Shown here one piece after another: positions 1 to 64,000 of a stretch of 64,000 nt of DNA (the stretch's first letter is position 1; the number at the start of each line of letters is the position of its first letter). The notes below the pieces were generated by a model. It was not told the DNA's origin. It worked only from the letters and a program-made list of their open reading frames with translations, and did no database searches. This DNA comes from Chrysoperla carnea (taxonomy: Eukaryota > Arthropoda > Insecta > Neuroptera > Chrysopidae). Location of the stretch: positions 14,584,935 through 14,648,934 of the forward strand of contig NC_058338.1 of assembly GCF_905475395.1 (NCBI RefSeq). Direction: 5' to 3'. The translations under genes were made by a program, and so were the position numbers.

Positions 1-1885
1 TACAAAAAAAGTGTACAACGCCGCTAAAGAAGTTTTCACTTCAAAAAATTATTTAAAGTCAAAGATCGCGAAAATTGCTTCTTTACAAATATCTCGTTAC
101 CTATTCAGTTTATGGCTGTTTTAGTTCGCCAAACTTAATATTTAAAAAATTTCTCACGGAAATCATAAATGAATCTGATGTATTTTTTGTTCATAAATAT
201 GGGCCTACTGACCAGCTCTGTTCTAACACCTAACTGACTGACCATCATAACAATTTTCAGCTTTGGTAAATTCATTTAAGTACGACATAAAACATATGAT
301 CGATAGCATATATCTGACCCTAGTTCTATCGTTCGCTTGACTGACCGCAGTATGTGTGTGTACACAACTACTATAACCAATCCTCAAATAAATAGCTTTA
401 GCAAATTCAAAGAATTTTTTTTGGCTTAGCTCTTAATCCATAAGTTTTGTATAATAAGTTTTTAATCACTCTAAATTTGAAACATGATTATGGTCTCTGT
501 AAATGTATAAAACATAACCTATAATTAAGATAAATATCATATTTACTTTAAATATAAATTATATTTGTTTGAAGGAAAATGTCTTAATATTTTGAACACA
601 ATACCAATTTATATAACACACAACATTGAATAAATATATTAAAATAATATTGATCATAATTTTCATTTTCTTGCTTTACCAAATATTGTTTTATGCTTTT
701 AATAAATAATCAATCACAATGATTATCGATTTTGAAAATTGATCGATTGATGCGTTTACAAGTTAATTAATTTGTAAAATATATTTCATATGATATTTTA
801 GCTGAGATGCGAAAATATTTCTTAGTTAGTTTGTAGAATCATGTCTGAAATTTAGCTTTCCTAAAATAAACTCTCAAAAACGTTGTAAACTATCGTAATA
901 GTCTCTGCAAACGGATTAAGTCTTGATTTTTGTTTACAAGTAGTAGAGTTTTGTTTAATGCTTAGTGTATAATACTTACATAACATTTTTACAATATCGT
1001 GCGGAGAAAACATCGCTCTTATGCGGGAAACCGGCAAATCTAATTTTCACTTAAGATAAAAAAAGACAAATGAAAAAAAAAGCGTATGTTAGCTCCAACG
1101 CACGACTGAAGTTTACTTCTTAAGAGTTGTATAGTGTGTTGTGCCCGTCAGATTATTGTCAGTTTCAAACAATAGATGCTTTGTCTGTTATACGTGTAAA
1201 CTATGTAGTGTAATTTATATATGGTAACCCGAAAAAAAACCCAAAGACGTACGATGTGGTTCGTTACTTGACTGAATACCTATGTGGTCATTTTGTATCG
1301 ATAGAAAAAATAATCTTAAAAATATTTTCGAAATTTTCGAAAACCAAATAAATGTGTTGTTTTTTAATCTCTTCTTATTTATAAAAAAAAAAGGTAATGC
1401 AAACACTGATATTCAACACATTTTATACAGGATATTTTAATAATTAACATAGTCAATTGTTTGTTTTCAATTATTTCACAAAAAGTGGTTGTAAGCAGAA
1501 AAAAAAATACATTGTAGAATTCTTGCAACAACTAGCATTAAAATCAAATTTTTTACATTTTCACTACTGTTTTTCTGAATAAAAATTTCTTATAGTTTAT
1601 TTGTAAATTTAACTTCTGTCTAGACTTGTCTTTTATTCTTCTTAAAAAAAAAAAACTAATCTAAAATTGTATTCACATAAAGTTTTAACATAATTCTTTT
1701 CCATTTTCAATTCATAAGCCGTTCAATTGAGTTATTTTTATGAAAAAATATATGCTTAATAAATTGGAAAATATATTTGGAATAACAAAAATATGAGGAA
1801 TTTTCGGTAATATGTGTTTCTTTTTTTAATGCAATTCCTTCATTTTTACAAAAACAAAGTTTTTTTAACTAATTAAAATTCAACG
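1..1885. other. AT-rich non-coding stretch
   Basis: I see no exon, RNA gene or recognisable element here. The sequence is AT-rich with many short homopolymer runs, and the few open frames are short and unlike any family I know. It may belong to an upstream intron of SPR, whose earlier exons are not in view. Confidence 0.5.
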
Positions 1886-2006
1886 TACACTCACTATCAG
1901 AAAAAGTGCCATAGTTAAAACATTCTAAGCGTACGCATCATATGTTATGTTATAATAGTAACACTTAGAATGTTTTAAAACGAGCATTTTTTGTGTCATT
2001 GAGTAT
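1886..2006. mobile_element. short foldback MITE
   Basis: The two halves are imperfect inverted repeats of about 47 bp. The left arm begins TACACTCACTATCAGAAAAA and the right arm ends TTTTTTGTGTCATTGAGTATA (imperfect match); the inner parts AAAACATTCTAAGCGT and ACACTTAGAATGTTTTAA pair well. The ends carry TA, which suits a Tc1/mariner-derived MITE. No coding capacity. Confidence 0.6.
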
Positions 2007-2100
2007 ACCTATGTAATGACTCCATTTTTTATTTATAAAGCACATACCGGTTTGGGACCGACATACTAGTGACATTGTATTTATTTTGAAAATTCTTTAT

Positions 2101-2384
2101 TTATTCTTCCAAATCAATTTCATCCCCTTCAAAGCAATCCCCTCCCGATGCAATGCACTTATGCCAATGGATTTTCGAATCTTCGCAACACTGGTTATAG
2201 TCACTTTCCGGGATTGCCTTCAGTTCCGTCTTCGCTGTGGCTTGAATCTCCTCTATCGTATCAAAACGGTGTCCCCCGGAGCGATCTTTTGAGCTTACTT
2301 AACAGCCAGAAGTCGCAGGACCCCAGATCAGGTAAATACGGTGGTTGCGGAACGATATGGGTCGAGTTTTTGATGAAATGTTAA
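2101..2384 (-). pseudogene. mariner-family transposase, C-terminal fragment
   Basis: Read on the minus strand, the stretch gives the tail of a mariner transposase: a PPYLPDLGSCDFWL block (the family has PPYSPDLAPCDF, containing the last catalytic Asp), then LKRSLRGTPF, then after a one-base frame change DTIEEIQATAKTELKAIP, and finally WHKCIASGGDCFEGDE followed by a stop at 2101-2103. The N-terminal DNA-binding domain and the first two catalytic Asp blocks are absent. The frame change at about 2268-2275 and the truncation mean it is dead. An open frame on the plus strand over the same bases is a shadow. Confidence 0.8.
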
Positions 2385-2589
2385 CGAATTATGAGTGCAT
2401 ATAAAAATATGGTTATTAAAATCATATGTGATATTAAAAATATGGTTACATATTTCTTTTTTTAGTAGTACCTTCATTAACATCGTATTTTATAAAAATT
2501 GCCCATATATACTAATAATCTCTACAAATTATTTCAATAATTAATACTCGGTGGAAAAATATTTTTTTCATTAAAATTTTAATAACAAA

Positions 2590-2830
2590 TTATTGCTTAA
2601 TTAAACAAATATAGCTTTATTTTATTAAAATTTTAATAGAAAGCATTTTTTTCGCATGGTATTCGAAAAATGAAAATGAGAACATATATTATTATTAATA
2701 AAAATGAATTTTCACAAATTAATAACTAACACCAACAAAAATCCATTACAATAATTTCGATTCGATATAATTTTATGTTTATCGACTATTATTAGTTTAC
2801 TATTAATATTAAATTAAAACAAGTAAAAAC
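2590..2830 (+). repeat. dispersed AT-rich repeat, copy 1
   Basis: This stretch resembles 3805-4365 once the inserted element at 3911-4274 is removed. Shared words include TATTAAAATTTTAAT, GAACATATATTATT, TTTTCACAAATTAAT and CATTACAATA or close variants. The family is unidentified. Its value is that it supplies the empty site for the 3911-4274 insertion. Confidence 0.5.
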
Positions 2831-3662
2831 AAACAATTGAGTTCATTGTGGAAATACCATATATAGACAGTGTTGATTACTCTGTCACTTTACACATACA
2901 TACATGTCACACATAAAACTGATACTATAAAATTTCCGCCTAATTTGCACCCTCAAAAGTGAACAGTGAATGTTGTTCATTTACGAACTTGACCTCACTT
3001 TTTATGCCTTAAGCACGCTATAAAAATTTCAGCTTGATATCTTTTTTCGTTTTTGAGTTCGTGTTCACTAACGGACGGACAACCGGAAATGAACTAATTA
3101 ATGCGTAGCATCAATATTTTTAAGCGTTACAAACTTGGAACTAAACTTAGTATACCTTGATATATATCTATAAATATATAGGAGACTTTCTATAGATATA
3201 GATAGATAGATAGATAGATAGTCACTCATCACGATATCTCTGGAACTATAAGACCTAGAGACTTGAAATTTGGGAGGAATATTCCTTTTGCCAAGTAGAG
3301 GTCAGCTAAGAACGGATTTTACGAAATTCCACCCACAAGGGGGGTTGCGGGGGTGTTCATGAATAAAAAATTCATATTTTTCAATTATGGCTTTTAATAG
3401 TTCAAAACTTGGTCAGAATGTTTTAAATTACATTTAGAAATTTTTTTAACCTTCGGAGGGTAGAAAGGTGTAGCGAGAAAGTGGGAAGGAAATATCGAAT
3501 ATTTACAAATATACCTAAGTGGGGTATCAAATAAAAGAGCATGACGTGTACATTACAAAACTGTTATCCAACGCAAGGAAATGTGGAGGGAGGGGTGCAA
3601 GTGGGGATGTTGCCCAGCAAAGCGGGCGGGTAACAGCTAGTTACATATATACATGGTATAAA
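2819..3662 (+). repeat. dispersed repeat 'A', copy A1, split by a Helitron
   Basis: Family A is about 540 bp. It starts AAGTAAAAACAAACAATTGA, contains ATACCATGTATA near its 5' end and TATACATGGTAT at its 3' end (an inverted pair), and has an internal GACGGACGGACAACCGGAAA block. Here it runs 2819-3166, is interrupted by 3167-3640, and resumes at 3641-3662 with the normal 3' end. No protein is encoded; the autonomous partner is unknown. Confidence 0.75.
3167..3640 (+). mobile_element. non-autonomous Helitron, 474 bp
   Basis: The element begins TCTATAAATATATAGG and ends GGGTAACAGCTAG, with a GC-rich stretch just before the end, as Helitrons do. It sits between an A (3166) and a T (3641), the usual Helitron target. 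Removing it restores the 3' end of repeat A1. Its 5' CACTCATCACGA block and its GTAACAGCTAGT end are shared with the helicase-bearing Helitron at 27216-27938, so that family probably mobilised it. Confidence 0.8.
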
Positions 3663-3910
3663 AATTATTATGTTTAAAAAAATTATTGAAATAATATTTG
3701 TTTAATGAAATTGTAAAAATCACTCTGTTGAAATGTGCCAAATAATATAATATTTTACTATAATAATAAACAAAATATTAAACAAATAATAATTATAAAT
3801 ACAGTTTTTTTTTTATTAAAATTTTAATGGAAAATATTTTTTCCGCAGGTTACTAGAAAATGTAAATGAACATATATTATTGACCATAAAAATCCATTTT
3901 CACAAATTAA

Positions 3911-4274
3911 TTAAGATAATATATAAGAAGGTATTCCAATCCTGCAATGCATGATGGGAAATGTGTCAAGCCAGACACACTAGCCGGGTTATAAAGTCGT
4001 TTCATGCTAACTCCTCAAATAATAAAATTTATTTTTTAATAATAATTCAGCGTCAGAAAAAATTATTTTTACCCTTCCATAACAATAATAAATAATAATT
4101 AGTAATTAAAAACCTTTAATTAATTGTTTTTTATTGTGTCCGCAATTTATAAATAAATATAAACGACTTTATAACCCGGCTAGTGTGTCTGACACACTCG
4201 TGGTGGCGCGACCGCTTGACACATTTCCCATCATGCATTGCAGGATTGGAATACCTTCTTATATATTATCTTAA
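3911..4274. mobile_element. foldback element of 364 bp with long terminal inverted repeats
   Basis: The ends are TTAAGATAATATATAAGAAGG and its reverse complement, and the inverted repeats run for about 90 bp, including TGCATGATGGGAAATGTGTC. The element is flanked on both sides by AATTAA (3905-3910 and 4275-4280). The related repeat at 2590-2830 reads through the same point with one AATTAA, so the six bases are a target-site duplication. The superfamily is uncertain. No open frame of note. Confidence 0.8.
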
Positions 4275-4364
4275 AATTAATGACTGACACCAACGGCATC
4301 TATTACAATATTTTCAATTCGATAATTTTATATTTATCTACTATGATAATTTTATATTTATTTA

Positions 4365-4560
4365 CTAGCTGTGAGCTACCCGCTTCGCTAAGCAACTTTA
4401 ATTTTAAATACAAAGATTATTGTGTTAGAACCTTCACATTAAATGCCGACACTTATCCTCCTTATGTTCACAATTTCATTGATTTTATTATTTTGGTGCC
4501 TAATTGTTTTAAAAACAGTAAATGTTACTCGCCGATAATTGTACCTGCACCTATATCTTG
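4365..4560 (-). mobile_element. Helitron 3' end, minus strand
   Basis: On the minus strand the sequence runs GCGAAGCGGGTAGCTCACAG and ends CTAG at 4365, followed by T (4364). This is a Helitron-type terminus with a GC-rich block. The 5' end was not located, so the upper limit is a guess. The plus-strand open frame 4238-4561 over it is not a gene. Confidence 0.55.
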
Positions 4561-4961
4561 AAGCCATATATCTTGTAGAGGCCTAAGTTTTTTTTATTAA
4601 AAATAATTTTGTACTTTGTTTTCTACATATCATTATTAATCAGTAGAGACTGTTATCCACCCGATTTATTCTTAGTGGAAAAAAATCTATTCTTAAAAGA
4701 AAACTTAAGACCTTTAAATTAATTTTACAAAAGCACAATCCGTGTGGAAAAGTTTTATGTAATCAGCCTCGTAAGTAAAACTATTTTTTGTCAAATACTC
4801 CCTCCGTTTTTGTTTTTTTTTTTTTTGTTTCGTTGAAATAGACAAAATGTATTATTTTATGCCTGTTCTTGGTATTTTAACCTTTACATGACCCCTCTTG
4901 GTTCAAATATTATAGAATATAGATTTAGACATAATATTATGTATACTACATTTAAATTAAT
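4561..4961. other. non-coding stretch between repeats
   Basis: I recognise nothing here beyond AT-rich sequence and a T-run near 4808-4826. It could be the unrecognised body of the Helitron whose 3' end lies at 4365. Confidence 0.4.
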
Positions 4962-5478
4962 ATACCATGTATATGAAATATACCAAGGTATACTAAGTTT
5001 AGTCCCAAGTTTGTAACGCTTAAAAATATTGATACTGTCGTCTGTCTGTATGTCGTCGGTCGTCTGTCATTTTTCCATCTGTCGTCACGTTCACTCAAAA
5101 ACGAAAAGAGCGTGCTTTTTATAGCTTGCTTAGGACATTAAAAATGAGGTCGAGTTCGTAAATGAGCAACATTGATCAATTGAGTCTTGGGTCTGTACAA
5201 CCCATCTTGTAAACCATTAGGGAGAGAACAAAAGTTTAAATGTAAAAAATGTTCCATATAAAAAAATAAACAACTTTAATTTGAAACATTTTTTCGTAAA
5301 CATCACTGTTTACCCATGATATCACAAATGATGCGCAAATTGTATAATATGTAGTATATGGGAATATCAGTTATAAATGTGTGACATGTATGTATGTGTA
5401 ATGTGACAGAGTAATCAACACTGTCTATACATGATATTTCAACAATTAACTCATTCAATTGATTGTTTTCATTTGTTA
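4962..5478 (-). repeat. repeat A, copy A2 (minus)
   Basis: This is a near full-length family A copy in reverse orientation: ATACCATGTATATGAAATAT at its low end and CAATTGATTGTTTTCATTT at its high end. It lies 220 bp from copy A3 in opposite orientation, forming a large inverted pair. Confidence 0.8.
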
Positions 5479-5699
5479 GTTTTATGTTTTGATAAAAAAA
5501 GAAAACTTTTTCAACAAATTCATATATTTGATTATATATTATCTTCACTGAATTTAAAATATTTTATTTATTTCAACGTGAAAAGTCATTTTCAACAACA
5601 ACAAAAAATGTTTTGATCTTCGGAATATTTATAATGCTTATAACTTCAAAAATCTTAGAGAAAGTAAACATTAGGCTAGGGGTGCCTTCTTCGAAATAA

Positions 5700-6242
5700 A
5701 CAAGTAAAAACAAACAATTGACTGAGTTAATTGTTGAAATACCATGTATAGATAGTGTTGATTACTCTGTCAAATTACACATACATACATGTCACACATA
5801 TATAACTGATATTCCCATAAAATACATACTATACAATTTGCGCATAGTTTGCGCTTTCACAGGTAAACAGTGATGTTTACGAAAAAATGTTTCAAACAGT
5901 AGTTGTTTACTTTTTTATAAGGAATATTTTCTACATTTAAACTTTTGTTCTATCTCTAACGGTTTACAAGATGCGTCCCACGGACCCAAGACCCAATAGA
6001 CCTATGTTGCTCATTTACGAAGTCGACCTCACTGAGTACGCTATACAAATTTCAGCTTCATATTTCTTTTCGTTTTTGAGTAATCGTGATGACAGACGGA
6101 CAGACAATCGGAAATGGACTAATTAGGTGATTTTATGGCCACCTATACCAAAATTTTGTTCATAGCATCAATATTTTTAAGCGTTACAAACTTGAGACTA
6201 AACTTAGTATACCTTGGTATATTTCATATACATGGTATAAAA
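5700..6242 (+). repeat. repeat A, copy A3 (plus), full length
   Basis: This is the clearest copy. ATACCATGTATA is at 5739-5750 and its inverse TATACATGGTAT at 6227-6238. The core holds the ACAGACGGACAGACAATCGG block and GCGTTACAAACTTGAGACTA. No open reading frame of note. Confidence 0.85.
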
Positions 6243-6735
6243 ATTTAGGATAAAATTTTTTAATTCAATTTCTGTCCGATGATGAATATAGCGAAGCTAA
6301 AACAAGCACATATAGCTGCAGCGAAAAATTTCTCTGTAGTATAAATTGACATTTACCTTGAGAAACTTTTGTTTAAAGATAAAGATACAAGGAATTTATT
6401 GCCAGTTTTTGTGAATACATTACATAGAATGGTTTTTCCTCTATCAACATAAGTGGTTAGCGTTTATTTACTTTAATATTAAGTAATATGTTTGAAAATT
6501 TTTTCATAATAAGAGTACCTATAATCACCGTTGAAGTGTTCCTTGCTATCACACATTGATTTTATTCTCTATTCTGAGTTTTTTATCAGTGAAATGAATG
6601 TCATATTTAATATAAAAAATTCAATTTACAATAAACAACACCAATTTATATCTGTACAGTCAAACTGATTGCTTGTTCTTTTATACCTACATCAATACAA
6701 CACTTACCGTTTAGAAAATTTATTATATAATTTAA

Positions 6736-7031
6736 GATAGTACTATCGGTATAGACTTTGCATTCAGAATTTAATGAAACTTGGCATAGTTATTCATTAT
6801 TATATCATAATTAACCAGTTAAATTTTTAGGGGCCTTCAGAGAACTGAAAATCTGAACGTCCAGTTTTGTGAAGTAAAATAAAATCTGTGATTTCCCTTA
6901 AGGATCAATGTTAAAATATCTTTTTTTCAGTTCTCTGAAGACCCCTAAAAATTTAACTGGTTAATTATGATATAATAATGGACAACTATGCCAAGTTTCA
7001 TTAAATTCTGAATGCAAAGTCTATTACTATC
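6736..7031. mobile_element. MITE with TTAA duplications, copy 1
   Basis: The element is 296 bp and is almost a palindrome, with arms of about 120 bp. It is flanked by TTAA at 6732-6735 and 7032-7035, the target-site duplication of piggyBac-type elements. The end reads GATAGTACTATCGGTATAG. A sister copy lies at 40713-41018. It encodes nothing. Confidence 0.85.
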
Positions 7032-7356
7032 TTAATAACTTTTCTTAAAAATGATTTCATGTTTTTGTTTGGTAACATTGAATACAAAGGTATTTAGTAA
7101 CAATTTACACACGGGAAAAGCCTAATAATAATCTTTACGAGAGGATGTTAAGTTTGAAAATTTTGTTTGGTCATCGAATATCTCAAACGGCTGGTTTGAT
7201 TTTCATGAGATATTAATCAAAAATGATGCATGATTTTTCATTTTTATGCATTTTTGATTAGCTTAAAAAAATTATTATAATCTAAGTAATAAAAATTATT
7301 TTAACTCTCTTGATTTGATCTTGTTAATAAGTAAGTATATACAGAGTGTATAGCTT

Positions 7357-7800
7357 AATAGCACTCCTTCTTAAATCAATATCAAAGTGATGGTCAGGGA
7401 CATCAGATCAGATGTAAAAGATACTTAGAGAGCTATCATTTTTGGGAAAAATTTTTGGAAATATTTTAATTGAAATTGAAATATTTGAGTTGATTTTGTT
7501 CTTTTGAATTATTGTTTTGAATTGCCTAATTAGTTACCATTTCACTTTTCGTAATGAATTGACACACAGGTTTATTTGACCATTCATTTCCATAATAATT
7601 ATTTATATGTTAACATTATATGTCATGCTTTTCCCAAATTGCACGAAACTCTAAGTTCGCACTTAAAACATAGCTAAGAACACACTCCGTTAAATTACCT
7701 TTCCAAAGAAACCAAAAAAATTAAAATCGGTTCATCCGCTTAGGCGCTACACACACACACACACATAGCGGTCAAACTTATAAAACCCCTTTTTTTAAAT
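7357..7800 (-). repeat. dispersed repeat 'B', copy 1
   Basis: The stretch shares long segments with 28490-28905 in the same orientation and with 25050-25430 inverted. Common words are CACTCCTTCTTAAATCAATA, TTTTTGGAAATATTTTAATT and AACATAGCTAAGAACAC; the end carries an ACACAC microsatellite, the reverse of the GTGTGTGTCTGTCTG start seen in other copies. Family not identified. Confidence 0.65.
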
Positions 7801-9084
7801 CGGGGTTTAAAAAAGTAAACTAAAATTTGAAATAAATGTAAAAAGTTAAGTTTCATAATCAAAATATGATATAGTGCATAATTTATCTTTATAGAAAATT
7901 ATTACTTTTTTGAATGTTACTTATTTTTTATATTAATTATAAATTACGTAATGTTTTTGATTTATTGAACATTCTGTAATAGAAAAGACAGGAAAAATAA
8001 GAAAATTTATTGAGTACAAGTCGTATTAACATCGGCAGTAAGTTGTTATGCTTTTAACGTTTAATAATATATACGAATCATATTGAAAAAATTATAGGGT
8101 GAATTCCGAAATTAATCAAAATGCATTTTTGAAATGTAGGTAAAAGTATCTTATATATATTTTTAAACAGTAATAGACTTCACCTTAATAGGCCATTTTC
8201 CTCTGAAAAAATGGGCTTTTGAAGTGATCTTTTAATTTCAAAGTGCGAATATTCTAAAATTTGCCCCAAATACAAAATTTGTGCCAAAATTAAATAATTT
8301 TAGTAAATATCTGTCGAATTTATTCATATTTCGAATAGAAGGTTTCATACAAGAGATTTTCTTGTTTTATAAGAAACAACTTCCTAATTTAAAGTAATCT
8401 TCTCTCTTGTGTCTGTAATGAACAGGAAGTGACGTTTAACTTGCCTTCAAGATCCAATCTAACGTGCCTATTAAATACTCTTTTTGATACGTTTACTTGC
8501 GAGTATTTTTCTATATCTTAATAGAAAGATTAAAGGGTGACTATATTCCTAAAAAATTCTGGAACACAATGTATAATGCAGGGAGTTAAAATAAACTGAC
8601 ATCTTTTCCTTTCTTCAACCTAAATAGACAACTAAAACTTTTATATTTTTTAACACTTACAAGTCACTCTATATCTCATATGAAATAAATACAAGCAATC
8701 TGTAGAAAAAAAAACCTCATTTCTATATCGATAACATTTTCAATTTATTTCATATCGATTGAATCGGTATAAGAATAGTGAATAAGTTTTCATAAATAGA
8801 CCTTTCAGGTAGTCTCCTTTGGTAAAGTAAAGTACGTACACTTGTGTGAAGTCTGTCTGTTTATCTCGAGTGTGATTTTTAACCTCCTAAAAATAAGGAG
8901 GATATCAATTCGATTGTATTTTTTTTGTGGAGTGTTTGTTATTATATTTCCGCTAATTATCCCGATTTAAATTATTCCTTTTCTATTTAGTGCGCTGTCA
9001 GGTTGGTTTCATGGAAATTTCAAAAATTAATTCTACTCTTATGTGAGAGAGTAAGGGAATTCCCCGAGCTAAAAAAAGGGGTGT
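7801..9084. other. non-coding stretch
   Basis: No exon or recognisable element seen. AT-rich with short direct repeats only. Confidence 0.45.
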
Positions 9085-9270
9085 TTGACCACTATGTGTG
9101 CGTGTGTGTCTGTCTGCCTGACTGTCTGCTTGTCTGTCTGTCTGTCTGTGGCATCGTAGCGCTTAAACATATGAACCGATTTTTTTTGTTGCTTTTGATA
9201 GGTAAGTTAATGCACAGTGTTCTTAGCTATGTTTCTAGTGAGAGTTTAGGGTTCCGCATCCGAAAAATTT
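9085..9270 (+). repeat. repeat B, 5' fragment
   Basis: It starts with a GTGTGTGTCTGTCTG microsatellite, then GGCATCGTAGCGCTTAAACA, as in the copy at 25050. It breaks off after GTTCCGCATCCGAAAAA. The open frame at 9003-9311 across it is not a gene. Confidence 0.6.
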
Positions 9271-11017
9271 GTCGAGGGTTTTTTAAATTTTGTAAATTTC
9301 ACTTTTCTTAGATTATATAGAATTTTACTTAACTTCTAGTTCAATAATCTTCTAAATTCATTTGAATCTCCATCACGGTTCCAAAAGGAACATCACTTTC
9401 ACCTTTTTGTGTCAGATATTGAGTATCCTATAGTGTAGTGTTCATAAATTACACTTTGAAGTTCATGGCTATATACTTAACTTAAAATTGATTCATGGGT
9501 GGCAGCTTCAAAACGTAATTGCTTACAAGGAAATTATTGACAGGATTATTTACTACAAAATCACTAAATCGGTTTTATTTTTTGAAAAAAGATCTTTTCT
9601 CAATGTTTACTGCATATATACTGCTACTACGAATATTAAAAAAAATAATACTATGTATTTATGAGAAAATAAAAGAAAGGCTTTAATAATAGAGAATAAA
9701 CCGAAAAAATAAAAAAGATATAAAGTTTTCATTTTCATATGTTACAGATAGAATTTTCTATCATCAAAAATAATAAGAATGAAGGGTACTAAAGTTTTTC
9801 TAAATATATCTCTTTTTTCAGCCTAAGGTCACACTTTCGTAGGTACTGTTGAAATCTTACCTATTATATTCAATTTCAAACGTTTGGTAGCTAGCAAAAT
9901 CTAATTAATTAGACTGAAGGATACTGGCGTAAATGCTGATTATTGAAAGATGGATCGTGGATAGCACTGTTCATCGGGGCGTAAACTCACTGCCAGGAGG
10001 AGATTTACAGCCGGCTATTTTTTTGACTTATCGTATAAAATAACCACCATACATGTTTGAATCCATCGAAGAAGTATAGTTTATGAACCGATTGTTTTCT
10101 CAACCTAGAACTTACGAGCCTCTTTAAGTTCGGTAATGTATTATTAATACATTACTTCGATATCTTGTGTCATTTTTCAATATTTAGTTATTACGTGACT
10201 AGTTACGACTGAATTCGTAAAAATGGATCAAATTCATGTAAAATTAACAGCAAACGGACAAACTTAGAACAGCCTTATAAGTCCAGAATATCTATAGTAG
10301 TTGCATATTGATTATTTCATCAAGAATAAAAATATCAAGCGCCACAAGCTCATTCGGGTAACTCATTTCTCGGGGATTCGATTTCTGCATATGATAAAAA
10401 GCGCGATTTTCTAAGCGTCTCGTCTAAATGATAGCCAGGTTTTGTCTACATACATTCGAAACAAGTAATATGGATAAAAATTAATATTTAAGTCAACTGT
10501 AAAAGATCAAAAATTGAAATATTATGAATGAGTTTTAGAGCCGTAATAAAGGAGGAATTGAACGAATTATTGGTAGAAGTCGAATTTACATCACATTCAT
10601 GCAATATGCTTTCACAAATAACAGTTTATTGCATTTCTTTAGTTACTGAAACATTCTGTAGTTTTATCCACTAAAATGAATAAACTTTAAACACATTAAA
10701 TATGACCTACACAGTTTATACTCACCATTGATCCCGAAGAGGATGAACCAGTATACGTTAACAGAGGTATTACGTCATAGAATTGTAAAGAGATGAACTC
10801 AAATATAATGTAGTGCTAATATTGCTTTCATAGCTATAACATTAGGGAATAGAAAATTCATTTCACGTGTAAAGCTGAACAACTCTGTCTGCATTAGCCA
10901 ATGTGCATTCGTTTAAATATTTATCCAACTAATAAAACTAAAAGAAAAAGGTGGTAAATTTCCACAAAAAAGGGCAAATTATGATTAAAATATACATATA
11001 AAATTTTCTTTCGTTTT
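9271..11017. other. non-coding stretch
   Basis: I see no exon, RNA gene or repeat family shared with the rest of the window. Confidence 0.45.
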
Positions 11018-11408
11018 TATTCGTTGTGTGCGTAGTCATGGTAGGGACAATAAAATCGATGCCAGCGTTTTAAGTGAAAAATTTTGGAGTTAAAGGGGGC
11101 TGTTATGACTAATTTGCAATTCCTTACTTGTTAATGTAATAGAAATGTCAAATTAAAATTATTGAAAAACACGAATTCATTAAACTTAATGCATTAAAAA
11201 TTGTGAAAATAAGAAATCAAATTGAACAAATATTATTTTTCAAATGTAAATTATCATAATTATTTATTTAAATTTGTGAGACAAGAATATTAATTTTTAA
11301 ATGTAAGTCTTAAATGCAATCCATACAATTATATATGCATCCATACAATTCTATAATTAAAGTAGTGTATCGTTACCATGGAAACGAAATTCACGCACGG
11401 AGCGAATA
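11018..11408 (+). mobile_element. 391-bp MITE with TATTCG ends, copy 1
   Basis: It begins TATTCGTTGTGTGCGT and ends ACGCACGGAGCGAATA, an imperfect inverted pair with TA at both tips, which fits a TA-duplicating DNA transposon. The body is AT-rich and carries no open frame. Copy 2 (11948-12338) has exactly the same length and very few differences. Confidence 0.8.
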
Positions 11409-11947
11409 GGCGAAGCAAATTTATAATGGTTTAAAATCTGTCAACGTCATAAGATAGTTGATTTTAAGACGGCTGATTTTTTATATCATTCATATTCTTC
11501 ATTCATTATAACATTCTTTTTCGAAGTAAAATTTTTTAAATAAATCATTTTTTATGCTCTTCTAGCTACATAAATTATAATCTTCAGCCAGTTTTGCCGT
11601 TGCCAACACTGCGGTAGATATTATTCTAGTAATTAAAACAAACAAAAAATAATTTTCATTTCAATTATGATATAATTTGCCCTAGTAAAGGTCGCTTTAC
11701 TTGAACCAAAATGTCTTTTGTGTCAGTGTCTCCCAGACATAAAATTATATGATATCGCCAATAAAAGACAATAGTTCTCTGAGACACACATTTGACAATA
11801 TTAAATTGGCTTTTATCACGTGGGATTCTAACAACTGTAGGTAGCTGATGATGTTATGAGACTATGTCATTTGACTAATACGTTGACAGTAACATGATAA
11901 CGATTATATTAAAAAGATCACTACAACTACCGGTAAGGTGTTATATC
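11409..11947. other. spacer between two MITE copies
   Basis: No gene seen. The two flanking MITEs lie in direct orientation 539 bp apart. Confidence 0.5.
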
Positions 11948-12338
11948 TATTCGTTGTGTGCGTAGTCATGGTAGGAACAATAAAATCGATGCCAACGCTT
12001 TAAGTGAAAAATTTTGGAGTTAAAGGGGGCTGTTATGACTAATTTGCAATTATTTACATGTTAATGTTATAGAAATGTCAAATTAAAATTATTGAAAAAC
12101 ACGAATTAATTAAACTTAATGCATTAAAAATTGTGAAAATAAGAAATCAAATTGAACAAATATTATTTTTCAAATGTAAATTATCATAATTATTTATTTA
12201 AATTTGTGAGACAAGAATATTAAATTTTAAATGTAAGTCTTAAATGCAATCCATACAATTATATATGCATCCATACAATTCTATAATTAAAGTAGTGTAT
12301 CGTTACCATGGAAACGAAACTCACGCACGGAGCGAATA
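11948..12338 (+). mobile_element. 391-bp MITE with TATTCG ends, copy 2
   Basis: Same ends, length and orientation as copy 1. By eye there are roughly ten substitutions, so the two copies share a recent source. TA flanks the element. Confidence 0.8.
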
Positions 12339-12386
12339 CTGTCATAATTAAGAAAAAGGCTACAAATTTTACTTACTGCTTTTTAT

Positions 12387-12645
12387 ACCATGTATATATG
12401 AATTATACATAGTATATTAAGCTTAGTCCCAAGTTTGTTCGCTTAAAAAATATTGCTGCTACGAAAAAAATTTTGGTATAGCCGTTCATGGAATCAGCTA
12501 ATTAGTCCATTTTCGGTTCGTCTGTGAACACGATAACTCAAAAACGAAAAAACATATCAAGCTGAAATTTTTACAGCGCACTCAAGACGTAAAAAGTGAG
12601 GTCGAGTTCGTGAATGAGCAACATAGGTCAATTGGGTCTTGGTGT
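12387..12645 (-). repeat. repeat A, copy A4 (minus, partial)
   Basis: The 3' half of family A in reverse: TACCATGTATATATGAATTA at the low end, then TTAGTCCCAAGTTTGTTCGC, to CAATTGGGTCTTGG. The 5' half is missing. Confidence 0.7.
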
Positions 12646-13179
12646 TTTCCGAAAAAAAAGAAACAGAAATACCTGATTTGATGTAAGGTCCAATGTTTAA
12701 TTTGATTGTAATATTACTATTTATTTTAATTTTATCAAAAAACAAATCCAGGTTGATATTCAGTCATTAGCCTACCTGCATTTTGAAGAAATCCCCTGAT
12801 TTCAATGCAAATTCTGAATTCTGAAAAAATGACTGAAGAAACATTAGACGCTAAGCACTACACCTTACCCTATAGTTTCTCAATGTTAGATGGATTTATA
12901 CATATATACCATTTGGATTTATGCATTATATTATATATTTGTACAAATTGTGTCCAAATGACTTTGTGTTGCAGAATAAATGTAAAATCATTCTTAATCA
13001 AAGTATTAAAGAAGAAATAAGCAAGCTGTGGGTAGATAGGGTGCAACCCTTGAGGTCCACATAAAAGAGGTCCACATTGAGCATAAAAAAAGTGTTTTTT
13101 TTTTAATTCGAAATAACCTTAATGTTATGGACATTCTCGGATCATATTGGCGTTAATACGCTTCGATCGACATCTCAAC
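12646..13179. other. non-coding stretch, partly repeated
   Basis: The end (about 13018-13070) has AGGGTGCAACCCTTGAGGTC, which recurs inverted near 20735-20775. No gene seen; the open frame 12805-13020 has no family resemblance. Confidence 0.4.
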
Positions 13180-13494
13180 GAAGTCGATATCAATACTTAA
13201 TTGACCTATGCTGCCTATTTACGAACTCGACTTTCTACGTTCACTTTTTACGTTCTAAGCACGAGTTAAAAATATCGACTTGATACCTCTTTTCGTTTTT
13301 GAGTTATCGTGTTTATAGACGGACAGACAGACGGGCAGACAGACAGAGAGTCAATCGGAAATGGACTAATTATGTGATGCTATGAACATCTATATCAAAA
13401 TTTTGTTACTATCGTCAATAGTTTTAAGCGTTACAAACCTGGGACTAAACTTAGTATACCTTGATATATTTCATATACATATACATGGTATAAT
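13180..13494 (+). repeat. repeat A, copy A5 (plus, 3' half)
   Basis: It starts within the family at AATTGACCTATGCTGCC and runs through the GACGGACAGACAGACGGGCA block to ATACATGGTATA at the normal 3' end. Confidence 0.7.
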
Positions 13495-16400
13495 AAACAG
13501 AAGTTAAATTTTGATAACCATGTTTTTGAAAAATTGTACTCAGATAAATTTTACTGATGCATAACCGGTAGTTATAAACAAGTACCTACTGTAGTTTATG
13601 AGCGAATATATCCAATTATATAATGCCTACATCGGATTATAGTTCCTTAGTAACCGACATGATCGTAACTAGAACATATAGAGAGGAGTTTGGAACAGAC
13701 GTATTGGGTTTAAAGGATAATTTACAAGCAAATAACATTTATATGAAACATTAAATATCTACAAGTTATAAACAAGTACTTTACAATGCTCATAGTAATA
13801 ATAGATGGTCTATGTTTATGCCAATTGAATGTTTTCTTGTCTTTGTAAATTAGGTACTTTGATGACTTTATCATTAAGAGAATAATTTTATTGTTTAAAC
13901 GAAATAATAATACAACATTTACAAAAGCGTCCCAAATAAGAGAGATTTTATCCGACTTGTCTGTGGCTGACCTTTTTATCGTCAATGTGACGGATTTACC
14001 AATAGGCTTAGCATATGGTGATAAATTTTAGGGGCGGCAAATTTGGTTCAAAAATTTATATTTACAAAAATTACAATATATTAATACTATACAATATACC
14101 GAATAATTCAACGTCTGTATAAAAAAAATGACTAAAAGTTTTATAAAGTGTACTTTTATGAATAAAATTTAAAATTATTCCAATAGCTTTTGATCCGGTC
14201 AATTTAAACATTCAAAGGTACAAAAATTCACATCCGGCTGAATTTTGGTAGGATTGTTCAAAGAACCATCATAAATGAAAACTAAAAAGTCCTCATCGAT
14301 CCGATGTGTGGATAATAATTTACGTAGATAAACGGGTTTTTTGCGTTTTTCAGCAAAACGGTAGGTTTTATCATAAAATTAGTGTGAACAAAAATTGTAG
14401 ATAAGATAATTAAATATAAAAAATGTACCAATACTTTTTTTCCTAATAGCCACCGTTTCTGAGATCTTACGATTCAAAAAGTTGAAAGGGTATTCGTCAT
14501 ATGCACACGTTTCAATGCCAGCTCATGGTCACAGATTTCTGCTCTTTAAGATATTCTGAAAATTCATTAGCTCTTTCAGTACTTGCATTGATTAGTGTCT
14601 TCATACCACGTTCAACAGTAACAATTTCACCTTCAGTTAAAAGTTTACACAAGTAAAACAATATTCTAACCAAAAGTTCACTTGACGTAGTTTGTTTTTA
14701 AATAAACGCTTTTTTTAGCTAAGTACACTACCTCAAGTATACTTAGCGCGTTTTTTATAACGTGATTTGTCCAGAAATCCTGGTAAAATTGTTACCATTG
14801 AACGTTGTATGAAGACATTATGCAAGTACTGAAAGAAGTAATGTAAAAATTATATTCGAAAGTTTTCTATTACGGAATCTATTAAACGAGAACATGAAGA
14901 ACAAGAACCCAGCACATCTACAGTAAATTCTTCTTGTACTAGAGCACGTGTAAGTAAATCACATTTCTATTGTAGAAAACTATTCTTATTTTGCGGCAAG
15001 GAATTGAATGAAGCGTATGAAAAAGAAGGACGACTGGGGTTAAAGTCGATCGTCCTCAAGATGAAACTACGAAGCGGGCAATAACGGTGACTGTCAGTTC
15101 ACGCTAAGTGCACTAGCACAAAAGTGATCTTCTAGTTCAACCAACTAGTAGTTGATTCTACTAGTTTTTGACGATATAATTGATGTATTTGCGAAATTAA
15201 AAGGTAATGTACAACTTTAATAACATAATTGATTTCATTGCGGTCATAAAACGGATTATTAATAAATAATTTAACAAGAATATTCTTAGTATTGTTGTTA
15301 ACGTTGATCGAATGTATACTCAGTGTCACAAAAAATTGCACGAATTACATATGATACTATAATTAATCCTTGCAGAATGAAAAAATTTGGAGCTATTTCA
15401 AAAAATTTTACGTACAAATGTTGTAGATTTTTTAATTTTCTAAAACGTTTCCATGTATTTTTTTTGGATACAACAACTATTAAATCTTAAAAAACCAGTT
15501 TTCACCCCATTCTCTCCTTTTAACCACCCCCCTCTGCGACTGCAAACATTCAGCTCTAAATTTTTTTACTCTGTATTGGTAATCACTTTCTCTACCCTTT
15601 CCCGTTGAGATTTCGATGTAAAGAATTTTTTCTCCGAAAAACGTTATTCGCCTACATTACTTCTATTCAAAGCAAATAAGATAATATGGTCTAGGGACTT
15701 GTGTAATGGAGATAAAGTATCGCAGAGAAGAAATTGCATTGACAAGAAATTAAATTCAATTGATGAAATAATTTATATACACTGAAGGCCATTTATCTAG
15801 AATAATTACAAAATTTATTAAGTTATAAGAACTATGACGATGAACATTCATTAAACCTTGAATTGTCCATTTATAATATCGTATGCATTGTGCAATCAAT
15901 TGATAAGAGCCAAAACAGAACAAAGCGGACGAAATCAAATACAGAGTGCAACAGAAATGTTTGTCGTAAAGAAATTAATCGGTCTTTCTATATTTCTAAT
16001 TACTAAAAATTCTAACTACTAAAAATTCATTGAAATGGTTTTCAAATCTTGGACAGTTGCAAACATCTTGGCCTTTGTTACCACTAACGTATTATGTTGT
16101 CAGTGCCTTTCGAAGCAAAATTATTGAAAAATTCGATTTCCATGAATTCTACACTCGAGGCACCGTTAAAACTCCATTTTTTTCTTTATAACCAAACTAA
16201 GGTGGGTTTACCAATCCTTCAATTTATCTTCTTAACACATACGCTTTCTAAGATAAGCTATAAAATGTTCCAGAATATTTTAGAATAGACCTACTATTTG
16301 ATAAATATATCGGTCAATGGTTAAATATATTCTAGAAAATATGTTAAAAGCAGCGAATAGAACATTCGAATAGAACATTACTTGGTCCATAGTTAATATT

Positions 16401-18069
16401 TTTATGATAAATCCATTTTGAGACGGATTTTTTTAGATAGTTTTAGAATTTTCGAAAAGGTTCTTCAGTTATATGAAGCGAATCTGAATCAAATTGATTA
16501 AAATTGGATTGAATTTCCAAATATCTCAATATTCAACAGATAAATTAAAACCACTTTGAAAAACATGACAAAATATTCTATAAAGTGTTGAAACTTCACG
16601 TCCGCAACGTTGAACAGAATGTGCAATCGGTACATCATACAGAAGAATCACAGAGAAAAAATTTTGCAAAATTCAAAACATTTTAAACTCAAGTTTTAAA
16701 CGTTCTTTCATTCTGTACATGAATGGCAAATTTTATTGAAGCACATTATTACTTTTACAAAAAAAAAAGGAAACTGATTGGTTATTATTAGTAAATATAG
16801 GACAAAGTTCAAATACGACGTACTGGGCTTATTACCTAGAAATAAGTAGTAGACAAATTGTGTTTTAATTGTTCGACTCTCATGTAGAGGGTTCTATATT
16901 ACGTTAAAACACTTCTTCATATGTTCAAAGCGTATAAACTGCGGAATTATTTAGGAATCTTTGATAAGTTTTCTTTCAGTAGAAAGTACACGATATATCA
17001 TCAAGGGAGTACACCGAAACAATCAATTTTGTTCCAAGGAACATGTGGTTAGATGGAGCTACGAACGTGACAAAACTTTGAACTCTGTTCCGAAATTGTG
17101 CCGAATCCGTTGTGTTTTTCTTTTAAATGATTCGAACAATAAATTTTTTTTATGAGAAAAATTTTTATTATTTAAAGTTTTTCTCTTTTTCCAACAGTTA
17201 ATATAGAGTATGTCTTAGTTTATCTTCCTTTTTTACAAATTCAAGACTTTGTAAAAGTTGCTGGCTGAGAAAAGTTCGGGTTGTTGAATTCATATTTCTT
17301 ATACCAAAAAAATTGTTTCGCTGTATCCCTACCACTCCCTTGATTATTGAAAATTTGTTCAAAAACACCTTGTGTGTTCAGCTTCCTAGAAACAGCTCCC
17401 TAGAAACAATACATTGCTTGCTTTTATTAAAAATTTTCCATCATAGATTGACACATGAACGAAGGTTTTAATAACGACAATTATTTCGATTAAATAAATT
17501 GCATACTCGAATTTTTGCTGTTGTTGACAACGTCATTGAGATGGACAGGTAGTATCAGATTTCACAAACCAACTCTATAATAATCAATACTTTAATATCT
17601 CTACAGTCTAAGTGGAGTAACAATATTAAAAATTTGTAAATGAATTGAGTTCAAGTTAAGAAAGTTCACTTTGATATTATCAACTCTTCAACTCTCTTTT
17701 CGGCTTCTTTATGGAGATGTTTCAAAAAATGAGAAGAAAAAATCTCATTTGATTAAAATGCAACTTAGAATAAATAAATTGGCAGTTCATAGTCGGCAGT
17801 AGTCCACTAGACTAACTTCTCAGAGAGGAAAAAACATTAAAAAAAAGGTCTTGTTAGCCTTCATAGATTATTCTTCGAACATGTAGGTGTAGCTTATGCT
17901 GGAACGATCATTATCTCCATAGATAAATGATGGGTTTTATCCACTTTTCAGATTCTGTTTAATCTGTTTTTTTCCAGTTTTTTTATTACCATTAAAAAAC
18001 GGCTCTACTAATTCTGCTGAAAACTTTCAGTTCTTTGAATGCTGAAAAATGGAGAAGAAATAATAACGG
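13495..18069. other. long non-coding stretch
   Basis: No exon I can support. A short frame at 13846-14031 preceded by a possible acceptor encodes a peptide with LSVADLF, like GPCR helix 2; see the findings. Everything else is AT-rich sequence without recognisable elements. Confidence 0.4.
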
Positions 18070-18190
18070 ACAACTGGAAAGGAGCTTTTAAGTGATTTTA
18101 TGAACATCTACCAAAATTTCGCTTGTAGCATCAATATTTTTAAGCCTTACAAACTGGGGACTTAACTTAGTATAGATTGATATATTTCGT
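18070..18190 (+). repeat. repeat A, copy A6 (short 3' fragment)
   Basis: Diverged family A words: ACGGACAACTGGAAAGGAGC, AAGTGATTTTATGAACATCT, TAGCATCAATATTTTTAAGC. Confidence 0.6.
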
Positions 18191-20338
18191 ATTAAACCGA
18201 AACAGTAAGTTTACGGTAAATAGTTTGAAATTTTTTCTAATATACGTTTAAGACTTCGTTCTATTAATTAAAAAGTTGTTTTTTTTTTGCTCAAGTTTGC
18301 CGATTTTTTATAATCCCTCGATTTTTGGAGTTATTGGCTCCCGAGTTATTGAAATAGGACACTCATAAGACCTCATAATATTTTTGCCTAATTTTTTATT
18401 AATAATATGTCGTGAATCATGCGCTAAAATCATTTGATTTTTTTCTATGCATCCGTATTTAAATATAAAAAAATACAGGGTCAAGTGTAGGTGATTTGGG
18501 TAACAAACTACCTTTTTTTTTACAAATCTACTCATCTCTTACTACTCATTATTAAAAATTAAATGACATTTTGAATTTAAAAAAAAAAAAAAAAAAAACA
18601 TTAAAAATTATGGATCAAGCTTTCACATTATCATATTTTTTCATTTTAAAAATGGGAAAAGTATATTATATTTAACAACAAAAAACCTGATATTACAATG
18701 CCCTGGACACATTATAGCTGTTATCATAAAGAAATGATAATAATTTATATTAATTAGGTAATTTACACAACTAATTAAAAACATTAAATTGTAATTATTG
18801 GACTGGCACGTTTACGTTTAATGCCAGTCATTAATGTCAGGATATGATGTCACTCACTATAAACAAGAGGCAGAGTAATATACCGTATATGAAATTTACA
18901 GGATGTTCACAAATTAATGAATTATTGAACTAATTTAAACTAACTTCCACGGGCCATCATGAATTCAAATTAGCTTAAATAACTGGTAATGCGAAGAGAA
19001 ATAATAATCGAAAAAGTACAACCTACAAAACAGTCTAACCCAGGAATCAACATCTAGTCAGTTAGTTTTTAGGGGAACCGGTAAAATGTGTTTGCCTGAG
19101 TGTACTCAACAAAATCATATGCATGCCAATTTGTGTTTTTTCGATTTACGCCCATACAGTGCGACAGAAGTACCTTACTAACTTTCTCTTTATTTAACAT
19201 TTAAAAAAAAAAAAAAAAAACTATCGAATATTTGATTTCGGACAATTTTCAGCATTTTTTATCTTTTTTAATTTTTACTTCACCTTAAAGTTTCCGAGAT
19301 ATAAGCGTTTGAAAAAAAAGAAAGCAGATTTTCGCCGAAAACTCGTTATTACTTAAAATAAAGATTATTTTGTAGTTTAAAAATAGTAATTAACTACGAC
19401 CCTTGATACTGCTCTACTGCGTCAATTGAAGAACATTATTCTAATTTTAAATGTATGGGTGACTTTTGTGCCAGCCTGTATCTCTGTTTATAAACTATCG
19501 AACTACTCCCAAGAGATTATAGTCACTGTAATCATCCAACCATATTTGAAGTCATTTTAATACCCTGGAGAGATTTCCATACACATACATTCATTTTTTT
19601 TATTCAATTTTTAATTTTTAATTTATTACCGACCAGAAAAGTCAGTTTTATTTGTAAGGTATAAACAGGTAATTATAATTAACTTATTTAAATATTCCAA
19701 CATATGAATCAACAGGATAATTCGTTCTGGGAGTAAATAATACTACTGAAAGTTTTTATAAGAAACATATTTACGGCCTAAAGCCTCGAAATTATTATTA
19801 TTCACTTCCCATTATAAAGAAGTTCTTGTAATTGGTTTGAAAAATCAAAACTGTTCAAATGTGTCAACCGATTTCAAAGATATTTATTAACATTAAACAT
19901 TTCATTAAAACAAAACTTCCATTCGGTAAACAGGTGGGTGAAGGTCGACCTTTAGTCGGCTCCTGTACTACAATTAGTAAATTTGGAGAAAATCACTTAA
20001 AAAATAATTAATCCCCAGATCGTTTTTTCTGTAAAACTAATATTTACTGAAATATTTACGATAGTTGATATTATGCATTAAAGAAATATTTTCCCAGTGC
20101 GGGGGGAGGGGTGTATTGATCTCAGTACTAACATCTAAGCTACAGATTGTAGTAAAAAAATAAAAAAAGAACTTTTTTAGCAATCTCAACATTAAATTTT
20201 TGTCCATCTAAAATATACCAACTTTATTGATATGGTGGGAGCGCACATAAATGCTTATTACATATTATATATTGATATACTACATAACAGAAATGCGTTT
20301 CCACCATTTACTTACTGCATCTATAAACATTCCCAGTC
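18191..20338. other. non-coding stretch
   Basis: No gene. Contains A-runs near 18580-18598 and 19203-19220. Nothing else recognised. Confidence 0.45.
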
Positions 20339-20697
20339 TATTCGCACCGTGCGTGAGTTTTATTGTTTCCATGGTAACGATACACTACTTTAATTATAGA
20401 ATTGTATGGATTGCATTTATGACTTACATTAAAAATTTAATATTCTTGTTTCACAAATTTAAATAAATAATTATGATAATTTACAATTGAAAAATAATAT
20501 TTGTGCAATTTGATTCCTTATTTTCACAATTTTTAATGCATTAAGTTTAATTAATTAGTTTTCTTCAAATATTTTAATTTAACATTTTCTATAACATAAA
20601 CATGTAAAGAATTTCAAATTAGTCATAACAGCCTGCTTTATCGCCAAAATTTTCACTGGAAGCGCTGGCATCGATTTTATGGTCCCTACCATGACTG
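20339..20697 (-). mobile_element. TATTCG MITE, copy 3 (inverted, truncated)
   Basis: TATTCGCACCGTGCGT at the low end is the inverse of the 3' terminus of copies 1 and 2, and the body matches them in reverse down to TCCCTACCATGACT, where similarity stops. The other terminal repeat is missing. It is more diverged than copies 1 and 2. Confidence 0.75.
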
Positions 20698-21261
20698 TTT
20701 TTTCTTATATCTCTTTATTATACTGGGATGTTTTTCGTGTGAACCTCAAGGGTCGCACCAGACCCACCCCACGGCTTGTTTATTTACAGAACAAAGACTG
20801 TTTTAGAGTATATTATCAAAATACTGTGAAGCTCTATTTTGATAAAAATAAGTCCAAATATGTCTACGCACAAAAATTTTTTTTTAAAATTTGGTGCAAT
20901 TATATCTCGTAGTGGTAGTATTTCACACTAAAATATTAATTGTTGAACATGCAAGTGCTATGAGTATTTACGTTCATTTGTTATTTAATTAATAAAGATA
21001 TTTATATATAATTTAAATGTTAAGTTTTTTTATAGGTCATTTAGCTGTTAAATTCCATTAATTTTATACATTTTTTAATTATCTATATAAAAAAAAAGCA
21101 AGGATCAAGTCCCCTGAAATTATATTACAGGATTACTAACAGGTGATATCATGCAATTGTATTCCATTCTCATAAAGAAAGATTATGTTTTAAGGCTTAA
21201 AATAATACGTTGTCACAATTTGTGTGACAAAAATTTACCTATTACGTATTTAAACTAGAAA
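20698..21261. other. non-coding stretch
   Basis: No gene. The first 80 bases include CCTCAAGGGTCGCACCAGAC, an inverted match to sequence near 13050. Confidence 0.4.
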
Positions 21262-21480
21262 AGTGGCGAGTTCGATTTCCGCCGTCGCAACAAAATTAAT
21301 TAAATTAATAGTTGTGATGGGCTGGTGTAGTGCATAGTATAATATGCATGAAGGAGATGCACTCAGCCTCTGAAATTATTTGCGGAAACGTGGTAAAACA
21401 CACACATGATATTACAATTGGCTCTATAGCCTAAGTGTGTCCTTCGTGGACAGTCAATACAACCTAACCTAACCTAACCA
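21262..21480 (+). mobile_element. tRNA-derived SINE, 5'-truncated copy
   Basis: It begins just upstream of a pol III B box (GAGTTCGATTTCC), then matches the fuller SINE at 36805-37090: GCTGGTGTAGTGCAT, GCACTCAGCCTCTGAAATT, GCCTAAGTGTGTCCTTCGTG. The tail is CCTAACCTAACCTAACC. The A-box half is missing. It lies just upstream of an SPR exon. Confidence 0.8.
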
Positions 21481-21564
21481 TCATATCATAGAAGGCATAC
21501 AAATAAATTAAATTTTTGAAACAGTTATTTTAATAATATTGAAGGTGATTTTCTTCTTTTGCAG

Positions 21565-24500
21565 GTTTTACCAGCATTATTTCATACGGCTAGTATTTGG
21601 TTAACGTTGGCTTTGGCTACACAACGATATATTTATGTTTGCCATGCGGCAATTGCACGTGTATGTTGTACAATGGATCGTGTTGTTAAAGCATTGATTG
21701 GTATTGCGGTTGCGGCTATATTACATCAAAGCACACGATTTTTCGATCGAGATTATATGGAGGTAAGAAGTTAAAATAATTATGAATTATTAATTTATTT
21801 CCACTTCTAAAACAATTTATGATGCCAATGTTTATAGTATATTTTTCAATTGCTGTTTTATAAACTTTAAAGTTTGAGTAAAATCATAACATTTGATTAA
21901 AAATTATATAAAACTAGCTTTTACCCACGGCTACGACCGCGTTTTTGTCCTCATAAATAACTGGCAAAGATTATTAAATATAAAATACAGGATGCTTCTG
22001 TATACAATATTATTTGTTCTGTCATCCGATGCAAATATGTGAAGTTTAAAGGTTACGTATAAATTGGAAAAGGCCGTAAATTGTATCTTTCACCCTGTTT
22101 TTGAAATGTCAAAAAAAAAAAGATAACTTAAAAGAAAACTTAAAACTTTGGAAAAACTGGCCTTTGGCTGGCATTGGTCCTTAGACCTCGACCTTAACTT
22201 GGCCTTCGGCCTAGTTGGCGCATTCAGCATTAAAGCTCGCTGCGCTCGCATATAGCTCAGTGAATATGCAATATTCAAATGTACACTTATTCGATTTACA
22301 CGGATAAAAGTATATGTATCAAATATAATCAGTTTTCAACTTTTTTTAAATGTCAGAAGTATGTCTGATAACCTATGTAGAACAGATGTCCATAAATTGT
22401 TCTGCTTCACCCTGTGTTAATTTTTTTTTTTAATTTATCTTTATAAATTAAAGCTCGTGTGTTATTCTGATGTAGGAGCTATATAATTGTTAAGTTTCAT
22501 TCAAATTCATTCAATAATTTTTGCGTGAAAGCGTAGCAAACAAACAAACAAACATCCTTACTTTCACATTTATAATGTATATAGAGATATAGAGATTAAA
22601 ATGGCAAAACGCGATTTAAAGCCGCGTTTTTGGTATGTTATTTAACTCCTTGCGAGAATGTGAAACTACGTTTTCCAAGCAAAAGAAAGTAGTGCTCCAA
22701 ATTTTTGGATTTTTTTCAGTTTATCACTTATAATGCAGGTAAGAAAGTAGTGTTCCAAATTTTTAGACTTTTTTTCAGTTTTTCTCCTATTATGCACAAA
22801 ATAAATAGCTTTACATCACCTTTCGACCAAGAATAACCAAGCATCCATCCTATATACATGTCTCTTAAAATATTTTTATCTAACGCATTTTCATTACTTT
22901 CCAAGATGACATGTTTGTTGGAAATAATGATTACGATTTTCGAATTCATTATGTACGTTAAGAGTTCCTTCTAAACTAATTAAGAAGCTAATAAGATAAT
23001 TTTATTTGTTTTAGAAGAAAAAATTAAATTTAAATATTAAAATGTTTCTCAAGTTCTACTAAGCAGAACTGTACCATGCAATACTGATGAAAAAACTGTA
23101 TAGAGAAAATAGAATGACTATTTTTTTCCACTTGGAAAGAAATGAGTTTCATTACAAATTTTAATTACATCTTAAAGACGATGTCATCGTCATCTATCTA
23201 ATGAAACACTTGAAACATCAGCTAGTCAGCCAGCCAGCATTATCGTTGAATGAATAATTACTTTTTACACCATCAGTTCTAATGATTTCCCCTTTTCATT
23301 CTATTTTCATAGACATATCTAATTTACAGTATGTTTTATTTTTAAACAATTTCCACTTTGCAAATGAAGATCAACTGCTAATCAATCACCAATGTCAGAT
23401 GAATATCCAACAAAAAACCTTCACGGAGGCAAAGAATTTTCGAATTATTAGCCACTTGTTTTCAGCCATATTATGAATACTTTTGAGGATTGTAAAGTTA
23501 AATAAATAGCTTGATGAGTAAAAACATACAATTGACTAAGTTAATTGATGAAATATTATGTATAGACAGTGTTGATTACTCTGCCACATTACACATACAT
23601 AAATGTCACAAAATATAACTGATACTCCCATATAATACAAACTATACAATTTGCGCTGTCACGGGTAAACAGTAATTTACGAAAAAATGACATTTACGAA
23701 CAAATATTTCAAGCAAAGTTATTCATTTTTTTACTTTTTTTTTATTTAAACTTTTATTCTATCTCTAACGGTTTACAAGATGGCCCAATTAACCTTTGTT
23801 GCTCATTTACGAACTCGACCTCACTTTTTAAGTCTTGAGTACAGCTTGATATTTCTCTTCGTTTTAGTGTTATCGTGTTCACAGACGGTCGGGCGGACGG
23901 ACGGACGGATAACCGGAAATGGACTAATTAGATGATTCTATGAACACCTATACCAAAATTTTTTTCGTAGCATCAATATTTTTAAGCATTACAAACTTGG
24001 TACTAAACTTAATATACTATCTATATTTCATATATACATGGTATAATAATGTGGATAAAAAGTCTGTTAAAAAATTTAAATTGTGATATCTTAAATTTTT
24101 TCGTATAAAAATACATTTCCGTTTAAATTCTCCTTACATTCTGCCAAATAACATAATGATTTATCATATGTGTTCAGATTTAATAGCTACTATATATGTG
24201 ACACAAAAACACTCTTTTCAAGGTGTGATCAAAATCATATAAAGTTGATTCAAAAAGGTGTTTATACATAAAAAAAGATAGTCAGTCATGGGAACTGCTT
24301 AAAGCTTTGAAATATATTTTTTTTATTTAATTTTTTAATTAATTATAGTATAAATAATTAAAATCTCATAATTTGTAAATTGAAATTATTAATGTGTGTA
24401 TAAAAAACAACATAAAAAATAAAAAATTCGTAGCGTAGGAGCTGTGTTAGTGCATTCCCTAAGAGATTGAAAAAATAACACATTTTTCTAAAAATCGGAA

Positions 24501-27500
24501 AAGGGTACGTACCCCTTTGAAAAAATTGAGAAAATCGGAATAAAAATTTTGTTTTGGAATTTGATGAAACTCGGTGAGTGGGCTTATTTTGATACAAAAA
24601 GTATAAAAATCAGGTTAATTTAATGATTGGAAGCACAATTTCTAAGATATCGTAATATTTGGATCGATTTAAGCATGGGTGTATTTAAAAAAAAAAATTA
24701 CACTCTTAATAAACATGTTGTATCCTTATTCATAGCTTTAAACAAATGTTAATATGAACTTTAATGATTGAAATTGTTCAAAGAATTGTGAACTTAAACT
24801 CAAATATTATTATAACCACGCTGTAGATGAAAAGCTGCTCTTCCTGTATTAAGTTAACAATGCTAACTTTAAAAACGTTGATTCTATTTACTTTGTGTAA
24901 ACTTTCTAAATAGAATTTTCTATGAAGTGTATAAATTTACACAAAATATAGCATTTTATAATGAATTCATGTCAGATAATTTTAAATGATGAATTATAAC
25001 GATATATAATTTAATAAACAGGGTGAAGGCTACTTAAAAATTTTTTTTTAGTCTAAAACTAAACGCTATGTGTGTGTGTGTGTCTGTCTGTGGCATCGTA
25101 GCGCCTAAACGAATGAACTGATTTTAGTTTTTTTTGATTTCATTTGAAAGAAAATTTAACAGAGAGTGTTACTAGCTATATGGAGGTTTGTACCCGAGAA
25201 AACTAAAAAATTGACGATGATCATCAAAATCGATTCAGTTTGGAAAAGGCAGGACATATAATTTTAACTTATAAATAATTACTCTGGAAATAAATGGTCA
25301 AATAAACATGGCTCAATTCATTTCGAAAACTGAAATGTTAAAATAATTAGGTAATTCAAAACAATAATTCAAAAGGACAAAGTCAACTCAAATATTTCAA
25401 TTTCAATTAAAATATAAATATATAAAATTTGTTTTCATTCGTTCCAAGTGAAAATTCTCAAAGACTTTCAAAGTATGTCGTTTTATAAGATTTCTCCATA
25501 AGAGTCAATATATTTTACATCGATTTTCCGTGATTTTTTTCTTAAAAATTTGCATGGTCACCTATGTTGAAATTTTAACCAGTTATTCTTTGAGTAATAG
25601 TCTGCCTATACAAAAATTTTGAGCCTTTAAATCAAACATTGTTGTCATGCTCATACATCCTTAATCAATTTGCCTGTTATATAACTTTGTTCAGTTTTTC
25701 ACATATACAAGACCCGGCTTCATATTTGTACACATCCTATTATCTCTTAGCGCTTACGCCACCACTGATCATTGCTCAAGTTATTTACCCTGTATATTAC
25801 CAAACTATTATTTCTTAAACATATGCATTTGAAAAAAGCTATTAACATCATTCCATTTCTAAAAGCACTTAAATGTTTTCAAAAAAACATGTTATTATAT
25901 TTTTCCATTGTTACAGTATTATTGTTGTATTGTGAAAATGCAGTTAGGTTTTTATTTAGAAAAGAAAGAACGAAAACTTTTCATAAAAATGTGAAAAAGG
26001 TGTTTTCGTGTTTATATAGAATTATTTTTTATAACACATTTTTTTATTATTTTGATTATTTATCACTTTTCTATTATGTTTAAAGAACGGAATTTTTACA
26101 TAAATTTTATTGATATCTTTAAAATTTAGTTTTGACACCCTTAAAAACTAAAAAAAAAATATAAATGAGATAATTAATAATTCTAAATATGCTTATTACT
26201 TAAGACTACAGAGAATTTTTTATATTTAGTAGGTATTTTTATATACAGGGCGTTCTGTTATTAACTGCAGATCGTGGGCCTACAGAATAAGCTCATAAAG
26301 ACGAAGGAAAAAGTTATAAAAAAAGTGGGAATTGACCAAACCAATGAAATAATATAATAGTTTTTTTAAATTGTTTTTTTCAAAATAATATAATCCAATT
26401 GAAATCAGTTCATATCCCTTCTTTAGTTTAATATTATCAAATGACATTTACTAATATCTACTGATTATCATTGGCTACTGGTTATCGAATGATAGCCAGT
26501 GAATTTACCAATTTATCAATTTTTGTCAGACCTGTAGCGCCCAAATTAGGGCTCAGATCCAAAATTGGTAAATGACCTTTTCCTTCGTCTTTATGAGCTT
26601 ATTCTGTAGGCCCACGATCTGCAGTTAATAACAGAACGCCCTGTATAGTAGGTTTTTTTTTTAAATGAGGTTTTTCGTCCCTCCTTTTTTATAAGGACTT
26701 TGTGCAATTTGCATTCAGTACGAGATACTGAATCTATTTAAATAAATAAATAACTCCTGTAATTTAGTGCATTATAGACAAGAGTAACGAGCTTCTATAT
26801 TACCTGTATTATATGTTGTTGTATATGAACATAACTAATTTTGTTTAGCGTCTAATTCTGTTTAAGCTCTTACTATTGTTAAGAAGATTAAGCACATACA
26901 CATTTGGATGCATTTCTTAACGATACATATATAGTTTTCACTAAATCACACACTATTACTTCGCCCACTGTAGCCACACTTAAACTAGATACGATCTAGG
27001 TCATCGTTTCGTATGCCATGGTGAATCACTTATCGCACGCAGAACTTTTGACTAAAAACGCTGTAAAATGTCAATAATATTAACCCCTTCAGGGGCCACT
27101 GATTAATTTTATAATAAATACTACAATAATATTTAATTAGATTAAATCTATAATTTATTATAGATATCAAGTACTTATTTAATTATATTAGATATTAATA
27201 ATGATTATATCAATACTAGCTGTTACTCGGCCGCAACGCTGGTCAACTCTATTGATATTTCTTGCTCCCTGCTTGGCTATCCTTGTTCCTCCTTGTCCGT
27301 CTCTCTGTAAATAACATTCTTCGTTCGTTTCTTTGGTTGAAGAACGATGAGATCCTCAGGTGAACTCACTCTTGAACACGCCACATAAAATTGACCGTAA
27401 GAAAAACAGCCACTTCGTAAGTCTACACTGGTTAATTTTAAACTCTAACCTTGTGCTTTATTGCTAGTCATCGCAAAGCAACATTTTACTACTGGAAACT

Positions 27501-30500
27501 GCAAACGCTTAAATTTAAAATGATAGTCGATGGAATCAGAGGGATTCTCGGAATGAATTATCTTTCACTTTCATACTTTTCTGTTAAAATTGTTGCTTCG
27601 ATAACGTTTCTTAGCATGGTTTGTACTCGTAGTCTGGTGCCATTACACAATTTTATGGGATTTAAATTACGCAACAACATTATTGGTGCACAAATTTTTA
27701 GATGAAGAATATGAGGTGGTATTCCTGGTGGGTTGAGTGTGTGTAGAAACTCGACAGGATAGTGAACAGTATCTTCTACCTCTATGACTGTATCTACAGA
27801 CTTATAAACTACAGAAAATCCGTTCTTAATGGAAGTCTATGCCACGAAAGAGGTATACGAAATTTGAAGTTAATCGGACCGAAAGTTTGGAAGATTTCGT
27901 GATGAGTCAGTCAGTGGTAAATCGCTTATATATATAGATTGCTTTTACGCGTGCTTTCAACCAGCATGTATATACCTTGCCTTATGGTATCATTTTCGAT
28001 AACTATTTACATAATCGAGTTATAAATTGTAATAATATATAATTGACCTTTAAAATGTCAATACAACACAATATATACAAGGAATAGGATATTTAAACCA
28101 GAACAGATTGCAGACGCCCTTATTACTACATAATAAAATATTATTACTTGAATAAAACAAGACAAATGTGCAAAATGTATTAACACATATTTTAACTTAC
28201 AGTTTGATCAAAGAATAATAAATAACACTTTTAATTAGAACATTTTACATTCTTTTCAATTAATTTAATCTAGGAGCCTAGCAAATTTCCATAGATATCT
28301 GGTATAGCCTAGCTTTATAGATAACTTGGACTGTAGACAAATTTGAAACAAATATGTGACTTACCAAATTCATTGGATTAAAATTTAAAGGTGTTGTAGT
28401 TATCAGAAATTAACATAATTTAAAAAACCCCCAGACAAATGCGATTTATTCCTTGTAAACCGGTTTTTGGAAACTTAGCTATAAAATGTTCTCAATCAAG
28501 TCAGTTCGACTGTTTAGGGGGCTACGATGCCACTGAGAAGTACATAAACGCACAGATAAACACTTTAAACTTATAACACTCCTTCTTAAATCAATATCCA
28601 AGTGATGGTCAAGGACATCAGATGAGATGAAAGGGATACTTAGAAAGCTATCATTTTTTGGGACAAATTTTTGGAAATATTTTAATTGAAATTGAAAACA
28701 TTTTAGTTGACTTTGTTCTTTTGAATTACCTAATTATTTTACCATTTCACCATTCATTTCCATATTAATTATTTATACGTTAAAATTATAGGTCATGCCT
28801 TTTCCGAACTGAATCGATATTGAAGATCATCACCAATTTTTAGTTTTTTCGAGTACGGAAACCTAAACTCGCACTTGAAACATAGCTAAGAACACTCTCC
28901 GTACAAGTATGAGCAAAAGGTTAAGGCAAAGGGTTAAGGTCTTAAATTTTAATAAAACAGGGTGACCTTTGGCATCAATTATTTATTTAAATAATCGGTC
29001 AAAATCTCACAAATTTTCAAAATCATTTATTAAGCTTATTTAAACACAAAAATAAAAAAATTAACATCTTTTTACTGGAAGGAGCTACCTTGCTCGTATT
29101 TCCCTTTAAAATGCAGGCGTACCTGCTTAGACAACACACTGTATCTACCACTTGCATTACATCTACGACGTAGATAACACATAGAAACAATATCTCGTAG
29201 TTTTCCATGGCTAGTTGGTTAATTAGTTAGTTAAAATGAGATGTTTATTTGTCTGTCATTGATGTACCCACTACGGTTTCAAAGTAAATCAAATGAAAAA
29301 TACAATTCAATTCAATTCAATCAACACAGTCACTCTATATGCTTAATTAAAAAGTAATTCATTAAAAGAGAAAAGAGTTGTCTCATTGAAGGATGCATGA
29401 AAAAAAATTATGTTACAAAACATGTTCATACAATCGATATTTATAACGATACAGGCTCTAATTAATTACATACATTTTGTCTTAAAAGCATTCGTTAATA
29501 AACATAGATACAATGTTTTATTCATAAAAGCTAGAGTAACGAGCTAATTAACACGAGAGAGTTAATTTTAAAATGGCTGGATTTTGAATATTTCTTTTTT
29601 AGTATAGAAAATATCTAGTGCCTGAGAATTGTTGCGGTAACTGCACATTCCCAAACAATTTGTATACGACACGGAAGATTATGGCTAAACGGCTTCATTT
29701 TAACAAATTTTTTTTCAAAGTTAAATGGTCATTGACTGTACATTTAAAAATTATTTCCTTAACAAGTGAAAACAAACAATTGACTGAGTTAATTGTTGAA
29801 ATACCATGCATAGTCAGTGTTGATTTCTTTATTACATTACACATACATAACTGATAATCAAGTATAGTACATATTATAAAATTTCCGCCTAATTGGCGCC
29901 CTCACGGGTAAACAGTGATGTTTACGAAAAAATGTTTCAAACAAAAGTTGTTTAATTTTGATAAGGAACATTTTTTACATTTAAACTTTTGTTCTATCTC
30001 TAACGGTTTACAATATGGGTCCTACGGACCCAAGACCCAATTGACCTATGATGCTCATTTACCAACTTGACCTCACTTTTTACGTTCTGAGTACGCTGTA
30101 AAAATTTCAGCTCGATATCTTTTTTCGTTTTTGAGTTATCGTGTCCACAGACGGACGGACGGACGGACAACCGGAAATGGACTAAGTAGGTGATTTTATG
30201 AACACCTATGACAAAAGTTTTTTCCTAGCATCATTATTTTTAAGCGTTACAAACTTGGGACTAAAGTTAATATACTATGTATATTTCATATATACATGGT
30301 ATAATATACACGGTCACCGGAAACGCAGACAGTTTCAAAGTTGTATTTTCTTAAATAGAACACTCTGTAATTTAATTTTCAGGTTCTACGATCAAAATAA
30401 TGGTGTTTATCATAAGATTTACCTCACTTTAACTTCACGGTTTTCGAAATATTCTATATTTTCTGAAATTATAGTAGTAATTTTAACGAATAATATCTCA

Positions 30501-33500
30501 AAGCTTAAATCAAAATTGTCACAAAATTATGTCTACAGAATTACAAGTTTTAAACGATATTAACTTGTTTAACTTAAATACAACAAATGGTTTATGTCAA
30601 CAGTAAATGTAAAACTGATAACTATCAAATACCATCAACTGTCCTATAACAGCTAACTGTGTACGTTTTCATTAAAAACGCACATTTTTAGATTTTAGAT
30701 TAATAGCTTATATTCAAGAAGAATAACCTTGAAATAGTAAATTAATGTAGTAGGCAATGTAACTATTTTGCCATATTGTTGTCAAGGAGACATTTCATTC
30801 TTTACATTCTTTACTTTAATATATCTTTATAAATTATAGTTCATGTGTTATTCTGAAGTATGAGCTATATTGCTGTACAGTTTCATTTAAAACCATTCGC
30901 TAGTTTTAGCGTGAAAGCGTAACAAACAAACAAACAAACAAACATTCTTACTTTCGCATTTATATTATATGGAGAAAGAGATTTAGTGGCTACGTTTACA
31001 AATCAAGAATATACCGATATTCACTTTATTACGGATATTATGACGCAAATGCAAGAACGCCTATGCGGGAATATCAGGAAAAATTCTTCATAAAAAAGTG
31101 TTCTTAAATATGCATCCTTATTTGGCAGAAAAACGTAATTTTCTTAAAGCTAATGCAGAATGTCCCGTACAGCAAGAACTTTCCAACGAAGAAGTCATTG
31201 TTTACATGGTCGAAAATAATTCCTTTAGTAGAACGCGATGAAAAATTTTTTTAAACTCAATAGTGCCCATAACACCTTAATTAAAAAACGCCCTATGGTG
31301 GGTCCACACGCTACCAACTTCACACAGACTTCTATAGAATTTTGTCTGACAAATCAGTGCAAACAAAAGTCGGTATGATCGTAAAGTCTGAGTTAAAAAA
31401 GTCTGAGCACGGAAGTTGGAAGTATTCTCATAGATACTAATAAGTCTGCACGTACATTTCGTCATCATATTAACATTTTTACTCAGACTTTCAGTCAGTA
31501 CCGATATCTGTACAAACAATATTCTGTATCGTGCAGACGACCCACCATTAGTCTACGACTATCGAGCCGCGTGACATTCTGTAAGTACCTACTAGCCATT
31601 ACCTCTAATAAAACCTCAAGAAGGTTTAATTATGCCTCAGAAAATAATAACTAGGTAGATCCTTCAATTTTATTAATTTTATTATCTAATTTCAATTTTA
31701 ATTCAATAATCTCAAGCTTTTAAATGTAAGTAATACGATTTTTCAATACTAATCTATTTCACCGTCCTTGAATAAGAACGGTGAAAACATGTCACCCATT
31801 GAATCAGGAAAATAGTTCCATTTTCTTGAAAATGCTACAGCCATGATGTTATAAAACCTCAGAACTATATAGTTAATATATGGTAAAACTGGATATTATG
31901 AAAAATAAAAGTTAATAAAACAGACAATAAGGTAGTATTACGAATTTAGAATAGAATTTCAGACGAATAAAGTCTGCTTTAATCTTCAAAAGATTAGCAT
32001 GTAATACCATGCACAATGGAATGAAGAATACATCCAATAATAGTCACATATTCAATTCGTTTGAATTACGTTTGTTAATCAAAGACTCTATTTTACACAT
32101 AAAAATAATACTGTATGAGATATTAATTGAATGCTAAGAGCTACGATAAAACTTTTTACAAAAAGAAAACCGACTTCAAAAGTAAAACTTTTCCAAAATC
32201 ACTACATAGTATAAAACAAAGTCGCTTTCTCTGTCCCTATGTCCCTTTGTATGCTTAAATCTTTGAAACTACGCAACGGATTTTGATGCGGTTTTTTTTA
32301 ATAGATAGAGTGATTCAAGAGGAAGGTTTATATGTATAATAACATCCATTAAATAGTGGAGAAGTACTGCTATTTTTGAGGTTTCTAATGTGATGTCGTA
32401 AATAATTACAGTGTATTTAGTATCAGCATTGCACCCGTGCGAAGCCGGGGCGGGTCGCTAGTAAATTAATATGCACTAAAAATTAAGCAAATAACGATAA
32501 TATAATGTAATTAAAATTATTGTTATTTTTCTAGTCGGTGTTTGTTTCCTTGGCTGACACCGACTCCAAAGATAACAATAATTTAAATTACATTATAATA
32601 TCGTTATTTTTTACTTTTTAGTGCGTATTAATTTGTTTTGAAAAAGTTTTACTTTTTAAGTCGGTTTTATTTTTGTTAAAAGTATTTTTTATTTTGAGAT
32701 TTTTAGTGAATCTGAAGTACACTAATTTGTCACTAAAAAAAGAATCATTGAAATCGGTTATCCTTGATATTGAGTTATTCGTCCTCTTGTCGTAGATACT
32801 TAATGCAAATTTAAGACTTTTATGGTTTTTTTATGGATGTCGTTGTGAGAACTGGATCAAAATGAAGTGGAACCACACGGGAAGTACCAGCTTTCAAATA
32901 GATAAAGAATCATCAAAATCGATTCACACAGTCGAAAGTTCTGTGGTAACACACATAAAAAAATACAGTCGAATTGTTTACCTCTTCCTTTTTTGTTTGA
33001 AGTCGGTTAAAAATGAATCGACATTAACTGTAAGGTACAACACATAAATTAAATTATAAAATCTTAAAAACTCGATTCTAGAAGAAAATCGATTCTATGA
33101 CTTCTTTATGTTTGAGCCTCAAGCTAATTATACAGTGTGATCATTTCAAAAGTGTACACCTTTAATAATTTTTGACCTGATGTGATTATTGTTTCGAGTG
33201 AAAACACGTCGATTTAAATATCGAGGAGGAAGTACAAAAATGACACCTAGAGAATTTCAAGTTTCACCCCTTCGAAATTTCAAATAGCAACCCCTACCTT
33301 GTTATACATAATTTGAAATGGCATATAATTTTCTATTCACCTTCATAACAAAATTGAAATCGTTCTCAAGAAAGACTACATAAAAGATGGGAGGTATCCA
33401 CCTTTGATCACACTGTATAATTATTTATTTTGTATATGATCTCTTGAATCTTTTATTACTCATTTCTTTATGCATACTCTGTAAGATATAACCTGTTAAA

Positions 33501-36500
33501 ACTGTTAAAAAACCACAACCACATATTATCCTTGAATCCACACGCCTTTATTTATCCCGCTTCCTAAATAGCATTTACTTCAACTATCTCAAAAATGCTG
33601 ATTTTTGCGACCCTTGATTTTGAATATCTAAGGACGTGCACACGTGATTATATGTGACTCTTAAGACAACATTTATTCTATCAAAATAAAGGTTGGTACA
33701 AGTATTCAGCTTATTCCGTAAGATTCCTGGTTGAAACCCTAAGATGATTGGACTAGAAGGTGTATACAATAATTGGATCAATAAGGTTTTTGGTAACATT
33801 TTGCAAACTCAAATACCTCCAGCTCCAGGTATATGCAATTGCTTTATTTATAGTATTCGTATTCTCGGAATTAATAATAAATAATCGAAGAAAGTGATAT
33901 AATTTGATAATTAAATTAATCCAATTAAATTAATTTATGGTTTTTTTGTAATCCCCTCCATAGAAACAAATGCATGCTTAACAAGCGTACTGACTTTCAG
34001 TGCTCTGTGAATGCATGAATTTTTTTAAGTGTCCCAAGAACAATATCTAGAAAAGTAGGCCTCAGATCGAAAATTTTATAAAGAGCTTTTTCGTTCGTCT
34101 TTATAAGCTTTATCAGAAAGTGTGGAATTCTGCCATCAATCATAGAACACCCTGTATTTTACAGAACGTAAACACAAACAACTCCAATACATGAATGACA
34201 TATAGTTTAGTTTTACTATTATAATTCTGCTTGCTAGTACGTTCGACTGTCTGTTTGTTGAAGATTATACTGCCATTTTAAACTGTGTTTGTTCATTTCC
34301 GACAACTATGTTAGTGTGGATTACGTACATACGAGCTTAAGTAAACTTTAATAAATATCAATTAAATATTACTTCAGGTCCGTAGATATATAGAACAATT
34401 CAAAAAAAAAACATTAAAGTTAAACATAAGGTACAAATAATATCAACCTTAAATCTAAAATGGCCTTGATGCTCGTACTATCTTAACTTCTTTTAATTTT
34501 AAGTTAAAAAGTAAGAAAAATAACGTGTAACCAAATGGAAAAAGTATTTTACCGGTTAATAATAATTTAAACTTTTCTATTAATTTAAAATTTACATACA
34601 GTTTCCCTATGAACGTACATAGGAGGAGGTACACAGGATCACAAAGCTCTATAGCCTAAGTGTTTCCTTTGTGAACAGACAATATAAACGTAACCCAACC
34701 CTCCGCTTAATTTTATTGCTCAAAATGTGTTCAATTTACTAACACATATAATTATAAACTAGTCAGATCCATAAATAAAAAAATGCTTTACAGTCACTGA
34801 CTTTTAAACAACATCTTTGTGAATCTATCCCACAAAGTAATTGTGGGGGCGAACCTTTGTCTTTCAGTTGACTACACACTCAATAAATTTTAATTAATGC
34901 AAATGACTTAGTTTAATTTCAAGTCTCTGGATATAATGAATATCTTTTCCATTTCTTTATTAATGTTTGTTCAACATACCTCTGGAGATAGGAAACCATG
35001 ATATTGCATATACCTTACAAATCTTACACCTACTTACAATCAGAATGAATTTAATGGTGATTTGTTTCCAATTTCATATAGAAATTTATTGTATTCGATA
35101 AGCTGCATTTGGAATCGATGACGTGGGTAAAACGTAATTAGTGTACTTGCACGTTTCATATGGGAATATAAGTTATAATCTTGAAAACTTGATTATAAAA
35201 TCGTAACAAGATACACTCTTCATTATTATTATCCTCACTAAACGCCTCAAAATTAATAGTCCAAAGGTACATTTTCATGCTGACGCTTGACGCTGAGTAT
35301 GAGCTTCAAATTCTTTGTGGATAAAAGCCTATTGGCAAAGAAATCGGTGCATACATTTAAAAAAAAATTGATACAGTTTAACATAGAAACTATGTATATT
35401 ATGTACAGAGTACGTGTGTGCCATGATTCGAAGGATATAAGGGGTGTATTCCGAAATATACACCAGTATACTGACCAGTGTTACACATAACCTATATAAA
35501 ATATATTATGGCATATTTATTTATAATGATGACAATATATTTTATAGGTTATGTGCAATACTGGTCAGTATATTGGTGTATATTTCGGAATACATCCAAG
35601 AAGTATAGACTTATTTATCATTACGTTATATAGGTTATGTTACAAATGACATTTAATAAAGGTTATGTTTAAACAATGAAAGCATAATAATTTCCAATAA
35701 AATTAACAAGAATATTATCGATTTTATGTGAAGGCATTATACGTAATAATTATTTCACTTTATTTTTTTTATTATATTTATATTCTAATATAATAAAACA
35801 ATATTGTTTTTTGATGAACAAGTAAATAAAATTATTGTTGTAATAAGTAAAATGAACTAAATGCTAATTTAACATTTACATTTTTTTAGTTAGTTAAAGT
35901 TTTATTTAGTTAACTCCTCAAAAATACTATAATCCTTTAATTGGTGTAGGGTATCCTATAATTTGGATTTATGTATTTGTTTCATTTAATGATTCGAGAG
36001 GACAACTATCCGATTATTTACCGGTAAGTTATTTGGTTAATTAACCGGTAAAATAATGTTCTGAATGAATTAACCAAACATTTTTATATAGTCGATAATT
36101 CAGATCAATCGTCAAACCCAATATGCAAATAGCATATACGCATTCTTTCAAAAGCTTTGAAGTTGAAGACAATAAACTTTTGAGAATTTAAAATATGCCA
36201 AAGCTTAAGTCTTCAATTTGAAATCATTTCACTGAAGTGTTAGATGAAAAGAATAAATGGATAATACATGTTAGTGTAGGCGCAGCGTGTTGCTGTATTG
36301 TTTCATAAAATTTTCAATAGTTTAGAAGCTACGAACACTCTGAGCGATGAGTTAGTTCAAGAAAATTCAGATTCAGCGGCTCCAAATACGTCGAAATACA
36401 CATCTTGTTCGGTGGGGCATCAATACATCACTTTGTTTTGACGTCAAATTGACAATTTGACAACACACACATCGAACACACGGTCTCAAAACTTGTAACA

Positions 36501-38267
36501 ATATTTTATAACATGCTGTAGTTAGAATACGTCAAACGAAATACTAATTAAAATTTTCTATTAGAATAAATTTGTTGATAAGATTCTTCATTACCTATAC
36601 ATAATATTTTAGTACAGACAGACAAAATTGGAATTGAATTATATCCTTTATAATTGAATATCAAAATTGAATTTACAAGATATTTATATGTTTTAGATCA
36701 AAATATCATCAATCTCCATCTTATATCTATCCATGTCATTCTCCAACCAAAATTATTGTTTCAACATTTTCAGTCATTCAAAATATTTCTCATTATATCA
36801 ACCCTTATAGCTCAGATGGTTATGGTGTAACCATTTCCGTTCGCAATATGCTTAGGGTAGCGGGTTCGATTCCCGCCGTCACAACAAAAATTAATTTAAT
36901 TAATAGTTGAGATGAGCTGGTGTAGTGCATGGTATATGCATGAAGGAGGTGCACTCAGCCTCTGAAATTGAGGAGCTGATAAATGAAATTATCAGCGGAA
37001 AGGTGGTAAAACACATATAATTATCACAATGAGGCTCTTTAGCCTAAGTGTGTCCTTCGTGGTCAGCTCATATAACTTAACCTAACCTATGATTCCCTAT
37101 TTTAATCAAAATTGGAAAATCTTGAAGGTCAAATTCAAAAATTGTAATTGAACTCCTATTTCATCACATCTTACTATTCAAATGTATTTATTGGCGCTCC
37201 CATATTTATCTAGAATTGTGAGCTATTTGATTAGTATTGTGGTATTATTTATTAGGATCCAGGTATTGTGAAGAGGTATTTATTAGAGCTGTATACGAGC
37301 GCAGCGAGCTCCACTGCCGATGGCTCCAGCTAGACTGAAGGCTGGAGGTTGAAGGCCAGGCCGAAGACTGAAAGCTGAAAGCCAGGCTAATGGCCGAAGA
37401 CCAGTCATAGGCCAGAAAAACAGGGTGAAAGATACAATTTATGACCTTTTCCATTTTATACGTCACTTTTTTAATCTTCATATATTTGCACCGAATGATA
37501 CTATATTACACCGGATCATATATTTAACTCAAACATAAGTCACTTCTTTTGATCGATTTCGCTATATCATCTTATTTTCACCTGTATTATTGGTACCTTC
37601 ATAGATTGATGTAGATAGGTATTATTCATTTTATACTAATTTCATATTTTTATTGTTTCAGGTAAAAGTTCGATGGAATGGTCAGTTAGAGCAAATATGC
37701 TGTTGGCGTGTTGCACCATGGGTTGAAGAATATCTATCGGAAGACGTCTATTATACAACATACTATGGTTTTCGTGTAATATTTGTCCATTTAATACCAT
37801 GTGTGTCGCTTGTAGTCTTAAATGGTCTTTTATTTCGAGCAATGCGTCAAGCACAGCGTAGACGTGAGATCTTATTTAAAGAGAATCGTAAATCAGAATG
37901 TAAAAAGTTACGTGAATCGAATTGTACAACATTAATGTTAATTGTTGTAGTGTCCGTGTTCTTATTGGTTGAAATACCATTAGCCGTTGTCACCATTTTA
38001 CATATAATATCATCAACAATACATGAATTTTTAAATTATACAATTGCAAATCGTTTAATATTATTTACAAATTTTTTTATAATTGTAAGTTATCCAATTA
38101 ATTTTGCAATATATTGTGGTATGTCACGACAATTTCGTGAAACATTTAAAGAACTATTTATTAGAGGTGTTGTCGTCGCAAAAACATCAAAGAATGGTAC
38201 AACTGGTTCCTCACGATATAGTTTAGTAAATGGACCACGAACATGTACGAATGAAACTGTTTTATAA
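21565..38267 (+). CDS. SPR: sex peptide receptor / MIP receptor (partial, last two coding exons)
   Basis: Class A GPCR that, in insects, answers myoinhibitory peptides (and sex peptide in Drosophila) at the plasma membrane of neurons. Coding exons seen are 21565-21762 (66 codons) and 37662-38267 (201 codons plus stop), joined in phase 0 at consensus GT/AG sites. The first exon gives helix 3 with [20 protein letters not shown] (QRY for DRY) and helix 4. The second gives ECL2, helix 5, the [16 protein letters not shown] loop, helix 6, helix 7 with SYPINFAIY, and the tail [12 protein letters not shown], which matches the Drosophila SPR tail closely. Helices 1-2 (about 160 residues) are not found in the 21.5 kb upstream. 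The 15.9 kb intron is crowded with transposons. The related receptor SPRR is the main alternative; the tail favours SPR. Confidence 0.93.
21914..22595 (-). mobile_element. Helitron, 682 bp, minus strand, in SPR intron
   Basis: On the minus strand it begins TCTCTATATCTCTATATACA, has a (GTTT)n run GTTTGTTTGTTTGTTTG near the 5' end, and ends GGGTAAAAGCTAG at 21914. Flanking bases are A and T, as expected. The middle has a GC-richer block around 22130-22260 and TCTTTCACCCTGTTTTTG, which recur inverted at 37270-37530. No protein. Confidence 0.75.
22683..22795 (+). repeat. two-unit tandem duplication, about 57 bp
   Basis: AAGAAAGTAGTGTTCCAAAT and its neighbour at 22683 repeat once with a few differences, both followed by TTTTTTTCAGTTT-like sequence. 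Intronic. Confidence 0.55.
22796..23515. other. intron sequence without recognised content
   Basis: No exon or repeat family identified within this part of the SPR intron. Confidence 0.45.
23516..24047 (+). repeat. repeat A, copy A7 (plus)
   Basis: Near full length, with GTAAAAACATACAATTGACT at the start, a GGTCGGGCGGACGGACGGAC block inside and ATACATGGTATAATA at the end. Intronic to SPR. Confidence 0.8.
24048..25049. other. intron sequence without recognised content
   Basis: AT-rich. The minus open frame at 24358-24597 resembles no family I know. Confidence 0.45.
25050..25430 (+). repeat. repeat B, plus copy
   Basis: It starts with GTGTGTGTGTGTCTGTCTG, then GGCATCGTAGCGCCTAAACG, and continues as the reverse complement of 7357-7800 and 28490-28905 to CAATTTCAATTAAAATAT. 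Confidence 0.7.
25431..26245. other. intron sequence without recognised content
   Basis: The open frame 25772-26083 is lysine- and phenylalanine-rich AT noise; no family resemblance. Confidence 0.45.
26246..26643. mobile_element. 398-bp MITE with CAGGGCGTTCTG ends
   Basis: Terminal inverted repeats of about 75 bp start CAGGGCGTTCTGTTATTAAC, flanked by TA at 26244-26245 and 26644-26645. The arms are almost identical, implying a young insertion. A diverged half of the same family lies at 34060-34160. Probably a Tc1/mariner-type MITE. Confidence 0.85.
26644..27215. other. intron sequence without recognised content
   Basis: AT-rich, no elements identified. Confidence 0.45.
27216..27938 (-). mobile_element. 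Helitron with internal helicase remnant, 723 bp
   Basis: On the minus strand it begins TCTATATATATAAGCGATTT and ends GAGTAACAGCTAG, between A and T. Close to the 5' end is a CTCATCACGAAATCTTCCAA block typical of this group. Inside is the C-terminal part of a Pif1-like helicase. It is therefore an internally deleted copy of an autonomous Helitron, which ties the protein to the termini seen on the non-autonomous copy at 3167-3640. Confidence 0.85.
27228..27835 (-). pseudogene. Helitron Pif1-like DNA helicase, C-terminal remnant
   Basis: Minus-strand translation gives family landmarks in order: [55 protein letters not shown], then after a stop and frame changes the FIPRIPLIP block, a broken stretch that should hold the Q-rich helicase motif VI region, and finally [20 protein letters not shown] with TKNVIY. 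The order fits Rep/helicase proteins of animal Helitrons. Several stops lie between about 27440 and 27560. The Rep domain and Walker motifs are absent, so it cannot move anything itself. Confidence 0.85.
27939..28489. other. intron sequence without recognised content
   Basis: AT-rich; no element identified. Confidence 0.4.
28490..28905 (-). repeat. repeat B, minus copy
   Basis: Matches 7357-7760 in the same orientation: ACTCCTTCTTAAATCAATAT, then GGACATCAGATGAGATGAAA, then CATAGCTAAGAACACTCTCC. It is interrupted by small indels. Confidence 0.7.
28906..29761. other. intron sequence without recognised content
   Basis: Nothing beyond a short (CAATT)n run near 29306. Confidence 0.45.
29762..30304 (+). 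repeat. repeat A, copy A8 (plus), full length
   Basis: Starts AAGTGAAAACAAACAATTGA, holds (GACG)n GACGGACGGACGGACGGACA, and ends TATACATGGTATAATA. The open frames at 29618-29854 and 30198-30563 that overlap it are not genes. Confidence 0.85.
30305..30814. other. intron sequence without recognised content
   Basis: No element identified. Confidence 0.4.
30815..30981 (-). mobile_element. Helitron 5' end fragment, minus strand
   Basis: On the minus strand it starts TCTCTTTCTCCATATAATAT, then GCGAAAGTAAGAATG and a (GTTT)n run, the same start as the 682-bp Helitron at 21914-22595, to which it aligns over about 160 bp. The 3' end is not found. Confidence 0.65.
30985..31250 (+). pseudogene. DUF4817-type helix-turn-helix fragment of a transposon
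   Basis: The plus strand reads [14 protein letters not shown] and then, one frame over, [20 protein letters not shown]. Together they match the order of the DUF4817 domain (T-x-E-Y-x-D-I-H-F then YG...N-A-R-A...Y-x-x-F-P), an N-terminal helix-turn-helix found in many arthropod transposon-like proteins. The rest is shifted and full of stops. It is a dead remnant abutting the Helitron fragment; I do not know which transposon donated it. Confidence 0.65.
31295..31548. mobile_element. 254-bp MITE with ATGGTGGGTC ends
   Basis: Terminal inverted repeats start ATGGTGGGTCCACACG and end GACCCACCAT; the interior arms pair weakly over about 120 bp (CAGACTTC/AAGTCTGA words). The duplication is unclear, probably TA. 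The minus open frame 31277-31519 across it is spurious. Confidence 0.65.
31549..32165. other. intron sequence without recognised content
   Basis: Contains a small palindrome near 31765-31785 (CACCGTCCTTG...AAGAACGGTG). Nothing else. Confidence 0.4.
32166..32668. mobile_element. foldback element with AAAACCGACTT ends, split by a Helitron
   Basis: The left end AAAACCGACTTCAAAAG pairs with the right end CTTTTTAAGTCGGTTTT. Arms are about 115 bp. The left arm is broken at 32199-32461 by a Helitron. With that removed, GTAAAACTTTTCCAAAA continues to TAAATTAATATGCACTA and pairs with the right arm. A second inner hairpin TAGTCGGTGTTT...ACACCGACT marks the loop. Confidence 0.8.
32199..32461 (+). mobile_element. 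non-autonomous Helitron, 263 bp
   Basis: It begins TCACTACATAGTATAAAACA and ends GCGAAGCCGGGGCGGGTCGCTAG, here given as CCGGGGCGGGTCGCTAG, with the GC-rich hairpin expected before CTAG. Flanks are A (32198) and T (32462). The symmetry of the host foldback element confirms both borders. Confidence 0.85.
32669..33132. other. intron sequence without recognised content
   Basis: AT-rich, with GAAATCGGTTA and GAAGTCGGTTAAAAA words suggesting a diverged relative of the preceding foldback element. No exon. Confidence 0.4.
33133..33415. mobile_element. 283-bp MITE with CAGTGTGATCA ends
   Basis: The element starts CAGTGTGATCATTTCAAA and ends TTTGATCACACTG, flanked by TA on each side. This is the pattern of Tc1/mariner-type MITEs. 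No coding capacity. Confidence 0.8.
33416..34059. other. intron sequence without recognised content
   Basis: No element identified. Confidence 0.4.
34060..34160 (+). mobile_element. fragment of the CAGGGCGTTCTG MITE
   Basis: GCCTCAGATCGAAAATTTTA, TTTTCGTTCGTCTTTATAAG and AGAACACCCTGTA are diverged versions of the right arm of the MITE at 26246-26643. The left arm is missing. Confidence 0.65.
34161..34646. other. intron sequence without recognised content
   Basis: No element identified. Confidence 0.4.
34647..34705 (+). mobile_element. SINE 3' fragment
   Basis: CTCTATAGCCTAAGTGTTTC followed by CTTTGTGAACAGACAATATA and a degenerate CCTAA-like tail match the 3' end of the SINEs at 21262 and 36805. 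Confidence 0.65.
34706..35440. other. intron sequence without recognised content
   Basis: No element identified. Confidence 0.4.
35441..35598. mobile_element. 158-bp palindromic MITE
   Basis: Two arms of about 68 bp form an almost perfect hairpin: left GGGGTGTATTCCGAAATATA, right TATATTTCGGAATACATCC, with a short AT-rich loop near 35509-35530. A strong foldback structure with no coding content; target duplication not clear. Confidence 0.8.
35599..36804. other. intron sequence without recognised content
   Basis: Contains TTATTTACCGG and its inverse around 36014-36054. Otherwise nothing. Confidence 0.4.
36805..37090 (+). mobile_element. tRNA-derived SINE, fullest copy
   Basis: The head is tRNA-like: A box TAGCTCAGATGG at 36808-36819 and B box GGTTCGATTCC at 36863-36873. 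The body has GCTGGTGTAGTGCAT, GCACTCAGCCTCTGAAATT, GTGGTAAAACACA and GCCTAAGTGTGTCCTTCGTG, and the tail is TTAACCTAACCTA. Two other copies in this window share the body. It is a pol III retroposon, not a functional tRNA: no acceptor stem closes. Confidence 0.85.
37270..37530 (+). repeat. inverted partner of the 21914-22595 Helitron interior
   Basis: GAGCGCAGCGAGCT, a run of GGC(C/T)GAAG-like words, CAGGGTGAAAGATACAATTT and ACCTTTTCCATTTTATACG match the reverse complement of about 22000-22285. No Helitron termini were found around it. The minus open frame here is spurious. Confidence 0.6.
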
Positions 38268-40708
38268 AGTGACTTTCGCATATTTTTTTAATTATGTATT
38301 TATTATCGAAAAAAAGGGCACTAAGCATTTTTGTGTCATTAAAAAAAATGTTTATATTAAGCCTAGGTCACCATTTATTAGTTGTTAGTGACTGTCAAAG
38401 TACTTATCAAGTCTATTTATGCTCATTTGCTTCTTGAATGAAATTTTCGTCCTACATTTTTATTTATGGCCATGTTGCTCGACGTAGAATTCTATCTACG
38501 AACATTCGCTTAAAATTCATTAGTGAAAAACTGAATTTAAGAAAATTTTTTGTTTTTGAAATACCTTTCGCAAAGCTTGAGCAGGAAATACATATAATTT
38601 CACTACTTCTTCTTTTATCGTAAAAGTAAAGTTCATCGACATTATTTGAGTTTGCAAATTATTGTTTTGAATGAAATTAATTCTTAGATGGACGATATAA
38701 ATTGATTTATCGACACAGTTTGTTCGAATTATTGATCTAGGTTTAGAATAAACTTATGTAATTATTTTGAAAAACTTGGTACTAGTTTTGACTCTAACTA
38801 ACAAAGTTTTTTAATTCGAATAAGTACCTAATCTGTTTTTGATTGCTTCAAGTAACTTTAAATTCAGAGCCAAAAAGTTTACAAATGAAGCAATCGAATG
38901 TTTCCATGTTTGTATCCAACTTTTAATGAATAATAATATTTTCAATGAATATTACTTCTAAGAGGAGTGAGTGCAGCAGGAGCAATGACATCCCCCAAAA
39001 AGAAATCGTCAATTCCATTTGAAATGTTTTTTTGAAAAGATTTTTATTTCAAACCCACCATGACGGACCAAAATTTGTAAATTGAAATCTGTCCTCTCCA
39101 AGATCAAACTCTGATTCGCCACTGTAAAGGAAAAAAAATTGCATCGCTTGAACACTTTAATAATCAAGTTCTTCATGATATGCTAGGAAAATACGACTAT
39201 AATAAAGGTATAACATTATCAAATTTATACATTCTTGGAAAACATTAACAGAAAACTAACTTTTCAAGCACCCTCAAATGTATAATTAAACAAATACAAA
39301 CTTATGTGATATACAAATTTAAGGGAACATATTATATGCAATCAACCATAAGGCATTAACTTTTACAAAGCATCTTACTTGTACTTCCATACAAAAAATA
39401 TTATTGTACCTTAAGAAACCAACGAATCGGATTTTTACACAATGTTCTTAGATATTTTCCCCAGGTATTAATCGAAGGAATAAGATTCAAATAATAAGAT
39501 TTGATACCCCCCATGGATATTTTTGATAATATGCGATTGTTCATCCCCACTTTCACCTTCATATCCTCTTGCGTCGAGGGTTAAAATAGATAAAAGCAGT
39601 CTTTGAAGCGGGTTCTTTAGTTTTTGAGGCGTACACAAAACAACTAAACATTTTTATATATACAGATGACCCATAGGGCATAGTTTGCTAGCATCTCCCA
39701 CAAAATTAAATAAATTGACCAGAAATTTAGAGTACAATATTATTTTTAGCATACCGTTACATAAATTTCCATTGGGCTAATAAATATTATTTACAAAAAC
39801 TTATTATCTTCAAAAACTTCACTTCCATTACACTTTGATGAGTGAAAAAGATTACCACTTCATAATCAAGTTTTGTTATGGACAAGTATAGTGTAATAAC
39901 AAATATGCAACATTTATAAAAGATTCCCAAATGAATATACACAAAAAGCTTTACTTACCGAAAGTTACACACGAAACATCTAAAATTTTACCTGGATAAA
40001 TTTGTTTATCCATAATTGTTACCTTTTTATTAGAAATTTACTTGAAAACAGAAATAAACACAGAAGTTTTTGTTTGTAAAATGACCGTATGATGTATCCG
40101 ACGTAGCAAGTGACACTTTTCAAATCGTTCTTTTTATGATTATCTGTCTCAAGTCGTTCGAAAAAAAAAACAGAGAGTAGCGAGAAGGGTGATTTTCACT
40201 GTCATTAAGGTATGAAGTGTACCAAAATCGATATCATAAAATACTTTTTGTTGACTTATATACCAGTATTTTGATTACAACGCAATTATTTTCAATAGTT
40301 GATTAACCATACCATGACATTTCAAAAAATTTATTCACCAAAGTTTCGTTGTTCACCAAAAAATGATTTTCGGGACCTTTGGCCTTGAATATCTAAGGAC
40401 GCGCATATAAAAATCAACTCTTTTTTTCATCACTAATTTGTATAAGTATACTTTGACAATTGTATAACACTGGTTGAACAATTAATCTGAAGTTAAAAAG
40501 CTCAAATAATAAATGAACCATGCAAATTTCATTAGATAATTAAATCAAAATGCCGAAATAAGACTTAATAAATTTAGAGTCGAAACTTAAGTCCAGGTTA
40601 TATTAAATAGCAGGGTATAAGAGAAAGTATTTAATAATACTTATATATCATTATAAATTATTCAGAAAAAAGTTCATGGATTAGTTAAAAGTATCTTACA
40701 ACTGTGGG
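38268..40708. other. SPR 3' region and spacer
   Basis: No gene. A candidate poly(A) signal AATAAA lies at 38749-38754, which would give SPR a 3' UTR of about 500 bases; none closer was seen. The remainder is AT-rich without recognised repeats. Confidence 0.4.
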
Positions 40709-40712
40709 TTAA

Positions 40713-41018
40713 GGTAGTACTATCGGTAATAGTCTTTGCATTCAGAATTTAATGAAACTTGGCATAGTTGTCCATTATTATATCATAATTAACCAGTTAA
40801 ATTTTTAGGAGCCTTCAGAGAACTGAAAATCTGAACGTCCAGTTTTGTGAAATAAAATAAAATCTGTGATTTCCCATAAGGATCAATGTTAAAATATATT
40901 TTTTTCAGTTATCTGAAGGCCCCTGAAAATTTAACTGGATAATTATGATACAATAATGGACAACTATGCCAAAGTTCATTAAATTCTGAATTCAAAGTCT
41001 ATTACCGATAGTACTACC
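40713..41018. mobile_element. MITE with TTAA duplications, copy 2
   Basis: Begins GGTAGTACTATCGGTAATAG and ends with its inverse CTATTACCGATAGTACTACC after a few mismatches, flanked by TTAA at 40709-40712 and 41019-41022. Near identical to 6736-7031 throughout, so activity was recent. piggyBac-type by its TTAA target. Confidence 0.88.
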
Positions 41019-41022
41019 TTAA

Positions 41023-42799
41023 ATACAGATTAGAATATTTAAAAGCAAGTCAATTTTACCATAATGCAAAATAAAATTGAATTTATTTTTTTGCCAACCA
41101 TGAATATTGCAAAGAAATATAAACATTTTTAAAATTTAATAAATTAAAAATACTGACTGGCTGAAGAAAATTATCAACCATAGTTGCATGCTTTAAGTTC
41201 ATAAAATTTGCACATTATACGATACTAGCTTTAATTTTTAAATATTTTAAAACAAATAAATCTACATTAATAATAATGTAGAAGCCTAGATTAAAAAAAG
41301 TTGGGTCCATTTGATTTGGAAACTTCACAAAACAACACCATTTTACTACAAAACCATTTGAATTCGAGTATTAAATTAAATTTTCTTTTTAAGTGTAGAT
41401 AAGACTAGATTTTAAAAAAATATAAGAAAACTTTTGATATTTCTGTATTTAATTTTTTGTTAACTAAAAACGCTTACTATTTTTAGGTCGATTTGAAAAA
41501 CAAAAACTCTCAACCCAAACATTTTGTGTAAACAAAAAAAAATTTGTGATATAAAAATTATAAAAAAAATATAGAAAAAAATATAGATAATATATTATAT
41601 AAAATGTTAGATAATCTATTATATAAAAAAGTACCTCAATTATAAAAAATTATTCTTAATCAATTTTAAAAAGCAAATGAGCCCGGAATACAAAGGGGTT
41701 TATCCCAAAAAATGTTTAATTTGAGATTTCAAATGTAAAGAAAAAATTAAAATAATTGGAGCCATTATATTTTTATTGCCAGGCCTATATAAACTAATTT
41801 TTTGGAATTTTTAAGAGCTGCAATTTTTTTAATTTTACATATATCGAATTATATTCTACAAAATTATATGCCACAATAAATATATTTTTTGGTACATTTT
41901 GTACTAATACACAAAAAGACAATTTTGATTGTTTGAAAAATTATTGTACAAAATTTTATTACAAAAAAACTAATTCTACACTCGAGATATGAAGGAATGA
42001 AAAAACTAAACGTTTTATGGTTTATACAGAAAAGTGTGTTTATTTACACAGCTCACAAAAAACAATTCCCATTTGTATGGATTACGAAAATGATGTTTAA
42101 TATGATTCGATTAAATACGACAAAAATACTTTATTTCAAATCTCAATTTATCTTATAAATTCCTTGTATTTCTATGCTTTTTGAAAATGATTACATTCAC
42201 CCCATCCCCTAACTCCTGAAAACAAAAACATATTTATAATTGTAAAAAATAGTAATAATATCTAATAATAAAAATAAATGTTTAAAATAAAATTTAAAAA
42301 ACTATTTATAAAATAAAAAATAACAATGTATTAAGAAATAAATAAAGAAATTATTTAAAATAAATAATTTTTAAATATAATAAATATAATGATTATTTTT
42401 TTATTGGAAAAATATTTATGTGATAATTATGTTTTCTTAAAGAAATTGTGTTTTTTTTTTTTTTTTTTTTTTGTAAAGTATAAAACATGAGAAAATATTT
42501 TCAATTATTCATGTTTTATGAATACAAAAAATAAAGTTTCTTTATTTTTAAATGAATTTTTAAGATTTAAGGGAAAAAAATTGTAAAAAACCTGTACGAA
42601 ATATTTAAAAAAGAAATTATTTAATAAATGTGAAAATTAAATTTTTGATTTATTATTTTTTATAAAAAATCAAAACATACAATACCTTTGGAAATTTATA
42701 GTATCTAGTTGATGGTACAAAATAATTGGGAAAACTTTTTCAAATTTTGGGGAATGATAGTTTAAGTCATTCTAAAGAAAAGTTCCCATGGTCACAAGT
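41023..42799. other. very AT-rich spacer
   Basis: Long runs of A/T, including about 22 T at 42450-42472. No exon or family recognised. Confidence 0.5.
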
Positions 42800-43830
42800 C
42801 TGTACTCATTTGTATTATGTATGCCTATGTATGTATAGGCAAATACATATACAGATATGTATAACAACATGCATACGTATGTTTTGTAATGTAAGGGTGT
42901 TGTTTTTTAATTCTTGTTTTTTTGAAGAATATGTTACGAAAGTCAAAGAAGAAGCAGTGTTAAATGTTCAGTGGATCAATAATATGAATTGTTAAGACCA
43001 ATATTTTGAGCTACATATATACGTACATTATAGTTAAATTAAAGTTGGAAAATGTACTCATTTGTATAATATATACCTAATTACCTATGTGTGTATAGGC
43101 AAATACATATACAGATATGTATAACAACATGCATACGTATGTTTTGCAATGTAAGGGTGTTGTTTTTTAATTCTTGTTTTTTTGAAGAATATGTTACGAA
43201 AGTCAAAGAAGAAGCAGTGTTAAATGTTCAGTGGATCAATAATATGAATTGTTAAGACCAATATTTTGAGCTACATATATACGTACATTATAGTTAAATT
43301 AAAGTTGGAAAATGTACTCATTTGTATAATATATACCTAATTACCTATGTGTGTATAGGCAAATACATATACAGATATGTATAACAACATGCATACGTAT
43401 GTTTTGCAATGTAAGGGTGTTGTTTTTTAATTCTTGTTTTTTTGAAGAATATGTTACGAAAGTCAAAGAAGAAGCAGTGTTAAATGTTCAGTGGATCAAT
43501 AATATGAATTGTTAAGACCAATATTTTGAGCTACATATATACGTACATTATAGTTAAATTAAAGTTGGAAAATGTACTCATTTGTATAATATATACCTAA
43601 TTACCTATGTGTGTATAGGCAAATACATATACAGATATGTATAACAACATGCATATGTGTGTTTTTTAATGGAAGGGTGATGTTTTTTAATTCTTGTTTT
43701 TAAGAATATGTTATGAAATTCAAAGAAGAAGCAGTGTTAAATGTTCAATGAATCAATAATCTCTATCGTTAAGATCAATATTTTGAGCTAAGTATATACG
43801 TACATGATTTTTGACAATTAAATTACAATA
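42800..43830 (+). repeat. tandem array, 260-bp unit, four copies
   Basis: The word AAATACATATACAGATATGT starts at 42841, 43101, 43361 and 43621, a strict 260-bp period. The second and third units look identical; the first differs at its left edge and the fourth has decayed (small deletions around 43700). Units contain AAGTCAAAGAAGAAGCAGTG and CATGCATACGTATG. The open frame at 42726-42995 is part of a unit, not a gene. Confidence 0.92.
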
Positions 43831-44621
43831 ATTTTTTTTATATAAATGAGTACATTTTCCTATTTTAATTTAGCGATAACTTAAAATCCTGTCATTTTCA
43901 TGACTTGTGACTATGATACCTTTTATTCAGAATGACTTACACTATCATTCCCAAAAATTTGAAAAAGTTGGACCGAAATGCAGATTATATATAATTTGTG
44001 CGAGTTCCTTTCGGCTATTTCAGGCGTATAGATTTCAGATATATAGATTTCATACTAAAGAATATATTTTTAATAAATTAATTTTCTCTAAATGCATTTT
44101 CTTCAATGCACTTTGCAAATTATTGTTATCTAAGTAAGGGACATCTTTGTGAAATGTAATACATCTTACTTTGGCTTGGTTGAAAATAAGAAAATGAGCA
44201 AAAGAAAATAAAGTTGAACAATTGTTTTCACTAAATATACTCAAATAAAACATTCACACCCCCATCTAATCTATCTCCATCAATCCGAAATAAATTAATG
44301 TTTTCCAAGAAATACTATTTACTGGACCGAAACTATATATAGAAAAGAGAAATTCAAATTACATTTTAGAATTTAGGTACTTTCTAGAAATTTTATTATG
44401 TTATATTTTATACAGTGATGAGAAAAAGTTCAGCAATCCTTGAATTACTTTCAAATGGTTCGAGATAAATTACTGAAATTATCATGAATGCATGAGGGTG
44501 GATAGTTTAAACGCTCGACACACAGATCCCATAGAGGAGCAGGAGAGAGTGGCAAAAAAACGTTTTTTAATCGAACGGAAATCAAGTGATGGATATTTGA
44601 AAAGGGTTTTTAAGATCATTT
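43831..44621. other. spacer without recognised content
   Basis: No gene or family identified. Confidence 0.4.
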
Positions 44622-44884
44622 AGTCAGTTTTTGTACTTTTTTTGTTACATTAAGAGCAGAAAAAGACCACACACACACACCAGGACGAGAATCAATAAGT
44701 AATGTGGGAATGGCATTAATCATTATAAAATCAGCGGAAAAAAGGGTGGGTATGTATTTGTATCGTAGCAGAGGCGGAGACTCAATAGCTCTTCCACGAT
44801 ATTTATTGACTGTAAATTTCCGCTGATATGTGTGCGTATGCTTTCTTTGGCGCTTAATGTAACAAAAAACTACAAAAACTGACT
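44622..44884. mobile_element. 263-bp MITE with AGTCAGTTTTTGTA ends
   Basis: AGTCAGTTTTTGTACTTTTT at the left and CTACAAAAACTGACT at the right are inverted, and TTGTTACATTAAGAGC pairs with GCGCTTAATGTAACAA. An inner pair AATCAGCGGAAA/TTTCCGCTGAT extends the arms. No coding content. Confidence 0.75.
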
Positions 44885-45257
44885 GCTTTTAAATTAAGTC
44901 CGAGTTACCGATTTTTTCCCTTCATTATAATAGACCATTGGGAAAACGGAGCTTGTTTGGTAGATTGCACAAATTGCATTGTTTTCTAAAGTTTCAGCGA
45001 ATATTTCCTCGTCGAATTGTGTACTTAACAGAATAGATGACAGATAATATACTGCAAACACCAAGTGGAACCAATAAAGTAATAATAGACGCTACGGAAC
45101 CATATAATTTTGATATTATAAATCATATATTCCCTTGGTTACTGAAAAAAGCAGAAAAGACAATTGAAAATTAAGTAGAAATTTCAATTACATTTCGTAT
45201 GCTTAGATAAACGATAGCATCTATACAATTCGAGAAAATTTCGATGTTTCAATCATA
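44885..45257. other. 5' flank of the MGAT2-like gene
   Basis: Should contain promoter and 5' UTR. I see no clear TATA or initiator that I would defend. Confidence 0.35.
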
Positions 45258-48200
45258 ATGAGCTTTTTCAACAAGAGTAAGTATAATTTTATTGTTAAGA
45301 AATTAAATACGAACACGAGTAAATCGACAAAAGCCAAGGAAAAAATTTGTAGACTATATGGATGTGCTATCCACTAATTTTTTGTCAAATTTTTATTTTT
45401 CGTGGTAGTTATTCGTTTATATTAGCCTTTATTTTGTGATATTTGGATGCCCCCCCCCCCCAATACTTTTTTGCAATAATCGGTTCACTTGATATCAATT
45501 GTAACCTAGTAGATAATTTAATTCCTTCTCTTTTTATGGTTATGGTTAATTTCTTGTATATATTTATTTGCAGTTCCTGTTGCATCTTTAAAAAGTATTT
45601 TTTTAATATTATGCATTGGCACCATCATATCATTACTAATATTATATGCAAATTATCGGAAGGTGGCTTATGAAAGAGGTAACTAAAATTATACGATGTT
45701 AGCCAGAAAATATAAGCTATGATTAACTGTGAGGATAATACTATTGCTTAGACCCTATATTATCAAAAAAAATCGAATTTTTTAACTTTATGACGTCATC
45801 AGATTTAAAAATATTTAATTTTGCACTATCACATCCAAATTTTATCCAATTTTGATAAAACAAATATGTATTCCTACTTAATTTGGGTCATACTTTTCAA
45901 ATTTGTGATCAAAATTAACCAAGCTCTAATAGATTTCGAGAATATGGAGTCCTGATCCCGGAATTTAGAACATTAGTGATAGCTAACAAAAAATTGATAT
46001 CACAGCTGAAAAGAATGGCCCAAAATTAGTGGGTTTCAAATAAAATTCCAATAAGATTGGATCAAATTTGCCTGTGTTATCAAAAAAATCAAATTTTTGA
46101 ACTTTATGACGTCATCAAAATCCAAAAAATTTAATTTTGCTCTATCACATTCAAATTTTATCCAATTTTGATAAACCAAGTATGTAATCCTACTAAATTT
46201 GGGTCATACTTTTCAAATTTGTCATCAAAATTAACCTAGCTCTAATAGATTTCAACAATATTGAGTCCTGGTCCCAGAATTGAGCACATAGGTGATAGCT
46301 ACCGATAAACTGATATTACAGCTGAAAAGTATGACCCAAAGTTAGTGGGTTTCAAATAAAATTCCAATAAGATCGGATCAAATTTGCCTGTGTTATCAAA
46401 AAAATCGAATTTTTTAACTTGATGACGTCATCAAAATCCAAAATATTTAATTTTGCTTTATCACATCCAGATTTTATCCGATTTTGATAAACCAAGTATG
46501 TAATCCTACTTAATTTGGGTCATACTTTTCAAATTTGTTATCAAAATTAACCCAGCTCTAATAGGATTCAAGAATGTTATTTTATTTTTTTTGTAGATAA
46601 AAGAATAACATACTACAGTAAGTAAAGTAAATCCACACATTTTTCTACGAAAAGGACCCCGCAATATTAGATAGAAAAATAGCTTTCAGTGAAACTTTTT
46701 CTAACCCACTTTTTTCTAAAATGTTCTTTGGACCATTTAGATCAAAAGCTCTCACGGTCACAAAAATTTTTAATGAGTAGTTTTCGAGCTACGGGCGATC
46801 AAAGCTACACAACATATATTTATAATACCTATATCACTAAGCAAATGGCTTTCTGTAAAACTTTTTCAAACCGCCCGCAAAATAATCTTGGGGTCGTTCT
46901 GATTAAAAAGCTCTTGCGGCCACGGGTTGTGAAACAGTAAGAAATTTTCTACCTGATGCAACAAGGGCGTCCGTTACTCCTGGGACATCAAAATATTTTT
47001 TTTTTCATTTTCCTTTAACACTGGGACAAGTGATTGTAAAAACAGCATAGTGGTTCATCAGATATCCCAGATTTAATTTTGAAATAATAAAAAACATTAT
47101 AGATCCTTTATTTCGTAAAAGTATAAAATTTGTTAATAATTTTATTGTACTCAACAGGAATACGTCTTGACAAACATCGTAAAATGTATGTAAATGCAAT
47201 AAAACGAATTATATTTAAAATAAATGCTTTAAACAAAATTTACAATGCAGAAATATTTGGTAGCCAATTTCAATATATAATTGTAATATTAGTTAAAAAT
47301 AATATAAAATATTTAAACATACTAATTAATAATTTAAGTAATGTGAAAAATATCAAAAATGTTTTATTAATATTTTCACATACGTATTACAATCCGAACA
47401 TTATGAAATTAATAAGAAAAATTAATTATACAAGATACACGCAAATTTTTTATCCATTTCCATTACAATTACAATACAAATTTCCAAGTTCAAATTTATC
47501 GAGTGAATGCCCTGGATTGAATTTAGTGTAAGTAATTTTTTGTTTTTCCATTTTTTAGCATAGTCAAAGTCTAATAGCCAGTGGCGGATTTAGACTTCCT
47601 ATGTTTACTTTATGACGTCATTAGAATCCAAAAAATTTAATTTTACTCTATCACATCCAAATTTTATCCAATTTTGATAAACAAAGTATGTAATCCTACT
47701 AAATTTCGGTCATACTTTTCAAATTTGTGATTAAAATTAACCTACATCTAATAGATTTTAAGATTATGGAGTCCTGGTCCCGGAATTAATCACAAAAGTG
47801 ATCGCTAGAGAAAATTGACATCACAGCTGAAAAATATGGCCCAAAATTAGTGGGTTTCAAAAAAAATTCCAATGAAATCGGATCAAATTTGCCTTTGTTA
47901 TCAAAAAAATCGAATTTTTTAACTTTATGACGTCATCAGAATCCAAAAAATTTAGTTTTGCTCTATCACATCCAAATTTTATCTAATTTTGATAAACAAA
48001 GTCTGTAAACCTACTAAATTTAGTTCATACTTTTCAAATTTGTGATTAAAATTAACCTACATCTAATAGATTTTAAGATTATGGAGTCCTGGTCCCGGAA
48101 TTAATCACAAAAGTGATCGCTAGAGAAAATTGACATCACAGCTGAAAAATATGGCCCAAAATTAGTGGGTTTCAAAAAAAATTCCAATGAAATCGGATCA

Positions 48201-51200
48201 AATTTGCCTTTGTTATCAAAAAAATCGAATTTTTTAACTTTATGACGTCATCAGAATCCAAAAAATTTAGTTTTGCTCTATCACATCCAAATTTTATCTA
48301 ATTTTGATAAACAAAGTCTGTAAACCTACTAAATTTAGTTCATACTTTTCAAATTTATGATCAAAATTAACCTAGCTTTAATAAATTTCAAGAATATGGA
48401 GTCCTGGTCCCGGAATTAAGCACATAAGTGACAGCTAGTGCAAAACTGATTTCACAGTTAACAAGAATGGCCTAAAATTAGTGGGTTTCAAAAAAAATTC
48501 CAATAAGATCGGATCAAATTTGCCTTTGTTATTAAAAAAAAAGAATTTTTTAACTTTATGACGTCATCAAAATCCAAAAAATTTAATTTTGCTCTATCCC
48601 ATCAAAATTTTATCCAATTTTGATAAACCAAGTATGTAATCCTACTAAATTTGATCCGCATAGAAATGCTGCCAGTTGATTAGTTAATCTGCCTTGGGCC
48701 GTGCCAACACATCAGCTTAAGCTAATCAGCTAGACTGGATTAAATCTCAGAACACACGCATAATTTTTTCCTCTAGGCGAAATGAAAAGACAAACAAATG
48801 CCATCACATATTATTTCATGATGAAAATTTTACATATCACCAATCAAATTTAACCGAAGATAAAAATCATTGGTTGTGGACTGTACATTTTGTTTTTGAT
48901 AAAATTAATTATACATCCAATTGGAATCAATCAATTTTGTATTTAAAAGAAAACAATTATGTTTCCAAAGATATTGTCGAAGTTTGGAAATATCTTGATC
49001 AATTCGTTGAAAACAAATATAATGAAACGAAAGAATTGCAGCATAGAATAATTGAATTTGGCGTTAATGCGGACACAGCAATCGGAAAGGTATACATATA
49101 TTGTTTTATTACAAATAATGAAAAAATTTGAAAAAAATATTTTATATGAATTCATTTTAAAACGAGTAAAGTAGTTTAATATTAAAAGCCAAACCAATTT
49201 CAACATTAACTTTGTTCGATGGTTCGTATAATTGATATTACACATAGGTTCACTTCATAGTCGACTATGCATACATACAATAGGTAAATTAGGCAATCGA
49301 CTAGGGAGTTAGAATGGCATAGCGATACTAGTGCTCACGGCGGAGTAAGATAAGTACATTATGATCGTGAACTAATCAACCCAAATATATTCATATTAAT
49401 GAATAATGTTAAAAATAAGAGTAACTCGATTAAAAAAAGTTTTTCTGTAGGAGATATTTTGTCGGGAAAACGAAAGAAAATAGCCATTGAAATTTAGTTT
49501 GATAGATAAAAATGAAAATAATTAATTGACAGAATTAACTGTTGAAATACCGTATATATAGACATGTGTTGAATATCAGTATTTGTATTAAGTTTTAGAA
49601 AACAAAAAATTTCTTCCCCCAAAATTCCGATTTTTTATTTCTTGGGTTTCTAGGATGAATCTAGAATTTTCTTCGTTATTCAGAATCAACATAGTTTTAA
49701 ATAAATTGCATATTTTATAATTTTCAGATGTACAATTCAGGGAACATCGTAAAAGCTTTGAGTTATTTATATCAAAACCGACGAATAAAGGTAGGTACAG
49801 CCTATAATGTAGGGACGACTAATTATTTCTCAAAATATAGCTACCCGGTAAACTCCGTCCATTGAACATGAGTAATTTTCGCATGGAAAATTTGTGCAGG
49901 ACCTCGTTTAAAAAATGCTCCCAAACGTAAAAGTGCAGGTTGTCGATAAGTAATCCGGTAGGATATTGTTTAAACTAATTTTTTTTTAAAGCTAATTTTT
50001 CCGGGGAGTTGCGTTGCGGTAAATGAAGTTTTTCGAACTTTTATGTTAATTTGACTTTATTTCGAATCGATTGATGAAAATCCCAACTTCCTAGCATGTA
50101 TAGAACAGAAAATGGTTATTTTTGGGTGGTTTTACGCGTGCTCTCTTGGCAATTAACAACCAAGCACTTAAAATGCAATCAGGCAAAAAACTTTTGCAGG
50201 ACAAAACTCGTAAAAATCGCTTCTTCACACATTTGCAACCCATAAATCGTCGCTGCTTTTTGTTTTACAATAACTATAATCAATGTTTTTTACAGGGGAA
50301 CGTTTATGATAAGGAATGGAAATGGGATTCATCTCATGATAGTATTGCCATTAACCGAAAATTATGGCATAAAATGCTGAAATGTAACGTCTATCATTAT
50401 TGCTTCTTTGATTCAATCACCTGGTATGGATCATTACAGCATTTATGTGAAAAATGTTATTTGAAAATACGAGTATTAACATTAGCAGCGCCACAAGTTT
50501 ACGCTCTTAAACTATGGTAAAAGTATAAAAATAAAAATGTCATATCTTCGAATGATTTCAAAATATATATATACGGAAAATGCACCCACATATACTTAAT
50601 CACATCTCGTATTGTTCCATAAACAGGTTAGCTCTTCAAATTTTGCACACATTTTTTTTATTATTTGCAAATTCGAATACTTTTTATCAAATTCCATCGG
50701 AAAGTGTGGGTAAAAATGACAGCGTTGTCCTAATTCTACCTTGGATAATAATATCCAAATCGATCTCTCTTTCGGAGCTTTCAGTGGTAATCGCGAATCG
50801 TGAATATGTAAGAATACAAAATTTAAAGTCATTCGAAAATATTAATTTTACAGCAGCATTCTCGGTGACAAAATAAAGCTAAATAAATTAACGCTCTCGG
50901 TAATTTTCGTCGGCAGAATAAAATATTAAAGATTAGACACATGGAAACTCTGACGATCTAACACGATCCACGTAAGGACGATCCACGTAAATTTCCAAAT
51001 TCAAGTATTTTCTCTGACAATATTATTTTGCAAAAGTAAATAAACGTTTCCAATGTACAAAATATCGACTACAGACTGCAGTCTTTACCAGAAGGAATAC
51101 TGTGTTCAGATTTTCCTCTCACAATGATAATAGAAAAAAGTCTTCCACAGCACATTGATTTGATTGACGAAAATATTTCTGAATAAGCATATAGTTTGAC

Positions 51201-51689
51201 GATAACGTATTTTTACCAAGGGAAAAAAACTGTGGTAGAAGAAATTTGAAACTTTCATTCTCGGAGTAATTGCTCCAACGTAGATTGTTTCGGATTTTCA
51301 TAGATAGTACATTTACCTCTTCTTTAACAGTTGTGTGATGTCATCAGAAAATAAATCCCTTACAGTTTTTTTTTCGTCACCGAGAGTTCAGCTATTAATA
51401 TCAATTATTTAAAAAAAATTCTTACTATATAATTTTCTTTATTAGTCCTGAAACTAAAGAAAATTTTTGCAATTCAACACTAGATATTTTAAATGCAATG
51501 TTCAACTTAACTAATAATGTATACATACGTCACATTTATGAGATGAAATCATCATTATTCTATGAGCCACCACCGACAATTTCATACAAATTTGTTGATA
51601 AGCGTGATCGAATACTTTGCTACGATTTAATTACAAGAAACAATATATCATCAAATTTAGATAATTATCTTTCAAGCTTTCTTTTATAA
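45258..51689 (+). CDS. MGAT2-like Golgi glycosyltransferase, probable pseudoenzyme
   Basis: Homologue of alpha-1,6-mannosyl-glycoprotein 2-beta-N-acetylglucosaminyltransferase, which adds the second-antenna GlcNAc to N-glycans in the Golgi. Seven exons: 45258-45276, 45574-45678, 47158-47527, 48777-49089, 49728-49790, 50296-50516, 51446-51689; every phase closes, giving 444 residues (human about 447). Residues 14-32 form a type II signal anchor. Family landmarks include NVLLIFSHTYY, NHWLWTVHFVF, CYLKIRVLTLAAPQVY, the Cys364-Cys372 pair spaced as in the family, and RDRILCYDL near the end. The EEDH metal motif reads KENN (222-225), the YDDYNWDW motif reads FFDSITWY, and the metal His before the Cys pair is Ala360. 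The frame is intact, so it is probably expressed but not an active Mn-dependent transferase. ATG chosen because it splices in phase into the anchor exon. Confidence 0.88.
45756..46576 (+). repeat. 316-bp satellite array in intron 2, about 2.6 units
   Basis: TGACGTCATC occurs at 45791, 46107 and 46423, a 316-bp period. Units share AATTTTGCTCTATCACATCC, TTTTATCCAATTTTGATAAA and GGGTCATACTTTTCAAATTT. Each unit holds a perfect TGACGTCA palindrome. Intronic to the MGAT2-like gene. Confidence 0.92.
46675..46935 (+). repeat. diverged two-unit tandem repeat in intron 2
   Basis: Two units of about 170 bp: GCTTTCAGTGAAACTTTTTC...AAAAGCTCTCACGGTCAC and GCTTTCTGTAAAACTTTTTC...AAAAAGCTCTTGCGGCCAC. Unrelated to the flanking satellite. 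The open frame across it is not a gene. Confidence 0.6.
47600..48652 (+). repeat. 316-bp satellite array in intron 3, about 3.3 units
   Basis: Same monomer as at 45756-46576; TGACGTCAT occurs at 47613, 47928, 48243 and 48559. The second and third units are almost identical over 315 bp. The array ends abruptly about 125 bp before exon 4. It brackets exon 3 together with the first array. Confidence 0.92.
49508..49575 (+). repeat. repeat A, copy A9 (5' fragment)
   Basis: AATTAATTGACAGAATTAACTGTTGAAAT (quoted in part: CAGAATTAACTGTTGAAAT) and ATACCGTATATATAGACA match the 5' 65 bp of family A. It lies in intron 4 of the MGAT2-like gene. Confidence 0.55.
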
Positions 51690-52612
51690 TTAATTATCAT
51701 ATAATATATTAAATCAAGCTGTAATGAAGGCTTAGTGAGACAGACAAATACTTTTTATCGCAAAAAATCCTTGTTTTATTTAGAATGGAGTCAAACTAGA
51801 GGCCTCTAGCTAAGTGAAAGGTGGAAAGAAGGCTACATAAATATCTAATTTTAAACTACTACATAAAATGACTCTTTTTGTTATTAGCCAGATCTAAGCA
51901 GTATCTTTCATTAAGACTTTAGCTTTCATAAAAGCTAACACAATGTTATGAATTTTATGGAAATAATTGTTATAATATCGAATGAATCAGAATTTAGCTC
52001 AGAGAATTTTATGAGTTAGCCTCAACAAAAAGCTTTCCATCATCAATCGCACAGCGGTATGAGCTTGTTTAGACATATCTCACTAGGTCATTATTATTAT
52101 TAAGAACGTCGGCGTACTAAGAATGCAACTAATGTTAAAAAAACACCATTTTATTTTCCGAAGCTAAGAGATAGGATATCACTGTAAGCTCTTTGTTTTG
52201 TTTGTAATTCACAAATTACACAATGGAGGCAAATGGCAATCGATTACGTTATGCAATAGATATAATTTTTAGCTTTATTCATCCTTGTGTCTCCATGACT
52301 TCTATACTCTGGGTGCGGAGTTACTGCAGTAGATTCAGTCGAGTAATCAAGGATATTAAACTGAGATACACTGGTTTCATTCTTCATGTGATTGAAATAT
52401 TCTTTTCTAGAAGCGCATACAATTACCCTCTTTGATATTAATTTTCAATTTTCATTAACTAAGTTTTCTTTCCGATAAAATGTTCCGAAAGAATGTAATA
52501 ATAAAGTACTTTTTCTAAAGTTAAAAAAAATTTTTTTAATTTTTATTTAATAAGAAATAATCAATAAAAACAACGTATAAAAAATTAATAATATTGTTTG
52601 TTTGTTTTAACA
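51690..52612. other. convergent intergenic spacer (MGAT2-like / PEX6)
   Basis: Both neighbours end here, so it should hold two 3' UTRs. ATTAAA near 51706 could serve the plus-strand gene and a TTTATT at about 52542 (AATAAA on the minus strand) PEX6. The small open frame 52223-52435 resembles nothing. Confidence 0.4.
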
Positions 52613-56491
<3,879 letters not shown>

Positions 56492-57166
56492 TTTTAACAA
56501 TAATGACAGGTCATGTTTTTTTTAAACTTTGCTCTCTCATGTTTACCTACTTTCAAAGTAAACAATCAGCAATGTCATCTTTTAATTACTATTAAAAATT
56601 GTACCGACTGAGTAATTATGATATCAAAAAAACTAAAAATTCTCAATTTAAGATAATTTTCATCTAGGAAGCAAGTTCGGTTATTATAAAATTAATATTT
56701 CATAAAAAGCCAAAAAGAGTTCCCGCCTTTTAAATCAAAATTATTAAAAAATCAAAACCAACGAAAAAAGGCGGCAAAATAAAAAATTAGACATCTTCTA
56801 TATTCGTTCTTTCAAATGGCTAACATTCCTTTTAAAAGTACAGAAAATTCATCTAAAAAACATTATAAATATTTGATTACTCTATCCTCAAATAATTATT
56901 TATAATTATTTATTGTTGGTTTATCTTTATAAAAAGGAAAACTTCGTTCAAACCGGCCATGTTGACTTAAAACGTCATGTAAACGGAAATGACACATGAA
57001 AAAGGCGCCAAATAAAAACTAGATTTTTATTAATATTTATTTTTAAATTGTATAAAAGCTAGAAAACAAATATTAAATTTACATAAACAAATATAATTTT
57101 ATAAAAATTTATGAAAATTATACAAGAAATTGAAAATATTTGGTTCACGAAAATATTTCAAACAAC
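56492..57166. promoter_or_regulatory. divergent PEX6 / DCPS promoter region
   Basis: The 675 bp between the two start codons must serve both strands. It holds three E2F-like words: TTCCCGCC at 56720-56727, GGCGGCAAAA at about 56771-56780 and GGCGCCAAA at 57004-57012. That they are used is inference. No TATA box in a defensible place. Confidence 0.5.
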
Positions 57167-59246
57167 ATGGCGACATCTGATGTAAATGACGCTCCTGCTT
57201 CTAAGAAAATTAAATTAGATGATAAAAATGGTGATAAAATAAATGATGAACATGATGATAACTTAGTGAAAACATTATCAGACTTTAAATTAGAAAAAAT
57301 TTTATCAAATAATAGTAATCGTAAAACCATATGTATTCAAGGTTCATTCCCTGGTAAAGATGGTATAGCGTTACTAATATTTGAGAAAAAATCATTTACT
57401 GATACAGAATTTAATAACGATGATGGTTATTTAACTGAAAACAGTGTTTTAAAATATGTGTTTAAAAACGATGTGTATTACAGTTACGAATGTTTTCCAG
57501 ATCTTGTGTTAAGTGGTAAGTTTTAGCATTTGTGTTTTTCATGTTGATTTTTAGAGTGTTAAATTACGTAGTTTATTTTTAGGTTTGAAAACAACTATAA
57601 TTTATCCAGCGACTGAAAAACATATTCAAAAATTTTCTCAACAAAATATCCATTTAGTTAACGAAACTGTTGATTTGTATAATAAAATTACGTTACCTCA
57701 TATTCAAAAAGAACAATTTTCGTTAGACGTAAGTTTAGATAGGCATATGGTTTTGAAAAGTTATTAATACCTAATTATCAAAATTTTTGTTTTGTTTCAG
57801 TGGGTGTATAATATTTTAGATCATAAATCTGAATCGGAACGAATTGTTTTTGAAGATTCTGATCCGAATATAGGATTTATTTTACTTCCCGATTTAAAAT
57901 GGGATGGGAAAACATTAGAAACATTGTATTTGGTTGGAATTGTACATTGCAAGGGGTTGAAATCATTACGTGATTTAAATGATTCTCATCTACCGCTGTT
58001 ACGAAATATTTATACCAAAGGAGTGGTAAGTTTATTAACATCTTTCTTAAATAATTACATAATTGTATACAAATAACTAGTTTTTTAGAGTAGGAAAATT
58101 AGTTTTAAGATTACTGATTCCAGATTTTTTCGCCTTCGCGAATAGGGAATATTCATGAAATTTAAATTTGGTTCAAATATTTTTCTTCCGGAACTTTAAT
58201 GACTGGACATTTCAACTAAACCATTATTTTAGTAATTAATATCTTTTTAATTACTTAAAATTAATTAATAAAAGTACAAATTCAGTGAGGGCATTTAAAA
58301 ATTTCTAAAACGGAAATTCAAATTTTTATACGGACGTGACATCATAGTACGGGCTTGTCAAATTTGTTGACATACTGTATGATATTAATTACTTACATTT
58401 TATATGGTATTTCATTAAACTATACTATTCTACGGCTTTTTATTAGAAAACTTAATAGTGACGAGTGTAAATTCTGTGTTGTAAATTCATTTTTTTATAG
58501 TGTAAATTATACATTGAACTGTCACCAATTGACAGATCACGTACTTATACGTCATCAACAGAGAGCGACAAAAAACTGCGTTTAAATATCTCAAAATTAT
58601 AAAGTATTTTAAATATTTGTTTACTCTTAAATACAGCATTTTTAAACAGTATTTATATTTTTTACTTTGTTATAACGGTGTAAGCAATGAATTAAAAATA
58701 TTAAAAAAATACATGAATATTCCCTATTATTCAATTTACTTTTTGTCATTTCTGTTTAACGATTGGAGGGATCTTAACATACTTTTATGTTTAAACTGAA
58801 AGAAACCGAGGTCTATTCCTTTCTTCGTTGTAACTGCCGAGATTTATGAATCTAAATTTATATCGTAGCTTCGCATCGGTCAGTTTTAACAGTAAACGTA
58901 GTTTTACAACTTTTGATAATAAAAACAAAATTAAACTTGTAATTGATATATTAATTTGTTCCAGAAAGCAATTGAAGACACATATAATCTTCCAGCATCG
59001 CAGCTAAGAATTTATTTACATTATCAACCATCATTTTATCATTTACATGTCCATTTTACATATTTAAAATATGACGCCCCCGGAATATTTACAGAAAAAT
59101 CGCATTTGTTAACCAACGTTATAAGTAACATTGAATTAATTGGTGATTATTATCAACGTGTTACTCTACCATTTGTTGTACGTGAAAACGATAATTTATT
59201 TAAAAAATTTGAAACTGAAAAAATATTAAAACCATGTCCGAATTAA
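57167..59246 (+). CDS. DCPS: scavenger mRNA-decapping enzyme DcpS
   Basis: HIT-family pyrophosphatase that hydrolyses m7GpppN left after 3'-5' mRNA decay, releasing m7GMP, in cytoplasm and nucleus. Exons 57167-57515, 57583-57728, 57801-58025, 58965-59246 give 333 residues (human 337). An N-terminal lysine-rich KKIKLDD may be nuclear-localising. Landmarks: TTIIYPATEKHIQKF, NKITLPHI, WVYNILDHKSESERIVFE, GFILLPDLKWD, LKSLRDLNDSHLPLLRNI, and the HIT motif HLHVH at 266-270 with catalytic His268. ATG 57167 chosen for its AACAACATGG context; an upstream in-frame extension lacks an ATG. Its last 13 bases, stop included, overlap the UBE3D start in another frame. The 939-bp third intron holds no recognised element. 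Confidence 0.95.
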
Positions 59247-60421
59247 TAAATTCACTTTTAATTGAATTGCGTCCACGATTACAATCGTGTAATGTATTTT
59301 TGAAACCGTTAAACGGCCTAAATATCGATTCAACAACATTCAAAATAAAATTACGTTCAAATTCAATCTTATTTTTATATAAAAATCCATCAAACAATTA
59401 TCAGATATGTGAGACAATTGAAATCGATAAGAATTATCAATTACTTCCAAAAAGTATGTCAAGTTTAATCGTCGATAATAAATACGTTTCGTTTCGGGTT
59501 ACAACTAAAACGTTAAATCAATTCGGTAGTTTTAAAACTGAAATATTACAAGTAAATGATGCCTCAAAGTTACCTAGTGCAATACCGCCATGCCAATTTG
59601 AGACAATCAAAATGGCTGAGCATTCTTTAGAATGCCGTAATTGTACAAATCAATTATTAAATAGGTCAATACAATTTCGACGTATTTTACCATTACCAAG
59701 TGAAAATTGTAATCCTAGCGATTGGTTTTGTCATAAATCTGAAACAACAAATGATGTTTCTTCGTCGTTACAACCAAAATTTGATGAAATGTTTTATAAT
59801 TTTTGTAGTTTTACGATTAATTCCACAATTTTAAATGAGAAAGCAATGTATTTTGATAAAGTGATTTTTTGTAAACGATGTTTAGCTTGGTTAGGTACGA
59901 ATATTAATGGGCAAATTTTTTTATGGGATTGTACGGTCCATTTTGTAAAAAATATTGAAACTAAATTAAATTCGATTCAAATTACGGATATGAATTTAAA
60001 TTTGAATGCATTTCATCAATCAATTTTGAATTTAATTAATGAAACCATTGGGATTATTTGTAAAATTCTAATTGAATGCCATGTGACAGTCGATAAAACA
60101 GAATATATTTTGCTATGGGTATTAGATCGACGACTAGATGTAGCGTTATTTGAAAATTCACCTCATCAACGTGTAGAACATAAACGTTTACGATTAATTG
60201 AGCTACAAAATTATGTTGCTATTAAATTATTATTTAAATATTGTACAAACGTTTCATCGGATGTACAATTATGGCAATCAGATATGAGTGTTCAAAATTT
60301 AAAAGTGGCATATCCAATGTTTAAAGATGGTCTAAAAGATTTAAATGATAAAGCTGAACTAATGTCAAATTGTTCAAATACCAATGATGATTTTACTATA
60401 TCGTATATAATTTTGGATTGA
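59234..60421 (+). CDS. UBE3D: HECT-type E3 ubiquitin ligase E3D (UBE2CBP)
   Basis: Single-exon frame of 395 residues, close to human UBE3D (about 389). The family binds the E2 UBE2C and cyclin B and can ubiquitylate substrates through a HECT-like C-terminal part. Visible landmarks: CRNC at 131-134, RRILPLPSENCNPSDWFCH (family: RVLPLPSENW...WCCH), CKRC plus LAWLG (family CKRCxxxLG), a DKTEYILLWVLDRR block, and LWQSDMSVQNL near the end (family LWESDISV). The start ATG at 59234 matches the family's N-terminus, so no upstream exon is needed. It lies inside DCPS exon 4, in a different frame, and the two stops are far apart. AATAAA at 60518-60523 supplies a poly(A) signal. No intron, unlike all its neighbours, which could mean retroposition or simple intron loss. 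Confidence 0.92.
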   Translation: MSELINSLLIELRPRLQSCNVFLKPLNGLNIDSTTFKIKLRSNSILFLYKNPSNNYQICETIEIDKNYQLLPKSMSSLIVDNKYVSFRVTTKTLNQFGSFKTEILQVNDASKLPSAIPPCQFETIKMAEHSLECRNCTNQLLNRSIQFRRILPLPSENCNPSDWFCHKSETTNDVSSSLQPKFDEMFYNFCSFTINSTILNEKAMYFDKVIFCKRCLAWLGTNINGQIFLWDCTVHFVKNIETKLNSIQITDMNLNLNAFHQSILNLINETIGIICKILIECHVTVDKTEYILLWVLDRRLDVALFENSPHQRVEHKRLRLIELQNYVAIKLLFKYCTNVSSDVQLWQSDMSVQNLKVAYPMFKDGLKDLNDKAELMSNCSNTNDDFTISYIILD

Positions 60422-61945
60422 AATTTTCAAATATAAGATGACTAAAATATTTTTTTAAAGTATCTTTTTTTATTTTTTTATACTTGTTGAATAATTTTAT
60501 TTGTACAAAATTTCTTGAATAAAAGTGAGAAGCGTATTTATTTTTAATTTTGTGTTTTATTTCAAAGTAAAAAATTTCCTGATTACAGAGCTAATTTCAT
60601 AAAATTTTGTACAGGTGTGCCATAAGTCCCTTTCCGATTTATATAATAACTTTTTGAAGTTATACTTCTTTTGGCGCGTTTGGATGAGAGTGAATTTGTG
60701 AGCTGCGCGCGCACGAACGACATGATGAAGTTAGCCACAGAATTGAAATAATAAAAAAATATATTTTCAACACTGAATATAGTTACAGTACTGAGTGTTC
60801 ATACTATACACTACATAGTACTTATATCCCTGAGCCAGTTCAAGTCGATGGTTGTGAAATATAGTATTCATATGAATAATTAATTTTGAATGAAAGAAGT
60901 ATAACTTCTAACGCGTGTACATAAGTACACACACTCTTTTTTTTTAATTTATGAATATAGTCGTTTTTATTTTGAGGAACGCCTGGTATAATAGAATACA
61001 CGATTAGAAAGTATTCAAAGACGATAACATTATTTTTAAAAAAGGGCCAGTCAGTGTTATCTGTTACATATTGGCCAGTAAACGAGATGTTATCAGAAAT
61101 GATTCACCGGCCTTTTAAAAATACCGTAATTCGAAATAATATCAACCATTACAATCTGTTGCAGATAATTCATTTCCATACGCTAGCTGTAGTGCTAAAT
61201 ATTTTTTCATTTTGGACGTAATTACACCCAATAGTTAATATTCATAGATTTTCCGGGAGTTTTCAATGAAAAAATAAAAGTTTCCTAATTTTCACCGCAG
61301 ATTTCAAGCAGATTCCGTACCCAATGCCGAAAACCGCATCTTTCTAGCATGACCCCATTTTTATGCAAAAGTGACTGTATCACCTGTATAATAAAGTGAT
61401 AAAATTTAATTTTTTTCGAAACGAATAAATCGGAGTTAATAATCCAAATGCTTGGCGAATTTTTCTAGGTAAATTTGCTTCGTAAAATTGCCTAATCTAT
61501 TTTTTCTCCTGTATTTAGATAGAATAGACATGAACGTTTATCATATACAGTTCTATTTTATAACACTAGAAAGTGCTCGTACGTTATGTTATTGTGAGAA
61601 TACCCACATAAAAAAAATCAATATTACATGCCTATTTCCTTATTAACGTGAAAAATAATATACACAAACCATCTGTTAACATTAACATTACAAAAGTGGT
61701 GAAAAATATGGAAAATATTATGTGGTTGTGAAAATTTTGTGTGAGTAATTTTCAATAAATCCAATAAATATTTTCAATTTTCAATTATATCAAGCTATAA
61801 ACTCCATGAATTCGTGGTTTGATTTAACAATCACATAAAATTAAACTTTAAAAATGAGACGTAATATCATGATTCTATTTGTTTTTTAGAGTCAAATTGA
61901 AAATAGTGAAATAATTTAAGTATATTTTACTTAATCCAATTCAAT
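60422..61945. other. UBE3D 3' region and FAM234 5' flank
   Basis: AATAAA at 60518-60523 is the likely UBE3D poly(A) signal. A MITE-like TACAGGTGTGCCATAAGTCC lies near 60612-60631 without a partner end that I can see. No gene. Confidence 0.45.
60518..60523 (+). terminator. poly(A) signal AATAAA after UBE3D
   Basis: Canonical hexamer 97 bases after the stop, followed by a T-rich stretch (TTTTTAATTTTGTGTTTTAT). If DCPS and UBE3D share one mRNA, this is also the 3' end of the DCPS message. Confidence 0.6.
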
Positions 61946-64000
61946 ATGGATTCGTATACCACAAAATTAGCTGTAAGGGATAGTTTAGATGATGAAGATT
62001 TAAGTGATGTTGACGATGAAGTCTTTATTAGGGATGGTAAAAATGGATCAAAGGTAAGGGCTGATTTCACTCTTTGTAATAAATAACAATAAGTTTATCG
62101 TCATTCTATTGATATTTTTTGTAAGTTTAAAATTTTTATAACGTTTTTAACTGATATTGCTTAATACCCGTAAAACGTCACTGTTATATACATTTAACAG
62201 AGCTAAGTATAAGATGTAAGAAGTATTTGAACTAGATATCGGTATGTTTTGAATTCAGTGGTGGTCTTAGGGTGGGTCGATTTGTTTATACCCCAATAAG
62301 TCATTGTAGGAATATAATTCAAAGGAGCGCTTCAAAAATTTTCGTATCGCCCTTAACAGTTGTCCCTGCTTGAATTGAATATAATTTTGTTGAGTATTTT
62401 AATATATATTCGGACAAACAGTGTTATGGAGAAAAAAAACTATCTAATCCGGAAAATAATGGCACTTTTTCGTATCCGACTTTTACGACATCGCAGTAGT
62501 TCTCTACAAAAATCATACAACAATGTAATGTATATTGCCTAAACATAAATAAATATGTGCAATTAATCTTTCAATGGGCCAACCATAAATTTTATTAAAA
62601 ATTACATGGACTCTCTAATAGAGAATTGTCTGGCTAATTGACGGCATTTTTTGGACTAGTTTTTTATCAAGGCCTTTTATGATAAAAAAATGGTAACGGG
62701 GGGGGGGGGGGGTAAATTTCTTTTCGTGTACACCATTATTAATTACAATATCGTTGGATGAATCTTGAAAAATAAATGTCTTACAATAACTTTGACTTTC
62801 AGGCGCATATTTTCATGGTACTAGCTAAAACATCAATTTTAGCTACATGAAAATTCTTAATAAAGAAATACTGAGCAAATTTTGGTTTGATAAACTTCAA
62901 ATTTCGATATTTATACAAAAATAGACCCAAAGTTGCCATTATTTCCCAACATGCATTGAATAATTCCCAATGTATATATTTTATTTGTAATATGTTCTAA
63001 GTAATTCATATAGATTTTATTTTGTAACAGCTTGTTGAAGACAGGGGCGTTAAACGGCCTCTTATGGCACCAAGAAGAAAAATTTGTAAAGAAGGTATTC
63101 GAAATCGACATGCACCATGTCGGATTAAATGTGTATTTTATTGTTATGCTGTAATTGCTTTAGTAGTTCTTTTAGGTAAGTAGTGTATGCCTAAAAACTT
63201 TAAAAAAACGTTCACGAATATTTTCAATTTTGCAATTTCGTAGGCTTAATTGGATTGACTGTGTTAATTGTATCTATATATCCTTTACCAATGGATCGGA
63301 TACGACCGTGGTTCTCTCAATCAGTACCAAGACCACTAAGTTCAAATTTATTAAGGCCATGCACATCATTTCGAGTTACAAATATGTGGAATGTTACAAT
63401 ACCAAAAAGGTCTACAGAATCCTCAATTCGTACTGTGGATGTAAATGAAGATGGTATTCAAGATATGATCCTCGGTTTTCAAACAGGTAGCTTTTCAAAT
63501 ATAATCACACACGGAGCGAATAGAAATTAACATAGCTAAATGCTCTAACTATAATAAACTGAAGAAATTTCATAATGTTAAATTTTTTAATTTAGAGAGC
63601 GGCCCTAAACCCTTTCCATATTTGTGCACAATGTTTTTTACAAAACAAGTAGTGTGTCAAGGTGGTGTAATGGCTTTAGATGGAAATAATGGGGAATTAT
63701 TATGGGAATACTGGACGGCACATCCCGTTTACTACATAGATTGTTCGGCAGATTTAACGGGTGATAAAATTATGGATTGTATTGCAATGGGCCGCGGAGG
63801 TGTAAGTTTTTAGTACAGAAAAGTGTTTTATGTGATTCTAATATTTGAATGTGGCTTTTTAGTTTTTGTGTGCTTTAGATGGGCGAAATGGCACATTAAT
63901 TTGGCAATTTACCAATAAAATTGTTAAAAATTCTATTATTGATTATTTAGTTGGACAATTGATCCATGATCAAGATGGTGATGGAGTTGTTGATGTGATT
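61946..64000 (+). CDS. FAM234-family (ITFG3-like) membrane protein, 5' part
   Basis: Exons 61946-62053, 63031-63175, 63244-63486, 63596-63801 and 63863 to beyond the window, in closed phase. The N-terminal tail is acidic (RDSLDDEDLSDVDDEVFIRD), followed by a basic stretch and one membrane segment (CVFYCYAVIALVVLLGLIGL and on to IVSIYPLP), so it is a type II protein. The ectodomain begins with FG-GAP-like repeats: DVNEDGIQDMILGF, DLTGDKIMDCIAMGRGG, ALDGRNGTLIWQ and HDQDGDGVVDVI, with Asp-rich loops that usually bind calcium in beta-propellers. Function of the family is not known. The start was taken at the first ATG preceding the acidic tail. The fourth donor could be read three bases either side; GTAAGT at 63802 keeps the GRGG-F-CALDG join seen in the family. 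Confidence 0.88.
62054..63030. other. first intron of the FAM234-family gene
   Basis: GT at 62054 and AG at 63029-63030. Contains a run of 15 G at 62698-62712. No repeats shared with the rest of the window. Open frames at 62360-62542 and 62911-63111 are spurious. Confidence 0.6.
63508..63528 (+). mobile_element. terminal fragment of the TATTCG MITE
   Basis: CACACACGGAGCGAATAG is almost the last 18 bp of the 391-bp MITE (CACGCACGGAGCGAATAG). It stands alone in the 109-bp third intron of the FAM234-family gene, 20 bases past the donor. Confidence 0.5.

Follow-up and report, generated by a model that had tools for sequence, protein, structure and literature searches.

How can two intact genes of Chrysoperla carnea both be expressed when the coding frame of the second begins before that of the first has closed? 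In the window (the whole stretch of DNA that was analysed, 64,000 nucleotides), DCPS and UBE3D lie on the plus strand in different frames, and the UBE3D ATG (59234-59236) begins 10 nt ahead of the DCPS stop codon, so that 13 bp are common to both frames and the stop-to-start distance is -13 nt. The overlap is real, and the coordinates, frames and strand of an earlier sequence-only reading were reproduced. That reading had offered a choice between one mRNA with reinitiation and a UBE3D transcript that starts inside DCPS, and this choice is upheld here, the sequence leaving little room for the other routes. Of the two, we lean toward the shared mRNA.

Structure of the gene pair

The spliced product of the four DCPS coding exons (Table 1) has 333 amino acids up to the stop, and its introns, all GT-AG, measure 67 nt (57516-57582), 72 nt (57729-57800) and 939 nt. 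The protein matches the Pfam profiles DcpS (positions 2-104 of 104, E 1.4e-22) and DcpS_C (positions 2-109 of 114, E 2e-29), and residues 37-323 match PDB chain 3bl7_A, a DcpS that we take to be the human one, with an E value of 3.1e-84 and 48% identity when aligned. The letters HLHVHF, the HxHxH motif, are identical in the aligned solved DcpS, and the protein has both the N-terminal DcpS domain and the C-terminal HIT domain. DCPS removes the cap remnants left by mRNA decay. Its frame closes with tandem in-frame stops (TAATAA, 59244-59249), and a third in-frame stop follows soon after.

UBE3D matches the HECT_2 profile (PF09814) over residues 11-382 of 395 and profile positions 1-362 of 369 (E 4.5e-37). 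Both proteins thus look full length against their families, as had been proposed, on the strength of the Pfam matches, which cover nearly the whole of each family profile, and, for DCPS, of the structure match as well. The UBE3D frame has an upstream stop at 59216-59218; the sole in-frame ATG before the domain match at 59264 is the one at 59234, and the next in-frame methionine is residue 75. When UBE3D was compared by sequence with the PDB at E values up to 10, no credible match was found, and the one chain at E 0.32 was an unrelated phosphatase. According to the accounts available, UBE3D is the homologue of yeast Ipa1/Yjr141w, a binder of the nuclease Ysh1/CPSF73 (PMC6436931), and mouse embryos and human cells that lack UBE3D contain less CPSF3/CPSF73 protein (PMC11904178). 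Lacewing UBE3D may likewise bind and stabilise CPSF73/CPSF3. The label "E3 ligase" given earlier undersells a protein described as a binder and stabiliser of CPSF73/CPSF3 (PMC6436931, PMC11904178).

In the DNA, the DCPS match stops at 59213 and the UBE3D match starts at 59264, with 50 nt between them. By these alignments, then, no conserved residue is coded twice, and the overlap is made up of the final codons of the DCPS tail and the first codons of the UBE3D tail, both of them short and non-conserved. Nor is it a chance reading, since two intact conserved genes have their conserved parts only 50 nt apart in a genome whose mean gene length is given as 18,136 bp (PMC10116181). A search of the insect's own genome returned a single match for UBE3D and four for DCPS, one per exon, and hence no second copy of either gene was found. 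This single copy, and the intactness and conservation of the two frames to either side of the overlap, argue against an assembly error at 59220-59250 as the source of the overlap, as does the assembly's reported use of PacBio HiFi libraries (PMC10116181); such an error is unlikely, and we attach hardly any probability to it.

The neighbourhood was also surveyed. Pieces of an AAA-ATPase, presumably PEX6-like, lie on the minus strand within 53390-56521, divergent from DCPS; a 303-amino-acid open frame at 55610-56521 has no Pfam match and may be the start of that gene. The segment 56522-57515 was matched nowhere else in the genome. Further away there are pieces of MGAT2 (N-acetylglucosaminyltransferase II) on the plus strand (47127-50517), a GPCR piece (37605-38264) whose top Pfam match is 7TM_GPCR_Srw, and a run of 15 G (62698-62712) in AT-rich surroundings.

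Table 1. Coordinates of the features at the DCPS-UBE3D locus, counted from the first letter of the window.
Feature	Position	Strand	Basis
DCPS coding exon 1, ATG at 57167	57167-57515	+	translation, Pfam, own-genome match
DCPS coding exon 2	57583-57728	+	translation, own-genome match
DCPS coding exon 3	57801-58025	+	translation, own-genome match
DCPS intron 3, 939 nt, GT-AG	58026-58964	+	translation
MITE-like element in intron 3, 588 bp, 23-nt inverted ends	58141-58728	.	repeat and own-genome search
Non-MITE end of intron 3, 236 nt, matched only by itself in the genome; candidate internal-promoter site	58729-58964	+	own-genome search
DCPS coding exon 4, stop TAA 59244-59246, second in-frame TAA 59247-59249	58965-59246	+	translation
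Stretch without any AG, hence without an AG splice acceptor	59126-59402	+	sequence scan
Overlap of the coding frames, 13 bp	59234-59246	+	ORF coordinates
UBE3D, single coding exon, 395 amino acids, HECT_2 domain	59234-60421	+	translation, Pfam, own-genome match
AATAAA across the DCPS stop, candidate poly(A) signal for an mRNA of DCPS alone (weak, common hexamer)	59245-59250	+	sequence
AATAAA 97 nt past the UBE3D stop, likely UBE3D poly(A) signal	60518-60523	+	sequence

Routes to UBE3D limited by the sequence

The end of DCPS and the beginning of UBE3D share a stretch in which AG does not occur. It is the longest such run of the window on either strand, with 279 nt between successive AG starts against 216 for the runner-up. 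When both frames were resampled with synonymous codons, a run as long or longer arose in 8 of 3000 trials, and the exact stretch was AG-free in none of 3000 (mean 7.0 AG). As a control, 20 segments of 10 kb, taken at fixed places of the same genome and not picked for coding, were scanned on both strands; in these 400 kb, two runs reached or exceeded that length. Because the test was chosen after the sequence had been seen, we claim the run only as an exclusion of AG acceptors and not as a sign of selection.

As an exclusion, its consequences are direct. The exon that holds the UBE3D ATG must begin at 59126 or upstream, or else the mRNA must start within 59126-59233; and a UBE3D mRNA carries all of the DCPS exon 4 segment 59126-59233 unless it starts inside that segment. 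Skipping of DCPS exon 4 to a later UBE3D start, which had been named as a possible source of UBE3D, is thereby ruled out for AG acceptors, and a spliced leader that joins just downstream of 59246, which had been put forward as the observation that would overturn the overlap, is impossible with an AG acceptor for the same reason. An operon resolved by a spliced leader was rejected too, the closest upstream AG (59124-59125) being 109 nt ahead of the ATG and within DCPS exon 4. Leaky scanning is implausible because 20 further ATGs intervene between the DCPS and UBE3D starts in the spliced mRNA, which bears out the earlier doubt about it.

Alternative splicing could still give UBE3D a different leader by removing part of DCPS. 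The AGs of exon 4 up to 59124-59125 could serve as acceptors, and use of the one at 59093-59094 would leave the run to the UBE3D ATG free of upstream ATGs. However, with no AG in the stretch that follows, the joined exon would retain both the last part of DCPS exon 4 and the ATG at 59234, the HECT_2 match begins as early as 59264, and a first exon without the DCPS ATG would still be required, so that we give this route little credence.

Frameshift or readthrough might fuse DCPS with UBE3D in a single protein, and UBE3D is indeed in the -1 frame, which is open from 59219. Yet of the 13 in-frame heptamers that start within 59207-59243, not one fits the X XXY YYZ pattern of a -1 slippery site, and DCPS closes with its tandem TAATAA and the third stop soon after it. 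For want of such a heptamer and in view of the tandem stops, the fusion is unsupported and, in our judgement, scarcely credible.

Precedents for overlapping frames

Insect dicistronic genes with overlapping frames are already known. FlyBase, as summarised in one account (PMC4528330), lists 159 dicistronic loci in Drosophila. At 45 of them both proteins seem to come solely from a dicistronic mRNA, whereas a monocistronic mRNA exists for one of the genes at 69 loci and for each of the two at the other 45. The same account gives the spacing at polycistronic-only loci as -34 to +319 nt, a range within which the -13 nt of DCPS-UBE3D falls, and describes 18 gene pairs that overlap in different frames, mostly by less than 40 nt; of these 36 genes, 26 are carried on polycistronic transcripts (PMC4528330). 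These pairs resemble ours in that unrelated genes on one strand are set at a slightly negative distance with an overlap under 40 nt; they differ in that their shared mRNA rests on cDNA, RNA-seq and start-site data (PMC4528330), where that of DCPS-UBE3D is deduced from sequence.

A positive control is found in the lacewing genome itself. At one locus (L036:1212-1485) the stop of a ThiS-family frame is followed 4 nt away by the ATG of a MoaE-family frame, as identified with Pfam, and we take the two to be Mocs2A and Mocs2B. This conserved dicistronic pair is thus also present here, although its products are subunits of one enzyme, whereas the DCPS and UBE3D proteins are not known to interact. 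The Drosophila pair (Mocs2 and CG42503) has been cited as a highly conserved dicistronic example (PMC4528330).

Coupling of the two genes in one transcript had been put forward as something that would be new. The kind of arrangement is not new, as the Drosophila pairs indicate (PMC4528330), but DCPS and UBE3D as a gene pair were not found in searches of the open-access literature, and the pairing, predicted from sequence, seems to be new. The Drosophila Dcps gene is, we assume, CG2091. It has been placed immediately 3′ of sec8 (PMC1326216). Viral contigs were scanned with each of the two proteins and with an alignment of two DCPS sequences, and genome contigs with DCPS and that alignment; no relatives were returned, in collections that contain no relatives of this genome.

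A proposed model of shared transcription and reinitiation

We infer that DCPS-UBE3D is probably a dicistronic locus, in which one mRNA carries both frames and ribosomes reinitiate about 10 nt back from the DCPS stop. The shared-mRNA model is favoured because the spacing lies in the FlyBase polycistronic-only range, because overlaps of this size occur in Drosophila and because Mocs2A and Mocs2B are 4 nt apart in this genome. The primary transcript would begin upstream of DCPS, in the 0.65-kb region beside the divergent AAA-ATPase gene, and would run to a poly(A) site past UBE3D, so that the spliced mRNA contains both frames. DCPS would be translated in the normal way, and after the TAA at 59244 some ribosomes would move back by about 10 nt, across a stretch that is rich in A and has little structure, to restart at the AUG of UBE3D, so that UBE3D would be made in smaller amounts and coupled to DCPS. 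Forward rescanning is of no use for UBE3D, since the ATG that comes first after the end of DCPS (59292) belongs to another frame, and the restart must be about 10 nt back.

The surroundings of the UBE3D AUG are consistent with such a restart. It has an A at -3 and 28 A in the preceding 50 nt, its accessibility ranks 4th among the 58 AUGs of the modelled mRNA (a comparison looked at after the fact), and the junction does not fold better than shuffled sequence, 173 of 200 shuffles equalling or surpassing it (z = 1.04). A review describes coupled termination-reinitiation, with stop and start codons that overlap or lie near each other, for caliciviruses, pneumoviruses, victoriviruses, SART1 and some human mRNAs (PMC5972666). 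DCPS-UBE3D is like these systems in that the stop and restart codons overlap or lie within tens of nucleotides, and differs in that UGGGA, motif 1 of the calicivirus type of TURBS, is absent from 59034-59246. This absence matches several other reported cases of reinitiation, and a TURBS-like element is described as missing in five human mRNAs with coupled termination-reinitiation (PMC5972666). The leaky-scanning bicistronic mRNAs reported from green algae (PMC11291117) are also nuclear and also carry two frames, but the 20 intervening ATGs set our locus apart from them.

Several points speak against the favoured model. UGGGA is absent, only 45 of the 159 FlyBase loci seem to make both proteins solely from dicistronic mRNA (PMC4528330), reinitiation after a long frame is inefficient, the downstream product being reduced about 82-fold in the CASQ2 case that has been described (PMC5972666), and an initiator-like TCAGT at 58880, in the non-repetitive part of DCPS intron 3, makes an internal promoter possible.

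Intron 3 and a possible internal start

Intron 3 had been suggested as one possible site of a UBE3D promoter. Most of it, 588 of 939 nt, is occupied by an element whose 23-nt inverted ends are 91% complementary. A search of the own genome with 58100-58760 gave 40 scored matches out of 2480 candidates, namely the window's own and 39 others, and these 39 are 95-97% identical over nearly the whole element and lie on contigs C1 to C5. Among eight loci that were examined, one is the window's own and the other seven are 96-97% identical, one of them (L011) over 586 of the 588 bp; another (L012) has a second copy at 94%. We read the element as a recent, high-copy MITE-like insertion. Without it, intron 3 would measure 351 nt (58026-58140 and 58729-58964). 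Between 58026 and 59233, the only other TCAGT (58282) and the sole TATAAA (58598) are both inside the element, and TCAGT-type matches occur, by our estimate from base composition, at near the chance rate.

An internal promoter would nonetheless account for the locus in another way. UBE3D would have a start of its own, either within exon 4 or at the intron 3 end that is free of repeats, DCPS would end at a poly(A) site within the UBE3D frame, for example after the AATAAA at 59245, and the overlap would be mere crowding with no translational coupling. The 236 nt of non-repetitive intron provide a place for such a start, and from there exon 4 presents only two short upstream frames before the UBE3D ATG (ATG 59047, 6 codons, ending at 59067; ATG 59071, 13 codons, ending at 59112). 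Moreover, monocistronic mRNAs of downstream genes are reported to come usually from a downstream or external promoter (PMC4528330). Against this, there is no promoter signal beyond short initiator-like matches, and the AATAAA, which begins 11 nt downstream of the A of the UBE3D ATG, belongs to a hexamer found in this AT-rich window at the chance rate (302 seen, 297 expected). We regard this arrangement as a tenable second explanation, its chances being well short of even. The same hexamer bears on the claim that there is no room for a DCPS 3′ end, which was too strong: an mRNA for DCPS alone could have its 3′ end within UBE3D coding sequence, though with a hexamer that is no more frequent than chance.

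The shared mRNA and an internal start need not be opposed. Within the dicistronic model, UBE3D may have an extra, monocistronic mRNA alongside the shared one, begun at a secondary start within intron 3 or exon 4, as at many Drosophila dicistronic loci; this is quite possible, since only 45 of the 159 FlyBase loci seem to be solely dicistronic for both proteins.

The position of the AATAAA also allows a more speculative reading, a self-regulating switch dependent on CPSF73. Where CPSF73 is plentiful, cleavage after 59245 would give a DCPS-only mRNA; where it is scarce, transcription would read on, UBE3D would be made and CPSF73 restored, so that DCPS, acting on cap remnants, and UBE3D, acting in 3′ end formation, would be opposed through the choice of poly(A) site. 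We consider this switch very improbable and give it no more weight because the hexamer occurs at the chance rate.

Implications

Since UBE3D/Ipa1 supports CPSF73, what the pair joins is not decapping with a generic E3 ligase but two steps in the metabolism of mRNA. If one mRNA bears both frames, the locus would offer a small natural test case for reinitiation downstream of a long cellular frame, which is better known as a viral mechanism. The enzyme of the cap remnants and the protein that stabilises CPSF73, the nuclease of poly(A) sites, would then be made in a linked ratio in this insect.
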